Source of the DNA: an uncultured Bacteroidota bacterium
GTDB taxonomy: Bacteria > Bacteroidota > Bacteroidia > Flavobacteriales > Flavobacteriaceae
Direction of reading: 5' to 3'
Assembly: GCA_902557655.1 (NCBI GenBank)
Contig: CACEAZ010000010.1
Location: 1 to 57,902, forward strand
DNA: 57,902 bases
The notes under the pieces are model-generated. The model made no database searches. It was not told where the DNA came from and saw nothing but the letters and a program-made list of their open reading frames with translations. Positions 1-57,902 of this stretch are shown here, piece after piece. Numbering within the stretch: position 1 is the stretch's first letter; each line of letters begins with the position of its first letter. Both the position numbers and the translations under genes were made by a program.

Positions 1-76
1 TAGATCTGGAGGAAAGTACGGTAATAAAGGAGTTGAATGTGCTTTTTCAGCTCTTCAAATGTTATCTATTAAATAA
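1..76 (+). CDS. ribH: 6,7-dimethyl-8-ribityllumazine synthase, C-terminal end (partial)
   Basis: Only the last 24 codons are present, read from base 2 to the TAA at 74-76. The peptide RSGGKYGNKGVECAFSALQM matches the C-terminal helix of lumazine synthase, where a GGKxGNKG segment precedes the terminal alanine-rich helix. The enzyme makes 6,7-dimethyl-8-ribityllumazine, the penultimate step of riboflavin synthesis. The identification rests on this short tail plus context: in Flavobacteriia ribH commonly lies upstream of a small membrane protein and mutL, the order seen here. The gene starts outside the window. Confidence 0.75.
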   Translation, partial: RSGGKYGNKGVECAFSALQMLSIK

Positions 77-112
77 GATATTTGTTATATTTATTTAAAT
101 TCAAAATTTTAA

Positions 113-391
113 ATGGGATTATTTAAATTAAGAAAAAATAAACGCTATAGTTATTCTGGGAGGTTTAACGAAGAAAAATTGATCGACGGTTCTACTCATC
201 AAAAGCATCGTAAAATTAAATCGAAATTTGATGAATATCGATCTACAATAGGGGATAATAACAGCTTTAGAGATAAATTTAGATTAGCAATCAACGATTA
301 TAAAAAAGGTTCTGACTTCTCTGTAAGGAAAAGACTTATTTTAATTTTCACAATATTAACTTCCTTGTTTTTATTATTTTTTTTCATTTAA
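113..391 (+). CDS. Small conserved protein with one C-terminal membrane segment
   Basis: This is a 92-residue basic protein. About 70 charged residues (K/R/E/D) are followed by one hydrophobic helix at about residues 74-92 with no tail after it, the layout of a tail-anchored protein. It sits between ribH and mutL. Homologues at this position in Flavobacteriia are often labelled 'riboflavin synthase subunit beta', but nothing in the sequence resembles a riboflavin enzyme, so the label probably comes from proximity to ribH. The function is unknown. The 15-base gap to mutL suggests one transcript. Confidence 0.75.
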   Translation: MGLFKLRKNKRYSYSGRFNEEKLIDGSTHQKHRKIKSKFDEYRSTIGDNNSFRDKFRLAINDYKKGSDFSVRKRLILIFTILTSLFLLFFFI

Positions 392-406
392 TAATCTCAA
401 AATTTA

Positions 407-2203
407 ATGAAAGATATAATTAATATATTGCCTAAAAATGTTGCAAATCAAATTGCTGCAGGTGAAGTAGTCCAAAGACCCGCGTCAGTTGTAAAAGAGC
501 TCCTTGAAAATTCTATTGATGCAGGAGCCTCTGAAATCACGATTCAAATTAAAGATGCCGGAAAAACACTTATTCAAATTATTGATAATGGTAAAGGCAT
601 GTCTAAGAAAGATGCATTATTATGTTTTGAAAGACATACTACATCTAAGATATCAAAAGCAACTGATTTATTTAATATCAGTACCAAGGGATTTAGAGGC
701 GAGGCACTTGCCAGTATAGCTGCAGTTTCACATGTAAGTTTGATAACAAAACAGCCAGGTATTGAATTAGGTTCTAATATCGATATTCAGGGTAGTGAAA
801 TTAAATCTAGTAGATCCGTTGTTAGTGAGGCAGGAACTACAATTTCTGTTAAGAATTTATTTTTTAATATTCCCGCAAGAAGAAATTTCTTAAAATCTGA
901 TAACGTAGAATTTAGGCATATTGCAAATGAATTTTTTAGAGTTTCATTATCACATCCTGAGATTAAATTTATTTTTATTAATAATGGTTCTGAAATTTAT
1001 AATTTGACAAATTCCTCTTTTAAAAAGAGGATAATAAACCTTTTTGGCTCAAAAACACAGGAAAAACTAGTTCCTGTTTCTGAGGAAACAGAAATTCTAA
1101 AAATTAATGGCTTTATTTTTAAACCAGAATATGCTAAAAAAACTAGAGGTGAACAATATTTTTTTGTAAATAACAGGTACATAAAGAGCCCTTATCTAAA
1201 CCACGCTATTAATTCTGCATTTGAAGGTTTGATTGATTTAAAGCATAATCCCTCATATTTTTTAAATCTTGAGGTTGATCCTTCAACAATTGATATCAAT
1301 ATTCATCCAACTAAGACTGAAATTAAGTTTGAAGATGAACATTCAATATATGCTATTTTAAGAGCAGCAGTAAAACACAGTATTGGTCAATACAGTATCT
1401 CACCTGTTTTGGATTTTGAAAGAGACAAATCTCTTGACATTCCTTATAATTATAAAAAGGATAAAACAAATTCTTCTGTTGGAATTGATATTGATTTAAA
1501 TTACAACCCCTTTGATCATTCCTCTAAAAAAAAGGATTATGTTAACCTTGATTCTTTTGATAAAAAAATAGAATCCCTGGAATTTTCATCTGAGAGTAAT
1601 AATTTTAGTGAAATTGACTTTAAAGAATTAAAAAGTAATATTTCTATTGAATCAACAATTCAGATTGACAAGAAATATATAGTAAATAAAAATAAATCAT
1701 CTTTAATAATTGTTAATCAACAAAGAGCGCATCAAAGGATTATTTACGAAAAATTTTTGCAATCAATAACTCTTAATAATTACGGTTCTCAAAAATTATT
1801 GCACCCAGTTGAATTTGATTTTAGCCCAGAAGAAATTTCGGTTCTAAATTCAAATAAAACAATACTGAATCAGTTTGGATTAATTTTTAAATCAAAAAAT
1901 AACCAATTAACTATCTCTTCAATGCCTGCATATGTTGAAATTGAGAATTTAAAAAACTCAATTGAGGACTTAATCTTTAATCTTCAAAACGAAATACCTA
2001 AAAATAGTTTCAGTGAATCTGATTTGATTTCAAAAGTTATGGCAAAAAGCTTATCAATTAAAAACGGAACGATTTTAGATTTGAAAGAACAACAATACCT
2101 AATGAATGCATTATTTGCCTGTAAAGAATCTATGATTTGCCCTTTTAACAAAAAAACTTATGTTAAGCTTGAATATAGCCAAATTGATAATATGTTTAAA
2201 TAA
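407..2203 (+). CDS. mutL: DNA mismatch repair protein MutL
   Basis: This 598-residue protein links MutS mismatch recognition to downstream repair. The N-terminal GHKL ATPase is intact: IAAGEVV, ENSIDAG with the catalytic Glu, DNGKGM, RHTTSK and GFRGEAL are all visible within about the first 110 residues, and the transducer domain follows to about residue 330. After a variable Asn/Ser-rich linker comes the C-terminal dimerisation domain. There the endonuclease motif DQHA(X)2E(X)4E reads NQQR..Q....E from residue 437, and the terminal zinc motif CPHGRPT reads CPFNKKT near residue 578. This copy therefore probably lacks the metal-dependent nickase activity. The stop overlaps the next start by one base (TAATG). 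Confidence 0.97.
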   Translation: MKDIINILPKNVANQIAAGEVVQRPASVVKELLENSIDAGASEITIQIKDAGKTLIQIIDNGKGMSKKDALLCFERHTTSKISKATDLFNISTKGFRGEALASIAAVSHVSLITKQPGIELGSNIDIQGSEIKSSRSVVSEAGTTISVKNLFFNIPARRNFLKSDNVEFRHIANEFFRVSLSHPEIKFIFINNGSEIYNLTNSSFKKRIINLFGSKTQEKLVPVSEETEILKINGFIFKPEYAKKTRGEQYFFVNNRYIKSPYLNHAINSAFEGLIDLKHNPSYFLNLEVDPSTIDINIHPTKTEIKFEDEHSIYAILRAAVKHSIGQYSISPVLDFERDKSLDIPYNYKKDKTNSSVGIDIDLNYNPFDHSSKKKDYVNLDSFDKKIESLEFSSESNNFSEIDFKELKSNISIESTIQIDKKYIVNKNKSSLIIVNQQRAHQRIIYEKFLQSITLNNYGSQKLLHPVEFDFSPEEISVLNSNKTILNQFGLIFKSKNNQLTISSMPAYVEIENLKNSIEDLIFNLQNEIPKNSFSESDLISKVMAKSLSIKNGTILDLKEQQYLMNALFACKESMICPFNKKTYVKLEYSQIDNMFK

Positions 2204-2955
2204 TGTATAGAGTATCTCCAATTGTTAAACAGCTATTAATTATCAACATTATTTTTTTTGTTGGCTCTACTTTATCTTTTAATTCAGATTTTATTTATTC
2301 TTTATTTGGTTTATACTTCCCTGAAAACCCGCAATTTAAATTTTGGCAGATAATCACTCATATGTTCATGCATGGAAATATTCAGCATATTTTATTTAAT
2401 ATGTTTGCATTGTGGATGTTTGGTTCGTCGGTTGAATCAATATTTGGTACAAAGAAATTTTTATTTTTTTATATTACATGTGGGTTGGGAGCCGCATTTA
2501 TACAAATTCTTTTTCTTTATTATGTTTTTTATTCAAATTTAGATTTATTAGTTAGTTCTGGATATGATCAGAGTAGTATATTAAATATTTTAGCTGAAGG
2601 AAAATATAATACCAGTTGGGAAGGTGTTTTGGGACCAAAAGGACTTTTAGACTTTAATTCATCTTTTTTTTCAAGTATGGTTGGAGCATCTGGTGCGATT
2701 ATGGGGGTGTTGGTAGCATTCGGTATGTTTTTCCCTGATAGTAAATTAATGCTAATATTTTTACCAGTTCCCATTAAAGCTAAATATTTTATTCCTGGCA
2801 TTATTCTACTTGATCTTTTTTCAGCAATCACTGGCCAAGCAATATTTAGTCCAAGTAATACTGCTTATGTTGCTCATATTGGTGGTGCATTGACAGGATT
2901 TTTGATTATGTATTACTGGAAGAAAAATCAATTCACTAAAAACAGATGGTACTAA
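2203..2955 (+). CDS. Rhomboid family intramembrane serine protease
   Basis: This is a 250-residue polytopic membrane protein. HGNIQHILFN lies in the second transmembrane helix (the HxxxN oxyanion region). GASGAIMG carries the nucleophile Ser163 and AHIGGALTG carries the catalytic His225, so the Ser-His dyad is complete. An extended loop at about residues 112-158 separates the first helices from the Ser helix. Rhomboids cleave transmembrane substrates within the bilayer; the substrate here is unknown. The gene starts on the last base of the mutL stop and overlaps the next rhomboid gene by 10 bases, so translation is likely coupled. A mutL-rhomboid-rhomboid order is common in Flavobacteriia. 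Confidence 0.93.
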   Translation: MYRVSPIVKQLLIINIIFFVGSTLSFNSDFIYSLFGLYFPENPQFKFWQIITHMFMHGNIQHILFNMFALWMFGSSVESIFGTKKFLFFYITCGLGAAFIQILFLYYVFYSNLDLLVSSGYDQSSILNILAEGKYNTSWEGVLGPKGLLDFNSSFFSSMVGASGAIMGVLVAFGMFFPDSKLMLIFLPVPIKAKYFIPGIILLDLFSAITGQAIFSPSNTAYVAHIGGALTGFLIMYYWKKNQFTKNRWY

Positions 2956-3704
2956 TGGATATATTAGGTAAACTAGGTATAGACCTAAAAAAAATAGATT
3001 TTTTTCAGAAAGTCATTGGAATCAATATACTTGTTTTTCTTTTTTTTAGATTTTCATATATTTTTAATTATCAAAGTTCTTTTTTAAAACTCTTCTCATT
3101 AGAAAATAAATTTTTTGAAAAACCTTGGTCAATAATTACTTATTCTTTTATTCATCAGGGAATATTTGACTTAATATTTATGGCTATTTTGTTGATATTC
3201 ACAACAAATGCTATAAAAAATCTACTTGGTGAAGAACTTCCCAAAAAACTTTTTGCTGTTGGTATTTTAATGGGTGGAATATTTTTTCTTTTTTTTAACG
3301 ATTCAAATGGTTCTTTGATAGGCGCATCTGCAGGAATTTCTTCTTTACTTTTATTCTTACTCCTAATGTCTCCAGATTTATCTGTAAAGCTTTTTAGATT
3401 TAGTATAAAATATAAGTACTTAATGGGACTCATTTTATTCATGGACTTTTTAAAGTTAATATCGCCAGGGGAATACGGAGTATACTCTCATATTGGGGGA
3501 TATTTGGCTGGAATGTTTTATTATTTTTCTCTTTATGGTTTTCCAAAACTTAAAGCAAAACCAACTACACGAAAAAGATATAAACATACTTATTCTAAAC
3601 AAAGTAAGGTTGATAAGATCCTTGATAAAATCAGTAAAAGTGGATATGATAGTTTAAATAGCGAGGAAAAAGAATTCCTTTTTAAACAAGGAGGTAAGAA
3701 ATGA
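2946..3704 (+). CDS. Second rhomboid family intramembrane protease with C-terminal cytoplasmic tail
   Basis: This 252-residue membrane protein is a diverged neighbour of the preceding rhomboid. Ser128 in GASAGISS and His182 in SHIGGYLAG provide the dyad. The HxxxN motif is altered: the region reads HQGIFDLIF without the Asn. After the last helix comes a basic tail and a short domain (DKILDKISKSGYDSL, then a terminal EEKEFL segment) that often ends Bacteroidota rhomboids. The 10-base overlap upstream and the ATGA overlap downstream put it in the mutL transcript. It is probably an active protease, but less certainly so than the first copy. Confidence 0.9.
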   Translation: MVLMDILGKLGIDLKKIDFFQKVIGINILVFLFFRFSYIFNYQSSFLKLFSLENKFFEKPWSIITYSFIHQGIFDLIFMAILLIFTTNAIKNLLGEELPKKLFAVGILMGGIFFLFFNDSNGSLIGASAGISSLLLFLLLMSPDLSVKLFRFSIKYKYLMGLILFMDFLKLISPGEYGVYSHIGGYLAGMFYYFSLYGFPKLKAKPTTRKRYKHTYSKQSKVDKILDKISKSGYDSLNSEEKEFLFKQGGKK

Positions 3705-4723
3705 AAAATCTTTCGATAATTGAAAAATTTTTATTTATAATAAATTCAGTCTTAGCTGTTCTTTTCTTGATTTCACTTTTACTTCCTCTTATTAATCCCG
3801 CTGTATTTCCATATTTATCAATATTAAGTTTGTTTTCCCCAATATTAATTGTGATAAATTTTTTATTTGTTTTTTTCTGGCTAGCGAAACTAAAAAAACA
3901 ATTTTTGTTGTCTACTATTATTTTATGTTTAGGTTATAATTCTGTTTTAAGCTTTATTAATTTTTCAAACAACTCTTTGTTTGTAGGCGGAGATAATTTG
4001 AGCGTACTTAGTTATAATGTAAGACTTTTTAATAAATACAACTGGATAAAGAGTGACGATATCGGTAATAAAATTAATAGTTTTTTAATTTCTGAAGACC
4101 CTGATATTATATGCTTGCAAGAGTTTCAAGACAATATAATTAATCTTTCCAATTATCCTTATAAATTTAAATTTTCAAAAGGGAGTAATGCTGGATATGG
4201 ACAAGCAATTTTTTCTAAATTTCCAATTATTAATAGGCAAAGAATAGATTTAGCTAGCTCTTCAAACAATGCTATTTTTGTTGATTTAAAGATAAATAAT
4301 GATACGATCAGACTTTATAATATACATTTACAATCGTTTTCTATTGAAAAAAAGATAGATCTATCTGCTGTAAACGTTGAAGAAAACAAAAAATTAGTCT
4401 CGAGAATTTCTAAGACTTTTATCAATCAATCAAAGCAGGTAAAATTACTATCACAAAGCCTAGGAAATAGCCCTTATAAAATCGTTTTAGCAGGAGATTT
4501 TAATAATACAGCCTTTTCGTATTCATATCGAAAGTTAATTGAAGGTTTAAAGGATAGTTTTATAGAAAAGGGTAATGGTTTAGGGATAACATTTAATTAT
4601 AATTTTATCCCTTTAAGAATAGATTTTATATTAGTTGATGACTATTTTAGGGTAAATAAATTTAAAACCTACAAGATTAATTTTTCTGATCACGAACCAA
4701 TATATACAGAATTTAACTTTTAA
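3701..4723 (+). CDS. Membrane-anchored endonuclease/exonuclease/phosphatase (EEP) family protein
   Basis: This 340-residue protein has two or three N-terminal hydrophobic segments (about residues 10-90) followed by an EEP fold. The motifs are LSYNVRLFN, DPDIICLQEFQ with the metal-binding Glu, IHLQS, LAGDFNNT (Asp/Asn catalytic pair), DFILVDD and the C-terminal SDHEP with the catalytic His. The family includes nucleases, phosphoinositide phosphatases and sphingomyelinases, so the substrate cannot be read from the sequence. The catalytic domain probably faces the periplasm. It overlaps the rhomboid stop by four bases and converges with the WbqC-like gene, overlapping it by four bases. Confidence 0.9.
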   Translation: MKNLSIIEKFLFIINSVLAVLFLISLLLPLINPAVFPYLSILSLFSPILIVINFLFVFFWLAKLKKQFLLSTIILCLGYNSVLSFINFSNNSLFVGGDNLSVLSYNVRLFNKYNWIKSDDIGNKINSFLISEDPDIICLQEFQDNIINLSNYPYKFKFSKGSNAGYGQAIFSKFPIINRQRIDLASSSNNAIFVDLKINNDTIRLYNIHLQSFSIEKKIDLSAVNVEENKKLVSRISKTFINQSKQVKLLSQSLGNSPYKIVLAGDFNNTAFSYSYRKLIEGLKDSFIEKGNGLGITFNYNFIPLRIDFILVDDYFRVNKFKTYKINFSDHEPIYTEFNF

Positions 4724-5328
4724 AATTTTATAAAATCTTCGAAATCAAGTCCTTTATTAAAAATTAAATCTATCGAACTTAAATTTTCAATAAAACCATT
4801 TTTTTCTTGAAATACTTGAGTGTAATTTTTAAAATCAACTTTTTCGTTAAAATTCTTATTTGTTAATAAACTCCTGTAATCTGTTAAATCAACGTATTTC
4901 TCTAAATATTCATTTGTAAAATTACAGTTTAATTCTTTTTCTAAAATCTCAAAGATTAATCTAATTGAACTAAAATTTAAATCGACTAAAAATTTTTCTT
5001 TTTTATTATAAAAATTTATAAAATAGTCCTCAAAAAAATCATAGAAGGGAGAATTTTTATAAGCACTTTCAATTGATTTTAAATGTATTTTTTGCCAATT
5101 TGAATCATAGCATATTTTGATGTCCTTATATTTTTCTTTTTTAGTACTTGAAAATTTTACTGGTACTGATAAGTTGAGTTTTCCATTTGCAGCGTGTATT
5201 GAAGTTCTGTTTCTTAGTGTTTGCTTTACATAATGATCATTAACTTCAAATAAAATATTAGTTGAATTAATGATCGTTTTAAATGAAAAAATGTTGGGGA
5301 AATATGTTGGATGAATTATTATTTTCAT
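4720..5328 (-). CDS. WbqC-like family protein
   Basis: This 202-residue protein opens with MKIIIHPTYFPNI, the usual WbqC start (a variant of the HQPxYFPxxxxF pattern), followed by the conserved DHYVKQTLRNRT and LSVPV segments. WbqC-like proteins occur in polysaccharide or glycoconjugate gene clusters of other bacteria, but no catalytic activity is established. In Flavobacteriia this copy regularly closes the parAB-lepB gene cluster, as here. Its start overlaps the lepB stop by four bases, which implies coupled translation. Confidence 0.85.
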   Translation of the reverse strand: MKIIIHPTYFPNIFSFKTIINSTNILFEVNDHYVKQTLRNRTSIHAANGKLNLSVPVKFSSTKKEKYKDIKICYDSNWQKIHLKSIESAYKNSPFYDFFEDYFINFYNKKEKFLVDLNFSSIRLIFEILEKELNCNFTNEYLEKYVDLTDYRSLLTNKNFNEKVDFKNYTQVFQEKNGFIENLSSIDLIFNKGLDFEDFIKF

Positions 5329-6881
5329 TTTCTTGATCTATCTAGGTAAAGACTAAAAAAATACCAACCTAACATAACAACAATAAAATGTATTAAATAA
5401 GAATTTGGTTTGCCTTTTCCATGAACAGTCGTAAACATTCTATTCCATCTAATTTTATTAAAACCTTTTGCATTATAATCAATACTCAACCACTTAAAAA
5501 CAGGTTTTCCTACTACATGATCAAATGGAACAAAACCCCAGGTTCTTGAATCCTGAGAATTACTTCTATTATCACCCATTAACCAATAGTAATCTTGTTT
5601 GAATTTGTATTCGTTGGTTTGAACACCATTTATATAAATTTCACTACCCTTAATTTCAAGTTTGTTGTTCTCATATACCTCAATTAATCTTTTATATATA
5701 GGTAGATTAGCTTTGGTTATTTTGATTGATTTGTTTTTTTGAGGAATATAAATAGGACCAAAAAAGTCATTGTTCCAATCAAAAGATGGATTTTGAGGAA
5801 AAACGGATGAGTCTCGATAACCTTTTGGAAAAGTATCTTTCTTTATCCAACTCACGTTTGTGTGGTTTTTTAGTTTTTCCAAAGATTTCTCGCTTATCCC
5901 CATGAACTTATAAGTATAATTACTGTTTATTGGCCCAAATCTGTCAGTGATGTCATAATTATTAATCATTACCCTTTTATTAAACTTATTTTTTTTTGGT
6001 TGGACTAAATATGAAAACTGCAATTTAGTTCTTTCGGGTAGTTGATTTTTCTTTCCGTTAATGTAAACATATCCATTAATCACTTCTAAAGTATCACCTG
6101 CAATACCAACAGCTCTTTTTACATAATTTGTTTTTTTATCTATTGGTTTATAATATTTCTTATCGGTGTAGAACATATTTACCATAGTATCAACTGGCCA
6201 GTTAAAGCAAACAATTTCATTTCTTTTGATTTTCTGCAATCCCGGTAGTCTTAAGTAGGGTAGCTCTGCAATAAATGGCAGTTGTTCTTTATTCAGGTAT
6301 GATTTTCTTTTTATGAAAGGAATAGTATCATGTACCATTGGGGCAGCAACTGTAGTCATTGGAACTCTTGCTCCATAATGGAATTTACTAACAAATAAAA
6401 AATCTCCTACTAAAAGTGATTTTTCAAGAGACGATGTTGGAATGGTGTATGGCTGCATAAAATATGTATGTACAAAAGTTGCAGCTATTACTGCAAAAAT
6501 TATTGAGCTAGTCCATTCGCCGTTAGAGCTTTTAGGATTTGTGTCTCTATTTTGCACATATTCAACATTTGTAAAATAATTTAAATAATAGTTGTAAAAA
6601 CCCAATGAAATAATTGATAAGGAAGTATCCACATATGAATTTTTCTGAAAACTTCTAGAAATTTCAACCCAAATAACAGGGATTATAATTACATTAATGA
6701 CAGGTATAAAAATTAAAAGAAACCACCAAATGGGTCTGTTTATAATTTTTAGAAGAAAATAAATATTTACAATTGGAATTAGGGCATACCACCATTTAAA
6801 TCCAGCTTTTGAATATAATTTCCAAGTTCCGATTCCATGAATTAAATTTATTATCAATAACGTTAAAAATATTTCTATCAT
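5325..6881 (-). CDS. lepB: Signal peptidase I, Bacteroidota type, with extra N-terminal membrane domain
   Basis: This 518-residue enzyme is about twice the usual bacterial LepB length. Residues 1-75 form a separate hydrophobic DUF5684-like module. The signal peptidase domain begins near residue 122 with its anchor helix. The nucleophile is Ser151 in IPTSSLEKSL, and the general base is Lys255 in YVKRAVGIAGD. The C-terminal box MGDNRSNSQDSR..GFVP is clear, and a long insertion separates the two halves of the beta domain. A last transmembrane helix lies near residues 493-512. The residue after the nucleophile is Leu instead of the usual Met. It removes signal peptides from exported proteins, with its active site outside the inner membrane. 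Confidence 0.95.
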   Translation of the reverse strand: MIEIFLTLLIINLIHGIGTWKLYSKAGFKWWYALIPIVNIYFLLKIINRPIWWFLLIFIPVINVIIIPVIWVEISRSFQKNSYVDTSLSIISLGFYNYYLNYFTNVEYVQNRDTNPKSSNGEWTSSIIFAVIAATFVHTYFMQPYTIPTSSLEKSLLVGDFLFVSKFHYGARVPMTTVAAPMVHDTIPFIKRKSYLNKEQLPFIAELPYLRLPGLQKIKRNEIVCFNWPVDTMVNMFYTDKKYYKPIDKKTNYVKRAVGIAGDTLEVINGYVYINGKKNQLPERTKLQFSYLVQPKKNKFNKRVMINNYDITDRFGPINSNYTYKFMGISEKSLEKLKNHTNVSWIKKDTFPKGYRDSSVFPQNPSFDWNNDFFGPIYIPQKNKSIKITKANLPIYKRLIEVYENNKLEIKGSEIYINGVQTNEYKFKQDYYWLMGDNRSNSQDSRTWGFVPFDHVVGKPVFKWLSIDYNAKGFNKIRWNRMFTTVHGKGKPNSYLIHFIVVMLGWYFFSLYLDRSRK

Positions 6882-7423
6882 AATTTAAGTTTAAATGAAA
6901 TTCCAAAATTAGATTCATTATTAATTTTATTAAAATCAATATTTGGCTTAATTGAAAGGTTCTCATCTAAATTATATTGCAATAAATGGGCGTCAACATT
7001 TGCATCAATTATATTTAATATATATAAACCAACAGTGACTAATATAGATAATTCTTTATTGCTCTTTAATGTATTTTGCGCTCTAATTAACCCATCATTT
7101 GAAATTGCTGGATTAGATCCATTTCCAAAAAACTCGTCGTCTGTAAAACCTGCTAATCTTCTTTTATATGCACTTCGATACCTGTTGTAATCGGTGTCAT
7201 TTTTTTTATAAAAATAAATACCTGCTCCCAATGCACCGTAAACAATAGGGATTTTCCAATATTTTTTATTGTATGCCTGACCAAGTCCGGGTAAAACTGC
7301 TGAATAAAATGTTGCTTTTGAGGGTCTGAGAGCAAGCTCGTAATCTTTATCAAGATCAGAAGTTTGAGCATTTAGAAGAAACGGGAATAAAAATAATAAT
7401 ATCAGAAGAAAATACTTATTCAT
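6878..7423 (-). CDS. DUF5683 family protein, secreted or envelope-associated
   Basis: This 181-residue protein has a clear N-terminal signal peptide (hydrophobic core LLILLFLFPFLL followed by NAQ, about residues 1-20). The DUF5683 signature follows: LRPSKATFYSAVLPGLGQAYNKKYWKIPIVYG (in pieces LPGLGQ, YNKKYWK and VYG), with two further hydrophobic helices typical of this domain. The function is unknown. It lies between parB (8-base overlap) and lepB (4-base overlap). In related genomes dapB usually lies between this gene and lepB, and it is absent here. Confidence 0.85.
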   Translation of the reverse strand: MNKYFLLILLFLFPFLLNAQTSDLDKDYELALRPSKATFYSAVLPGLGQAYNKKYWKIPIVYGALGAGIYFYKKNDTDYNRYRSAYKRRLAGFTDDEFFGNGSNPAISNDGLIRAQNTLKSNKELSILVTVGLYILNIIDANVDAHLLQYNLDENLSIKPNIDFNKINNESNFGISFKLKL

Positions 7424-8297
7424 TAATTTTTTTATTAAGTGAGTTTAAATCTTCAATTGAATCAAAGGGAATAATAATTTTCCCACTTTTGTCTTTGTTA
7501 AATACCACTTTTATTTTTTTGTTAATTTTTTTTTCAAGTTTAGTAATATTCTTTTTAGAATTGGACGGGATTTGAATTTTATCTTGAATTTTTAAAGAAC
7601 CTTCTTTTTTTAGAGATTGTATCAGTTTTTCTGTATTCCTAACAGACAAGTTTTTGGATATTATTTTTTCGTAAATATTAATCTGCATTTTTTCATCATC
7701 AATATTAATCATCGCTCTTCCGTGCCCCATTGATATGAAACCGTCTTTTATACCGCTTTGAATAATAGGATTTAATTTCAGTAATCTTAAATAATTACTA
7801 ATTGTAGATCTTTTTTTTCCAATTTTGAGACTTAATTCCTCTTGGGTTAATTTAATCTCATCGATTAATCTTTTATAAGATATTGCTATCTCAATTGAAT
7901 CTAAATCTTGTCTGTGAATATTCTCAACCAAAGCCATTTCAAGGGATTCGTTATCATCTGCATTTCTAACATAACTAGGAATTTTTTTAATTTTTAGCTC
8001 TTTAAATGCCTTAAGTCTTCTTTCTCCTGAAATTAATTGAAATTTATTTTTTGAAATGTTTTTTACTGTAACAGGTTGTATTAATCCGATGTTTTTTATT
8101 GAGGTAATTAGTTCATCTAATTTTTCTTTGTCAAATGTTGATCTAGGTTGAAAGGGATTTACATCAATTTTTGATACATCTATTTCTAAAATGGAATTTA
8201 ATTTTCTGGCTGAAATCAATTTACTTTTATTTTTTGAATCTTTTAGTATGGTTGATAGACCCCTACCAAGAACTTGTTTTTTTAATGCTTTAGCCAT
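7416..8297 (-). CDS. parB: Chromosome partitioning protein ParB (Spo0J family)
   Basis: This 293-residue protein loads onto parS sites and works with ParA to segregate chromosome origins. The N-terminal basic region is followed by the ParB/Srx CTPase domain: NPFQPR, GLIQPVTV, the C-motif GERRLKAF, and LVENIHRQDLDSIE. A helix-turn-helix lies around residues 135-185 (LTQEELSLKIGKKRSTISNY in the first part). The C-terminal dimerisation domain is short and lysine-rich. It starts two bases after parA ends. I could not find a palindrome matching the parS consensus in this window. Confidence 0.96.
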   Translation of the reverse strand: MAKALKKQVLGRGLSTILKDSKNKSKLISARKLNSILEIDVSKIDVNPFQPRSTFDKEKLDELITSIKNIGLIQPVTVKNISKNKFQLISGERRLKAFKELKIKKIPSYVRNADDNESLEMALVENIHRQDLDSIEIAISYKRLIDEIKLTQEELSLKIGKKRSTISNYLRLLKLNPIIQSGIKDGFISMGHGRAMINIDDEKMQINIYEKIISKNLSVRNTEKLIQSLKKEGSLKIQDKIQIPSNSKKNITKLEKKINKKIKVVFNKDKSGKIIIPFDSIEDLNSLNKKINE

Positions 8298-8299
8298 AT

Positions 8300-9061
8300 T
8301 TAATTTTTTGTAATAAGCTCATTAGCCAAATTTAAATAATTATCAGCCCCTTTACTGCTGACATCATAGTCGATAATACTTTTACCAAAACTTGTTGCTT
8401 CCCCTAATTTTACGTTTCTGTGTATAACGGTCTTAAACACCATTTCATTAAAATGTGTTTTAACTTCTTTTTTTACCTGATTTGATAAATTAAGTCTAAC
8501 ATCGTACATAGTTAGGAGGAGTCCTTCAATTTTTAAATTTTTGTTATGTAGCTTTTGAATACTTTTTATGGTGTTTAAAAGCTTTCCTAGACCCTCTAGC
8601 GCCAGATATTCACACTGAATAGGTATTATGATAGAGTTTGCAGCAGAAAGTGCATTAATTGTTAATAGCCCTAGAGACGGAGGGCAATCAATAATTATAA
8701 AATCATATTTATTTTTGATTTTAGATATTGAGTTTTTTAATAAATATTCTCTTTCTGAGGAGTTAACAAATTCAATTTCAATACCTACCAAGTCTATGTG
8801 TGCAGGAATTATATCTAAATAACTTAATTTAGAATTGTAAATGCAGTCAGTAATTTCACAATTGTTTTCTAATAAATCATAAATTGTTTTTGTGTCTAAT
8901 CCAACATTCACTCCAATGGATGAGCTAGAGTTTGCTTGTGGGTCAAAGTCTATTAATAAAACCTTTTTTTCAAGGGCAGCGAGCGCAGCTGATAGATTTA
9001 CAGAGGTTGTTGTTTTACCAACACCTCCTTTTTGATTAGAAACTGCAATAATTTTACACAT
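8300..9061 (-). CDS. parA: Chromosome partitioning ATPase ParA (Soj family)
   Basis: This 253-residue protein is a deviant Walker ATPase. KGGVGKTTTSVNLS is the signature P-loop at residues 11-24, DFDPQANSS is the A' motif and IIDCPPSLGLLTINAL is Walker B. It binds nucleoid DNA non-specifically as an ATP dimer, and ParB stimulates its ATPase. The length fits chromosomal ParA without an N-terminal DNA-binding extension. The ATG start is followed immediately by the beta strand leading into the P-loop. It is the first gene of the parA-parB-DUF5683-lepB-wbqC run; no clear TAnnTTTG box is visible in the 96-base gap upstream. Confidence 0.97.
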   Translation of the reverse strand: MCKIIAVSNQKGGVGKTTTSVNLSAALAALEKKVLLIDFDPQANSSSSIGVNVGLDTKTIYDLLENNCEITDCIYNSKLSYLDIIPAHIDLVGIEIEFVNSSEREYLLKNSISKIKNKYDFIIIDCPPSLGLLTINALSAANSIIIPIQCEYLALEGLGKLLNTIKSIQKLHNKNLKIEGLLLTMYDVRLNLSNQVKKEVKTHFNEMVFKTVIHRNVKLGEATSFGKSIIDYDVSSKGADNYLNLANELITKN

Positions 9062-9157
9062 AAATATCTATATATATACGTTTTTAAATGTACAATTAAT
9101 TCAAGTTAATTAGAACATTAATATGTTAAAGAAATTTAAAAAATGTTAACAGAAAAA

Positions 9158-11323
9158 TTAAGATTTACTTTTTAAAATTTCTAAAATGGAAATCGCAGTT
9201 TCACCTATATTTGAGCCTGGTCCAAAAATAGCTGAAACTCCCTTAGAAATTAAAAATTTATAGTCTTTTTTTGGAATTACTCCACCAACTACAACAATAA
9301 TATCTTTTCTTTTAAATTTTTCTAATTCGTTAATGAGCTCTGGAACTAAGGTTTTATGTCCTCCGGCTAAAGAAGAAATTCCCACTATATGAACATCATT
9401 TTCCACAGCTTGTTTTGCTACTTCGAAGGGGGTTTGAAATAAAGGCCCAATGTCAACATCAAAACCAATATCTGCAAAACTTGTTGCTATTACTTTTGCT
9501 CCACGATCGTGTCCATCTTGCCCAACTTTTGCAATTAATATTCTTGGACGTCTACCATCCATTTCAGCAAATTCGTCCGAGTGTTTAACTGCTTTTTTAT
9601 ATGATTTATTGTCTTTCATTTTTTCTTTATAAACTCCAGTAAAACTTTTAATTTCTGATTTATATCTTCCATAAGCTTTTTCAAGTGCGAGGCTAATTTC
9701 CCCAATGGTAGCCCTTTCTTTTGCTGCTTTTACAGATAAATCTAATAAATTTTTATTTGTATTTTTTGCAGCATGATAAAGTTCATCCAAAGCCATCTTT
9801 GTTTTTTCTTCATTTCTTTTAGCCTTTATAGCTTTTAATCTTGAAATCTGATTTTTTCTAACTTGATCATTATCAATTTCTAAAAAACTAATTTCTTCTT
9901 CCTCTTCCAGTCTATACTTATTTACTCCAACTATTGCAATTTCTTTATTGTCAATTTTAGCTTGTTTTTTTGCTGCAGCTTGTTCAATTCTCATTTTTGG
10001 AATTCCTTTTTGAATTGCTTTTATCATTCCGCCAGCATTTTCTATCTCATCAATATGAGATAAAGCTTTTTCAACTAGCTTGTTTGTTAAATTTTCAACA
10101 TAAAAACTTCCTGCCCATGGATCAATCGTTTTACAAATTGATAATTCTTCTTGTAGTATCAACTGAGTATCGCGTGCAATTTTAGATGAAAATTTTGTAG
10201 GTAATCCGATGGCCTCGTCTAGAGAATTTGTATGAAGACTTTGAGTGCCTCCAAAAACAGCGGACAATGCTTCTGTGGTAGTTCTTGTAATATTATTAAA
10301 AGGCTCCTGTTCACTTAAGCTCCAACCGCTCGTTTGGCAATGAGTTCTCAAGCAAGATGATTTGGGGTTTTTTGGATTAAACTGATTCATTAATTTGGCC
10401 CATAAATATCTAGCTGCCCTCATTTTGGCTATCTCAGTGAAATGATTCATTCCAATGCCCCAAAAAAAGGAAAATCTATTTGCAAAATCATCAACTTTTA
10501 AACCAGCCTTTAACGCGGTTTTCACATATTCAATTCCATTTGCCAAGGTGTAAGCTAATTCCAGATCTGCACTAGCACCAGCCTCCTGCATATGATAGCC
10601 TGAAATACTTATACTGTTAAACTTGGGCATATTTTTACTCGTATATTTAAAAATATCTGAAATAATATGAATGGATTCCTTTGGAGGGTAGATAAATGTA
10701 TTTCTAACCATGTATTCTTTCAAAATATCATTTTGAATTGTTCCTGAAAGTTTTTCTTTTGCAACTCCGTTTTCCTCAGCTGCAACGATAAAAAAAGCCA
10801 TTATAGGTAATACTGCACCATTCATAGTCATCGAAACGCTAATTTTATCTAACGGTATTTGGTCAAATAAAATTTTCATATCCTCAACAGTATCAATAGC
10901 TACACCGGCTTTTCCAATATCACCAAAAACTCTTTTATTGTCAGAGTCATATCCTCTGTGAGTTGGTAAATCAAAAGCTACAGATAATCCTTTTTGGCCA
11001 GATTTTAGATTTTCTTTGTAAAATTCATTACTATCTTCAGCAGTAGAAAACCCAGCATATTGTCTGATTGTCCACGGTTTGTTTGCATACATTGAAGAGT
11101 ATGGTCCTCTTACAAAAGGATATTTTCCCGCCACTGTATTTAAGTGTTTACAGTTATTTAAATCCTTTTTTGAAAAATTTCTTTTTAGTTCAATTCCTTC
11201 ATCTGTAATATTCTGAATATTTGAGTTTTTGCTTTTAAGTTTTGGCTTAAAATCTATAAAGTTTATATGATTCAATTCTTTTCTCAAAATATTATTCAAG
11301 TTCTGTTTTAGCAATTCTTTCAA
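9158..11323 (-). CDS. scpA/mutB: Methylmalonyl-CoA mutase, large (catalytic) subunit
   Basis: This 721-residue enzyme interconverts (R)-methylmalonyl-CoA and succinyl-CoA using adenosylcobalamin. The TIM-barrel half contains the substrate segment [39 protein letters not shown] and [12 protein letters not shown] with the active-site His. The C-terminal domain has the cobalamin motif DGHDRGAKV with the cobalt-coordinating His. The segment usually reading IARNTQ is IARDTQ here. No ATG is available near the N-terminus. The outermost TTG (11323) overlaps the small-subunit gene by 32 bases. A TTG at 11287, giving [10 protein letters not shown], lies just past that gene's stop and fits the family start better. 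It is paired with mutA upstream. Confidence 0.95.
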
Positions 11324-12527
11324 TATCCATGTTTAAAATTTCACTCTTCTTTTTTAATTCTAAAAGATGCTCTTCAGAAATAATTTTTGAATCGTCAATG
11401 TATTTATTGAATCCTACAAGAATATTCTTATTCGAATCATAAAATGAATTCTCTAATCTATTGTTCTGTTCTATTTGTTCTTTGATAAATCCATTTTTGT
11501 GGGATTCTAAATAACCACCGTTATTTTCTATTTTTTTAAAAAGGGAAAGACTTTTTTCAGAAATATTGCGAATTAAATCATTAATATAATAACACCCTTC
11601 TATAGCATTAGAAACTTTGTCAAGGTGTGTTTCATTTTTTAAAATTAAAAGTTGATTATTCATAATTCTCTGAGAAAATTCATTTTTTTCGTTAAATAAA
11701 CTATCATAAGGGATTGATTTGATAAAATTGCATCCCCCAAGAATTCCTGAAATACATTCTGAAGTTGATCTAATAATATTATTGTTATAATTTTTGATGG
11801 TTTTGTTTCTAAGAGAAGGGATAGAGGTTATTGTGGTGTCGTCTATTTGTTCTCCGTGTTCGTTTGTTATAATGGACCATAATATTCTTAATACTTGAAT
11901 TTTACTTATTTCAAAAAAATAGTTACTTCCCTGTGTTAGTTCAAATGAAATATGCTTTGCAATATTACATCCGTATATATTTAAATATTCGTTTGCAAGT
12001 GAGAGCATAAAAGCAATTTCTTGAATAATATTAGCTCCTTTATTTCTAACACTTGCAGAATTAATATTTATTTTGAAATTTCTATTATCAATATCTTGAA
12101 GTTCTAATATTTTATCATTTTCAAGTCTTTGTTCAAATATTATAAAATGAGTGTTATTTTTTAATTTGTCAAGGTCATTTACAAAATCGGTTTTTATAAA
12201 AAAAATCACATCCGAATTATTGAATTTTTGAATAATCTTTTTTGTATTCAATTTTGGGCTATGATATAATGTAATATGATTTATATCATTTTTTAAAAAC
12301 TCATTAATTTCATTACAAGCCTCAATAAATTTCACTTCTTTTACCTCACCAAGAATATTCCATTGATCAGGGATTAACAAGTTTATTGGCTGATTATTTT
12401 CTGTATAAAAAGGGGAAATAACAACATCTTCAATGGATTTAGAAAACAGCCTATTATATTTTTCTAAACCAAGATCATCAATCAGTTTATTCTTCCATTC
12501 TAGCCCTAATAATTCTGTATTTGACAT
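11292..12527 (-). CDS. mutA: Methylmalonyl-CoA mutase, small subunit
   Basis: This 411-residue protein is a catalytically inactive paralogue of the large subunit that forms the heterodimer. It keeps recognisable barrel traces: LGLEWKNKL near the start, [32 protein letters not shown], and the [10 protein letters not shown] and [12 protein letters not shown] region aligned with the [14 protein letters not shown] region of the large subunit. No cobalamin-binding domain is present, and the sequence is strongly diverged. Its TAA starts on the last base of the FtsB-like gene's reading direction (one-base overlap), and its 3' end runs into mutB. Confidence 0.88.
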
Positions 12528-12826
12528 TATTTGGAAATTGTATCGTACTCAATTATAAATATTTCTTCATTTTCTCTTTTCATAAATAACTTTTCTCTTG
12601 CATATTTTTCAAGCCCACTGTCAGTTTTGATTTGATTTAACTCAATGTTATCTCTTTCTATCTCATTTTTGTAATATTCTTTTTGATTATTTAAATCATT
12701 TATATCATTATTTAATTCATTGTGAACTAAAATTGAATTACTATCAAAGAATATCATCCAAATAACAAAAATGATGATAATTATTACATATGAATTTTTT
12801 AAAAATTTTAAGGTTAAATCTTTCAA
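12527..12826 (-). CDS. Septum formation initiator (FtsB/DivIC-like) protein
   Basis: This 99-residue bitopic protein has a short cytoplasmic N-terminus, one transmembrane helix (about residues 13-28), a coiled coil of about 35 residues rich in N, E, K and L, and a C-terminal cap with SGLEKYAREKLFMKRENEE, which is typical of FtsB/DivIC. Such proteins bridge the divisome at the septum. It overlaps udk by four bases and mutA by one base, so it is co-transcribed with both. The udk-ftsB-mutA-mutB order is familiar from Flavobacteriia. Confidence 0.88.
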   Translation of the reverse strand: MKDLTLKFLKNSYVIIIIIFVIWMIFFDSNSILVHNELNNDINDLNNQKEYYKNEIERDNIELNQIKTDSGLEKYAREKLFMKRENEEIFIIEYDTISK

Positions 12827-13425
12827 TGGCTATTTTTTAAAATTATGTTAAGAATTTGATTAATATTGGATTTTTCGCTGGTATCTAAAATTAAATCACA
12901 ATGTTTCTTTATTGGTTCAACCCACTTTTTGTGCATTTCATTTAATAAATTATGGAACAAATCAATTATATCATTTTTTTTTCTTCCTCTTTCTTCGGTA
13001 TCCCTAGATATTCTTCTGCTCATGCGTATTTCTTTAGGACAATCTAAAAAAATATTATAATCAATTATTTCTCTAAGTTTCTTATCATTTAAAATTAGTA
13101 TTCCTTCAATAACTAAAATTTTGGGGGGATGACATTTAACTGTTTTCTTTAGTCTTAAGTGAGTATTAAAACAATATACTGGTATATTAATCGATTTTCC
13201 TTTTTTTAAATCTTTTATTTGAGAAGTTAAAAGATCAAAATCCATTGCATTGGGTTCGTCATAATTTAGTTTGTCCCTCTCTGAAAAAGATAAATTAGAG
13301 TTGTCTTTGTAATATGAGTCGGAGGAAATAAAGTTTATATCTAGATCATATGTTTCTTTAATTATCCTATTGATTATGGTAGTTTTACCACTACCAGTAC
13401 CACCTGTAATTCCAATCACAAACAT
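12823..13425 (-). CDS. udk: Uridine kinase
   Basis: This 200-residue pyrimidine salvage enzyme phosphorylates uridine and cytidine to the monophosphates. The P-loop GITGGTGSGKTT is at residues 5-16. SSDSYYKD supplies the catalytic Asp, YDEPNAMDFDLL is the substrate-binding segment, and VIEGILIL and the RISRDTEERGR lid region are all present. The length is normal. It starts one base after the sugar dehydrogenase stop and overlaps the FtsB-like gene by four bases. Confidence 0.95.
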   Translation of the reverse strand: MFVIGITGGTGSGKTTIINRIIKETYDLDINFISSDSYYKDNSNLSFSERDKLNYDEPNAMDFDLLTSQIKDLKKGKSINIPVYCFNTHLRLKKTVKCHPPKILVIEGILILNDKKLREIIDYNIFLDCPKEIRMSRRISRDTEERGRKKNDIIDLFHNLLNEMHKKWVEPIKKHCDLILDTSEKSNINQILNIILKNSH

Positions 13426-13426
13426 A

Positions 13427-14518
13427 TTATTCCAATAATTTTATGATTCCTAAATTTTCGACACCTACATAAATGTTATCATTATAATCAATCTCAATTG
13501 ATCTAACCCTTCCAATATCTTCAAGTAGTTTTTTTTCATCTTTTATCTTAGTTATTCCATTTTTCCCAACCTCTAAAATACACTGGTGAAGATATTGGAA
13601 TTTTAAAGATCCGATTAAGATGCTGTTATTAAGAGATTCATATTTTGAATTTTTTATCAAAATCATACCACTTGGAGCTATGGAAGGAACCCAATAGTGC
13701 AAAGGGTCTTCCATACCCGCAATAGTGGTTTTATTAGTGAATTTTGTACCAATATAATTTATACCATAACTTGCTAGTGGCCATCCGTAATTTTTACCAG
13801 CTTCAATAATATTTATTTCATCACCACCTCTTGGTCCATGTTCGTGTGTCCATATTTGATTATTTTCAATATCGTAAAACATACCTTGAGTATTTCTATG
13901 TCCATAACTGTAGATTGCTTTTTTAGAATTCTTTTCATCTACAAATGGATTATCAATAGGAATTCTTCCATCATCATGAAGTCTATATATTTTTCCTCCG
14001 TCTCTATTAATATCTTGAGGATTTAAATCTCTATTCCCTCTGTCTCCGATACTGAAAAATAAATAATTTTGATTGTCAAAAACTATTCGACTTCCAAAAT
14101 GAATAGATCTTTTGCTGTTAGGTGTAGCTTTATAAATAATTTCTTTATTAATCGCTTTATTATTTTTGATTTGAAATCTCATAATTGAAGTATTCATACC
14201 ATCATTTTCATCATTCGATGAACAGTATGATATATAAATCCAACCGTTTGATTTATAATTTGGATGTAATTCTACATCTAATAATCCTCCTTGATTTTTG
14301 GCAATTATTTTAGGAAGGTTTTTTATTAATAATTTTTCCCCGTTTTTGTAATGAATTAATTGACCTTTTCTTTCTGTTATTAAAATTGAACTATCCGGAA
14401 GAAAAGTAAATGACCATGGAACTGCAATATCTGAAACAATCACTTCGTATTTTAAATCTGATGTAAACGAGTTTGCATAAGTGAATAAAAAGATAAATAA
14501 TGCTATGACTTTTTTCAT
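13427..14518 (-). CDS. PQQ-dependent sugar dehydrogenase-like protein (GSDH family), exported
   Basis: This 363-residue protein has an N-terminal signal peptide (MKKVIALFIFLFTYANSF). The six-bladed beta-propeller of the glucose/sorbosone dehydrogenase family follows: VPWSFTFLPD, GGLLDVELHPNY, IHFGSRIVFD, FFSIGDRGNRDLN, and HEHGPRGGDEINI with the catalytic-type His and PQQ/Ca-binding residues. Members oxidise aldose sugars in the periplasm using PQQ when it is available. The true substrate is unknown and no PQQ synthesis genes are in view. It is the first gene of the minus-strand run ending at wbqC and is divergent from trxB. Confidence 0.88.
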   Translation of the reverse strand: MKKVIALFIFLFTYANSFTSDLKYEVIVSDIAVPWSFTFLPDSSILITERKGQLIHYKNGEKLLIKNLPKIIAKNQGGLLDVELHPNYKSNGWIYISYCSSNDENDGMNTSIMRFQIKNNKAINKEIIYKATPNSKRSIHFGSRIVFDNQNYLFFSIGDRGNRDLNPQDINRDGGKIYRLHDDGRIPIDNPFVDEKNSKKAIYSYGHRNTQGMFYDIENNQIWTHEHGPRGGDEINIIEAGKNYGWPLASYGINYIGTKFTNKTTIAGMEDPLHYWVPSIAPSGMILIKNSKYESLNNSILIGSLKFQYLHQCILEVGKNGITKIKDEKKLLEDIGRVRSIEIDYNDNIYVGVENLGIIKLLE

Positions 14519-14575
14519 AAATTTTTCCTTTTGATGAAATTACAAAAAACTAGTTATTTATAGCTCTAATATATA

Positions 14576-14605
14576 GTTGAAATCAACAATATTTATATAT
14601 TTTTG
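14576..14605 (+). promoter_or_regulatory. Bacteroidota-type promoter for trxB
   Basis: The -33 element TTG is at 14577-14579 and the -7 element TATTTTTG (TAnnTTTG) is at 14598-14605, with 18 bases between them. The trxB ATG at 14622 is 17 bases past the -7 box, giving a very short leader. This matches the primary sigma factor consensus of Bacteroidota. Confidence 0.6.
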
Positions 14606-14621
14606 TTAACTAAATTCCATA

Positions 14622-15557
14622 ATGATGAGTGAAAAAATAAACTGCCTTATTATTGGTTCTGGTCCTGCTGGATATACCGCTGCTATATATGCAGCCAGGG
14701 CAAATATGAAGCCTGTATTATATCAAGGTATTCAGCCTGGAGGTCAATTGACAACTACAACAGATGTTGAAAATTTCCCCGGTTATCCTGAAGGAGTTTC
14801 TGGCCCAGAAATGATGATACAGTTACAAAAACAAGCCGAAAGATTTGGAACTGATATTAGAAATGGATGGATTACAAAGGTTGATTTTTCTGATGATTTA
14901 AAACTGTGGGTAAATGACGAAAAGATTTTAGTGTGCGATACAATAATTATTTCTACTGGTGCATCTGCAAAATATCTAGGATTGGAATCAGAAAAAAAAT
15001 ATTTAGAAACTGGTGGGGGTGTTTCAGCTTGTGCCGTTTGTGACGGATTTTTTTATAAAAACCAAGAAGTTGTAATTGTTGGAGGTGGCGATTCAGCTTG
15101 TGAAGAAGCACATTACCTTTCAAAATTATGTAGTAAAGTTACAATGCTTGTCAGAAAGGACAACTTTAGGGCATCAAAAATCATGCAGGAGAGAGTGATG
15201 AAAACAAAGAATATTCAAATTTTATTTAATACTTCTACAGTTGAAGTCAAAGGGGACGGGCAATTAGTTTCCTCAATTTTAATTAAGAATAATATCTCTG
15301 GTAAACTTGAAGAAATTCCAGCTACTGGTTTTTTTGTAGCCATAGGGCACAAACCTAATACTGATATTTTTAGTCCGTTTATTGAAATGGACGAAACAGG
15401 TTACATAATTAATAAACCTGGTTCCACAAAAACAAATATTGAAGGCGTTTTTGTTTCAGGAGATGCTGCTGATCATACATACAGACAAGCAATTACAGCT
15501 GCTGGAACCGGATGTATGGCCGCACTTGATGCTGAAAGGTATTTGGCATCAAAGTAA
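14622..15557 (+). CDS. trxB: Thioredoxin-disulfide reductase
   Basis: This 311-residue FAD enzyme transfers electrons from NADPH to thioredoxin. Visible motifs are the FAD Rossmann GSGPAGYTAAIYAARA, the redox-active pair Cys137/Cys140 in CAVCDG, the NADPH-binding GGGDSACEEAHYL, and the C-terminal FAD site GVFVSGDAADHTYRQAITAA. The length is normal. Two successive ATGs (14622 and 14625) are possible starts. It has its own promoter and no close downstream partner apart from the acyltransferase, which begins 36 bases later. Confidence 0.97.
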   Translation: MMSEKINCLIIGSGPAGYTAAIYAARANMKPVLYQGIQPGGQLTTTTDVENFPGYPEGVSGPEMMIQLQKQAERFGTDIRNGWITKVDFSDDLKLWVNDEKILVCDTIIISTGASAKYLGLESEKKYLETGGGVSACAVCDGFFYKNQEVVIVGGGDSACEEAHYLSKLCSKVTMLVRKDNFRASKIMQERVMKTKNIQILFNTSTVEVKGDGQLVSSILIKNNISGKLEEIPATGFFVAIGHKPNTDIFSPFIEMDETGYIINKPGSTKTNIEGVFVSGDAADHTYRQAITAAGTGCMAALDAERYLASK

Positions 15558-15593
15558 TTAATTATGATTTATATAACTTTTATCAAATTTTAA

Positions 15594-16391
15594 ATGCCAA
15601 TTTTTAAAAGAAACCCTTTTGGACATATACTTTTTATAAAAAAATGGCTTATAAGAGTACTTGGTGCCTACACTCACAGAAGATACAGAGGATTTAACGA
15701 ATTGAAAATTGAAGGCTCAGAGATAATTAGAGATCTACCAGACAATAATGTTTTATTTATTTCAAATCATCAAACATATTTTTCCGATGTTGTTGCTATG
15801 TTTCATGTTTTTAATGCAAGTCTCAAAGGTCGCCTTGACTCGATAAAAAATATTGGTTATCTATGGAGCCCCAAATTAAATATCTACTTTATTGCAGCCA
15901 AGGAAACTATGAATTCAGGATTCATACCAAAAATGTTGGCATATGCTGGATCTGTAAGTATTGAAAGAACATGGAGAAGTAATGGTCAAGATGTAAATAG
16001 AAAAGTAAAATTTAGTGATATTTCTAACATTGGAAAAGCTCTAGATGATGGTTGGGTAATTACCTTTCCTCAAGGCACCACAACTCCATTTAAACCTGTA
16101 AGAAAAGGAACAGCTTTTTTAATTAAACAATACAAGCCTATTGTTGTTCCTATTGTAATTGATGGATTCAGAAGGTCATTTGATAAAAAAGGGCTTCGCG
16201 TTAAGAAAAAAAATATATTGCAATCATTTACGATAAAAAAACCTCTTGATATTGATTATGAAAATGACTCAACAGAAGATATTGTAAATCAAATCGCACA
16301 CGCAATAGAACAACACGAGTCTTTTTTAAAGGTTATTCCTCAAAATGAACTAAATAAGATAAATGAGCTAAATAAGAAAAGAGAGTTTTAG
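15594..16391 (+). CDS. PlsC-like 1-acylglycerol-3-phosphate acyltransferase family protein
   Basis: This 265-residue protein is related to lysophosphatidic acid acyltransferases of membrane lipid synthesis. The block I motif is ISNHQTYFSDVV, so His and Asp are separated by five residues instead of the usual four (HX4D). Block III reads FPQGTTTPF in place of FPEGTR. Block II (SIERTWR) and block IV (VVPIVIDGFRRSF) are recognisable. Similar proteins occur widely in Bacteroidota. A short ELNK repeat ends the chain. It converges with the MarR gene, overlapping by four bases. The enzyme class is likely, but the exact acceptor lipid is not known. Confidence 0.82.
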   Translation: MPIFKRNPFGHILFIKKWLIRVLGAYTHRRYRGFNELKIEGSEIIRDLPDNNVLFISNHQTYFSDVVAMFHVFNASLKGRLDSIKNIGYLWSPKLNIYFIAAKETMNSGFIPKMLAYAGSVSIERTWRSNGQDVNRKVKFSDISNIGKALDDGWVITFPQGTTTPFKPVRKGTAFLIKQYKPIVVPIVIDGFRRSFDKKGLRVKKKNILQSFTIKKPLDIDYENDSTEDIVNQIAHAIEQHESFLKVIPQNELNKINELNKKREF

Positions 16392-16843
16392 TTTTTAAAA
16401 ACATCACCTTCTTCTATGATTTCATTTATTTTAAATGTCACCCGATGAAATGCCTCCAAGTCTGATTCATCTATCCTAGAGCGAACAAGTTTCTTGAAAT
16501 GTTTAATTTTTTTTATTACTATTTCCCTTTTTTCAATTCCAAGTTTTGTTAAATAAATTATTATTCCGCGACCATCATCTGGGTTAGGTCTCCTCATAAT
16601 TAAATTTTTATTTTCCATCGAGTTTAAAATCCTTGATAAGCTATTTGATTCTAATCCCATTGTGGGTCCAATTGAAGTTGATGGTGATCCGTTTTCAATA
16701 TCAATACTTATTAAGGTAAAACCAATAGGAAATGTAACATCATAAAGCGCAGCCTCCGAATTATACATTTTTTCAATATTTTTCCATGTTTGTCTTAAGA
16801 CAAAATCAGCTCTATTACTGTATTTATTATTTAAGTAGTCCAA
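16388..16843 (-). CDS. MarR family transcriptional regulator
   Basis: This 151-residue protein contains a winged helix-turn-helix. The MGLESNSLSRILNSMENKNL recognition segment is followed by the wing RRPNPDDGRGIIIYLTKLG. The start is TTG at 16843: no in-frame ATG precedes residue 26, and an upstream in-frame TGA limits extension. Close relatives in Flavobacteriia usually stand next to a fatty-acid beta-oxidation operon and are thought to control it. Here the upstream neighbour is a secreted peptidase instead. A candidate -7 box and palindrome lie upstream. Confidence 0.9.
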   Translation of the reverse strand: MDYLNNKYSNRADFVLRQTWKNIEKMYNSEAALYDVTFPIGFTLISIDIENGSPSTSIGPTMGLESNSLSRILNSMENKNLIMRRPNPDDGRGIIIYLTKLGIEKREIVIKKIKHFKKLVRSRIDESDLEAFHRVTFKINEIIEEGDVFKN

Positions 16844-16935
16844 GATATAAAAGTTATGAAATGCGAATAAGTGATTTTTTCAATTTAAAAGTATATTAAT
16901 TTTTTTCAATCAAAATTGATGAAGGGTAATAAATA

Positions 16936-16960
16936 CAAATATAGTATGCCCGCATAGTAT
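16936..16960 (-). promoter_or_regulatory. Candidate -7 box and operator upstream of the MarR gene
   Basis: On the minus strand TATATTTG (16943-16936) fits the TAnnTTTG -7 element and would give a leader of about 85 bases to the MarR start. Just upstream on that strand is TATGC-CC-GCATA (16945-16956), a 5-bp inverted repeat. It is flanked by a direct repeat ATAGTAT at 16941-16947 and 16954-16960. The position between the -33 and -7 sites would suit autorepression by MarR. No good -33 TTG is visible. Confidence 0.35.
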
Positions 16961-16978
16961 ATTTAAAATAAAATTAAA

Positions 16979-19378
16979 TTATTTTTTTATAATCCTATGA
17001 TTTTCAGTACCCTCTAAGGAAAATAATTTTATTATATAAACCCCTGATTTTAAATTTTCAATTGAAAAATTCTCAATATTATTTTGATTAAAAGACATAA
17101 TCTCTTTACCTAAAACGTCAAAAACTTTAATTTCTTTAATTTCTTCTTCTGACGATATATATATCATATTATCAGAAGGTATCGGATAAATTTTAGCTTT
17201 ATTTAGGGTGTTTTCAGAACTACTTAAGCTGGAAGAAAGTGCTCTAATTTTAAAATCATCATAATAAAAACCATCTCTTCTTAGTCCTCCATCAGATTTA
17301 AGTTTGAATCTTATTGAAATTTCTTGATCAATATAATCTGTTAATAAAATACTTTCATTAACCCACTCATCTTGATTCCCATCATACAGTGGTTCGTTTA
17401 AAGCATCTTCTTGTGTTTCTACACCCTTTCTGGTATACTTGCCACACTGGGGTTCCCAGGAAGCCCCACCGTCGTTAGATATTTCAATTTGAACATAGTC
17501 ATAACCTGATTCTATATTCCATTTTGCGTTAAAATTTATCTCAGCATATGAATAACCTGACAAGTTTATATCATTTAAAAGATTAATTGTTTCAAGTGCA
17601 TTATTACTGTAATTTGAATAAGGTGAATCTGTGATACTGGTTTGTGGTGAATTATATTCCTCAAAAGTTTCTGACCAACTCGAATCTATGGTCCAATAAT
17701 CAGAATAATTATCACTTTCATCTTCAAATAATAGAATAGGGGCACCAAATATTTTTTTTACGATAATTTCCTCGGAGAAAGAACCGTTATCTAAAATATA
17801 CTTAAAAATTACATCCTCACCTGAATTAGTAGATTCATTTAATTCAATTTGAAATGACCCATTAATAATTTCACCGATATTTAATGAATTTAAATTTATT
17901 TCTGGGGTCGTGGAAATAATATTTGAAGATATTGGTTCAATTTGAATGTTAAAACTACCATTATCTATAATTCCTAATCTTTGTAATTCAAAGTTTGCAC
18001 TAAATGTATTTGAAGATATAAAGTTTTCAGTAAAATCTTTTAATGAAGCATAGTTTCCTATCATTTTTGCTGCGGTAAGATTTAAATGTAACATTCCTTT
18101 ACAAATATCTTCAATTGTTGATGCTTGTGGCCAAAATGAACTACCGATTTCAGGCGTCATCGCAAATATTTTTTCTCGCACTTGATTATTCTCGGTATTT
18201 AACATGCCATACATAAAGTCATCACTATCCCCGGCAGCTGGATATAAATCAGCGCTAATTATATTATCATAATTATTCTCACTGACAAGTGCTGAAGAAA
18301 TAAATTGGAAAATATCATCATCGTCTGTTGTCTGATTATAATCATATCCATATGGATAAAGTAGCAAGTTTCCATAAGTGTGATTATTTAACGCAATCTT
18401 AAAATTATTTGACTCAACAAAATATCTAATGGCTCTATTTTCAGATTCAGAAAATGGGCCATCCCCAGCATAGGTACTTCCATTTGGATTGCTAGAAGTC
18501 CCAGATGTATTCCATACTTCATTGCCATTTTCATCTATGTATGAATAATTTCTGTTATTGTCTACACCATGGGAGTCTCTTGTGTTTTTTCTCCACATTC
18601 CTCCACCATTAGGTTCTATTGTTTCATTAAAAATATAACCGTCTGGATTTACACACGGAACAAAAAATAATTCTGAATTATCAATAATTTGCTTGATACT
18701 GTCATTCGAATCGTAATTTTCTAACAAATACCACATGAAATAAATTAATTGTTGTAATGATGCGGGCTCTCTTGCGTGATGAAGAGCAGTATATAATATT
18801 TGAGGTTCCCCTTCAGAGATATTAGGATTGTCAGAAATTTTCACCCACTGTAAATATCTGCCTTCATAGGTTTCATGAATGTGTGGGGAAGAAGAAAAGG
18901 TTTCGTCTTTAATATCACTTCTAGCCGATATAATTTCAGGATATAGACTGTGCATATCATCTAATTCGTTAAGCATCTCATTGTAAGTGTAAAACCCACC
19001 AAAATCATCGGATGGTTTAAAATCATAATTTTCAGGTGTTTCTAATATATTTTCATTTTCTTCACAAAAAATATTTTTAGCTGATTTATTACTTAATTTA
19101 TTTCTTTGTTTGTAGAAATGAGTCACATCGTTAATTAAAATCTCATAATCAAAATTTAGAGACAACATTTTTTCAATTTCTGATTCTGAAAAATCAGAAA
19201 TAAAAAAGTGATTTTTCTTGTGAAGACCATGGTCGATACAAACACCTTGCTTAGCAAGTTTTACTAAATCGGCAGGAGAGGTGTAATTAATCTTAACCTT
19301 ATGAAACTTTTCATTTTTTTGTGAAAAACATAAAAAAGGAAAGAATGCACAGAAAATTAATAATCGTATATGATTCAT
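16979..19378 (-). CDS. Secreted M14 zinc carboxypeptidase with type IX secretion sorting domain
   Basis: This is a 799-residue extracellular peptidase. It has a signal peptide (residues 1-19, ending CFSQ) and a propeptide-like region to about residue 110. The M14 domain follows: zinc ligands His201 and Glu204 in HHAREP, NPDGY, the substrate-binding WRKNTRD, the third zinc ligand His in NNHTYGN, and the catalytic Glu in MTPEIG. Then come Ig/beta-sandwich repeats and a jelly-roll region (about 560-715, with WTIDSSWS and FYYDDFKIR). The last 75 residues are a T9SS type A sorting domain (IYPIPSDNMIYI, VFDVLGKE, GVYIIKLF). It is probably exported through the outer membrane to digest protein or peptide. 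Confidence 0.92.
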   Translation of the reverse strand: MNHIRLLIFCAFFPFLCFSQKNEKFHKVKINYTSPADLVKLAKQGVCIDHGLHKKNHFFISDFSESEIEKMLSLNFDYEILINDVTHFYKQRNKLSNKSAKNIFCEENENILETPENYDFKPSDDFGGFYTYNEMLNELDDMHSLYPEIISARSDIKDETFSSSPHIHETYEGRYLQWVKISDNPNISEGEPQILYTALHHAREPASLQQLIYFMWYLLENYDSNDSIKQIIDNSELFFVPCVNPDGYIFNETIEPNGGGMWRKNTRDSHGVDNNRNYSYIDENGNEVWNTSGTSSNPNGSTYAGDGPFSESENRAIRYFVESNNFKIALNNHTYGNLLLYPYGYDYNQTTDDDDIFQFISSALVSENNYDNIISADLYPAAGDSDDFMYGMLNTENNQVREKIFAMTPEIGSSFWPQASTIEDICKGMLHLNLTAAKMIGNYASLKDFTENFISSNTFSANFELQRLGIIDNGSFNIQIEPISSNIISTTPEINLNSLNIGEIINGSFQIELNESTNSGEDVIFKYILDNGSFSEEIIVKKIFGAPILLFEDESDNYSDYWTIDSSWSETFEEYNSPQTSITDSPYSNYSNNALETINLLNDINLSGYSYAEINFNAKWNIESGYDYVQIEISNDGGASWEPQCGKYTRKGVETQEDALNEPLYDGNQDEWVNESILLTDYIDQEISIRFKLKSDGGLRRDGFYYDDFKIRALSSSLSSSENTLNKAKIYPIPSDNMIYISSEEEIKEIKVFDVLGKEIMSFNQNNIENFSIENLKSGVYIIKLFSLEGTENHRIIKK

Positions 19379-19408
19379 TTATTCATTTTAAATATAATTA
19401 GGCAAATA

Positions 19409-22400
19409 CTATTCCGAAATACACTTATTACTTAAGATCCAATTTTTGGCATTTGTAAATGCTTCTATCCAAGGGCTTACCTTTTCTGTTCTTTTGTCAG
19501 GGTAATAGGCCCAGTTCCATTTAAAAATAGATCTTTCAATATGGGGCATGGTAACAAGATGTCTTCCGTCAGTACTACACATCATTGCTGTATTATAATC
19601 TGATCCATTTGGGTTTGACGGATATTCATTGTAAGAATAGTTTGCGATTATATTATATTTATTTTCAGAGTAAGGTAAATTAAATTTTCCCTCACCATGG
19701 CTTACCCAAACTCCAAGATTTAGGTTCTCTAATGAACCTAACATTATCGAGTTATTTTTTTTAATATTTACAGAAGTAAAGATGCTTTCATGCTTTTTTG
19801 AATCGTTGTATGTCATTTTACCATGATTTTCATGATCAGGGTAAATTAAATCCAATTCCATAAATAATTGACATCCGTTGCAAATCCCAATTGACAATGT
19901 GTCTTCTCTATTAAAAAAATTCACTAATGCTTTTTTTGCTTTTTCATTGTATTTAAATGAACCAGCCCATCCCTTTGCAGACCCAAGAACATCTGAATTT
20001 GAAAATCCGCCAACAGCACCTAAAAATTTAATATCTTCTAAATTTTCACGACCTGAAATAAGATCTGTCATGTGAATATCTTTGACAAGAAAGCCAGCCA
20101 TGTGAAGGGCATTTGCCAACTCTCGTTCACTATTACTTCCTTTTTCCCTCAAAACTGCTGCTATCGGTTTGGATGAATTTAAACCAATCTTTATTTCACC
20201 TTTAAATTCTTTTGGAAATTTAAATTTAAGGGGTTGTTTCTTATAATTTTTGAATCTTTCGTTTGCTAAATTATTAGCAGTTTGTTTTGCGTCAAGTTGA
20301 GTAGAGGTGTTAAACCAAATGTCTCTGAGTTTAGGTATTTCAAAGACAAATTCATCAGAATCATTTTTTATCATCATTGAATCACCTGAAATTACTTCAC
20401 CAATTTTATAATACTCAACTAAAAATTGGGTAAATATTTTTTCGATTTCCTCAGACTTGCTTTGAACTATGAGACCACAATTTTCGGAAAACAATAATTT
20501 TACTGAATCCTTCTCATTTAATGCAGATAAATCAATATTCGCAGAAATATTAATGCTAGGAAAGCACATCTCTAATAAGCTTGTAATCAAACCACCTGAT
20601 CCTATATCATGACCTGCTATGATTAATTCATTTTTTATCAAATCCTGAACGACATTGAAAGTTTTTTTGAAGAATTCAGGATTTTGGATTGACGGAGTTT
20701 CAAGTCCTACATTACCCATTATTTGAGAAAATGAGGAACCGCCTAGCTTAAATTTGTCATTTGATAAATTAATGTAATAAATGGATCCATAATTTTTCTT
20801 AAAAACAGGCTCAACTACAAAATTGATATTTTCACAATGGCCTGTTGCAGAAATAATAACCGTTCCAGGCGACTTTACCTCTTGATCCTTATATTTTTGA
20901 TTCATTGAAAGGGAATCTTTTCCTGTAGGAATATTTATACCTAAATCAATTGCAAATTCAGAAACGGCTTCAACAGCTTTAAAAAGTCTTGCATCTTCAC
21001 CCTTATTCTTACATGGCCACATCCAATTTGCTGAGAGAGATATTCCACTAATATTATCTTTTATTGGAGCCCAAATTATATTTGTTAATGCTTCTGCAAT
21101 ACTGTTTCTGCTTCCAGCAACAGGGTCAATAAGTCCAGAAATAGGAGAGTGGCCAATTGAAGTGGCTATTCCGTTGTCGGTTTCAAAATCCAATGCCATA
21201 ACTCCACAATTATTAAGAGGCAACTGTAATTGACCAACAGATTGTTGCTTAGCAACTTTACCTCCTACACAGCGATCTACTTTGTTTGTTAGCCAGTCTT
21301 TACAACCAACTGCCTCCAGACTAAGTAAATCCTCTAAGTAATTATATAGATATCTAGAGTCGTAAGAAATTTTATTATATAATTTTGATATCGAATTATC
21401 AGTAAGCATTGTTTTGGGCGAACTTCCAAAAAAGTGCTTTAAATTCAGGTCAACACAGCTTTCATTAGATTTTTCAGAGTAAATTTTAAAATTATTGTCA
21501 TCGCTAACTTTGCCTACAACATAAACAGGTGCTTTTTCTCTTTCACAAATTCTAATAAATTCATCTATATTTTCCTTTTTAATGATCAGTCCCATTCTCT
21601 CTTGAGATTCATTTCCAATGATTTCCTTATTTGATAAAGTTGGATCTCCGATGGGTAAGTTGTCTAATTCAATAAAACCTCCAGTTTCCTCGACTAATTC
21701 TGTCAAACAGTTTAAATGCCCTCCAGCCCCATGGTCATGAATCGAAACAATACAATTATTTTTATTTTCAATTGTACCTCTTATCGCATTAGCAACTCTT
21801 TTTTGCATTTCAGGATTTGATCTTTGGATCGCATTTAACTCAATTCCTGATGAGAACTCACCGGTATCAGCTGATGAAACAGCTGCTCCACCCATACCAA
21901 TTCTGTAATTATCACCACCCATTATTACAATTAGATCGCCTTTTAACGGTTTTTCCTTAATTGCATGTTTTTTATTTGCATAACCAATACCACCAGCTAA
22001 CATAATTACCTTATCATATGACTGAATTTCATTTTTGTCATTGTTTTCAAATGTTAATATTGATCCTGCAATAAGCGGCTGCCCAAATTTATTACCAAAG
22101 TCAGAGGCACCGTTTGATGCTTTGATCAATATATCAATGGGTTTCTGATAAAGCCATTCTCTACTTTCAATTTTATTTTCCCACTCCTTTGAATTGATTC
22201 TAGAATATGGAGTCATATATACAGCTGTTCCAGCTAATGGTATAGATCCTTTCCCACCAGCTAATCTGTCTCTGATTTCACCACCTGATCCTGTAGCAGC
22301 ACCATTAAAAGGTTCAACAGTTGTAGGAAAATTATGTGTTTCAGCTTTTAAAGAAATTACCGTTTCAATTTCTGTAGTTTTATAAAATTCTGATTTATCA

Positions 22401-23077
22401 GCGCTTTTAGGTGAAAATTGTTGGATTTTAGGACCTTTGATGAATGCTACATTGTCTTTATATGCTGAAACTAAATTTTCAGAATTAGTTTTCGAAGTTT
22501 TTTTAATTAGTGAAAAAAGAGACATTTCCTTTTCATCTCCATCAATAATAAATTTGCCATTGAAAATTTTATGCCTACAGTGTTCTGAATTGACTTGTGA
22601 GAAGCCAAAAATTTCAGAATCTGTTAATTTCCTACCGATTTCCTTTGAAACATTATTTAAATAATCAATTTCTTCAAGGTTTAATGACAAGCCCTCTTTG
22701 GCGTTGTATTTATCAATATTTTCAATATAATTTATTTCTTCTGGGACAATATTAATTTCAAATAAATCTTGACTTAGAGTTTTAAATCTTTGGTTCAACA
22801 TTGGATCAAAGTTAGAAATGCTGTCTTCTAGCATGTATTTTTCAATTCTATTGATTGATTCAAGACCCATGTTTTGTGTAATCTCAACAGCATTTGTGCT
22901 CCATGGTGAAACCATTGCAGCTCTTGGCCCTATATAATTGTTTATTATTTTGTCTTCTGAAATAAGTTTAGCGTTTCCAAACAGCCATTCTAGTTTACTA
23001 ATTCCTTCGGTAGGAATTTTTTTTTCTGATTGGACAGCATAAATTGTTTTATGATTAGTTTGAAAAAAAGATATCAT
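19409..23077 (-). CDS. purL: Phosphoribosylformylglycinamidine synthase, fused single-chain form
   Basis: This 1222-residue enzyme of purine synthesis converts FGAR and glutamine to FGAM. The N-terminal linker domain leads into two AIRS-like halves: HCRHKIFNG, AETHNFPTTVEPFNGAATGSGGEIRD (in pieces AETHNFPT and GAATGSGG), DHGAGGH, PTGKDSLSMNQ and GHDIGSGGL. The last 260 or so residues are the glutaminase domain, with Cys in GICNGCQLF and the His/Glu pair in MPHIERSIF. The large fused form is the one found in Proteobacteria, Bacteroidota and eukaryotes; no separate purQ or purS is needed. Confidence 0.97.
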   Translation of the reverse strand: MISFFQTNHKTIYAVQSEKKIPTEGISKLEWLFGNAKLISEDKIINNYIGPRAAMVSPWSTNAVEITQNMGLESINRIEKYMLEDSISNFDPMLNQRFKTLSQDLFEINIVPEEINYIENIDKYNAKEGLSLNLEEIDYLNNVSKEIGRKLTDSEIFGFSQVNSEHCRHKIFNGKFIIDGDEKEMSLFSLIKKTSKTNSENLVSAYKDNVAFIKGPKIQQFSPKSADKSEFYKTTEIETVISLKAETHNFPTTVEPFNGAATGSGGEIRDRLAGGKGSIPLAGTAVYMTPYSRINSKEWENKIESREWLYQKPIDILIKASNGASDFGNKFGQPLIAGSILTFENNDKNEIQSYDKVIMLAGGIGYANKKHAIKEKPLKGDLIVIMGGDNYRIGMGGAAVSSADTGEFSSGIELNAIQRSNPEMQKRVANAIRGTIENKNNCIVSIHDHGAGGHLNCLTELVEETGGFIELDNLPIGDPTLSNKEIIGNESQERMGLIIKKENIDEFIRICEREKAPVYVVGKVSDDNNFKIYSEKSNESCVDLNLKHFFGSSPKTMLTDNSISKLYNKISYDSRYLYNYLEDLLSLEAVGCKDWLTNKVDRCVGGKVAKQQSVGQLQLPLNNCGVMALDFETDNGIATSIGHSPISGLIDPVAGSRNSIAEALTNIIWAPIKDNISGISLSANWMWPCKNKGEDARLFKAVEAVSEFAIDLGINIPTGKDSLSMNQKYKDQEVKSPGTVIISATGHCENINFVVEPVFKKNYGSIYYINLSNDKFKLGGSSFSQIMGNVGLETPSIQNPEFFKKTFNVVQDLIKNELIIAGHDIGSGGLITSLLEMCFPSINISANIDLSALNEKDSVKLLFSENCGLIVQSKSEEIEKIFTQFLVEYYKIGEVISGDSMMIKNDSDEFVFEIPKLRDIWFNTSTQLDAKQTANNLANERFKNYKKQPLKFKFPKEFKGEIKIGLNSSKPIAAVLREKGSNSERELANALHMAGFLVKDIHMTDLISGRENLEDIKFLGAVGGFSNSDVLGSAKGWAGSFKYNEKAKKALVNFFNREDTLSIGICNGCQLFMELDLIYPDHENHGKMTYNDSKKHESIFTSVNIKKNNSIMLGSLENLNLGVWVSHGEGKFNLPYSENKYNIIANYSYNEYPSNPNGSDYNTAMMCSTDGRHLVTMPHIERSIFKWNWAYYPDKRTEKVSPWIEAFTNAKNWILSNKCISE

Positions 23078-23130
23078 TATGATATATAAATATGAATGCT
23101 AAATTTAACGGAAAATAATGTATTTAATAA

Positions 23131-23164
23131 GTGAATAAATTGTTTAAAATAAATAGTTATTCAC
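23131..23164. repeat. Inverted repeat between the ABC exporter and purL genes
   Basis: GTGAATAA at 23131-23138 pairs with TTATTCAC at 23157-23164, with an 18-base AT-rich spacer. It sits between the end of the ABC exporter gene and the start of purL, both on the minus strand. It could be a weak terminator or a regulator site for purL. There is no clean T-run, so the role is undecided. Confidence 0.35.
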
Positions 23165-23181
23165 CTCTTTTAAACACAAGT

Positions 23182-25008
23182 TTAAATGGATTGCATTTTA
23201 ACCAAATTACTGTAAACACCGTCTTTTTTCATTAATTCTTTGTGTTTTCCAGATTCGATAATTTGTCCTTTCTCTAGTACAATGATTTTTTCTGAGTTTT
23301 GGATGGTTGATAACCTGTGTGCTATAACAATAGATGTTTTATCTTTCATTAGATTGTCTAAAGCAGTTTGTACAAGTTTTTCACTTTCGCTGTCTAGCGC
23401 TGAAGTAGCTTCATCAAGAACCAAAATTGGAGGATTTTTTAAGACAGCTCTAGCAATACTTAATCTTTGTTTTTGACCTCCTGAGAGCTTATTCCCAGAA
23501 TCTCCAATATTTGTATCAATTTTTTTTGGCAATTTTTTGACAAATTCCCATGCATTAGCAACTTTTAAACAATTTATGATTTCATCGTTTGTTGCATCCT
23601 CTTTAGCAATCAATAAATTATTTTTTATAGTATCATTGAAAAGTATTGAATCTTGTGTGACTAAACCAATCATTTTTCTCAAAGATTCTTTTTTTAGATT
23701 TTTTATATCTGTATTGTCAAAACGTATTTCCCCTTTCTGTGTATCATAAAATCTACATATAAGGTTAGCCAATGTTGATTTTCCACTTCCAGATTGTCCA
23801 ACCAGTGCTACACTACTTCCTTTGGGTATTGTCAGGTTTAAATTGTTAATTACAATATCATTTTCATATGAAAATGACATGTTTTTAATCTCAATATTGT
23901 GATCAAATGAATTAATTTCAAGAGCATTTTTATTTTCTGATATGATTGTGTCGTTATCTATAACATCAAATATTCTTTCTGCTGCTGCAGTTGCTTTTTT
24001 TACTTTATAGGTAGCTCTACTTAACGATTTTGCTGGAGTTAGAATATTGTAGGCTAATCCAAGATAAACAATAAATGCACTAGCATCTAGTGAGTTTTCC
24101 TTTAAAACCATCATTCCTCCAACCCACAGTACTCCAGCAATAGCAGTGATTCCTAAAAATTCACTCAAGGGGCTGGCTAAGTTCTTTCTGTTTAAAACGC
24201 TATTAGAAAATTTATAAAAACGAATCGTTGAGTTCATAAACTTTTTTTGAAACTTTTCTTCAGCGTTGAATATTTTTAAAATCTTCATTCCAGATAAAGT
24301 TTCATCAACAAGAGATATAAATTGGCCTTGTTCTTTTTGAACCTTTAATGATTTTCTTCTTAGTGATTTACCCACTAGTGAAATAACAAATCCACAGATA
24401 GGGATAAAAACAATTACAAATATGCTAAGTTTTGGACTTATAAGAAACATTGATAATAAGGTGAATAAAACCATCAATGGATCTTTTACAATCAATTCAA
24501 AAATTGATAAAAAAGAGTGATCTAACTCTTGCACGTCTGATGATATTCTGGCCACTATATCACCTCTTTTTTTCTCTGAATAATATGAAAGTGATAATTT
24601 AATAATGCTCTTGTAAATATCGTTTCTAATATTTTTAACAACTCCATTTCTTAAATATGTAATAAAGAACATTGACATATAATTAAAGATGTTCTTTAAC
24701 AAAAATGTAATTACAATAAGACCAACCATAAAAATTAAAACATCGTTATTTCCTTCTGCTTTTTTTAAGGTTACAAAATAGTTTAGATAATTTTCAGAAT
24801 AATTTGCTAAGTCTGAAATTCCAGACCATACGGGAGGAGATGTTAGTTGCTCCGTCTGATTAAATAATACCTTAAGCATTGGAAACAGTGAGATCATTGA
24901 TAATGTCCCAAAAAATGCATAAAAAACATTTGAAAATATATTTAAGACAAAATATTTTCTAAAAATCCATGCGTAGGAAAAAATTCTATTGAAGTAATTT
25001 TTTTTCAT
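23182..25008 (-). CDS. ABC exporter, fused permease-ATPase (MsbA-like)
   Basis: This 608-residue half-transporter probably works as a homodimer in the inner membrane. About six transmembrane helices lie in residues 1-340, including the coupling segment SYYSEKKRGDIVARISSDV. The nucleotide-binding domain has Walker A GQSGSGKST, Q-loop LVTQDS, signature LSGGQKQR, Walker B ILVLDEATSALD and the H-loop IAHRLSTI. The best family match is MsbA/lipid A or multidrug exporters. In Flavobacteriia this gene often sits next to the phosphohexomutase, as here (four-base overlap). The substrate is not certain. Confidence 0.92.
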   Translation of the reverse strand: MKKNYFNRIFSYAWIFRKYFVLNIFSNVFYAFFGTLSMISLFPMLKVLFNQTEQLTSPPVWSGISDLANYSENYLNYFVTLKKAEGNNDVLIFMVGLIVITFLLKNIFNYMSMFFITYLRNGVVKNIRNDIYKSIIKLSLSYYSEKKRGDIVARISSDVQELDHSFLSIFELIVKDPLMVLFTLLSMFLISPKLSIFVIVFIPICGFVISLVGKSLRRKSLKVQKEQGQFISLVDETLSGMKILKIFNAEEKFQKKFMNSTIRFYKFSNSVLNRKNLASPLSEFLGITAIAGVLWVGGMMVLKENSLDASAFIVYLGLAYNILTPAKSLSRATYKVKKATAAAERIFDVIDNDTIISENKNALEINSFDHNIEIKNMSFSYENDIVINNLNLTIPKGSSVALVGQSGSGKSTLANLICRFYDTQKGEIRFDNTDIKNLKKESLRKMIGLVTQDSILFNDTIKNNLLIAKEDATNDEIINCLKVANAWEFVKKLPKKIDTNIGDSGNKLSGGQKQRLSIARAVLKNPPILVLDEATSALDSESEKLVQTALDNLMKDKTSIVIAHRLSTIQNSEKIIVLEKGQIIESGKHKELMKKDGVYSNLVKMQSI

Positions 25009-26714
25009 AAATTGATTTTAGAAACGATCTCGTTTAATTTTGCATCTAACATCAAATTTACCTCTTTAAATTCACTAATGGTTTGAATTTTAGAATTTAC
25101 GCTTATATACATTTTTATTTTTGGTTCAGTTCCACTAGGTCTAAGAATTAATTTGTATCCGTCAATTGATTCAAATTCAATAACATTTGATTTGGGTAAT
25201 TCAATTGTTTCGGTTTTTTGCGTAAGTATATTTTTTTTGATTGATTTTTGATAATCACAAACGTATTTAACCTTTGATTCACCGATAAAATCTAGAGGGG
25301 TTTTCCGGAAATGTTCTATTATATCATTAATTTCCTTTTGACCTTTTTGACCTTCCTTCACAATTGAAATAAGCTTTTCTTTATAAAATCCATATTTGAT
25401 ATAAAGTTTAATGAGTTGATGAAAAACAGAGGTGTTATTTTGTTTGTAAAAAGACATCATCTCATATGCTAATAGGCTTGCAGTAATTGCATCTTTATCT
25501 CTAACCTCATCGCCAATCATTAGTCCATAACTTTCTTCTCCACCAGCAATAAATTTTTGGTTTGGGAAATCTTCTATCATTTTAGCTATCCACTTAAATC
25601 CAGTTAAACTCAATTTGCAATCTACATTATAGTTTTGAGCAATTTTTTTTATAATTGGAGTTGAAACTATTGTTGATGCAATAAAATAATCCTTATTTAA
25701 TTCTTCATTGTTTGACTTTAATTTTAGTAAATAATCAAAAACAACAATCATTAATTGATTTCCATTAATCAGTACCAGATTATCATCTAAATCTCTTACA
25801 GCTACACCAAGTCTATCAGCATCTGGGTCAGTTCCTATAACCATTTCAGCATTTTCTAAATTTGCTAGTTTTAATGCTAAATCCATTGATTCAATTTCTT
25901 CAGGGTTTGGAGATTTAACAGTACTAAAATTACCGTCAGGTGACATTTGAGATTTTTCAAATTTAGCATTTAAGTAACCTGCCTTTTTTAGTAGCCTAGG
26001 CATAATTACTGATGAAGTTCCGTGAAGTGCAGTGAAAACGATTTTATTTTCTTTCCTTGAAATGATTTCTTTATTTAATCCAGTTGTAAGACAAAGATTA
26101 ATGAATTCATTATCAAATCCTTGTTCAATGATCTCAATTAGTGAATTATTAGCGTTAAATTTTACTTCTTCAAATTGTATCTTTTCAATCTCACTTATTA
26201 ATTTTTTATCAATCGGAGGAACAATTTGACCTCCGTCACTCCAATAAACCTTGTAGCCATTATATTTTGGTGGATTGTGAGAGGCAGTTAGAACAATACC
26301 ACATGTACAATTAAGTTTTCTGACTGCATATGATAACTCAGGGGTTGGTCTTAAGGATGAAAATAAATATACCTTAATTCCATTTGCTGAAAATACGTCT
26401 GCAACAACCTTAGCCAGTGTATTACTGTTTTTTCTACAATCAAAAGCGATCACAACTTTTTTTGAAATATTTTGTTGATTGTTAATGAAATTCGATATTC
26501 CCTGGGTATTTTTTCCGATTGTATATTTATTAATACGATTGGTTCCTACACCCATTATTCCTCTCATACCTCCGGTGCCAAACTCCAAATTTTTATAGAA
26601 TGAATCGTTAAGCTCAGAATCATTTTTTTTAAGAATATTTAATTCTTGGATCGTCTTCTTGTCAAACGGTTTCTTTCCCCAATTATTTATATTTTTTAGT
26701 ATTTCTTCAGTCAT
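25005..26714 (-). CDS. Phospho-sugar mutase (phosphoglucomutase/phosphomannomutase family)
   Basis: This 569-residue alpha-D-phosphohexomutase has the phosphoserine loop TASHNPPKYNGYKVYW, metal-binding GTDPDADRLG, sugar-binding GGEESYG and phosphate-binding RPSGTEPKIK. N-terminal GTGGMRGIMGVGTNRIN is typical of the long PGM2/PgcA-like subgroup. It interconverts hexose 1- and 6-phosphates and feeds nucleotide-sugar and polysaccharide synthesis. Whether glucose or mannose is preferred cannot be read directly. It is followed by an MsbA-like exporter and preceded by a glycosyltransferase, which fits an envelope glycan or lipid role. Confidence 0.94.
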   Translation of the reverse strand: MTEEILKNINNWGKKPFDKKTIQELNILKKNDSELNDSFYKNLEFGTGGMRGIMGVGTNRINKYTIGKNTQGISNFINNQQNISKKVVIAFDCRKNSNTLAKVVADVFSANGIKVYLFSSLRPTPELSYAVRKLNCTCGIVLTASHNPPKYNGYKVYWSDGGQIVPPIDKKLISEIEKIQFEEVKFNANNSLIEIIEQGFDNEFINLCLTTGLNKEIISRKENKIVFTALHGTSSVIMPRLLKKAGYLNAKFEKSQMSPDGNFSTVKSPNPEEIESMDLALKLANLENAEMVIGTDPDADRLGVAVRDLDDNLVLINGNQLMIVVFDYLLKLKSNNEELNKDYFIASTIVSTPIIKKIAQNYNVDCKLSLTGFKWIAKMIEDFPNQKFIAGGEESYGLMIGDEVRDKDAITASLLAYEMMSFYKQNNTSVFHQLIKLYIKYGFYKEKLISIVKEGQKGQKEINDIIEHFRKTPLDFIGESKVKYVCDYQKSIKKNILTQKTETIELPKSNVIEFESIDGYKLILRPSGTEPKIKMYISVNSKIQTISEFKEVNLMLDAKLNEIVSKINL

Positions 26715-26776
26715 AAAATAAGGAGGTAAATTTATGATTTAAGTTTTTTTAAAGATGAATTAATCTGTTAAAGTAA

Positions 26777-27724
26777 TCACAAATTTAATTTTTTGGAAAT
26801 TTTATATTGCGGTTTTTTATTGCTGTTTCGTAACATTAATTCCCCGATGAATCCCATTGAAAAAAATTGACTTCCTATAATCATTGTAACCAGGCTAATA
26901 TAAAATTCAGGTCTTTCTGTTATTAATTTGCCCAAGGGATTTACAAATAATTTATCATACCCAAGAAAAATTGCAAATAATAAACCTGTAGTTAACATTA
27001 AAAGTCCTAATGATCCAAAAAGATGCATTGGTCTTTTGCCAAAACTAGAAATAAACCAAATTGTTAAAAGATCTAAAAATCCATGAAGAAATCTACTGGC
27101 TCCAAATTTAGTTCTTCCGTATTTTCGGGGCCTATGATTAACAATTTTTTGACCAATTTTTTTAAAACCCTCATTTTTAGCCAAAATAGGGATGTATCTG
27201 TGCATTTCTCCATATACATTTATTGATTTTATCACATCTCTTTTGAAAGCTTTTAATCCACAATTAAAGTCATTTAGTTTGATTCCTGACGTTAATCTTG
27301 CAGCAAAATTGAAAATTTTGGAGGGAATATTTTTTGATAATACCGAATCGTATCTTTTTTTCTTCCATCCTGAAACCAAATCATAATTATCATTTGTAAT
27401 CATATTATACATTTCAGGAATTTCTTTTGGATCATCTTGAAGATCCGCATCCATTGTAAATACTACTTCTCCTTGACATTTCAAAAACCCGGCATGAAGC
27501 GCTTGAGATTTACCATAATTTCTTAAAAATCTTATTCCTTTGATGTTCTTTTTATCAATTGATAGGTTTTGTATTAATTCCCAAGAACCGTCTGTACTTC
27601 CGTCATCAATTAGAATAATCTCATTAGTAAAGCTATATGCTTTCATAAGCTCATCAATAGAGTTTATTAACTCTAAAAGAGATTCTTTTTCATTTAAAAG
27701 CGGTATTATGACAGAAATATTCAC
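26777..27724 (-). CDS. Family 2 glycosyltransferase, DPM1/GtrB-like, with two C-terminal membrane helices
   Basis: This 315-residue protein has a GT-A domain: SVIIPLLNEKESL, IDDGSTDGSW, the metal-binding FTMDADLQDDP, and NDFNCGLKAFKRDV. Two transmembrane helices near residues 238-260 and 275-300 anchor it. Such enzymes transfer a sugar from a nucleotide donor to polyprenyl phosphate at the inner membrane. The start codon is GTG. It lies six bases downstream of the DUF4199 gene, a pair frequently seen in Bacteroidota. Confidence 0.92.
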   Translation of the reverse strand: MNISVIIPLLNEKESLLELINSIDELMKAYSFTNEIILIDDGSTDGSWELIQNLSIDKKNIKGIRFLRNYGKSQALHAGFLKCQGEVVFTMDADLQDDPKEIPEMYNMITNDNYDLVSGWKKKRYDSVLSKNIPSKIFNFAARLTSGIKLNDFNCGLKAFKRDVIKSINVYGEMHRYIPILAKNEGFKKIGQKIVNHRPRKYGRTKFGASRFLHGFLDLLTIWFISSFGKRPMHLFGSLGLLMLTTGLLFAIFLGYDKLFVNPLGKLITERPEFYISLVTMIIGSQFFSMGFIGELMLRNSNKKPQYKISKKLNL

Positions 27725-27730
27725 TAATGT

Positions 27731-28246
27731 TTATGATTTTTTCATTACAACGGCTACCAAGAGTCCAAAAATTGCATTTCTTAATAGAGCATTAGCATAA
27801 TTTTGAAAAATTGCCATGTAAGAGAATGAATGATTATTTTGCATTTCGTTCATTGCTTCACTTATCATTTCAGAGGTAGCCCCGAAATTTTCCATCATTA
27901 CTTTTGAACTTACCATTATTTCTTCATGAATTATGTCTGCAGCAGCAGGATCAATAATTTTAAAAATTACAATGTTTCCGAAAGTAACAATTAAATAGCC
28001 AATAGCAATACATAAAAAATAAGCAGTAAACGCCTCTTTAAAAGAAATTATATCATTCTGTAATTTTCTTGCACTAAAAACAGAGTATATACTAAAACCT
28101 AGTGCTGGTATCATGTAGGCAAGAATCACAGAAAAATTTGTGAATAATTTTATATCTATAATGTAAATTATTGTTGTTATTACGAATAAAAGAGTTCCTA
28201 GTTTTACACCAAGATCAATAGAATTTTTTTTGAGGGTAGTATCCAT
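27731..28246 (-). CDS. DUF4199 family membrane protein
   Basis: This is a 171-residue protein of four predicted transmembrane helices (around residues 13-30, 37-55, 72-95 and 145-168). I chose the ATG at 28246 (MDTTLKKNSIDLG) instead of an upstream start at 28306, because the family begins this way and a TAnnTTTG box lies just upstream of 28246. The loop between helices three and four is acidic and Met-rich (EAMNEMQNNH), as in other DUF4199 members. The function is unknown. It precedes the GT2 gene by six bases. Confidence 0.85.
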   Translation of the reverse strand: MDTTLKKNSIDLGVKLGTLLFVITTIIYIIDIKLFTNFSVILAYMIPALGFSIYSVFSARKLQNDIISFKEAFTAYFLCIAIGYLIVTFGNIVIFKIIDPAAADIIHEEIMVSSKVMMENFGATSEMISEAMNEMQNNHSFSYMAIFQNYANALLRNAIFGLLVAVVMKKS

Positions 28247-28263
28247 ATTTTCATAATTTGCTT

Positions 28264-28271
28264 CAAATATA
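28264..28271 (-). promoter_or_regulatory. -7 promoter box for DUF4199-GT2
   Basis: TATATTTG on the minus strand at 28271-28264 lies 17 bases before the DUF4199 ATG. It supports the 28246 start. No TTG is found at the ideal -33 distance. Confidence 0.45.
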
Positions 28272-28315
28272 CAAAAAGGATATTCCAAAAAAATTAAATA
28301 AAACACTTACAAAAA

Positions 28316-28345
28316 TTGTTTAATGTTAAAAATTCAATAAATTTG
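28316..28345 (+). promoter_or_regulatory. Promoter for rpmE2
   Basis: The -33 TTG is at 28316-28318 and the -7 TAAATTTG at 28338-28345, with 19 bases between them, an exact fit to the Bacteroidota consensus. It lies back to back with the DUF4199 promoter. The apparent upstream TTG reading start of L31 falls in the -33 element, so it cannot be the translation start. Confidence 0.65.
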
Positions 28346-28363
28346 CACCTCAAAATCAGTAAA

Positions 28364-28618
28364 ATGAAAAAAGGTATACACCCTGAAAACTATAGACTTG
28401 TCGCATTCAAAGACATGTCTAATAATGATATATTTTTAGCCAAATCAACAGCTCAAACAAGTGAAACTGTATCTGTTGATGGAGTAGATTATCCACTTGT
28501 AAAGCTTGAGATCTCTAGAACATCTCATCCTTATTATACTGGTAAAGCTAAACTTGTTGATACCGCTGGTAGAATAGACAAATTCAAAACCAAATACGCG
28601 AAATTCAATAAAAAATAA
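28364..28618 (+). CDS. rpmE2: 50S ribosomal protein L31, type B
   Basis: This 84-residue protein begins MKKGIHPENYRLVAFKDM and contains EISRTSHPYYTGKAKLVDTA with the family C-terminal basic end. It lacks the CxxC zinc pairs of type A L31, so it is the zinc-independent form. The start at 28364 is fixed by the family N-terminus and by the promoter at 28316-28345, which overlaps any longer reading. A strong terminator follows, so it is monocistronic. Confidence 0.97.
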   Translation: MKKGIHPENYRLVAFKDMSNNDIFLAKSTAQTSETVSVDGVDYPLVKLEISRTSHPYYTGKAKLVDTAGRIDKFKTKYAKFNKK

Positions 28619-28643
28619 AAATCAGTTTTTTTAAAAATCTTTG

Positions 28644-28676
28644 AGCCTCTTATATAAAATTAAGAGGCTTTTTTTT
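28644..28676 (+). terminator. Intrinsic terminator after rpmE2
   Basis: AGCCTCTTA (28644-28652) pairs with TAAGAGGCT (28661-28669) around an 8-base loop, followed by a run of eight T. This is a classic rho-independent terminator 25 bases past the L31 stop. Confidence 0.85.
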
Positions 28677-28705
28677 ATACATTTAACCAATAAATTATTC
28701 AAAAC

Positions 28706-29128
28706 ATGGCTGAAATAGATTTTAGAGCTGTTAAAAGATCTGATTTAAAAGAAATAATAGTATTATTAAATCAACTCAAGGAAATAGATATTTCAAAAAT
28801 TAATTTAAATAAAGCGTGGAGTGATTTTATATCAAACTCAAGTTCTAATTCTATTGTTGGTATTTATAATAATAAAGTTGTTGCATACGGTAGCTTGGTT
28901 GTTGAAAATAAAATCAGAGGAGAGGTTGCTGGTCATATTGAAGATATTGTAGTTGACAGCAATATAAGAGGAAAAATGATTGGAGTTGCTTTAATTAAGG
29001 AACTGATAAAAATAGGGGAAATTAAGGGGTGTTACAGAATAACATTATTTTGTAAAGAAACATTAGTTAAATTTTACTCTAGAAACGGATTTGAGGTTAA
29101 TAACGTTGTAATGAAAAAGTATCTTTAG
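28706..29128 (+). CDS. GNAT acetyltransferase resembling glucosamine-6-phosphate N-acetyltransferase (GNA1)
   Basis: This 140-residue single-domain GNAT has the core GHIEDIVVDSNIRGKMIGVAL, written in pieces: GHIEDIVVDS, the acetyl-CoA loop RGKMIG, and CYRITLFCKE..VKFYSRNGFE. This pattern is closer to GNA1-type enzymes, which acetylate glucosamine 6-phosphate, than to generic RimI-like members. Family membership is sure; the GNA1-like substrate is an inference from these motifs. It lies between the rpmE2 terminator and a convergent lipoprotein gene that it overlaps by four bases. Confidence 0.85.
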   Translation: MAEIDFRAVKRSDLKEIIVLLNQLKEIDISKINLNKAWSDFISNSSSNSIVGIYNNKVVAYGSLVVENKIRGEVAGHIEDIVVDSNIRGKMIGVALIKELIKIGEIKGCYRITLFCKETLVKFYSRNGFEVNNVVMKKYL

Positions 29129-30717
29129 TCTTTCCTAACCGATCTTAAATCTAATAAATTTGTAGGATTAATCTTCATTTCCTTCACATCCTTAGACACA
29201 AATCTTACAACTTCATCATAGAAAAGAGGTACAATTACGGAATTAGAAATCACAATAGAATCCATTTTTTTATATAAAAACTCTTTGTTAGTCTGATCAT
29301 TTTCCTTTAACGATTGCTCATAGAGTTTGTCATAATTTTGATCAAAAAAATGTGTATAATTTGGTCCATTTGGGGCAAAATTCTTGCTGTAAAACAATGA
29401 TAAATAATTTTCAGCATCCGGATAGTCTGCTATCCAGCTAGCTCTAAAGAAATTTAATTTTCCATTAGCTTTTGCTTGTTTGAGTGCTGAACCTGGAATT
29501 ACGTCTATAATTATTTTAATTCCTATTTTTTCCAATTCTTTCTGAAGGAATTCGCAATAGATTAAATAATTGCTTGAAGTTGTAAGTTTTATCGATGGAC
29601 TTTCGTTATATTTTTTTTTGTACTCATTAACCAATTTTTTTGCCTTTGATATATCATATTCATTGTTTTTATTTCTAGAATAACCGGGTAGCCCATAAGG
29701 GATAAAACCTCCATTAGCTGCAATTCCAATACCATTCCTTAGATATTTTATCATTTTTTCTTTGTCAAAACCAATATTTATCGCCTTCCTAATCAGCTCA
29801 GATTGTATCGTTTTATTATTGGAATCCATGAAAAATGCCAAGTATTCTGTATTCAAGAAGGGGCCTCTCATCATCTCAATTGAACTCTTATATTCTTCTT
29901 TTAGCTCACCCTTATAATTAATTACTTCATCTTTGTAAGAGTTATCAAGTCCAGAAATAAAATCAATCTCCCCTTTAATTAACTGAAGAAATTCGCTTTG
30001 TTTCTCTGGTAAAAATGAAATTGATACCGCTTCAAGAAATGGAAGTTTTTCTCCATTTTTATTCGTTTTGTGGTATTCTGTATTTTTTCTCAAAACAAGT
30101 TTGATGTTTTCTTCCCATCTTTTAAATTTAAATGGCCCCGTTCCAATTGGATTTGAACGAAATTTTTCACCATAAAATTCAACTACATCTTTTGGTACAA
30201 CAGAACAGTATTTCATTGTAAGTATTCCTAAAAAAGCATTAAATGGATCTTTTAATTTAATTTCAAAAATAGAATCATTAACTGCACTAAAGCTTTCAAC
30301 TTTATCTAAAACCCAAGCACCTGGAGCTGCTATTTTTGGATCAATCAATCTATTAAAACTATACTCAAAATCATGTGCTGTAACATTTCTGTTTTTTATT
30401 TTGTGATGAGGGTGAAATTTAACCGAATTATCAATAAGAAAACTATATAATTTCCCATCGTCTGAAATACTCCATTTTTTTGCTATTGACGGGGTTATAT
30501 TCATTACACTATCCATCTCAACCAATCCGTCAAAGATTTGGTTAACCGCCCAAATATTAGCAATATCTTTGGCATATATAGGATCTAAAGAGTTAATATT
30601 TTTATGTTCATTATATCTAAAGACATTGTTTGTGTCAAAATCAGAAACGCTACTGCAACTGCAAAAAACCATTATTGCAACTAATGAGTTAAGTGTAAGT
30701 TTATATTTGATAGTCAA
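29125..30717 (-). CDS. Solute-binding lipoprotein of ABC transporter family 5 (peptide/oligopeptide type)
   Basis: This 530-residue protein has a short lipoprotein signal ending in VFCSCS, so Cys20 or Cys22 would be lipidated. The SBP_bac_5 fold follows: NSLDPIYAKDIANIW, the YSFLIDNSVKFHPHH strand, TAHDFEYSFNRLIDP, GTGPFKFKRWEEN, ELIRKAINIGFDKEKMI and the late SWIADYPDAENYL. Members capture peptides, sugars or nickel for import. No permease or ATPase genes are adjacent, so its partner must be elsewhere. The start appears to be TTG at 30717; no ATG precedes the signal peptide. Confidence 0.88.
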   Translation of the reverse strand: MTIKYKLTLNSLVAIMVFCSCSSVSDFDTNNVFRYNEHKNINSLDPIYAKDIANIWAVNQIFDGLVEMDSVMNITPSIAKKWSISDDGKLYSFLIDNSVKFHPHHKIKNRNVTAHDFEYSFNRLIDPKIAAPGAWVLDKVESFSAVNDSIFEIKLKDPFNAFLGILTMKYCSVVPKDVVEFYGEKFRSNPIGTGPFKFKRWEENIKLVLRKNTEYHKTNKNGEKLPFLEAVSISFLPEKQSEFLQLIKGEIDFISGLDNSYKDEVINYKGELKEEYKSSIEMMRGPFLNTEYLAFFMDSNNKTIQSELIRKAINIGFDKEKMIKYLRNGIGIAANGGFIPYGLPGYSRNKNNEYDISKAKKLVNEYKKKYNESPSIKLTTSSNYLIYCEFLQKELEKIGIKIIIDVIPGSALKQAKANGKLNFFRASWIADYPDAENYLSLFYSKNFAPNGPNYTHFFDQNYDKLYEQSLKENDQTNKEFLYKKMDSIVISNSVIVPLFYDEVVRFVSKDVKEMKINPTNLLDLRSVRKD

Positions 30718-30774
30718 AGCTTTTTTTGGTATTTATTTAGTCGTAAATTTACAATCCTTTTATTATTATAAATA

Positions 30775-32139
30775 ATGACAAGCGTTAAAAAAGTTGCATT
30801 TCATACATTAGGTTGTAAATTGAATTTTACAGAGTCTTCAACAATTGCAAGATCATTTAAAGAAAATGGGTATGAGTTAACCGATTTTTCCAACAAAGCA
30901 GACTTTTATGTGATTAATACTTGTTCAGTTACTGAAAATGCTGATAAAAAGTTTAAAAATATCTTAAACAAAGCAAAAAGAAATAACTCAAGTGCAAAAA
31001 ACATAGTTATTGGTTGTTATGCACAATTAAAACCAGTCGAAATTTCTAATATTCCCGGTGTAGATTTAGTTTTAGGTGCAAATGAAAAATTTAATGTTGT
31101 TGATTATATAGAAGACTTAAAAAACAACGATAAACCTTTAGTTCATTCCTGTAATATTAATGATATTGAAACATATGAAAGCAGCTACTCTGTAGACGAT
31201 AGAACTAGATCTTTTTTAAAAGTCCAAGATGGTTGTGATTATAAGTGTACTTATTGTACAATTCCTAGGGCAAGAGGTTTTTCTAGAAGTGATTCTTTAG
31301 AAAATATAAAAGACAATATTTCTAAAATTGCTTCTAAGGGTGTAAAAGAGATCATTTTAACCGGCGTCAATATTGGGGATTATGGAAAAGGTGAGTATGG
31401 TAATAAAAAACATAAGTCAACTTTTTTTGATTTGATCAAAGAACTAGACAAATCAATGGGAATTGAAAGGCTCAGAATTTCATCTGTAGAACCAAACCTT
31501 CTTAAAAATGAAATAATTGATTTTATTTCTCAAAGTAATTTATTTGTACCACATTTTCATATTCCATTACAAAGTGGGTCAAACAAAATATTAGGATTAA
31601 TGAAAAGGAGGTATCAAAAAGAACTTTACCAGAAAAAAATTGAATATATAAATAGAAAAATAGATAATGTTTGTATTGGGGTTGATGTTATCGTAGGATT
31701 TCCAGGAGAAACCGAGGAGGATTTTCAAGAGACTTACCACTTTCTTAAAAGTCTAGAAATTTCTTATTTACATGTTTTTACCTATTCTGAAAGAGATGAT
31801 ACAGAGGCGGCTTTAATGTCTAATATCGTTCCTAAAAATATTAGAAATCAAAGAAGTAGAATTCTAAGGTCATTATCAGAAAAAAAGAGTAGAGCTTTTT
31901 ATAATTCACAATTAAACAGTAAAAGAATTGTTTTGTATGAATCAGAAAATAAATATGGATACATTCACGGGTATACTGATAATTATGTAAAGGTTAGAAC
32001 TCCTTGGGATCCAAAATTATCTAATAAACTCGTGTATTCAAAATTGCAAAATATTGATGATGAGGGGTTTATGAGGGCAGAAATGATTATCCAAAATAAA
32101 AACTTTAGACAAGTATCATATTCTGATGCCCACGGGTAA
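30775..32139 (+). CDS. mtaB: tRNA t6A37 methylthiotransferase MtaB
   Basis: This 454-residue radical SAM enzyme converts t6A at position 37 of ANN-decoding tRNAs to ms2t6A. The N-terminal MTTase domain has three iron-sulfur cysteines (GCKLN, NTCSVT, IGCYAQ). The radical SAM motif is CDYKCTYCTIPRARG, and SGSNKILGLMKRRY and the GVDVIVGFPGETEEDF segment are characteristic. A TRAM-like C-terminal region binds tRNA. CSVTENADKKFKNI and the overall length favour MtaB over MiaB or RimO. It converges with the small GNAT gene, overlapping it by 24 bases. Confidence 0.93.
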   Translation: MTSVKKVAFHTLGCKLNFTESSTIARSFKENGYELTDFSNKADFYVINTCSVTENADKKFKNILNKAKRNNSSAKNIVIGCYAQLKPVEISNIPGVDLVLGANEKFNVVDYIEDLKNNDKPLVHSCNINDIETYESSYSVDDRTRSFLKVQDGCDYKCTYCTIPRARGFSRSDSLENIKDNISKIASKGVKEIILTGVNIGDYGKGEYGNKKHKSTFFDLIKELDKSMGIERLRISSVEPNLLKNEIIDFISQSNLFVPHFHIPLQSGSNKILGLMKRRYQKELYQKKIEYINRKIDNVCIGVDVIVGFPGETEEDFQETYHFLKSLEISYLHVFTYSERDDTEAALMSNIVPKNIRNQRSRILRSLSEKKSRAFYNSQLNSKRIVLYESENKYGYIHGYTDNYVKVRTPWDPKLSNKLVYSKLQNIDDEGFMRAEMIIQNKNFRQVSYSDAHG

Positions 32140-32400
32140 TAGAGATTTGTATTTTCTATTTTTCCTTATAAATTTTGTTATTATGGCTGCAGTTGGAACT
32201 ACACTAATATTTCTATCTCTGATAATTTCTAAAACTTCTGACATGAAATTTTCACAGAATGCATCCCTATTTTTCATTTCAGGAACTAGAATTTTAGTAA
32301 GGAAAATTTTTCTCTCTTGGACAGAGTACTCGATTATAGCTAAACCGCCGTTAATTTTTGTCTCAAATTGTCTTAAAAAGTTATTATCTGTTATTTCCAT
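32116..32400 (-). CDS. YjdJ-like GNAT domain protein
   Basis: This 94-residue minimal GNAT is of the GCN5-related type 2 family. ALAIIEYS-like strands (here GGLAIIEYSV), FLTKILVPEMKNRD and SVVPTAAIITKFIRKNRKY correspond to the family pattern in which the last segment holds the acetyl-CoA and catalytic region. The ATG at 32400 was chosen over an upstream TTG (32409). The acetyl-CoA loop is weakly conserved. The acceptor is unknown. It overlaps the mtaB 3' end tail to tail. The opposite-strand reading over the same interval lacks family features. Confidence 0.75.
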   Translation of the reverse strand: MEITDNNFLRQFETKINGGLAIIEYSVQERKIFLTKILVPEMKNRDAFCENFMSEVLEIIRDRNISVVPTAAIITKFIRKNRKYKSLLPVGIRI

Positions 32401-32431
32401 AATTAACAAAACTTTATTAAAAAGTTGAATG

Positions 32432-32439
32432 CAAATTTA
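32432..32439 (-). promoter_or_regulatory. Possible -7 box for the YjdJ-like gene
   Basis: TAAATTTG on the minus strand (32439-32432) matches TAnnTTTG and lies 32 bases before the ATG at 32400. No -33 TTG stands at the right distance, so this is tentative. Confidence 0.3.
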
Positions 32440-32470
32440 ATAAATTTAAACTAAATCGATTTTTTACTAA

Positions 32471-33136
32471 ATGGATAACTCTGTAAATCATATTTATATG
32501 ATGCCAGGATTGGCAGCAAATTCTAAGGTTTTTGAAAATATAAACCTTAAAAATGACAATTATTGCATTCATACGTTGGATTGGGATCAGCCAAAGAATG
32601 GTGAGTCCCTTAAAAATTATTGTAAAAGATTTTCAAAAAAAATAATTCATAATAATCCGATTTTACTAGGTGTTTCCTTTGGAGGTATTATTGTTCAGGA
32701 AATAGATAAGCTGATTAATGCAAAAAGGGTTATTATTGTTTCTAGTGTTAAAAAAGATTCAGAATTTCCGATGGTTTTTAAAATTGCCAGAGATTATGGT
32801 CTAAATAATGCTTTGCCCTTTGGAATGTTTGATAATGCGATAAATATTTCTATGAAATTAAATATTAATAAATTATATAAAAGAATTGACCTTGCAGAGA
32901 GATATTTGACAGAAAGGGATGAATACTATTTAGAATGGGCGGTTAAAAGTCTTTTAAATTGGAGACAGGATACTCATAGAGAAGATATAATTCACATTAA
33001 TGGGGATAGGGATAAAGTTTTCCCAATCAATAATATATCAAATTGTATAATTTTAAAAGGTGGTAGACACGAGATGATTATTCTTAGAGCTAAATGGTTT
33101 AACGAAAATTTGATAAAACTTATCGAAAAGGTTTAA
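32471..33136 (+). CDS. Small alpha/beta hydrolase
   Basis: This 221-residue protein has the nucleophile elbow GVSFGGIIVQ, a later acidic strand end HINGDRDKVFP with the probable catalytic Asp, and the terminal GGRHEMI with the His. The N-terminal YMMPGLAANSKVF supplies an oxyanion-type loop. The cap is short and helical. It is likely an esterase or lipase-type cytosolic hydrolase, but the substrate is not known. It converges on the TPR gene with a one-base gap. Confidence 0.85.
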   Translation: MDNSVNHIYMMPGLAANSKVFENINLKNDNYCIHTLDWDQPKNGESLKNYCKRFSKKIIHNNPILLGVSFGGIIVQEIDKLINAKRVIIVSSVKKDSEFPMVFKIARDYGLNNALPFGMFDNAINISMKLNINKLYKRIDLAERYLTERDEYYLEWAVKSLLNWRQDTHREDIIHINGDRDKVFPINNISNCIILKGGRHEMIILRAKWFNENLIKLIEKV

Positions 33137-33137
33137 T

Positions 33138-33707
33138 TTATCTTCTTCTCATATTATTTCTTCCAAAATGCTGATTCGGGATATTTGTTTTTTTCATTTG
33201 ATTTTTCATCATTTTGATTTGATCAGTTAGCATCCCATTTTTATCCAGATTTTGTGCTTCTTTTAACATTTTTTGCGCTTCTATTTTTCTTCTTTTAGTA
33301 AATAGTATGCCTGCTAAATTAAGCTTTGCCATTGCCAGGTCATGATCCATATTTAACCCAAGTGTTATGGCTGTCCTAAAATACTTTTCAGCTTGATTCA
33401 TGTTTTCCTGCGATATGATCAGACCCTTTAGATAATTAAAATAACCCTGTTGTTTCGTGGTAAGTGCAGTTTGTGGGTTTTTGATTCTATTTAACCACTT
33501 GTCAGCACCAACTAAGTTTTGTTTTCTTAACTGAAAAAAGGCGAGAATTAGAAATTCATTTCTAAAAAAAAGTAGAATAAAAATCAATGATAGAAATATT
33601 AAAGCGATACCGTTTCCTGTAGAACCAATAGAGCCGTCAACAAACTGTTTGATAGCTAATGAAAAAATCAAAACAGAGATAATTAGTTTTATGTACTTAT
33701 TAAACAT
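33138..33707 (-). CDS. Membrane-anchored tetratricopeptide-repeat protein
   Basis: This 189-residue protein has two N-terminal transmembrane helices (about residues 7-22 and 31-50) followed by about three TPR-like helical pairs: FQLRKQNLVGADKWLNRI, YFNYLKGLIISQENMNQAEKYFRTAI, and AMAKLNLAGILFTKRRKIEAQKMLKEA. The longer stretches are quoted in part only. The C-terminal tail is basic (NNMRRR). It is a conserved Bacteroidota protein of unknown function, probably a scaffold facing the cytoplasm. Confidence 0.8.
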   Translation of the reverse strand: MFNKYIKLIISVLIFSLAIKQFVDGSIGSTGNGIALIFLSLIFILLFFRNEFLILAFFQLRKQNLVGADKWLNRIKNPQTALTTKQQGYFNYLKGLIISQENMNQAEKYFRTAITLGLNMDHDLAMAKLNLAGILFTKRRKIEAQKMLKEAQNLDKNGMLTDQIKMMKNQMKKTNIPNQHFGRNNMRRR

Positions 33708-33775
33708 TCTTCTAAAAATTAAAATTTCGTTTTAAAATTAATAAAAAACAATTTGATAATTATTAAATAATTTGG

Positions 33776-33806
33776 TTTGTTTAAGTAAAAAGTCTTTGTA
33801 TATTTG
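33776..33806 (+). promoter_or_regulatory. Promoter for rpmH
   Basis: TTTG at 33776-33779 and TATATTTG at 33799-33806 are separated by 19 bases, a full consensus match. The rpmH ATG follows at 33845, leaving a leader of about 30 bases. A strong promoter is expected for a ribosomal protein gene. Confidence 0.7.
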
Positions 33807-33844
33807 CCCGCAGTTTTAGTTTTAAAACACCTAAATATTTTAAG

Positions 33845-34003
33845 ATGCCAAAAAGAACCTTTCAGCCTTCAAAGCGTAAGAGAAAAAATAAACACGGATT
33901 CAGAGAGAGAATGTCTACTGCAGCCGGAAGAAAAGTGCTTTCTAGAAGGAGAGCAAAGGGTAGAAAGAAGCTTTCGGTTTCATCTGAAAATAGCCCGAAA
34001 TAA
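33845..34003 (+). CDS. rpmH: 50S ribosomal protein L34
   Basis: This 52-residue very basic protein begins [19 protein letters not shown] and continues [21 protein letters not shown], the universal L34 pattern (QPSxxKRxxxHGFRxRM...GRxVLxxRRxKGRxxL). It is short and lies inside a longer out-of-frame reading (33804-34022) that is not a gene. A consensus promoter upstream and a strong terminator downstream make it a single-gene unit. The rpmH-carB order is common in Flavobacteriia. Confidence 0.98.
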
Positions 34004-34032
34004 AATGATTAACAATTGTTAATATTATATAT

Positions 34033-34062
34033 GGTGTTACTTATAGTAACACCTTTTTTTTT
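34033..34062 (+). terminator. Intrinsic terminator after rpmH
   Basis: GGTGTTAC (34033-34040) pairs with GTAACACC (34046-34053) around loop TTATA, followed by nine T. It separates rpmH from carB. Confidence 0.85.
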
Positions 34063-34099
34063 ATTTTTTTGATTAGTACATTTAAAAAACTTTAATTCA

Positions 34100-36952
34100 A
34101 TGCCAAAAGACGCTAACCTCAAATCTCTTTTAATAATCGGTTCAGGTCCTATAGTCATAGGACAAGCATGTGAATTTGATTACTCTGGTTCTCAAGCTCT
34201 ACGTTCATTGCGAGAAGATGGAATTGAGACTATTTTAATTAATTCAAATCCTGCAACAATAATGACGGATCCTGTAATGGCAGATCATGTTTATTTATTG
34301 CCTTTAAATACATCTTCAATTATTCATATTTTAAAGGAACATCCTCAAATTGACGCAGTTTTACCAACTATGGGTGGACAAACCGCGTTAAACTTATGTA
34401 TTGAGGCTGACGATAAGGGAATTTGGGAGGATTTTAATGTAAAAATTATTGGAGTTGATATAAATGCCATAAATATAACCGAGGATCGAGAAAAATTTAG
34501 AAATCTGATGCTTGATATCGGCATTCCTATGGCCCCACAAGCAACAGCTACTTCTTACCTTAAGGGCAAAGAAATCGCACAAGAGTTTGGTTTTCCGTTA
34601 GTTATTAGGGCTTCCTTTACTTTAGGAGGCACAGGTGCTTCTTTTGTTTATGAGGAAAAAGACTTTGATGAATTATTAACCAGGGGGCTTGAAACTTCAC
34701 CTATTCATGAAGTTATGATTGATAAAGCATTAATTGGTTGGAAAGAATATGAATTAGAATTACTTAGAGATGCAAATGATAATGTTGTAATTATTTGTTC
34801 AATTGAAAATATGGATCCAATGGGAATCCATACAGGTGATTCAATCACCGTTGCTCCTGCGATGACTTTGAGTGATACTTGCTATCAGCGAATGAGGGAT
34901 ATGGCCATTAAAATGATGAGAAGTATTGGGGATTTTGCTGGAGGTTGTAATGTTCAATTCGCCGTGAGCCCAGATGAAAAAGAAGATATTATTGCAATTG
35001 AAATTAATCCTAGGGTTTCCAGATCATCAGCCTTAGCAAGTAAGGCAACCGGATATCCAATTGCAAAAATTGCAGCTAAACTTGCAACTGGTTATAATTT
35101 AGATGAGCTTCAGAATCAAATTACAAAATCAACTTCAGCACTCTTTGAACCAACACTAGATTATGTTATTGTCAAAATTCCAAGATGGAATTTTGACAAA
35201 TTTGAGGGTAGTGATCGAAGATTAGGTCTGCAAATGAAAGCGGTTGGAGAAGTTATGGGTATTGGTAGATCCTTTCAGGAGGCCTTACATAAAGCAACAC
35301 AATCTTTAGAAATCAAGAGAAATGGTCTAGGAGCTGACGGTAAAGGGGAAACCGACTATGAGACAATTATTTCTAAGCTATCAATTGCCTCATGGGATCG
35401 AGTTTTTGTTATTTACGATGCTATTCAAATGGGAATTCCGTTAAGCAGAATTTATGAGTTAACAAAAATTGATATGTGGTTCCTAAAGCAATATGAAGAA
35501 TTACTTTTCTTAAAAGATGAAATTTCTAATTATTCAATAAATGATATTCCAAGAGATTTATTACTTGAGGCAAAACAAAAAGGATATGGTGATAGGCAGA
35601 TTGCTTACATACTAAAATGTCTTGAAAGTGAGGTTTACTCTAAAAGACAAGAAATGAATATAAATAGGGTGTACAAGCTTGTCGACACATGTGCTGCTGA
35701 ATTTAAAGCATTTACCCCATATTATTACTCTACTTTTGAAAATGAAATTGAAACCAATGATGGTGCAAAATATTCTGAAAACGAAAGTGTTGTTTCCGAT
35801 AAAAAGAAAATTATTGTTCTTGGATCCGGTCCAAATAGAATCGGTCAAGGAATTGAGTTTGATTATTGCTGTGTTCATGGAATTTTGGCAAGTTCAGAGT
35901 GTGGCTATGAAACAATCATGATAAATTGTAATCCTGAAACTGTTTCAACGGATTTTGACATTGCTGATAAATTATATTTCGAACCCGTTTTTTGGGAGCA
36001 TATATATGACATAATCAGGCACGAAAAACCGGAAGGAGTTATCGTTCAATTAGGTGGCCAAACTGCTTTAAAACTCGCTGAAAAGCTGGAAAGATATGGT
36101 GTTAAAATTATTGGAACAAATTACAAATCCTTAGATTTAGCTGAAGACAGAGGTTTATTTTCAACATTATTAAAGGAAAATAATATTCCTTATCCAAAAT
36201 TTGATACTGCGTCTACGGCTGATGAAGCTTTGGCAGTTGCTGAAGAACTTGATTTTCCTATACTTGTAAGACCCTCTTATGTTCTTGGTGGACAGGGAAT
36301 GAAAATTGTCATTAATAAAGAGGAATTAGAGGAGCATGTAGTTAATCTACTAAGAAAAATTCCAAACAATAAGTTACTTTTAGACCATTATCTTGACGGG
36401 GCAATTGAAGCTGAAGCCGATGCTATATGTGACGGGGAAGATGTGTATATTATTGGTATAATGGAGCATATTGAGCCATGTGGTATCCATTCTGGTGATA
36501 GTAATGCCTGTTTGCCGCCATTTAATCTTGGAGATATGGTAATCCAGCAAATTGAAGAACACACAAAAAAAATTGCTAAGGCTTTAAATACAGTAGGATT
36601 GATTAATGTTCAATTTGCAATTGTAAACGATATAGTCTACATAATAGAAGCGAATCCGAGAGCTTCAAGAACTGTTCCTTTTATTTCTAAAGCATTTCAT
36701 GAGCCTTATGTTAATTATGCTACAAAAGTGATGTTAGGAGAGAAAAAAGTTAAAGACTTTAACTTTAATCCAACATATGAAGGATATGCCATAAAAGAAC
36801 CGGTATTTTCATTTAGTAAATTTCCAAATGTAAACAAGAAGTTGGGTCCTGAAATGAAGAGTACAGGTGAGAGTATATTGTTCATCGATAATTTGCAGGA
36901 TGATAAGTTTTACGATTTATACTCAAGACGAAAAATGTATTTAAGTAAATAG
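34100..36952 (+). CDS. carB: Carbamoyl-phosphate synthase large subunit, without the C-terminal allosteric domain
   Basis: This 950-residue enzyme makes carbamoyl phosphate for pyrimidine and arginine synthesis. Two ATP-grasp halves are clear: GSGPIVIGQACEFDYSG, LPTMGGQTALN and INPRVSRSSALASKATGYP in the first; GSGPNRIGQGIEFDYC, QLGGQTALKLA, SYVLGGQGM and EANPRASRTVPF in the second. The chain stops shortly after KLGPEMKSTGES. The roughly 120-residue MGS-like regulatory domain that binds UMP and ornithine in E. coli is therefore absent. The glutaminase subunit carA is not in the window. Confidence 0.96.
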   Translation: MPKDANLKSLLIIGSGPIVIGQACEFDYSGSQALRSLREDGIETILINSNPATIMTDPVMADHVYLLPLNTSSIIHILKEHPQIDAVLPTMGGQTALNLCIEADDKGIWEDFNVKIIGVDINAINITEDREKFRNLMLDIGIPMAPQATATSYLKGKEIAQEFGFPLVIRASFTLGGTGASFVYEEKDFDELLTRGLETSPIHEVMIDKALIGWKEYELELLRDANDNVVIICSIENMDPMGIHTGDSITVAPAMTLSDTCYQRMRDMAIKMMRSIGDFAGGCNVQFAVSPDEKEDIIAIEINPRVSRSSALASKATGYPIAKIAAKLATGYNLDELQNQITKSTSALFEPTLDYVIVKIPRWNFDKFEGSDRRLGLQMKAVGEVMGIGRSFQEALHKATQSLEIKRNGLGADGKGETDYETIISKLSIASWDRVFVIYDAIQMGIPLSRIYELTKIDMWFLKQYEELLFLKDEISNYSINDIPRDLLLEAKQKGYGDRQIAYILKCLESEVYSKRQEMNINRVYKLVDTCAAEFKAFTPYYYSTFENEIETNDGAKYSENESVVSDKKKIIVLGSGPNRIGQGIEFDYCCVHGILASSECGYETIMINCNPETVSTDFDIADKLYFEPVFWEHIYDIIRHEKPEGVIVQLGGQTALKLAEKLERYGVKIIGTNYKSLDLAEDRGLFSTLLKENNIPYPKFDTASTADEALAVAEELDFPILVRPSYVLGGQGMKIVINKEELEEHVVNLLRKIPNNKLLLDHYLDGAIEAEADAICDGEDVYIIGIMEHIEPCGIHSGDSNACLPPFNLGDMVIQQIEEHTKKIAKALNTVGLINVQFAIVNDIVYIIEANPRASRTVPFISKAFHEPYVNYATKVMLGEKKVKDFNFNPTYEGYAIKEPVFSFSKFPNVNKKLGPEMKSTGESILFIDNLQDDKFYDLYSRRKMYLSK

Positions 36953-36961
36953 TATCTTCTC

Positions 36962-36983
36962 TTTATTTATTTTTATAAATAAA
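36962..36983 (+). repeat. AT-only stem-loop after carB
   Basis: TTTATTTAT (36962-36970) pairs with ATAAATAAA (36975-36983) around a TTTT loop, ten bases after the carB stop. It has no GC and no T-run, so it would be a weak terminator at best. It could also stabilise the carB mRNA end, or be a chance event in AT-rich DNA. Confidence 0.3.
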
Positions 36984-37002
36984 TTAATTGTAAATTGATT
37001 TT

Positions 37003-38112
37003 ATGGATTTAGTCATAATAATTTTACTTGTTGTTGTTTTTTTTACCCTGATATATTTAATCTACAAGACAAGTTCATCCAAAAGTTCAATTGAAGCTAC
37101 TGATTTATTGAATTTCTCAAATAGCCTGAATACTCAGATCCAGGACATCAGAAAAGAAATTGATAGTAATTCAAGAGAAAGTAGGGGTGAGATTGAGAAA
37201 AAGCTTAATAATATCAATAAACAAATTAATGATTATCATCAAAGTTCATCAGTTTCAATAACTCAACAATTTAAAGAGTCTAATAAAGTTATTAAAGATG
37301 TTACAACCGAGTTAGAAAAAATTAAGGGGACAAATGAGCAAGTATTAAGCTTTGCTAATCAGATGAAAACTCTTGAGAGAATTCTAGGAAATCAAAAGCA
37401 AAGAGGAGTTTTGGGAGAAATTCAATTAGAAAATTTACTTGCAAATGTATTACCACCTGAATTGTTTCAAATGCAATATAGTTTTTCAAATAAAGAAATA
37501 GTAGATGCGATTGTCAGAGTTGGAGATTTTATTATTCCTGTTGATGCAAAATTTTCATTGGATAATTATAACAAGATGATTGAGTCTACCAACAAAGATG
37601 AGTTAGCTGAGTTAGAAAAAAAATTCAAAGCTGATATTAAAAACAGAATTGATGAAACTTCAAAATATATTAGACCAAATGAAAAAACAACTGATTATGC
37701 ATACATGTTTATTCCTGCGGATGGTCTATACCAAGATTTATTAAATAGTAGGGTAGGATCATTAAAAATTAATCAGAGAGATTTGGTTAATTATGCATAT
37801 GAGAAAAAAGTTATGATTGTATCTCCCATGAGTCTATTTCCAATGCTTCAAATAACGGTGAAAGCCTTACACAATATGAAGGTTGAAGATTCTATTAATG
37901 ATATAATAAAAAATGTAGAGAAATTATCAAATCATCTAAATGCATACAAAACTTATCACGATAAGCTTGGAAATACCTTGGGTACTGCAGTGAATCATTA
38001 TAATGATACAACCAAAGAGTTTAAAAAAATAAACAAAGATATAATTAAGATTTCAGGCTCTACAGATCTTGATATTAATACCGATTTAATCGAGAAGCCT
38101 TCAGAGGATTAG
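37003..38112 (+). CDS. rmuC: DNA recombination protein RmuC family
   Basis: This 369-residue protein has an N-terminal transmembrane anchor (residues 3-22) and a long coiled coil (about 35-130). The RmuC nuclease-like core follows: QKQRGVLGEIQLENLLANVLPP in pieces (RGVLGEIQLENLL), DAIVRVGDFIIPVDAKFSLDNY, YAYMFIPADGLYQ and VMIVSPMSLFPML. In E. coli, RmuC limits inversions at short inverted repeats. It converges with the DUF6580 gene with a four-base overlap. Confidence 0.92.
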   Translation: MDLVIIILLVVVFFTLIYLIYKTSSSKSSIEATDLLNFSNSLNTQIQDIRKEIDSNSRESRGEIEKKLNNINKQINDYHQSSSVSITQQFKESNKVIKDVTTELEKIKGTNEQVLSFANQMKTLERILGNQKQRGVLGEIQLENLLANVLPPELFQMQYSFSNKEIVDAIVRVGDFIIPVDAKFSLDNYNKMIESTNKDELAELEKKFKADIKNRIDETSKYIRPNEKTTDYAYMFIPADGLYQDLLNSRVGSLKINQRDLVNYAYEKKVMIVSPMSLFPMLQITVKALHNMKVEDSINDIIKNVEKLSNHLNAYKTYHDKLGNTLGTAVNHYNDTTKEFKKINKDIIKISGSTDLDINTDLIEKPSED

Positions 38113-38609
38113 ACCCTTTTATTTGTAATTAATTTTTTGGATATTTCCTGAAATGAAACTTTAAATAAAAACCCAAAGAATAAGTCCCCCGCTATGCTGT
38201 ATCCAAAAAACGGAATTGCCATTGTATAACATAATAAAAGACCATCTAGTGTTTTAGGATAACCAATCAGCCAAACTCCAAAATTTGATATTAAAAAGAA
38301 AATCAAACTACTTAAAAAAATATTTTTAACTCTGATTTTTTTTATTCTTGTTCCGATGAATACTACAGATAAAAATGAAATGTAAACAAAGAGGTTAATC
38401 AATGAAAAGCCTAAGAAAAAATCTGAAATAATTAATATTACAAGAGGTATAGTAAAAGCAATTTTTTTATTAAAAAAATTCAGTCCACTAAACAAAGCTA
38501 TGGCGGTTATGGGAGAGAAATTTGGAGGATGAGGTATTATCCTTGAAATTATGCCAAATATTATTAATACAAGTACAAGTTTTTCAGACCGTTTAAAATT
38601 TAAATTCAT
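38109..38609 (-). CDS. DUF6580 family membrane protein (ECF S-component-like)
   Basis: This 166-residue hydrophobic protein of about five transmembrane helices contains RIIPHPPNFSPITAIALFSG, the family hallmark, and a late GDLFFGFLF segment. The size and fold pattern resemble substrate-binding S components of ECF transporters. No ligand can be inferred. I chose ATG 38609 (MNLNFKRSEK), because an extended start at 38678 would overlap the upstream protease gene by 68 bases; 38609 leaves a one-base gap. Confidence 0.82.
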   Translation of the reverse strand: MNLNFKRSEKLVLVLIIFGIISRIIPHPPNFSPITAIALFSGLNFFNKKIAFTIPLVILIISDFFLGFSLINLFVYISFLSVVFIGTRIKKIRVKNIFLSSLIFFLISNFGVWLIGYPKTLDGLLLCYTMAIPFFGYSIAGDLFFGFLFKVSFQEISKKLITNKRV

Positions 38610-38610
38610 A

Positions 38611-40041
38611 TCACTTTTTAAATTTACTTTTATTAATATACATTTCTTTACTAAAATTTTCAAAAATTTGACTATCATCTATTAATCCATAGATTTCCAT
38701 CCTATTTTCATACAAATTTTTAGAGCCAATTAGATTTATAGTTTGATTTAGTAAAGGTTCATTAATATTACCAATTGTTCCCATATCATAAGGTCTTTCC
38801 TCAAATTCAAAATCTGGAATTAGACCATTGAAATAATCAGTTTGCCCAATTACATTTAGTGTTTTTAGAACCAATGGTTGGATTGCATATGTGTGTGAAG
38901 GATTGATATTTTGACTCGTAAAATTTTCAGAGTCATAAAGGGTTACCGAAGCTTGGTATTTTCCATAAGTGGTAGTACCAACTTGTACAACATCGATGTA
39001 AGGGGCCAAACAATTAATAACAAGTTCACTGGCTGAAGCAGAACTTCTAGAAGTTAAAATATATATACGATTCAAATTAAGACTGTTTTCTGATGTTAGA
39101 AACCTGTTTATTAAATATTCAGGATCATTGTTTAACCAATAATTTTGAATATCTGTATTCCATTGTTCTGTACTAAAAATTTCATTTTGAAACTGACCTG
39201 TAATTAAACTAGAAAGTAATACAGCTGAATTAATACTTCCTCCGGGATTATATCTTAAATCTAGTATAAGTTCATCTACAGACGTGGATTTAAATTCAGA
39301 AAAAATAATTTCAAGGTTGTTATCAAAATTAGGAACAAATTGATTGTACATTAGGTATGCAATATTTCTTCCAGAGCTATTTATGATATCATAGTGAAAA
39401 ATCGGATTTTTATTTAATGGTTGTTTAGAAAGATCAACATTAATATTATTTAGCTCAATTGTATCGTCATTAGTTGTATCAGTATTCATATCATTATAAG
39501 TTGCAAAATTTACTTGATAGTTTTCCTGAGATAGCAAACTGTTGTAATTACTAATATTTAGAACTGTATTATCAATAGAAGTAAAAATATCCCCTCTTTT
39601 TATATTATTTGCTTCAGCGTTTGAATTTGGGTGGATATATCTCACAACGCCGAAAATTTCATTAGATGAGTTGGGTTTATAACTTAAGCCGAATTCCATT
39701 CCATTTGAAACTGATGTTCCGCTGAGAATCTGTTCAAGTTCAATATAGTTGTCTGTAAGAACACTGAATTTATCAATATTTTCTCTATTGTAAATTAATG
39801 ATTCAAATAATATTTCTGGAGTTTCATAGTTGTTCAGATAATTAGCATAATCTGTTGAGGAATCAAATCTGTCATTAGCTAAATCTAATATTTCTTGTTT
39901 GTATAAATAAAAGGCATTCATTCCTTTCCATACAAAATCATTAATTTCACTTGCATATGCACCATTATCGTCATTATCTTCAAAGCAACTTTGAAACGTC
40001 AATAATAAGACTATAAGTACTATTATTTTAGAATTACTCAT
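38611..40041 (-). CDS. S41 family C-terminal processing peptidase, lipoprotein
   Basis: This 476-residue protein has a lipoprotein signal (LLLTFQSC, Cys19) followed by an acidic DNDDNG linker that favours export away from the inner membrane. A PDZ domain (VVRYIHPNSNAEANNIKRGD and nearby) precedes the tail-specific protease core: ELILDLRYNPGGSINSA, TSRSSASASELV with the nucleophile Ser, and TYGKYQ with the catalytic Lys. It probably degrades or processes envelope proteins. It is transcribed with the DUF6580 gene (one-base gap) and lies nine bases after purB. Confidence 0.9.
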   Translation of the reverse strand: MSNSKIIVLIVLLLTFQSCFEDNDDNGAYASEINDFVWKGMNAFYLYKQEILDLANDRFDSSTDYANYLNNYETPEILFESLIYNRENIDKFSVLTDNYIELEQILSGTSVSNGMEFGLSYKPNSSNEIFGVVRYIHPNSNAEANNIKRGDIFTSIDNTVLNISNYNSLLSQENYQVNFATYNDMNTDTTNDDTIELNNINVDLSKQPLNKNPIFHYDIINSSGRNIAYLMYNQFVPNFDNNLEIIFSEFKSTSVDELILDLRYNPGGSINSAVLLSSLITGQFQNEIFSTEQWNTDIQNYWLNNDPEYLINRFLTSENSLNLNRIYILTSRSSASASELVINCLAPYIDVVQVGTTTYGKYQASVTLYDSENFTSQNINPSHTYAIQPLVLKTLNVIGQTDYFNGLIPDFEFEERPYDMGTIGNINEPLLNQTINLIGSKNLYENRMEIYGLIDDSQIFENFSKEMYINKSKFKK

Positions 40042-40050
40042 TGGTATAAA

Positions 40051-41397
40051 TTAATGAATTCCTGTAAAATTTTCTGGAGTAATATCTTTTAACTCAATTT
40101 TAATAGATTCACTAACCGAAAGAGAATTTATAAAATTATGAATATGTTTTTTATCAATTTTTTTATTTGTCCTGGTAAGCTCTTTTAAGGCTTCATAAGG
40201 TTTAGGGTATTTCTCTCTTCTCAATATTGTTTGAATAGCTTCTGCAATAACAACCCAATTATCTTCTAAATCCCTTTTGATTTTTACTTCATTTACTATT
40301 AATTTACCAATTCCTTTTGATGTTGATTTAAATCCAATTATTGTGTGTGCGAGTGGAACTCCGATATTCCTTAATACCGTGCTGTCAGTCAAATCTCTTT
40401 GTAGTCTGGAAATGGGTAATTTATTAGATAAATGCTCAAAAATAGAGTTAGCATAACCTAAATTCCCTTCACTATTTTCAAAATCAATTGGGTTTACTTT
40501 GTGAGGCATAGCTGAACTACCTATTTCTCCTTCTTTAATCTTCTGTTTGAAGTAATCCATTGAGATATATGTCCATATATCTCTATTAAAATCAATCAGA
40601 ATTGTATTTATTCTTTTCAGGTTATCAAATATCGCAGCCAAATGATCATAATGTTCAATTTGAGTTGTTGGAAAAGAGTGCTTTAATCCTAATTTTTTTT
40701 CGATAAACTGTTTTGACAATTTAATCCAGTCAAATTTCCCATAAGCTACATGATGAGCATTAAAATTCCCTGTTGCTCCACCAAATTTCGCTGCAATTGG
40801 TATTTGGCTTAAAAGTTTTTTTTGTTCTTCAATTCTGGTTTTAAAAACTTTAATTTCTTTACCTAGCTTTGTAGGGGAAGCAGGTTGTCCATGTGTTCTA
40901 GCTAGCATGGAAATATTTTGCCATTTGATAGAAATATCATTTAATACTTCAATTATTTTATCAAGTTCAATAATATAAACTTGTTCATACATTTCTTTTA
41001 AGCTCAAAGGTATAGCAGTATTGTTGATATCTTGAGAAGTAAGCCCAAAATGAATAAATTCAACAAACTCACTTAGTTTTAAATCTTTAAACCTTTTCTT
41101 TAAAAAATATTCTGCCGCTTTAACATCATGGTTGGTAGTTTTTTCAATTTCTTTAACTTCAAGGGCATCCTTGTCAGAAAAATTTAAATAAATCTCACGA
41201 AGATCTTCAAATTTTTTTTTCTCAAACTTTTTAAGTTGTGGTATTTCAAATTCACATAAACTTATAAAGTATTCAATCTCAACAATTAATCTGTATTTAA
41301 TTAAGGCTTTCTCAGAAAAAAAGTCATTTAGTTCAGCAGTCTTTGAACTGTATCTACCGTCAATAGGAGAAATTGCATTTAGACTAAATTTAGACAT
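40051..41397 (-). CDS. purB: Adenylosuccinate lyase
   Basis: This 448-residue enzyme acts twice in purine synthesis, splitting SAICAR and adenylosuccinate to release fumarate. Motifs are LNAISPIDGRYSSKT at the N-terminus, TTNHDVKAAEYF, HFGLTSQDINNTA with the catalytic His region, RTHGQPASPT, and the signature loop GSSAMPHKVNPIDFEN. ATG 41397 (MSKFSLNAISP) is preferred over an upstream ATG at 41421, because the family begins there and a -7 box at 41419-41426 would sit on the longer reading. Confidence 0.96.
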   Translation of the reverse strand: MSKFSLNAISPIDGRYSSKTAELNDFFSEKALIKYRLIVEIEYFISLCEFEIPQLKKFEKKKFEDLREIYLNFSDKDALEVKEIEKTTNHDVKAAEYFLKKRFKDLKLSEFVEFIHFGLTSQDINNTAIPLSLKEMYEQVYIIELDKIIEVLNDISIKWQNISMLARTHGQPASPTKLGKEIKVFKTRIEEQKKLLSQIPIAAKFGGATGNFNAHHVAYGKFDWIKLSKQFIEKKLGLKHSFPTTQIEHYDHLAAIFDNLKRINTILIDFNRDIWTYISMDYFKQKIKEGEIGSSAMPHKVNPIDFENSEGNLGYANSIFEHLSNKLPISRLQRDLTDSTVLRNIGVPLAHTIIGFKSTSKGIGKLIVNEVKIKRDLEDNWVVIAEAIQTILRREKYPKPYEALKELTRTNKKIDKKHIHNFINSLSVSESIKIELKDITPENFTGIH

Positions 41398-41418
41398 AAA
41401 ATAAATGTTAAAGATTTG

Positions 41419-41426
41419 CAAAGTTA
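41419..41426 (-). promoter_or_regulatory. -7 promoter box for purB
   Basis: TAACTTTG on the minus strand (41426-41419) fits TAnnTTTG and places the transcript start just before ATG 41397. The -33 site is not clear. An inverted copy (ACTTTGC at 41452-41458) faces the divergent membrane protein gene. Confidence 0.4.
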
Positions 41427-41483
41427 ATCAAATTATTACATTTTATGCTTTACTTTGCAGAACTACATTAAACAAGATATATT

Positions 41484-42281
41484 TTGATAAGTATTGGTCA
41501 ATTATTTTCTAAAACATTCAAAGCACTAAAAGGGCATTGGATTCAAGCTATTTGTATTTTTTTTGTCTTTAATTTTGCTATTGCAATTGTTCAGGCAATA
41601 CCTGCTATTGGAGGTTTTATGTCATTAATTATTTCCGGACCCTTAACAATTGGAATTTCTGTTTATTCATTAAAAATTATAAACGACAATTTTCCTAAGG
41701 CTGAAAATGTTCTAGACGGCTTAAAATATAATCTTGGTAACGGAATTTTAGCTTATTTTATTCTAATTCCAGTGATCCTTATTGTTGGCTTTATTTTAAT
41801 GGTTATGTTTTTAGCTGTAAACTTTTTGATTTATATTTTCTTAGTTTCTTTGTTTTACACCCAATCGTATGAGGTATTTATAAATTCAATGGATTGGGAA
41901 GCTATAATTTCTCCCCTTAAAGTTTTTTCTTTCAGGGTAGGTATTGTTGAGCCTGTTTTACTTGGATTATTTATAATAACTAGCATACTATTTTCTGTAG
42001 TTTTGCCATGGATAATAGCATCAATACCTTTTGCTATGACCTTTTTTATTATGGCTGAAGACACCTCTATCGATGCTTGGGACGCGGTTCAAAAAAGCTG
42101 GAATATGATGAAGGGTTATAAGCGTAAATATCTGATGCTAAACATAGTCTTATTACTATTGGTAATCCCAGTAATGCTATTTACCCTTTTCATTGGCCTT
42201 TTATGGTTTATTCCTTTTTCTTTTATTATATCAGCAGTTTTTTATCAGCAAATAAAAGAAAATAATAAGTTGATTGACTAG
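41484..42281 (+). CDS. Multi-pass membrane protein of unknown function
   Basis: This 265-residue protein has about six transmembrane helices (around residues 20-40, 44-62, 85-115, 150-170, 175-195 and 215-245). It starts with SIGQLFSKTFKALKGHW and has a short DAWDAVQKSWNMMKGYKRKY segment before the last helices, like DUF975/YciC-type proteins whose N-terminal helix lies on the membrane. The start is TTG at 41484; no ATG occurs before residue 46. It is divergent from purB and converges with the following gene, overlapping by four bases. I do not assign a function. Confidence 0.72.
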   Translation: MISIGQLFSKTFKALKGHWIQAICIFFVFNFAIAIVQAIPAIGGFMSLIISGPLTIGISVYSLKIINDNFPKAENVLDGLKYNLGNGILAYFILIPVILIVGFILMVMFLAVNFLIYIFLVSLFYTQSYEVFINSMDWEAIISPLKVFSFRVGIVEPVLLGLFIITSILFSVVLPWIIASIPFAMTFFIMAEDTSIDAWDAVQKSWNMMKGYKRKYLMLNIVLLLLVIPVMLFTLFIGLLWFIPFSFIISAVFYQQIKENNKLID

Positions 42282-43051
42282 TTTTTAATTGTCTTGTTTA
42301 ACACTTTATATTCCTCATAACATTCACTGATTGCATCGAGTACTTGAAGATCATTTGCTTTTCTTATAAATTCGTCTGAATAATTACACTGAGCGATAAG
42401 AAAGTCTAAATCAATTTTATCTATGTCTAAGAGTACAATTAGCATTTCTCTGTCAAATCTATTAGCTAATGCATTTCTTATTTGATCATCTTTTTTCATC
42501 TTTTTAAGCTTCCTTAGTTGGTTTGGTTCACGTCCAAAAACCTTATATAAAAAATCAACAGGATTGAATATTGCATTTAGAGCCTTTGTAACTGCACTAG
42601 ATGGTCTTACACTTGATTCATATCCAACATTTGGCAGGCCTGAAATACTATATCTATAATTGTTGTTAATAGGAACTTGTTTTATATCCACCTCTAGATA
42701 ACCTGTAAGCTTCATTTCATAAACAACAACTTCTTCTAAAGCTAACGCTAATTCAGTTAGCTCAATGACAGTGTTTGTACCAAATTTTATCCAGTCATTT
42801 GTTACCCTAACTTTTATAGATTTAAAGCCTAGATATGAAAAATGAAGAGTGTCATCAACTTGAGCATTAATTTCAAATTCACCTTTTTTACTTGTAGCTG
42901 TTCCTATTACCTTATTAAGGTTTACAATATTTACATTTTCTAGAGGAAGATTGTTTTTTGAATTGAGAATTGTTCCACTTACATAATCTGATTCTTGAGA
43001 AAATGAAACAATATAGATAAAAAATAAAAGAAAGATTAATCCTTTTTTCAT
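42278..43051 (-). CDS. Exported protein with CarboxypepD_reg-like (beta-sandwich) domain
   Basis: This 257-residue protein has an N-terminal signal peptide (residues 1-18, ending SFSQ). The domain GTILNSKNNLPLENVNIVN, with KKGEFEINAQVDDTLHFSYLGFKS in its second half, follows; this is the fold found as a plug extension in SusC/TonB-dependent receptors and as stand-alone periplasmic proteins. The C-terminal 120 residues are helical and charged, with a VFGREPNQLRKLKKMKKDD segment. The function is unknown, and the protein is conserved in Flavobacteriia. It lies in the rlmH-rdgB run after a 36-base gap. Confidence 0.82.
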   Translation of the reverse strand: MKKGLIFLLFFIYIVSFSQESDYVSGTILNSKNNLPLENVNIVNLNKVIGTATSKKGEFEINAQVDDTLHFSYLGFKSIKVRVTNDWIKFGTNTVIELTELALALEEVVVYEMKLTGYLEVDIKQVPINNNYRYSISGLPNVGYESSVRPSSAVTKALNAIFNPVDFLYKVFGREPNQLRKLKKMKKDDQIRNALANRFDREMLIVLLDIDKIDLDFLIAQCNYSDEFIRKANDLQVLDAISECYEEYKVLNKTIKN

Positions 43052-43087
43052 ACGTTAAATATAATTACTTAAATGACTATTTATTTG

Positions 43088-43672
43088 CTAAATCTGATAA
43101 AGATTTGTTAAATAGTTAACAAGCTTGTTTATCGCTATTGATCTGTGAGCAATTTTATTTTTTTCTTTAAGATTCATTTGCCCAAATGAAATTTTACTTC
43201 CATTTGGAATAAATATTGGGTCGTAACCAAAACCTGATTTTCCCAGTCTTTTTTTTGAAATAGTTCCCTTACATATTCCTTCAAATGTTTTTATTGATCC
43301 GTCTATGTTTAATGAAATCACAGTTTTGAATTGTGCATTTCTATTAGACTTATTTTTTAATAGGCTTAATAATTTATCAATGTTTTCGTCAGATGAAGCA
43401 TTCAAACCAGCAAATCTTTTTGAATGAACTCCAGGAGCACCATCAAGAATTTCAACTTCTAAACCCGTATCATCGGCAAAGCAGTCATAACCTGTACTGT
43501 ATTTAACAACCTTACATTTTATTTTTGAATTTTCAATAATGGTGTTTTTATTCTCAGGAATTTCATTTTTAAAACCAATATCATTCAAACTATATATTTC
43601 AAATGTATTTGACAGAAGTTCTTTTACCTCTTTAAGTTTGTTGTCGTTATGTGTGGCAAAAACAAGTTTCAT
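43088..43672 (-). CDS. rdgB: Non-canonical purine NTP pyrophosphatase (RdgB/HAM1)
   Basis: This 194-residue enzyme hydrolyses dITP, ITP and XTP to the monophosphates, keeping deaminated purines out of DNA and RNA. The family start FATHNDNKLKEVKELL, the metal-binding DCFADDTGLEVEIL, APGVHSKRFAG and the C-terminal GFGYDPIFIP and AHRSIAINKL are all present. Its ATG overlaps the rlmH stop by one base (TAATG), so the two are translated together. Confidence 0.96.
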   Translation of the reverse strand: MKLVFATHNDNKLKEVKELLSNTFEIYSLNDIGFKNEIPENKNTIIENSKIKCKVVKYSTGYDCFADDTGLEVEILDGAPGVHSKRFAGLNASSDENIDKLLSLLKNKSNRNAQFKTVISLNIDGSIKTFEGICKGTISKKRLGKSGFGYDPIFIPNGSKISFGQMNLKEKNKIAHRSIAINKLVNYLTNLYQI

Positions 43673-44139
43673 TATTTATTGTGATAAGGAATATTATTGA
43701 TAATAGTGAGGGACCTGTAGAGTTGTTCAACAAAGAATAATCTGGCCATGTCATGCGAAAAGGTCATTTTTGACAAAGAAATTTTATTTTTTGCACATTC
43801 TCTTAACTCTTTACTAAATCCGTATGCACCCCCAATTACAAATGTTAGATTTTTTACCCCTCTTATCATGTGTTCCTCTAAAAATTTTGAAAATTCTATA
43901 GAATTGAAATCTTTTCCTTTTTCGTCTAATAAAATAATTATGTCCTCTTTCTTTAAGTTTTTGAATATTATTTCGGAATCAAATTTTATTATAGATGATT
44001 TTTGAGAAGATTTATTCTTAGTTTTTAAACATTGTATTTTAAAATTGATAAAATGTTTAATTTTATCCTCATAATTTTCTATTAATGTTTCTATATTATT
44101 ATTTTTATTTTTTCCAATATATAGAAGTTTAATATTCAT
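43672..44139 (-). CDS. rlmH: 23S rRNA pseudouridine-1915 N3-methyltransferase
   Basis: This 155-residue SPOUT-class enzyme methylates pseudouridine 1915 in helix 69 of 23S rRNA. The knot region is visible: IILLDEKGKDFNSIEFSKFLE in pieces (LLDEKGKDF), FVIGGAYGFSKELRE, and the C-terminal SLSKMTFSHDMARLFFVEQLYR with terminal PYHNK. The length matches E. coli RlmH (155). It is divergent from priA. Confidence 0.96.
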   Translation of the reverse strand: MNIKLLYIGKNKNNNIETLIENYEDKIKHFINFKIQCLKTKNKSSQKSSIIKFDSEIIFKNLKKEDIIILLDEKGKDFNSIEFSKFLEEHMIRGVKNLTFVIGGAYGFSKELRECAKNKISLSKMTFSHDMARLFFVEQLYRSLTIINNIPYHNK

Positions 44140-44181
44140 AAATCTATTTAATTAAATTTAAGTTTAGTCTTTTAATTGGTT

Positions 44182-44189
44182 CAAAAATA
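44182..44189 (-). promoter_or_regulatory. Possible -7 box for rlmH-rdgB
   Basis: TATTTTTG on the minus strand (44189-44182) matches TAnnTTTG, 42 bases before the rlmH ATG. No -33 TTG is found at the expected place. Confidence 0.3.
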
Positions 44190-44216
44190 TTACTTTAAAA
44201 TTAAACACTTTATTAA

Positions 44217-46658
44217 ATGAGCCATTATATAGATGTAATACTTCCAGTTCCACTACATCAAAAGTTTACTTATTTAATTACTAAAGATGAATATAAATTT
44301 ATAAAGCCCGGAATGAGAATTGTTGTTCCTTTTGGTAAATCAAAATTATATACATCAATTGCTTATGAAACTCACAGTAATTTTCAAGGTAATTATGAGT
44401 TGAAATCGATTATTCAGATAATCGATAAAATCCCAATAGTTAACTCATTTCAGTTAAAGTTTTGGGATTGGATTGCTAGGTATTATTTTACTTCTCTTGG
44501 TGATGTTATGCGTGCAGCACTACCAAGTAATTTAATTTTGCAGAGTGAGACAATTATAACTTTAAATCCAGACAAATCAATTGAAAATGACAAGTTAGAC
44601 GAATTTGAATTCATGATTATTGAAGCATTAAGTTTAAACGGTCAAATATCCATAAATGATGTTTCTGAAATTGTTGGTAAAAAAAATATTTTTTCATTAA
44701 TAAATTCAATGTCGAATAAAGAATTAATTAGAGTTGATGAAAAAATTTACTCTAAATACAAGCCAAAGCTTGTAAGATGTATAAAATTGAGTAAAAATAA
44801 TCAAATTGATCATGTAGAAACATATTTTAAAAATGCCAAAACTCAGCATAAGGTTTTTGAATATTTTCATTTAATAAAGTCCAAATTAAAAAGTGACGTT
44901 AAGGTTTCAGATTTTAAAAAAGTTACCCCTAGTTATTCATCAGTAATTAAAAAAATGGTTGAAAAACAGGTTTTCGAATATTATGATATTGAGATTAAAA
45001 GAAATATTGTTGAAGATCAAATTCAGCCTAAAGGTTTTAGTTTAAGCGAAAATCAAAATATAGCACTAAACAAAATAAATTCTTTATTTAAAAAAGAAAA
45101 TGTTGTTTTGTTCAAAGGGGTTACATCATCCGGAAAAACTGAAATTTATATTACGTTAATTTCTAACCTTTTAAAATCAAATAATCAGCTATTATATCTT
45201 GTCCCAGAGATTGCTTTAACAACACAATTAGTTGAAAGATTAAAAGTATATTTTTCTGATCATCTTGTAGTATATCATTCGGGATTAAATATAAATCAGA
45301 GAGCTGAGCTTTGGAATGATTTAATTCTAAGTGACAAGCCTAAGATTATTATTGGAGCTAGATCTGCAATTTTTTTACCCTACAACAATCTAAAATTAAT
45401 TATAGTTGACGAAGAGCATGAGCAAACCTATAAGCAATATGAGCCTTCACCAAGATATCACTCCAGAGATTCTTCTCTAGTTTTGGCTAATATTCATAAT
45501 TCAAAAGTATTACTTGGTTCAGCAACTCCTTCGATTGAAAGTTTTTATAACTGTGATGAAACAAAAAAGTTTGCTTTGGTTGAATTAAACGAAAGGTTTG
45601 GAAATATTCCACTACCTAAAATCAACATTGTAGATCTTTCTGAAAAAATTCGTTCAGGAAATATGCATGGACTATTTTCTGATACATTGCTAAACAACAT
45701 AAAGAATACTGTAGATAAAAATAAGCAGGTAATCCTCTTCCAGAATAGAAGAGGATATTCGCCTATTTTAGAATGTAATAACTGTGGTTATTCCCCTAGA
45801 TGTATTAATTGTGATGTTAGTTTGACTTACCATTATTCAAAAAATATACTAAGATGTCATTATTGTGGTTACAATCAAAAAGTTCAAAACAATTGTGCTA
45901 AATGTAATAGTAAAGATTTTATATCAAAGGGTTTTGGAACTGAGCAAGTTGAAATTGAATTAGGAGATTTTTTTCCAGATTTTAAGGTTATTCGTCTAGA
46001 CCATGATACAACAAGAGGTAAAAGTAATTTTAAGAGAATAATTAATTCTTTTGAGAATCATGAATACGATATTTTAATCGGAACTCAGATGGTAACCAAA
46101 GGATTAGATTTTAGAAATGTTTCTTTGGTAGGGGTTATGAATTTAGATAATTCTATGAATTTTCCTGATTTTAGATCATATGAGAGGTGTTTTCAGTTAG
46201 TTCAGCAAGTAGCCGGTAGATCAGGAAGATCAAAGGAAAGAGGGGAGGTAATTGTACAAACATATAACTCAAAGGGAAATATGATATCCCATATTGTTAA
46301 TGGAGATTATACAAAGTTTTATAATAATCAAATTGAAGACCGAAAAAGATTCAAATATCCTCCTTTTGTTAAGCTAATTAAAATTACCTTAAAACATAAA
46401 GATTTAAATAAGGTAAATAGTTCTTCAAGCTGGTTTTTTAAAAGAATTTACCCTTATTTTAAAGAAAATATATTGGGACCAGAATTTCCTTATATCTCAA
46501 GAATTAGAAATAAGTATCAAAAAAATATAATGATAAAAATACCTAAGTCGCATTCACTATCTGCAGTCAAAAAAATAATCAGGAAATCAATTGCATCTTT
46601 TCATTCTATTTCAGATTACAGATCTGTTCAAGTAATTGTCGATGTAGATCCATATTAA
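44217..46658 (+). CDS. priA: Primosomal protein N' (replication restart helicase PriA)
   Basis: This 813-residue superfamily 2 helicase reloads the replisome at stalled forks. The N-terminal 3'-DNA-binding domain has VPLHQKFTYLI and VPFGKSKLYT. Walker A GVTSSGKTEIYI, LVPEIALT, the DEEHEQTYKQYEPSPRYHSRD region in pieces (DEEHEQTYKQ), LGSATPS, and helicase motifs LFQNRRGYSP, GTQMVTKGLDF and VAGRSGR are present. Eight zinc cysteines lie in CNNCGYSPRCINC and CHYCGY..CAKC. The length is normal for Bacteroidota. Confidence 0.97.
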   Translation: MSHYIDVILPVPLHQKFTYLITKDEYKFIKPGMRIVVPFGKSKLYTSIAYETHSNFQGNYELKSIIQIIDKIPIVNSFQLKFWDWIARYYFTSLGDVMRAALPSNLILQSETIITLNPDKSIENDKLDEFEFMIIEALSLNGQISINDVSEIVGKKNIFSLINSMSNKELIRVDEKIYSKYKPKLVRCIKLSKNNQIDHVETYFKNAKTQHKVFEYFHLIKSKLKSDVKVSDFKKVTPSYSSVIKKMVEKQVFEYYDIEIKRNIVEDQIQPKGFSLSENQNIALNKINSLFKKENVVLFKGVTSSGKTEIYITLISNLLKSNNQLLYLVPEIALTTQLVERLKVYFSDHLVVYHSGLNINQRAELWNDLILSDKPKIIIGARSAIFLPYNNLKLIIVDEEHEQTYKQYEPSPRYHSRDSSLVLANIHNSKVLLGSATPSIESFYNCDETKKFALVELNERFGNIPLPKINIVDLSEKIRSGNMHGLFSDTLLNNIKNTVDKNKQVILFQNRRGYSPILECNNCGYSPRCINCDVSLTYHYSKNILRCHYCGYNQKVQNNCAKCNSKDFISKGFGTEQVEIELGDFFPDFKVIRLDHDTTRGKSNFKRIINSFENHEYDILIGTQMVTKGLDFRNVSLVGVMNLDNSMNFPDFRSYERCFQLVQQVAGRSGRSKERGEVIVQTYNSKGNMISHIVNGDYTKFYNNQIEDRKRFKYPPFVKLIKITLKHKDLNKVNSSSSWFFKRIYPYFKENILGPEFPYISRIRNKYQKNIMIKIPKSHSLSAVKKIIRKSIASFHSISDYRSVQVIVDVDPY

Positions 46659-46745
46659 TATCATATATAACCTGTTTTTTTTGATCAAATTATTCTAATA
46701 TTTAATATTTGATTAAAAAAATTATCAAAACATTATAAAATTATC

Positions 46746-46753
46746 TATTTTTG
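46746..46753 (+). promoter_or_regulatory. -7 promoter box for rpsF-rpsR-rplI
   Basis: TATTTTTG at 46746-46753 fits TAnnTTTG. It overlaps a TTG that would otherwise read as an upstream start of rpsF, which supports ATG 46781. A -33 TTG at the ideal spacing is lacking. Confidence 0.45.
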
Positions 46754-46780
46754 CACGCATTAAAATTTAAAATTAATAAA

Positions 46781-47122
46781 ATGAATCATTACGAAACTGT
46801 TTTCATTCTTAATCCCGTTTTGTCTGAAGAACAGACAAAGGAAACAGTCCTTAAATATGAGAAGTTTTTAACATCGAAAGGTGCAAAAATGGTATCTAAA
46901 GAGGATTGGGGATTAAAGAAGTTGGCTTACCCAATTCAAAATAAAAAAAGTGGATTTTATCACCTTTTTGAGTATACCGTAGAACCTACTATAATTTCTG
47001 AATTAGAACTTCAGTTTAGAAGAGACGAAAGGTTTATGAGATACCTAACCGTAAAGCTTGATAAGCATGCTATTGAATGGGCTGAAAAAAGAAGGATTAA
47101 ATTAAATAACAAAGAAGCATAA
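46781..47122 (+). CDS. rpsF: 30S ribosomal protein S6
   Basis: This 113-residue protein begins [18 protein letters not shown], with [21 protein letters not shown] and [18 protein letters not shown], all standard S6 segments; it packs with S18 on the 30S platform. ATG 46781 is chosen over a TTG at 46751, because the family starts at this Met and the TTG lies in the -7 box. It heads the rpsF-rpsR-rplI operon, with two bases to rpsR. Confidence 0.97.
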
Positions 47123-47124
47123 TT

Positions 47125-47421
47125 ATGGCAAGCATACAAGAAGAAGCATCAGGAAAAAAAGGAGGAGAAATAAGATATCTTACTCCACTAAATATAGATA
47201 ATACTACAGTCAAAAAATATTGTAGATTTAAAAAATATGGTATAAAATATGTGGATTTTAAAGATTCAGATTTTTTATTAAAGTTTGTAAATGAACAAGG
47301 TAAATTATTGCCAAGAAGATTAACAGGAACATCTTTAAAGTATCAAAGAAAAGTTTCTGTAGCTGTAAAAAGAGCTAGACACCTAGCTTTATTACCATAT
47401 GTAGCTGATTTACTAAAATAA
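47125..47421 (+). CDS. rpsR: 30S ribosomal protein S18
   Basis: This 98-residue protein has a variable N-terminal extension (residues 1-20) followed by the S18 core: [40 protein letters not shown] and [12 protein letters not shown]. It binds S6 and 16S rRNA on the 30S platform. It is translated from the rpsF transcript and is followed by rplI 11 bases later. Confidence 0.97.
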
Positions 47422-47432
47422 AAATTTACGAA

Positions 47433-47885
47433 ATGGAAATTATATTAAAAAAAGATGTTGAGGGTGTAGGTTTTAAGGATGATATTATCACTGTTAAAAA
47501 CGGTTTTGGTAGAAATTTTCTAATTCCAAATGGATCTGCTATTCTAGCTACCCCAACAGCTAAAAAGATTTTAGCAGAAAATATTAAACAACAAGTTGTT
47601 AAGGACAAAAAAATTATCGACGACGCTAACAAAATGGAGAAAAAAATCTCCGCACTTGAACTTAAAATTAAGGCTAAAGTTGGTGAAGGAGTTAAATTAT
47701 TTGGATCTGTCAATAACATAAACGTTCAAAAAGAATTATCAGAAAACGGTATTGAAATTGATAAGAAATCTATTATCATCTCTGGTAATAATATTAAACA
47801 ATTAGGAAAGTATTCAGCAAAAATTAGACTTCATCGTGAAGTAATTTTTGATTTTCCGTTTGAAGTAGTTGCAGAAAAGAAATAG
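47433..47885 (+). CDS. rplI: 50S ribosomal protein L9
   Basis: This 150-residue two-domain protein has the N-terminal MEIILKKDVEGVGFKDDIITV and NGFGRNFLIPNGSA, then a long connecting helix (about residues 40-75), and a C-terminal domain with LFGSVNNINVQKEL and IKQLGKYSAKIRLHREV. It is the last gene of the operon; a strong terminator follows the stop. Confidence 0.97.
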   Translation: MEIILKKDVEGVGFKDDIITVKNGFGRNFLIPNGSAILATPTAKKILAENIKQQVVKDKKIIDDANKMEKKISALELKIKAKVGEGVKLFGSVNNINVQKELSENGIEIDKKSIIISGNNIKQLGKYSAKIRLHREVIFDFPFEVVAEKK

Positions 47886-47910
47886 ATTTTAAATAAATTC
47901 TTAATCAAAA

Positions 47911-47939
47911 ACACCTACGTAAGTAGGTGTTTTTTTTTT
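47911..47939 (+). terminator. Intrinsic terminator after rplI
   Basis: ACACCTAC (47911-47918) pairs with GTAGGTGT (47923-47930) around loop GTAA, and the flanking A and T runs lengthen the stem. A run of about nine T follows. It ends the rpsF-rpsR-rplI operon. Confidence 0.88.
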
Positions 47940-47963
47940 AAATTAACTTATTTTAGTGTAGAT

Positions 47964-49334
47964 ATGCAAAAGCCTATATTGCCAAAAGGTACAAGAGATT
48001 TTAATTCGTCAGAATTATATAAAAGAAATTATATAATAGATGTAATTAAAGATAATTTTTCAAGATTTGGATTTAACCCAATTGAAACACCAAGTTTTGA
48101 AAGATCAGATACCCTATTGGGTAAATATGGCGATGAAGGTGAAAGATTAATATTCAAGATATTAAAGTCTGGTAATTATCTTAAAAACACCAATTCTAAA
48201 GAAATAAGCGATAACAACATTTCTTTTTTAACTCGAAAAATCGTTGATAAAGCCTTAAGATATGACCTGACTGTTCCATTTGCTAGATATGTAGTTCAAA
48301 ATCAAAACAATATTACCATTCCATACAAGAGATATCAGATCCAGAATGTATGGAGAGCTGATCGTCCTCAAAAAGGAAGGTTTAGGGAGTTTTTACAATG
48401 TGATGCAGATGTTATAGGGTCAAATTCTTTGATGCAAGAAATTGACTTTATATGTCTATTTGATAAAGTTTTTGCAGACTTAAATTTAGAAGGTTGTAGA
48501 ATTAAAATCAATAGTAGGAAGTTACTTATAGGAATTAGTGAAATTTTCAATTGCCAAGATAAATTTTCTAGCTTAATAAATCAGTTAGATAAGCTAGACA
48601 AAATTGAAAGATCAGAAGTAAAAAACAATTTATTAAAATTAGGTTTTGAATCAAATGTTGTTGATTCAATTTTTGAAATTATTGATTTGTCAAATGATTT
48701 TATTACAAACAAGAAAAAATTAAAAGAAATTTTTAAATCATCTAAATTCGCATCTGAAGGTTTTGCAGAAATTGAATATATATTCTCTTATATTCTGAAA
48801 AATAGTTTAAATAATTCAAAATTAATTTTTGATTTAGGATTGGCCAGAGGAATTGATTATTACACAGGAGTTATATTTGAGGTTTTACCTCCAGAAAAAA
48901 TATCCTTGGGTTCTATTGCAGGAGGAGGTAGATATGATAATTTAACCGAAATTTTTGGCCTTAAAAATATGAGTGGTATTGGTATTAGTTTTGGTTTGGA
49001 TAGATTGTTTTTAGTTTTGGAAGAATTAGATCTCCTTCCTGATTTTTCTAATAATTCTACACAGATTATATTTTTAAATTTTGGTAAAGATTTTTCATTT
49101 GATTTAATAAGTTTGACTAATAGTCTAAGGGAAAATAACATTAATTGTGAGTTTTTTCCAGAACCATTAAGTGTTAAAAAGCAACTTAGCTATGCTAATA
49201 AAAATCAAATTCCATATGCTGTCTTTTATGGTGAAGAGGAAAGAGAAAATAAATATTTAACCTTAAAGGATATGAAGTCTGGAAAACAGGAAAATTTAAC
49301 CTTAGAAAAACTTATAGAAAAACTGAGAAAATAG
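47964..49334 (+). CDS. hisS: Histidyl-tRNA synthetase
   Basis: This 456-residue class II synthetase charges tRNA-His. Visible motifs are LPKGTRDFNSSELY, motif 2 YRYQIQNVWRADRPQKGRFREF in pieces (VWRADRPQKGRFREFLQCDAD), the histidine A loop LARGIDYYTGVIFE, and motif 3 GIGISFGLDRL. A C-terminal anticodon-binding domain of about 95 residues has FFPEPLSVKKQLSYANK. The TAG stop at 49332-49334 is immediately followed by the 3' end of an opposite-strand tRNA gene, leaving no room for a terminator. Confidence 0.97.
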   Translation: MQKPILPKGTRDFNSSELYKRNYIIDVIKDNFSRFGFNPIETPSFERSDTLLGKYGDEGERLIFKILKSGNYLKNTNSKEISDNNISFLTRKIVDKALRYDLTVPFARYVVQNQNNITIPYKRYQIQNVWRADRPQKGRFREFLQCDADVIGSNSLMQEIDFICLFDKVFADLNLEGCRIKINSRKLLIGISEIFNCQDKFSSLINQLDKLDKIERSEVKNNLLKLGFESNVVDSIFEIIDLSNDFITNKKKLKEIFKSSKFASEGFAEIEYIFSYILKNSLNNSKLIFDLGLARGIDYYTGVIFEVLPPEKISLGSIAGGGRYDNLTEIFGLKNMSGIGISFGLDRLFLVLEELDLLPDFSNNSTQIIFLNFGKDFSFDLISLTNSLRENNINCEFFPEPLSVKKQLSYANKNQIPYAVFYGEEERENKYLTLKDMKSGKQENLTLEKLIEKLRK

Positions 49335-49408
49335 TAGCGAGACCGAGATTTGAACTCGGGACCTCCGGGTTATGAATCCGACGCTCTGACCAACTGAGCT
49401 ATCTCGCC
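49335..49408 (-). tRNA. tRNA-Met (anticodon CAT)
   Basis: This is a 74-base cloverleaf on the minus strand. The acceptor stem GGCGAGA/TCTCGCT has a G1-U72 wobble, the D stem is GCTC/GAGC, and the T stem CCGAG/CTCGG carries TTCAAAT. The anticodon loop is TTCATAA, giving anticodon CAT. The anticodon stem TCGGA/CCCGG has an A31-C39 mismatch. The discriminator is A, and CCA is not encoded (the next bases are the complement of the hisS stop). Absence of initiator features (C1-A72) makes elongator Met most likely; an Ile tRNA with lysidine-modified CAT cannot be excluded. A full promoter lies upstream. Confidence 0.93.
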
Positions 49409-49422
49409 ATTTAAAGAGGCAG

Positions 49423-49453
49423 CAAATATAAAATTTAAATTTTTTACATTCAA
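49423..49453 (-). promoter_or_regulatory. Promoter for tRNA-Met
   Basis: On the minus strand the -33 TTG (49453-49451) and -7 TATATTTG (49430-49423) are separated by 20 bases. The -7 box lies 14 bases before the tRNA 5' end, a good fit for a stable RNA gene. Confidence 0.65.
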
Positions 49454-49532
49454 CTTATGTTTGATAAATTATTTTAATAAATCTTGCTTTTAAAAAGAAT
49501 AAATGTATATATTACGAAACTAATTATTCAAT

Positions 49533-49922
49533 ATGAGTGACAGAATTAAATTTGAAATGGAGTTTCCAATTAAGGTGTCTCAAAAACTCTTATTTCAGTA
49601 CATTTCGACTCCATCAGGACTTTCTGAATGGTTTGCTGATAATGTTAATTCTAGAGGTGAAATATTTATTTTTATTTGGGATGACTCAGAGGAAAGTGCA
49701 AAACTAATCCGAAAAAATAATAACGAAAAAATACAGTTTCAATGGTTAGACGACGAATCTACTGATTTTTATTTTGAACTAAGAATTCAGTTTGATGAAA
49801 TCACAAAAGATGTATCACTAATTGTAACTGATTTTGCTGACGATGAAGAAGAAGTTGAAGAGTCAAAATTATTATGGACCAATCAAATAGCTGATTTGAA
49901 AAAAGTATTGGGCTCTACCTAA
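49533..49922 (+). CDS. START-like (SRPBCC) domain protein
   Basis: This 129-residue single-domain protein has EFPIKVSQKLLFQYISTPSGLSEWFADNV in pieces (LLFQYISTPSGLSEWFAD), the pattern of the Bacteroidota START-like family related to AHSA1. The C-terminus is acidic (DFADDEEEVEESKLLW) before the last helix. The fold forms a hydrophobic cavity, but the ligand is unknown. It converges with yqgE, overlapping by four bases. Confidence 0.85.
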   Translation: MSDRIKFEMEFPIKVSQKLLFQYISTPSGLSEWFADNVNSRGEIFIFIWDDSEESAKLIRKNNNEKIQFQWLDDESTDFYFELRIQFDEITKDVSLIVTDFADDEEEVEESKLLWTNQIADLKKVLGST

Positions 49923-50473
49923 TTACTTTGAGGGTTTTCAGGAGCATTTGACCATATTTTAAATTCAGTACTCATTTTTTTCATGTAATCCCCCCACAAC
50001 TTTTTTGAATCTTTGTTAAATTCAATTTTGTCATCATTGTTTGATATGATCCAAGAATCATTTTCAATTTCATCTCTTAGTTGATCATATGACCATCCGG
50101 TGTAGCCGGAAAAAAATTTAATCGAAGAGTTGTCTAATTTTTCACTATTAATTGATTCAATTACTGATTCAAAATTACCTCCCCAGTATAAACCATTAAA
50201 AAATTTTATACTGTTACTGATAACGTTTGGTTTATTATGAATAAAGTATAAATTATCTTGATTAACTGGCCCACCACTGTGAACCTTAATTTTATTATTT
50301 TTTACATTTTTATATAAATCTGATAATGAATAATCTAAACATTTATTTAAGATAAATCCAACAACTTCTTCGTCCTTTACTTCTGTTAAAATTATAATTG
50401 ATCTGTTGAAATATAAATCACCTAAAACATTTGGGGTTGAGATAAGTAGTTTACCTTTTTTTATTTCTTTCAT
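49919..50473 (-). CDS. YqgE/AlgH family protein
   Basis: This 184-residue protein has GKLLISTPNVLGDLYFNRSI, the family's N-terminal signature (LLIAxPxLxDPxFxRSVI), followed by VVGFILNKCLDYSLSDLY, VHSGGPVNQDNLYFIH and the FSGYTGWSYDQLRDEIENDSW region in pieces (FSGYTGWSYDQL). AlgH affects alginate regulation in Pseudomonas, but the molecular function is not settled. It overlaps the fmt stop by four bases. In related genomes an HU-type gene often separates these two; none is here. Confidence 0.92.
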   Translation of the reverse strand: MKEIKKGKLLISTPNVLGDLYFNRSIIILTEVKDEEVVGFILNKCLDYSLSDLYKNVKNNKIKVHSGGPVNQDNLYFIHNKPNVISNSIKFFNGLYWGGNFESVIESINSEKLDNSSIKFFSGYTGWSYDQLRDEIENDSWIISNNDDKIEFNKDSKKLWGDYMKKMSTEFKIWSNAPENPQSN

Positions 50474-51426
50474 TTAACATAAGAATTATCGGAAATCCTA
50501 AATCCGTTTAGTAGATCTCTTGTTTTCATTTTTTTCTTACCCTCAACCTTTAGTTCTTTAATAATTACATATCCGTTATTACATGAAATTTTTAGAACGC
50601 CATCGGAAACTATTACATTTCCTGTTTTGTTATTATGCTTTTCAATTATATAATCAGATTTATATATTAATAATTTTTTTTCTTCATTTTCTAAGTTTAA
50701 GTATAGCGTGGTTCTAGCACCTGGAAAAGGATCTAACCCTCTTATTTTATTATATATACTCAAAGCATCATTATCCCAGTCAATTTGAATATTTTTCTTA
50801 TCAAATTTATAAGCTGTCTTTAAATTTGATATAGTTACTTGTTTTACAGGCTTTAATTTATTTTTCAAAATACCGTCAATGGTTTTTTCTGTCACTTCTG
50901 CAGCTAAATATTGTAGCTTATCATGTAAATCACCAGCATTTATTCTCTCGTCAATTTTAATTTTTTGCTGAAATAATATGTCGCCTGTATCAATATTTTT
51001 ATCAATGAAGAACGATGTAATTCCTGTTTGGTTTTCATTGTTAATCAAAACCCAATTTATAGGTGCAGATCCTCTGTAATTTGGAAGTAATGATGCGTGT
51101 AAGTTAATTGTTCCAAATTTTGGTATTTTCCAAATTGATTCGGGAATCATTCTGAATGCAACTACAATAATAAAATCTGGATTTAGATCCTTGATAACTT
51201 CGATAAAATCTAAATTTTTTAAGTTTTTAGGTTGGTAGAATGAAATATTATTTTTTATCGCATAATCCTTAACTGGAGAATTCTTTATTTTCAAACCCCT
51301 TCCTGAAGGTTTATCATGGTTAGTAATGATGGCTTTTAAATTATAGTTTTTATTTATAAGATCCAGAGTAGGGATGCCAAAACCCGCAGTGCCCATAAAT
51401 ATTATGTTGGGTTTTTTAAAATTCAT
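50470..51426 (-). CDS. fmt: Methionyl-tRNA formyltransferase
   Basis: This 318-residue enzyme formylates initiator Met-tRNA using 10-formyl-tetrahydrofolate. The N-terminal IIFMGTAGFGIPTLDL, the catalytic region NLHASLLPNYRGSAPINW, TGITSFFIDKNIDTGDIL and the C-terminal domain with RGLDPFPGARTTL are all present. The length is normal. It has four-base overlaps with the ATPase gene upstream and yqgE downstream, so the three genes are one operon. Confidence 0.96.
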   Translation of the reverse strand: MNFKKPNIIFMGTAGFGIPTLDLINKNYNLKAIITNHDKPSGRGLKIKNSPVKDYAIKNNISFYQPKNLKNLDFIEVIKDLNPDFIIVVAFRMIPESIWKIPKFGTINLHASLLPNYRGSAPINWVLINNENQTGITSFFIDKNIDTGDILFQQKIKIDERINAGDLHDKLQYLAAEVTEKTIDGILKNKLKPVKQVTISNLKTAYKFDKKNIQIDWDNDALSIYNKIRGLDPFPGARTTLYLNLENEEKKLLIYKSDYIIEKHNNKTGNVIVSDGVLKISCNNGYVIIKELKVEGKKKMKTRDLLNGFRISDNSYVK

Positions 51427-51950
51427 TGAATTTCATTTAAAATATAATCTACTCTTTGTTGAATTGTTCCATTGGGAATAATATTATATTCATATCCCAA
51501 GCCTCGGTAGGTTTCTTTAATAAAATAATCTATATCAATTAATTGATTAAATGATTCATATCTCTCTTGATCTTTCTTGTATATTTCATTCCAAGGTTCA
51601 ACAATGAAAATCATATCATATTTATATTTTTGAGAATTTATAGTAAAGTCCTTATTATATGTAACTTTTTTATAATCTAAATAAGCAACTATATCTGGAA
51701 TTCCCCTGTCAAAAAAACAATTCTTTGAGTTGAATTTATTAGCATCTTTATATTGTTTAATCCTATTTGCTAGTAGAATTTCGCTAAATTTTATAGGGTT
51801 TGATAAGAATAATTGATCATGCCCAAGTTTTTTATACTTAGTTGTAATTTCTCTTGAAGATTCATGAAAAACAATTTGTCCGATAGACACAAGTTCATTA
51901 ATTATTGAGGTTTTTCCAGTTCCAGGACCACCTGAAATAACTATCTTCAT
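51423..51950 (-). CDS. AAA-type P-loop ATPase, NadR kinase-like
   Basis: This 175-residue protein has P-loop SGGPGTGKTSIINEL at residues 6-20, HESSREITTKYKKLG, and FFDRGIPDIVAYLDYKK, the pattern of the AAA_28/NadR C-terminal ribosylnicotinamide-kinase-like group. It is annotated simply as an ATP-binding protein in most Bacteroidota. A kinase acting on a small metabolite is plausible, but the substrate is unknown. It overlaps fmt by four bases and is divergent from the DUF493 gene. Confidence 0.85.
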   Translation of the reverse strand: MKIVISGGPGTGKTSIINELVSIGQIVFHESSREITTKYKKLGHDQLFLSNPIKFSEILLANRIKQYKDANKFNSKNCFFDRGIPDIVAYLDYKKVTYNKDFTINSQKYKYDMIFIVEPWNEIYKKDQERYESFNQLIDIDYFIKETYRGLGYEYNIIPNGTIQQRVDYILNEIQ

Positions 51951-52007
51951 TTAATTGTTTTTTATAAAATTCGTTAATAATGTTTAAACTGAAAAAATAA
52001 TTAACAA

Positions 52008-52015
52008 TATATTTG
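52008..52015 (+). promoter_or_regulatory. -7 promoter box for the DUF493 gene
   Basis: TATATTTG at 52008-52015 matches TAnnTTTG. It overlaps the TTG at 52013 that could otherwise be taken as a start. The ATG at 52025 would then have a leader of only a few bases. The -33 site is not clear. Confidence 0.45.
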
Positions 52016-52024
52016 TTATTCACC

Positions 52025-52312
52025 ATGGGAAAAGAGCAAGAAGACTTTTACAAAAAATTAAAAAATTTACTTAATGATACCAGTTCCTGGCCTTCTGAAT
52101 ACGTTTATAAATTAATATATAAGTCTAATCCAGATAATATAAAAAAATTAAAAAAAATTTTTAATGAACCTGATACGGTTTTCAGTTTAAAAACATCTAA
52201 AAATGATAAGTATACATCTGTTTCGGTAAAAATTATCGCAAAAAACCCTGATTTTATTATCGACAAGTATAAGATTGTTGCTGATCAGATTGAAAATGTA
52301 ATTTTATTATAA
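52025..52312 (+). CDS. DUF493 family protein (YbeD-like)
   Basis: This 95-residue protein has an N-terminal FYKKLKNLLNDTSSWPSEYVYKLI segment (in pieces SSWPSEYVYK), and VFSLKTSKNDKYTSVSVKI with IDKYKIV later, giving the ferredoxin-like DUF493 fold. The ATG at 52025 (MGKEQEDFY) is preferred, since the upstream TTG lies in the -7 box. YbeD-type proteins have an ACT-like fold, but their role is unknown. It heads a short run with DUF4290 and murA. Confidence 0.85.
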   Translation: MGKEQEDFYKKLKNLLNDTSSWPSEYVYKLIYKSNPDNIKKLKKIFNEPDTVFSLKTSKNDKYTSVSVKIIAKNPDFIIDKYKIVADQIENVILL

Positions 52313-52367
52313 TATCTGTTCATATTTTTTGTATTTTGCTCCATATTAACTTTCCAAATTAAACACA

Positions 52368-53000
52368 TTGATAGAAAATTTAGAATACAATACTGTTCGA
52401 GAAGATTTGATAATTCCTGAATATGGTAGACATATCCAAAAAATGATCAATTACGCAGCTTCAAGAGAAACAAAAGAAGAAAGAAACAAATTAGCTAATT
52501 CAATAATTTCTGTAATGGGTAATCTCCAACCTCATTTCAGAGATGTTCCTGATTTTCAGCACAAATTATGGGATCAACTATTTATCATGTCAGATTTTAA
52601 GCTTGATGCCGATTCCCCTTTTGAAAAGCCGTCTAAAGAGGTGTTAAATGCAAAACCAGATCCTCTAAGCTATCCTCAAAACTATCCAAAATATAGATTT
52701 TATGGGAATAATTTAAAAATTATGATTGACGAAGCTGTTAAATGGGAAGCTGGAGAAATGAAAGATGCTTTGATTTTTACCATTGCTAATCATATGAAGA
52801 AATGCTTTTTAAATTGGAATAAGGACAGTGTTAAGGATCAAGTAATTTTTGATCATTTGTTTGAGTTGTCAAATTCAGAAATTGATATCAGAAATTCCAA
52901 GGAAGAGCTTTTGGATTCTTCTTTGTTATTGAGATCCAGAAAAAAATATTCAAATAAAAAATTTCAGAAAAAAAATCACAAAAACAGAAAAAGATATTAG
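52368..53000 (+). CDS. DUF4290 family protein
   Basis: This 210-residue Bacteroidota-restricted protein has IENLEYNTVREDLIIPEYGR at the start, then NPHLRDVPDFxHKLWDQLF-type text (here PHFRDVPDFQHKLWDQLFIM) and YPKYRFYGNN. The C-terminus is very basic (RSRKKYSNKKFQKK), suggesting nucleic acid or ribosome contact. The start is TTG at 52368: the family N-terminus begins exactly there and the next Met is residue 26. The function is unknown. It precedes murA by 11 bases, an order conserved in Bacteroidota. Confidence 0.88.
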   Translation: MIENLEYNTVREDLIIPEYGRHIQKMINYAASRETKEERNKLANSIISVMGNLQPHFRDVPDFQHKLWDQLFIMSDFKLDADSPFEKPSKEVLNAKPDPLSYPQNYPKYRFYGNNLKIMIDEAVKWEAGEMKDALIFTIANHMKKCFLNWNKDSVKDQVIFDHLFELSNSEIDIRNSKEELLDSSLLLRSRKKYSNKKFQKKNHKNRKRY

Positions 53001-53011
53001 GGTAAGTTCAT

Positions 53012-54319
53012 ATGCAAGCATTTAAAATAAAAGGAGGCATAAAGTTATCAGGGGATATAACTCCTCAAGGGGCTAAAAACGAGGCCTTACAAATTATTTG
53101 TGCTACTTTGCTAACCTCTGAAGAGGTAATTATTAATAATATTCCTGATATAATTGACATAAATAAATTAATTACGTTATTAAAATCCCTTGGGGTTGAG
53201 GTAAATAAAATTAAACCTAATTCTTACTCTTTTAAGGCAGAAAATATAGATCTAAACTATTTAAATTCTGAAAAGTTTAAGACCGAAGGAAAAAGTTTAA
53301 GAGGTTCAATAATGATAGTTGGCCCTCTGTTAGCAAGATTTGGAAAAGCATATATTCCTAGACCGGGTGGAGATAAAATTGGAAGGAGACGTCTAGACAC
53401 TCATTTTGAAGGACTAATTAAATTAGGTGCAAAATTCACATATAATAAAGAGGACTATTTCTATGGAGTAGAAGCTAAAAAACTCAAGGGTACTTATATT
53501 TTATTAGATGAAGCGTCTGTTACTGGAACCGCTAATATTTTAATGGCCTCTGTTTTAGCTGAAGGAATAACAACTATTTATAATGCAGCATGTGAACCTT
53601 ATATTCAGCAACTTTGTAAACTTTTATGTTCTATGGGTGCTAAGATTGAAGGAGTAGGATCTAATTTACTTAAAATTCAGGGTGTACAAACATTAAACGG
53701 AGCAGAGCATAGAGTTTTACCTGATATGATTGAAATCGGTAGCTGGATAGGTTTGGCAGCGATGACTAAAAGCAATATTAGAATAAAGAATGTAAGCTGG
53801 GAAAACCTGGGAGTTATTCCTAATGTATTTAGGTCACTGGGTATTAACCTTATAAAAGAAAATGACGATATAGTTATTCCAGAGCATAAAAACGGATATG
53901 AAATCAAAAATTATATTGATGGATCTATTCTGTCAATTTCTGATGCGCCATGGCCTGGTTTTAGTCCTGATTTATTGAGTATTATACTAGTTGTTGCTAC
54001 TCAAGCCAAGGGAAGTGTACTAATTCATCAAAAGATGTTTGAAAGCAGACTGTTTTTTGTTGATAAGTTAATCGATATGGGTGCCAAAATTATTCTTTGT
54101 GATCCTCATAGGGCTACAGTTATTGGACATGACTTTAAATCCTCATTGAAAGCAACTACAATGAGTTCTCCCGATATTAGAGCTGGAATATCTCTTTTAA
54201 TAGCCGCTTTATCGGCAAAAGGAGAGTCTATGATACAAAACATTGAGCAAATTGACAGAGGATATGAAAATATAGACGGTAGATTAAAGTCTCTTGGAGC
54301 TAAAATTCAAAGATTTTAA
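53012..54319 (+). CDS. murA: UDP-N-acetylglucosamine 1-carboxyvinyltransferase (MurA), Asp-type
   Basis: This 435-residue enzyme catalyses the first committed step of peptidoglycan synthesis, adding enolpyruvate from PEP to UDP-GlcNAc. The motifs are GAKNEALQII with the essential Lys22, SLRGSI, LLARFGKAYIPRPGG, and APWPGFSPDL. In the active-site loop the usual PGGC reads PGGD: Asp121 replaces the Cys that fosfomycin alkylates. The following IGRRRLDTHFEGL is intact, so the enzyme should be active. It lies at the end of the DUF493-DUF4290-murA run and converges with the amidohydrolase gene. Confidence 0.97.
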   Translation: MQAFKIKGGIKLSGDITPQGAKNEALQIICATLLTSEEVIINNIPDIIDINKLITLLKSLGVEVNKIKPNSYSFKAENIDLNYLNSEKFKTEGKSLRGSIMIVGPLLARFGKAYIPRPGGDKIGRRRLDTHFEGLIKLGAKFTYNKEDYFYGVEAKKLKGTYILLDEASVTGTANILMASVLAEGITTIYNAACEPYIQQLCKLLCSMGAKIEGVGSNLLKIQGVQTLNGAEHRVLPDMIEIGSWIGLAAMTKSNIRIKNVSWENLGVIPNVFRSLGINLIKENDDIVIPEHKNGYEIKNYIDGSILSISDAPWPGFSPDLLSIILVVATQAKGSVLIHQKMFESRLFFVDKLIDMGAKIILCDPHRATVIGHDFKSSLKATTMSSPDIRAGISLLIAALSAKGESMIQNIEQIDRGYENIDGRLKSLGAKIQRF

Positions 54320-55746
54320 TTTTCATTGATCGGAGCTGGGCCATCTATCATTGCAACATATTCTTCATCTCCTTTTCTTTCCAAGTATTCTTGATTAATC
54401 TCTTGAACTAATTTTTTGTTTTTAAATAAGTCTGACATGGTCATTGCCATAGCTTTTGCAGCATAAATAGTTCCTTTGTGACCAATACTCATTCCACCAC
54501 AAGCAACAACTGCCCAAGAATGCCAAGGTGTATCTACAGGGGCTGTAGTTACCCCAAGGTTTATATTTGGAACATTCCAGCTCACATCACCAACATCAGT
54601 TGATCCGCCACCAGGATTTTCTAGTGTTTCGCGTAGGGGTTTAATGGAGCTGTCTAGTCCAAACTGAGGTTTTCCTGTGGAAGCTTGAATTTCTTTTGCA
54701 AACTTTACTTCCTCATCTGTATACTTGATTGGACCTAATAATTCCAAATTTTTTTGCATCAATTCACCGCCTTTTCTATTAACCAATACTTCATAAATCC
54801 CAGAAATCAAAGAAACTTTATAATCTACATTAGCAAGAATTGCTGCACCCTCAGCCATTTCAACTACTCTTTCATAGACAGGTGTCATACCAGATCTTTT
54901 TGTATCTCTAACTCTTACCCAAACTTTTGAATAGTCAGGAACTACATTTACAACTTGTCCACCATCTTGAATATGATAATGCATCCTTACCGTGGGATGA
55001 ACGTGTTCTCTGTAATAATTAATTGCAGTTGTGTATAGTTCAAGAGCATCTGCTGCACTTCTTCCATTCCAAGGATCCATTGATGCATGGGCTGCTTGGC
55101 CAAAAAATTCAACCTTAAAATCGATCAAAGCCAATGAAGTTTGAACATCGGCTTGGGTAGATGCAGCTGGGTGCCAACTTAAATTTACATCAACATCATC
55201 CCATAATCCCGCTTCAACCATCCATATTTTACCAAAGAACTTTTCTTCTGAAGGGGTACCAAAAAATTTGATAGTTCCTTTCAAATCCCCACTTTCAATC
55301 TGTTCTTTGATTGCAATTGCAGAAGCTAAGCTAGCTGCGCCAAACATATTATGACCACATCCATGGCCAGAACCTCCTTCAATCAGAGGATTTTTATTAG
55401 GAGTGGTGTCCTGAGATAACCCAGGAAGTGCATCAAATTCTCCAAGCACACTAATCACAGGTTTTCCTGAGCCATATGACGCAACAAATGCGGTAGGCAT
55501 TCCAGCTACACCTTTTTCAACTATAAATCCATTTTTTTCTGCATAATCTGATAGAATTTTAGAAGACTCATATTCGTTAAATGCTAGTTCTGCTAATTCC
55601 CATATTTGATCACTTATTTTTATAATTTCGCTTTGGTGATTTTCAATTGATGAAATAATATTTTTTTTAGTTTCATCTATTTCCTGAGAATGATTAATCG
55701 AGGTAGCTAAGAGAAACGTAAGAATTGAGAGAATATAACAACGCAT
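54316..55746 (-). CDS. Exported M20 family amidohydrolase (AbgB/IAA-hydrolase-like)
   Basis: This 476-residue protein has a signal peptide (residues 1-19 or so, ending NHSQ). The M20D fold follows: VISVLGEFDALPGLSQD, the metal site GGSGHGCGHNMFG, FFGTPSEEKFFGK with the catalytic Glu, the lid-domain FFGQAAHASMDPWNGRSAADAL in pieces (GQAAHASMDPWNGRS), and late STDVGDVSWNVP. The AbgB-like subgroup cleaves amide bonds of aminoacyl conjugates such as p-aminobenzoyl-glutamate. Here it would act in the periplasm; the substrate is unknown. The C-terminal segment (LERKGDEEYVAMIDG) is short and charged. Confidence 0.9.
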   Translation of the reverse strand: MRCYILSILTFLLATSINHSQEIDETKKNIISSIENHQSEIIKISDQIWELAELAFNEYESSKILSDYAEKNGFIVEKGVAGMPTAFVASYGSGKPVISVLGEFDALPGLSQDTTPNKNPLIEGGSGHGCGHNMFGAASLASAIAIKEQIESGDLKGTIKFFGTPSEEKFFGKIWMVEAGLWDDVDVNLSWHPAASTQADVQTSLALIDFKVEFFGQAAHASMDPWNGRSAADALELYTTAINYYREHVHPTVRMHYHIQDGGQVVNVVPDYSKVWVRVRDTKRSGMTPVYERVVEMAEGAAILANVDYKVSLISGIYEVLVNRKGGELMQKNLELLGPIKYTDEEVKFAKEIQASTGKPQFGLDSSIKPLRETLENPGGGSTDVGDVSWNVPNINLGVTTAPVDTPWHSWAVVACGGMSIGHKGTIYAAKAMAMTMSDLFKNKKLVQEINQEYLERKGDEEYVAMIDGPAPINEN

Positions 55747-55777
55747 AAAATAAAGTATTTAACTAAATATAGTAATT

Positions 55778-57073
55778 TTAGTCTAAATACTTTTTGTATG
55801 TGTTTAGACATCTTAGTCTTGCAAACTTATGATCAATAATCTCATCAGGATAATTTTCAGAATCTTCATTTATCCATTTGCCTATATACTCTCTTTTTTT
55901 GTCAAATTTTTGAATTTGTGTATGTGGATTGAAAATTCTAAAGTAAGGTGCTGCATCAACACCTGATCCGCTTGCCCATTGCCAATTCCCGACATTACTA
56001 GCCATTTCATAATCGTTGAGTTTTAGAGCAAAATATTTTTCTCCCCATCTCCAATCAATTAATAAGTGTTTGCATAAAAAACTAGCAGTGATCATTCTAA
56101 CTCTATTGTGCATAAAACCAGTTTTATTTAATTCATGCATGCCTGCATCAATTAATGGGTAGCCTGTAGTTCCATTTTTCCATGACTCAAATGATGTATC
56201 ATCGTTTAACCATACAATCTTATCATACTTTGGTTTAAAACTATCATTAGCAGTATGGGGAAAATGATATAGTATTTGCATAAAAAATTCTCTCCAAACT
56301 AATTCTTTTAAAAATGTATCGTCTTTAAAGCTAAGTAACCCACTGACAATTTTCCGTATACTAACTGTACCAAATCTTAAATAGGGGCCTATTTTGGAAG
56401 TTGAGTTTAAATTTGGAAAATTTCTTTGTTCAGCATAATTAATTACAATCTCTTTATTTAATTTAAATGCTTGAATTTTTGATTTACTTTCTTTAAAACC
56501 GTAATCGTTTATTTTTAATAATTGAGAAAATGATTTGTGACAAAAGTTCTTTACAATCTTTTTTTCATCTAGATGTGATAGATCTTCTAAAAGACTTGCC
56601 TTCCATTTTCTCATGAATGGTGTGTAAACGACATAAGGTTTTCCGTCATCCTTAACAATTTCATTCTTTTCAAAAATCACCTGGTCTTTAAATGATCTAA
56701 ATTTAATTCCCTTTTTAAAAAGTAAATCTTTAATTGATTTGTCTCTTTTTAAAGCATAAGGTTCATAATCATTATTTGTAAAAACAGTATCAATATTATG
56801 ATCAGAAATTAAATCTCTAAATACTTTTAACGGATCTCCTTTAAAAACACTTAAGGAGGAATTGTAAACTTTGTTTAACTCTGAATCTATATTTACTAGA
56901 CTGTCATAAATAAAATTCACTCTTCTGTCATTAGAAGGTAGCCTATCTGTAATTGAAGTGTCAAATATAAAAATTGGAATCACTTTTAATTTTTCTGAAG
57001 TTGCCTTAGATAAACCGTGATTATCGTAAAGTCTTAAATCTCTTCTGAACCAGAAAATATTATATTTTTCCAT
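55778..57073 (-). CDS. DNA photolyase/cryptochrome family protein
   Basis: This 431-residue flavoprotein probably repairs UV-induced cyclobutane pyrimidine dimers using blue light. The N-terminal antenna domain starts IFWFRRDLRLYDNHGL. The FAD domain has LVWREFFMQILYHFP, GYPLIDAGMHELNKTGFMHNR in pieces (YPLIDAGMHEL, MHNRVRM), SFLCKHLLIDWRWGEKYFA and NVGNWQWASGSGVDAAPYFRIFNP in pieces (NWQWASGSGVDAAPYFRIFNP). The Trp residues of the electron-transfer chain are visible. It is preceded by an SRPBCC gene with a one-base overlap, a pair common in marine Flavobacteriia. Confidence 0.93.
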   Translation of the reverse strand: MEKYNIFWFRRDLRLYDNHGLSKATSEKLKVIPIFIFDTSITDRLPSNDRRVNFIYDSLVNIDSELNKVYNSSLSVFKGDPLKVFRDLISDHNIDTVFTNNDYEPYALKRDKSIKDLLFKKGIKFRSFKDQVIFEKNEIVKDDGKPYVVYTPFMRKWKASLLEDLSHLDEKKIVKNFCHKSFSQLLKINDYGFKESKSKIQAFKLNKEIVINYAEQRNFPNLNSTSKIGPYLRFGTVSIRKIVSGLLSFKDDTFLKELVWREFFMQILYHFPHTANDSFKPKYDKIVWLNDDTSFESWKNGTTGYPLIDAGMHELNKTGFMHNRVRMITASFLCKHLLIDWRWGEKYFALKLNDYEMASNVGNWQWASGSGVDAAPYFRIFNPHTQIQKFDKKREYIGKWINEDSENYPDEIIDHKFARLRCLNTYKKYLD

Positions 57074-57534
57074 TATAACTTTCCAAAAATTTCTTCAAGC
57101 TTCCTTTTTCTATAACCAAAAATTTCTTCAAGCTTTGGTTTTATAAGAACTGGATGAAAAAAACGACCTAAGAACCCGAAGGGGACAGCATAGTCTAAAA
57201 TATCGATAGCTTCTATTCCGCCATTGATTTTTTTGAATATATGTTTATGATGCCAAAACCTGTACGGACCGAACCTTTGTTCATCAACAAAAAAACTATT
57301 CTCTTTGACATGGGAAATTTCAGTGACCCATTTCATGTTAATATTTAGAATAGGGGATACATTATATTTTATTATTTGACCTGAATACATTCTTGAATTT
57401 TCAGAATCTAAAATATCAAAACCCATATAGTCAGGCGTTATAATTTTTAAGTTTTCTGGATTACTGAAAAAAGCCCAACCTTCTTCAATTGTAATAGGAA
57501 GTTTTTGAGATTTTTCTAATCTGTAGAGCTTCAT
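57073..57534 (-). CDS. SRPBCC family protein linked to photolyase, with C-terminal duplication
   Basis: This 153-residue protein of the COG4276-like group has IEEGWAFFSNPENLKIITPDYMGF (in pieces FFSNPENLKIITP), VTEISHVKENSFFVDEQRFG and PYRFWHHKHIFKKI, then LGRFFHPVLIKPKLEEIF. The last 20 residues contain KLEEIFG twice because of a 33-bp in-frame direct repeat. The protein is usually found beside photolyase and cyclase or desaturase genes and may bind a lipophilic ligand; its role is unknown. It overlaps the peroxidase gene by four bases and photolyase by one. Confidence 0.88.
   Translation of the reverse strand: MKLYRLEKSQKLPITIEEGWAFFSNPENLKIITPDYMGFDILDSENSRMYSGQIIKYNVSPILNINMKWVTEISHVKENSFFVDEQRFGPYRFWHHKHIFKKINGGIEAIDILDYAVPFGFLGRFFHPVLIKPKLEEIFGYRKRKLEEIFGKL
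57083..57135. repeat. Direct repeat of 20 bp with 33-bp period
   Basis: The 20-mer CCAAAAATTTCTTCAAGCTT occurs perfectly at 57083-57102 and again at 57116-57135. The 33-base period equals 11 codons and keeps the SRPBCC frame open, so it encodes a repeated KLEEIFG. It looks like a recent tandem duplication. Confidence 0.85.
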
Positions 57535-57902
57535 CTAATATAATTGGTAATTTTGGAGCTGGTAGGATTTGTTAGAGAATACCAATAATCGATTAGGTTT
57601 CCATCTTTATCAACCAAATACTTTTGAAAATTCCACTTAACACTAGAATTTTTTCTACCATTAAGATCTTTAGATGTTAACCATTTGTAAAGAGGATGTT
57701 GATTAGAGCCTCTTACAGCAATTTTTTCTGTCATTGGGAAAGTTACATTATATTTTTCGGAACAAAAAATAGAGATTTTTTCTTCGTCACCAGGTTCTTG
57801 TCCTCCAAATTGGTTACAAGGAATTCCTACAACGACCAATTCATCTTTGTACTTATCGTAAAGAGTTTGAAGATCTTTGTATTGACGAGTAAATCCACAA
57901 TT
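57531..57902 (-). CDS. Glutathione peroxidase family (thiol peroxidase), partial
   Basis: The reading frame stays open to the window edge, and 123 residues are visible. The edge residues NCGFTRQYKDLQTLYDKY hold the peroxidatic Cys (Cys, not selenocysteine), then VVVGIPCNQFGGQEPGDEE supplies the catalytic Gln and VKWNFQKYLVDKDG the Trp and Asn. This completes the Cys-Gln-Trp-Asn tetrad. It reduces hydrogen and lipid peroxides, in bacteria usually with thioredoxin. The first 30 or so residues lie outside. It is first in the run with SRPBCC and photolyase. Confidence 0.93.
   Translation of the reverse strand, partial: NCGFTRQYKDLQTLYDKYKDELVVVGIPCNQFGGQEPGDEEKISIFCSEKYNVTFPMTEKIAVRGSNQHPLYKWLTSKDLNGRKNSSVKWNFQKYLVDKDGNLIDYWYSLTNPTSSKITNYIR

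Follow-up and report, generated by a model that had tools for sequence, protein, structure and literature searches.

Apparent loss of the endonuclease site of MutL in the class Bacteroidia, and how mismatch repair may begin without it

The window, by which we mean the whole stretch of 57,902 nucleotides of DNA that was analyzed, carries near its start the gene mutL (407–2203, + strand), an open reading frame of 598 amino acids without the endonuclease ligand set. Its membership of the MutL family is supported by Pfam matches above the cut-offs to HATPase_c_3 (PF13589, E 5e-14), DNA_mis_repair (PF01119, E 2e-36), and MutL_C (PF08676, E 3e-27), and also by the fold. The N-terminal ATPase and transducer domains (residues 1–330; 407–1396, + strand) have intact motifs, as the first-pass annotation had stated for the ATPase: DNGKGM, GFRGEAL, and NIHPTK are all present, and across 31 aligned MutLs the majority of their residues do not vary. 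The C-terminal domain (residues 408–598; 1628–2200, + strand) is predicted by AlphaFold2, with a pLDDT of 92.3, to have the MutL fold. The best structural match of this model is NgoL (3ncv; Z 19.3, rmsd 2.8, 184 residues), which was also ranked top by Foldseek. E. coli MutL (1x9z, Z 14.5) and BsuL (3kdk, Z 14.0) are tied behind it, and because of this tie the fold match cannot separate active from inactive MutLs.

In MutL endonucleases the metal ligands come from DQHA(X)2E(X)4E, ACR, and CPHGRP; the Arg of CPHGRP is catalytic, the Asp of the first motif may cap a helix instead of binding metal, and the ligand motifs are not conserved in MutLs that have no endonuclease activity, according to the relevant passages of one study (PMC10366529). 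The window protein has all three in degenerate form. The relic of the first, situated where a predicted helix begins, reads NQQRAHQRIIYE (residues 437–448; 1715–1750, + strand), with D replaced by N, H by Q, and the first E by Q, while the last E (448) is retained. Where ACR is expected, AKS is found (residues 546–548; 2042–2050, + strand), so that the Cys ligand has become Lys. In the place of CPHGRPT stands CPFNKKT (residues 578–584; 2138–2158, + strand), in which the Cys is retained, the His is replaced by Phe, and the catalytic Arg by Lys. These are the replacements claimed in the first-pass annotation, which placed the first from residue 437, gave the second as AKSLS at the Cys motif (residues 546–550; 2042–2056), and located the third near residue 578; each was borne out. 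For ligand scoring we took E473, C573, C604, and H606 as the relevant positions of B. subtilis MutL. Four of the five ligands, together with the helix-capping Asp, are lost from the window protein. The substitution D462N is reported to abolish the activity of B. subtilis MutL (PMC2965676), and Asn is the residue carried by the window's genus at that position. Judging from these residues, the endonuclease site has almost certainly been lost from this MutL, and nicking by the protein would not be expected.

Equivalent ligands at shifted positions, which the first-pass annotation had named as a finding that would overturn this view, were not found in the sequence alignments. A profile of 69 C-terminal domains aligned with B. 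subtilis MutL (3gab, E 1e-38) with no gap at any of the three motifs, and the alignment with N. gonorrhoeae MutL was gap-free there as well; taken with the retained MutL fold, this argues against a shift of the motifs. No newly conserved His was seen in the C-terminal columns of the group lacking the ligand set (hereafter the lost rows, as opposed to the intact rows).

Assembly or sequencing error was ruled out as the cause of the motif loss, since congeners agree: a MutL_C match was obtained in 16 of 20 sampled genomes of the same genus, each of the 16 with NQE or NQQ at the relic site. In a draw of 139 genomes from the class, whose name, Bacteroidia, is taken for these genomes from named loci, exactly one MutL_C match was found in 138. 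Among the 70 of these 138 MutLs that were read (L061–L130; 57 families), 67 are without the ligand set and three, all from the family labeled f96, keep it. The interpretation given in the first-pass annotation is partly supported: the motifs are missing, the ATPase is intact, and no substitute takes over class-wide, but the condition is not peculiar to this organism. Across the phylum, 171 MutL rows were scored, some genomes being counted twice and the MutLs of other classes being the best-scoring among the matches listed. All six marker residues are present in 42 of them (39 from other classes and the three from f96), and 129 have at most two of the five ligands (none in 30, one in 91, two in 8). 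Rows with three or four ligands did not occur, a gap that speaks against chance and fits the expectation that a broken site has no value. Named loci came from a ranking of 588 by their similarity to the window protein, of which the best 80 were taken, and are therefore a biased sample, the class draw being the fair one; the ACR Cys is present in none of them and the CPHGRP His in one, and at most two of the five ligands survive in any of them. Flavobacterium, Winogradskyella, Pedobacter, Mucilaginibacter, Algoriphagus, Cyclobacterium, Parabacteroides, Prevotellaceae, and Muribaculaceae are represented among these best 80. As far as sequence can tell, the loss of the endonuclease site is class-wide.

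The timing of the loss was approached with trees. In a tree of 55 hand-picked rows, from which long rows and the motif columns had been removed, the lost Bacteroidia form a group (93/83, a branch below the starred level) with f96 as its sister, and the joint group (100/99) leaves the intact rows of other classes outside. At least three changes are needed on this tree, those beyond Bacteroidia being placed in another clade of the phylum, one that is weakly joined. A quick tree of 116 rows (80 lost Bacteroidia, 29 intact, and 7 other lost), for which rows with at least 62% identity to a kept row had been dropped and which also served for the column counts, agrees with it, though many of its forks are open and some of its branches long. 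In our reading, the site was lost a single time in the class, near its base and after f96 had split off, and its absence is hence an old state. A re-gain of the site by transfer in f96 is less likely given the sister position of that family. With a full endonuclease site and no downstream rhomboid gene, f96 (L061, L064, and L069) is a natural contrast group. MutLs without the nuclease set also occur in other classes, on separate branches (L031, L032, L036, L037, L043, L045, L131, L137, L138, L143, L145, L146, L155, and L156).

The domain that lost the site is still under purifying selection within the genus (for example, the whole-gene dN and dS for L022/L025 are 0.081 and 0.81). Mean dN within the genus is 0.235 for the C-terminal domain and 0.107 for the ATPase part, the lowest of the three large regions, and the relic helix (residues 432–450, 19 codons), with a mean dN of 0.087, is the most constrained of the stretches compared. 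A few residues downstream lies QKLLHP (residues 462–467; 1790–1807, + strand), a candidate motif at a position conserved in both lost and intact groups, which we take to be the beta-clamp binding motif. In 80 non-redundant lost Bacteroidia rows the frequencies of Q462, L465, F466, and P467 are 0.96, 0.95, 0.91, and 0.90, and in 29 intact rows they are 1.00, 0.97, 0.93, and 0.90; the window protein has H at 466. By this motif the window protein would belong with the clamp-coupled MutLs. Contact with the clamp is not universal, as the MutL of a 0.49-Mb genome of the class has a degraded motif, NNIFLP.

MutS1 matched in 138 of the 139 class genomes (128 above the cut-off) and in 25 of 27 chosen relatives (24 above the cut-off). 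The window's own genome encodes it at C1:11917–14460, with a C-terminal QLDFF that we presume to be a clamp-binding-like motif. Searching that genome for MutH or a second MutL had been proposed in the first-pass annotation; neither takes over class-wide. At 81.7% completeness the own genome gave no match to MutH (PF02976), which matched in six of the 139 class genomes (five above the cut-off) and four of 296 phylum genomes. The matching ORFs are 352–625 amino acids long, apart from one of 213, compared with 229 for E. coli MutH, and they look to us like Sau3AI-type enzymes. For NucS there was likewise no match in the own genome, at the same 81.7% completeness, and 10 of the 139 class genomes matched (eight above the cut-off). 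MutH and NucS were rejected as class-wide replacements on these counts. So was a second, active MutL, as each of the 138 genomes has one MutL_C match; two matches were seen in four of the 296 genomes of the phylum draw, all outside the class, among the matches listed. A Dam-like match in the own genome scored 18.6 bits, below the cut-off, and 22 of 60 class genomes gave one (14 above the cut-off). No fusion to a nuclease was seen by eye in one long MutL and two long MutS frames. RNase HII, present in 58 of the 60 class genomes and in the own genome, was discarded as a universal nick source because the two smallest genomes gave no hit, and RecJ, present in 56 of the 60, as a universal exonuclease because it was absent from the searches of the own genome (81.7% complete) and of the 0.49-Mb genome.

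Directly downstream of mutL are a rhomboid protease gene (2203–2955, + strand), a second rhomboid gene (2946–3704, + strand), and a gene for an Exo_endo_phos (EEP) protein (3701–4723, + strand) with, by eye, about three N-terminal membrane helices. The order mutL-rhomboid-rhomboid-EEP (2203–4723) is common to most of the Bacteroidia loci examined and was not seen at any MutL locus from other classes. A rhomboid gene lies directly 3' of mutL in 102 of 114 lost Bacteroidia rows, in none of 41 intact rows, and in none of 14 other lost rows; it does so in 66 of 78 named loci, drawn from the best 80 of 588. An EEP gene is at most 3.5 kb from mutL in 24 of 50 and 41 of 71 loci of two sets. Over 69 sequences the EEP catalytic residues reach a conservation of at least 0.85, and the protein had no PDB sequence match at E 0.01. 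Around its helices the mean number of K+R is 2.7 before helix 1, 0.6 between helices 1 and 2, and 2.7 between helices 2 and 3, followed by a mixed charge after helix 3 (2.2 K+R and 2.5 D+E), a pattern by which the catalytic domain is probably outside the cytoplasm. Because of this predicted topology the EEP protein was rejected as the nick source, despite its conserved catalytic residues. The link of the rhomboid and EEP genes with mutL is probably that of an inherited operon.

MutS and a nuclease-less MutL are retained even in two very small single-contig genomes, one of 0.34 Mb from the same order (100% complete) and the 0.49-Mb one from the class (93%). The two were searched with 32 query proteins (28 from E. 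coli and four others), and ten proteins were confirmed by Pfam. The 0.34-Mb genome has DnaE, DnaN, LigA, GyrB, RuvB, RuvC, RNase HI, ExoIII, RuvX, and RecJ, and gave no hit to the protein queries UvrD, PolA, DnaQ, RNase HII, XseA, SbcB, UvrC, RecB, RecD, Nth, Nfo, EndA, and MutH. The 0.49-Mb genome has UvrD, a stand-alone PolA-type 5' nuclease, a DnaQ/ExoX-like protein, Nth, RuvC, and RNase HI, and gave no hit to the protein queries RecJ, ExoIII, and RNase HII. RNase HI, RuvC, and a ligase are thus in both, and the 239 reciprocal best hits between them add RuvX, TatD-type, and DHH-type proteins (by Pfam on the 0.34-Mb copies). The Pfam scan of the 0.34-Mb genome covered 27 of its 323 ORFs, so an unrecognized nuclease could still be encoded there. 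That two such tiny genomes keep MutS and MutL with few recognized nucleases would favor repair from existing strand ends. Both also encode a DUF3276 protein with a weak PurA-like match (L291, 10526–10858), a small nucleic-acid-binding candidate. Published gene lists of insect symbionts are similar in kind: mutL and mutS alone are named among replication and repair genes in the pertinent passage on Karelsulcia of one host (PMC12016543), and that on Karelsulcia of one leafhopper group gives only dnaE, mutS, and mutL for replication and repair (PMC13383532). The beta-proteobacterial partners are described, by contrast, as having lost mutS and mutL (PMC10333215). This comparison is one of gene lists, the MutL sequences compared including none named as Karelsulcia's.

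With the MutL endonucleases of B. subtilis, N. gonorrhoeae, and A. aeolicus, which have no MutH, the window protein shares the C-terminal fold, a gap-free alignment, the clamp motif, and a genome without detected MutH; it differs from them in being degenerate in all three metal motifs. E. coli MutL is likewise without the endonuclease motif and alike in fold (1x9z, Z 14.5), but it works alongside MutH and Dam, whereas in Bacteroidia MutH is not general and Dam-like genes are patchy; the window protein, unlike that of E. coli, retains the relic helix QRAHQRIIYE. Human MLH1 and PMS1 coexist with a nuclease-bearing paralogue, unlike the MutL of Bacteroidia genomes, which show one MutL_C match each. 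They are nevertheless MutL homologues without nuclease, as here, PMS1 being described as lacking the endonuclease motif (PMC2965676).

Mismatch repair in these bacteria probably begins by some route other than MutL nicking. The most economical mechanism, which we judge slightly likelier to be right than wrong, is that the nuclease-dead MutL is a matchmaker directing exonucleases to existing strand ends. The endonuclease site, on this account, would have been lost once, early in Bacteroidia and as a whole ligand set, with the fold and the clamp motif retained, and MutL would go on acting as an ATP-driven matchmaker that connects MutS with the beta clamp and with proteins further downstream. Repair would start at the new-strand ends left by replication, namely those of Okazaki fragments and of RNA-primer removal, with the clamp supplying orientation and general exonucleases carrying out the excision, and no dedicated nicking enzyme would be required. 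This is consistent with the presence of MutS in 138 of the 139 class genomes beside no class-wide MutH, NucS, or second MutL, and with continued selection on a C-terminal domain whose relic helix is the most constrained of the stretches compared and whose clamp motif is kept. Against it, the leading strand offers fewer existing ends, an unrecognized nuclease may be present, the clamp motif is degraded (NNIFLP) in the 0.49-Mb genome, and host proteins could help in reduced symbionts. The literature search found no experiment demonstrating working mismatch repair in these bacteria. The 0.34-Mb and 0.49-Mb genomes, which retain MutS and nuclease-less MutL, point toward the use of existing ends, and the Karelsulcia gene lists are alike (PMC13383532). 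A broader version, plausible to us and just short of one that we would favor, is that nearly all Bacteroidia, gut Bacteroidales and aquatic Flavobacteriia included, repair mismatches without a nicking enzyme, clamp-bound dead MutL and MutS directing exonucleases to replication ends, and that in insect symbionts just MutS, MutL, a polymerase, the clamp, and one exonuclease would suffice.

The main rival is a hidden partner nuclease, non-homologous to MutH and recruited by MutL or the clamp, that would have replaced the nicking activity near the base of the class. The ligand set vanished together on one branch, which fits a replacement, and E. coli offers a precedent in which MutH nicks and MutL does not. 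The gene order mutL-rhomboid-rhomboid-EEP accompanies the loss in the class (102 of 114 lost rows against 0 of 41 intact), but the rhomboid link amounts to one evolutionary event, the other lost clade is without rhomboid, and the EEP neighbor, besides being predicted outside the cytoplasm, is found that close (3.5 kb) in no more than 24 of 50 loci of one set and 41 of 71 of the other. MutH and NucS are not general, and the recognized candidates common to the two smallest genomes shrink to RNase HI, RuvC, RuvX, TatD DNase, and DHH phosphoesterase. We hold this explanation to be rather doubtful.

Two further readings appear weaker still. MutS and MutL might be kept for a non-classical role, such as rejecting recombination between unlike DNAs or stalling a faulty replication fork, as could be imagined for proteins with neither a nicking site nor MutH. 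We consider this improbable, because MutS1 is nearly universal and the own MutS has the clamp-like QLDFF. In reduced symbionts few repair genes outlast MutS and MutL, which would suit such a role, but the listed Karelsulcia lineages keep almost no other replication or repair genes, and a function in recombination is difficult to imagine in them (PMC12016543, PMC13383532). The other reading, that the site still cuts DNA with other ligands, such as H442, E448, C572, and E520, is to our mind very improbable. H442, R444, and E448 of the relic helix are retained at 0.85, 0.91, and 0.86 in lost rows; they are universal in intact MutLs, however, and H442 and E448 are for that reason not new ligands. 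Only three columns are enriched in lost over intact rows, namely D493 (0.55 vs. 0.24), E520 (0.61 vs. 0.07), and C572 (2120–2122, + strand; Cys in 0.89 vs. 0.31), and E520 reaches 0.61 at most. In any case, the window protein has lost the helix-capping Asp and all but one of the five ligands. Lys occupies the position of the catalytic Arg in 0.76 of lost rows, and the corresponding R406K Aquifex MutL is reported to be weakly active in vitro, but R500K Thermus MutL failed to complement in vivo (PMC10366529).

How the new strand is recognized in bacteria without MutH is an open question, and the common answer centers on nicking by MutL itself. A class that includes Flavobacterium, Parabacteroides, and Prevotellaceae and has MutS and MutL but no nicking site is a natural test of that answer: either replication ends suffice in Bacteroidia, or another nuclease remains to be found, and both alternatives could be tested in a laboratory Flavobacterium. 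No report of MutL nuclease loss in Bacteroidetes appeared in the titles and abstract openings searched; the likeliest reviews lie outside that search, and priority is not claimed.

Some individual genomes and proteins of these collections stand apart. One nearly complete class genome (G395) has no MutL_C match, and another (G357) has no MutS1 match and a strong Dam-like gene. Drift in the MutL C-terminal domains of L130 (family f5), L127, L128, and L129 has been strong enough to degrade even the clamp motif or the relic helix. A 1360-amino acid frame (L262, 158–4237) joins MutS to a subtilase-like stretch, and is probably the product of a lost stop or a sequencing error, not a real fusion.
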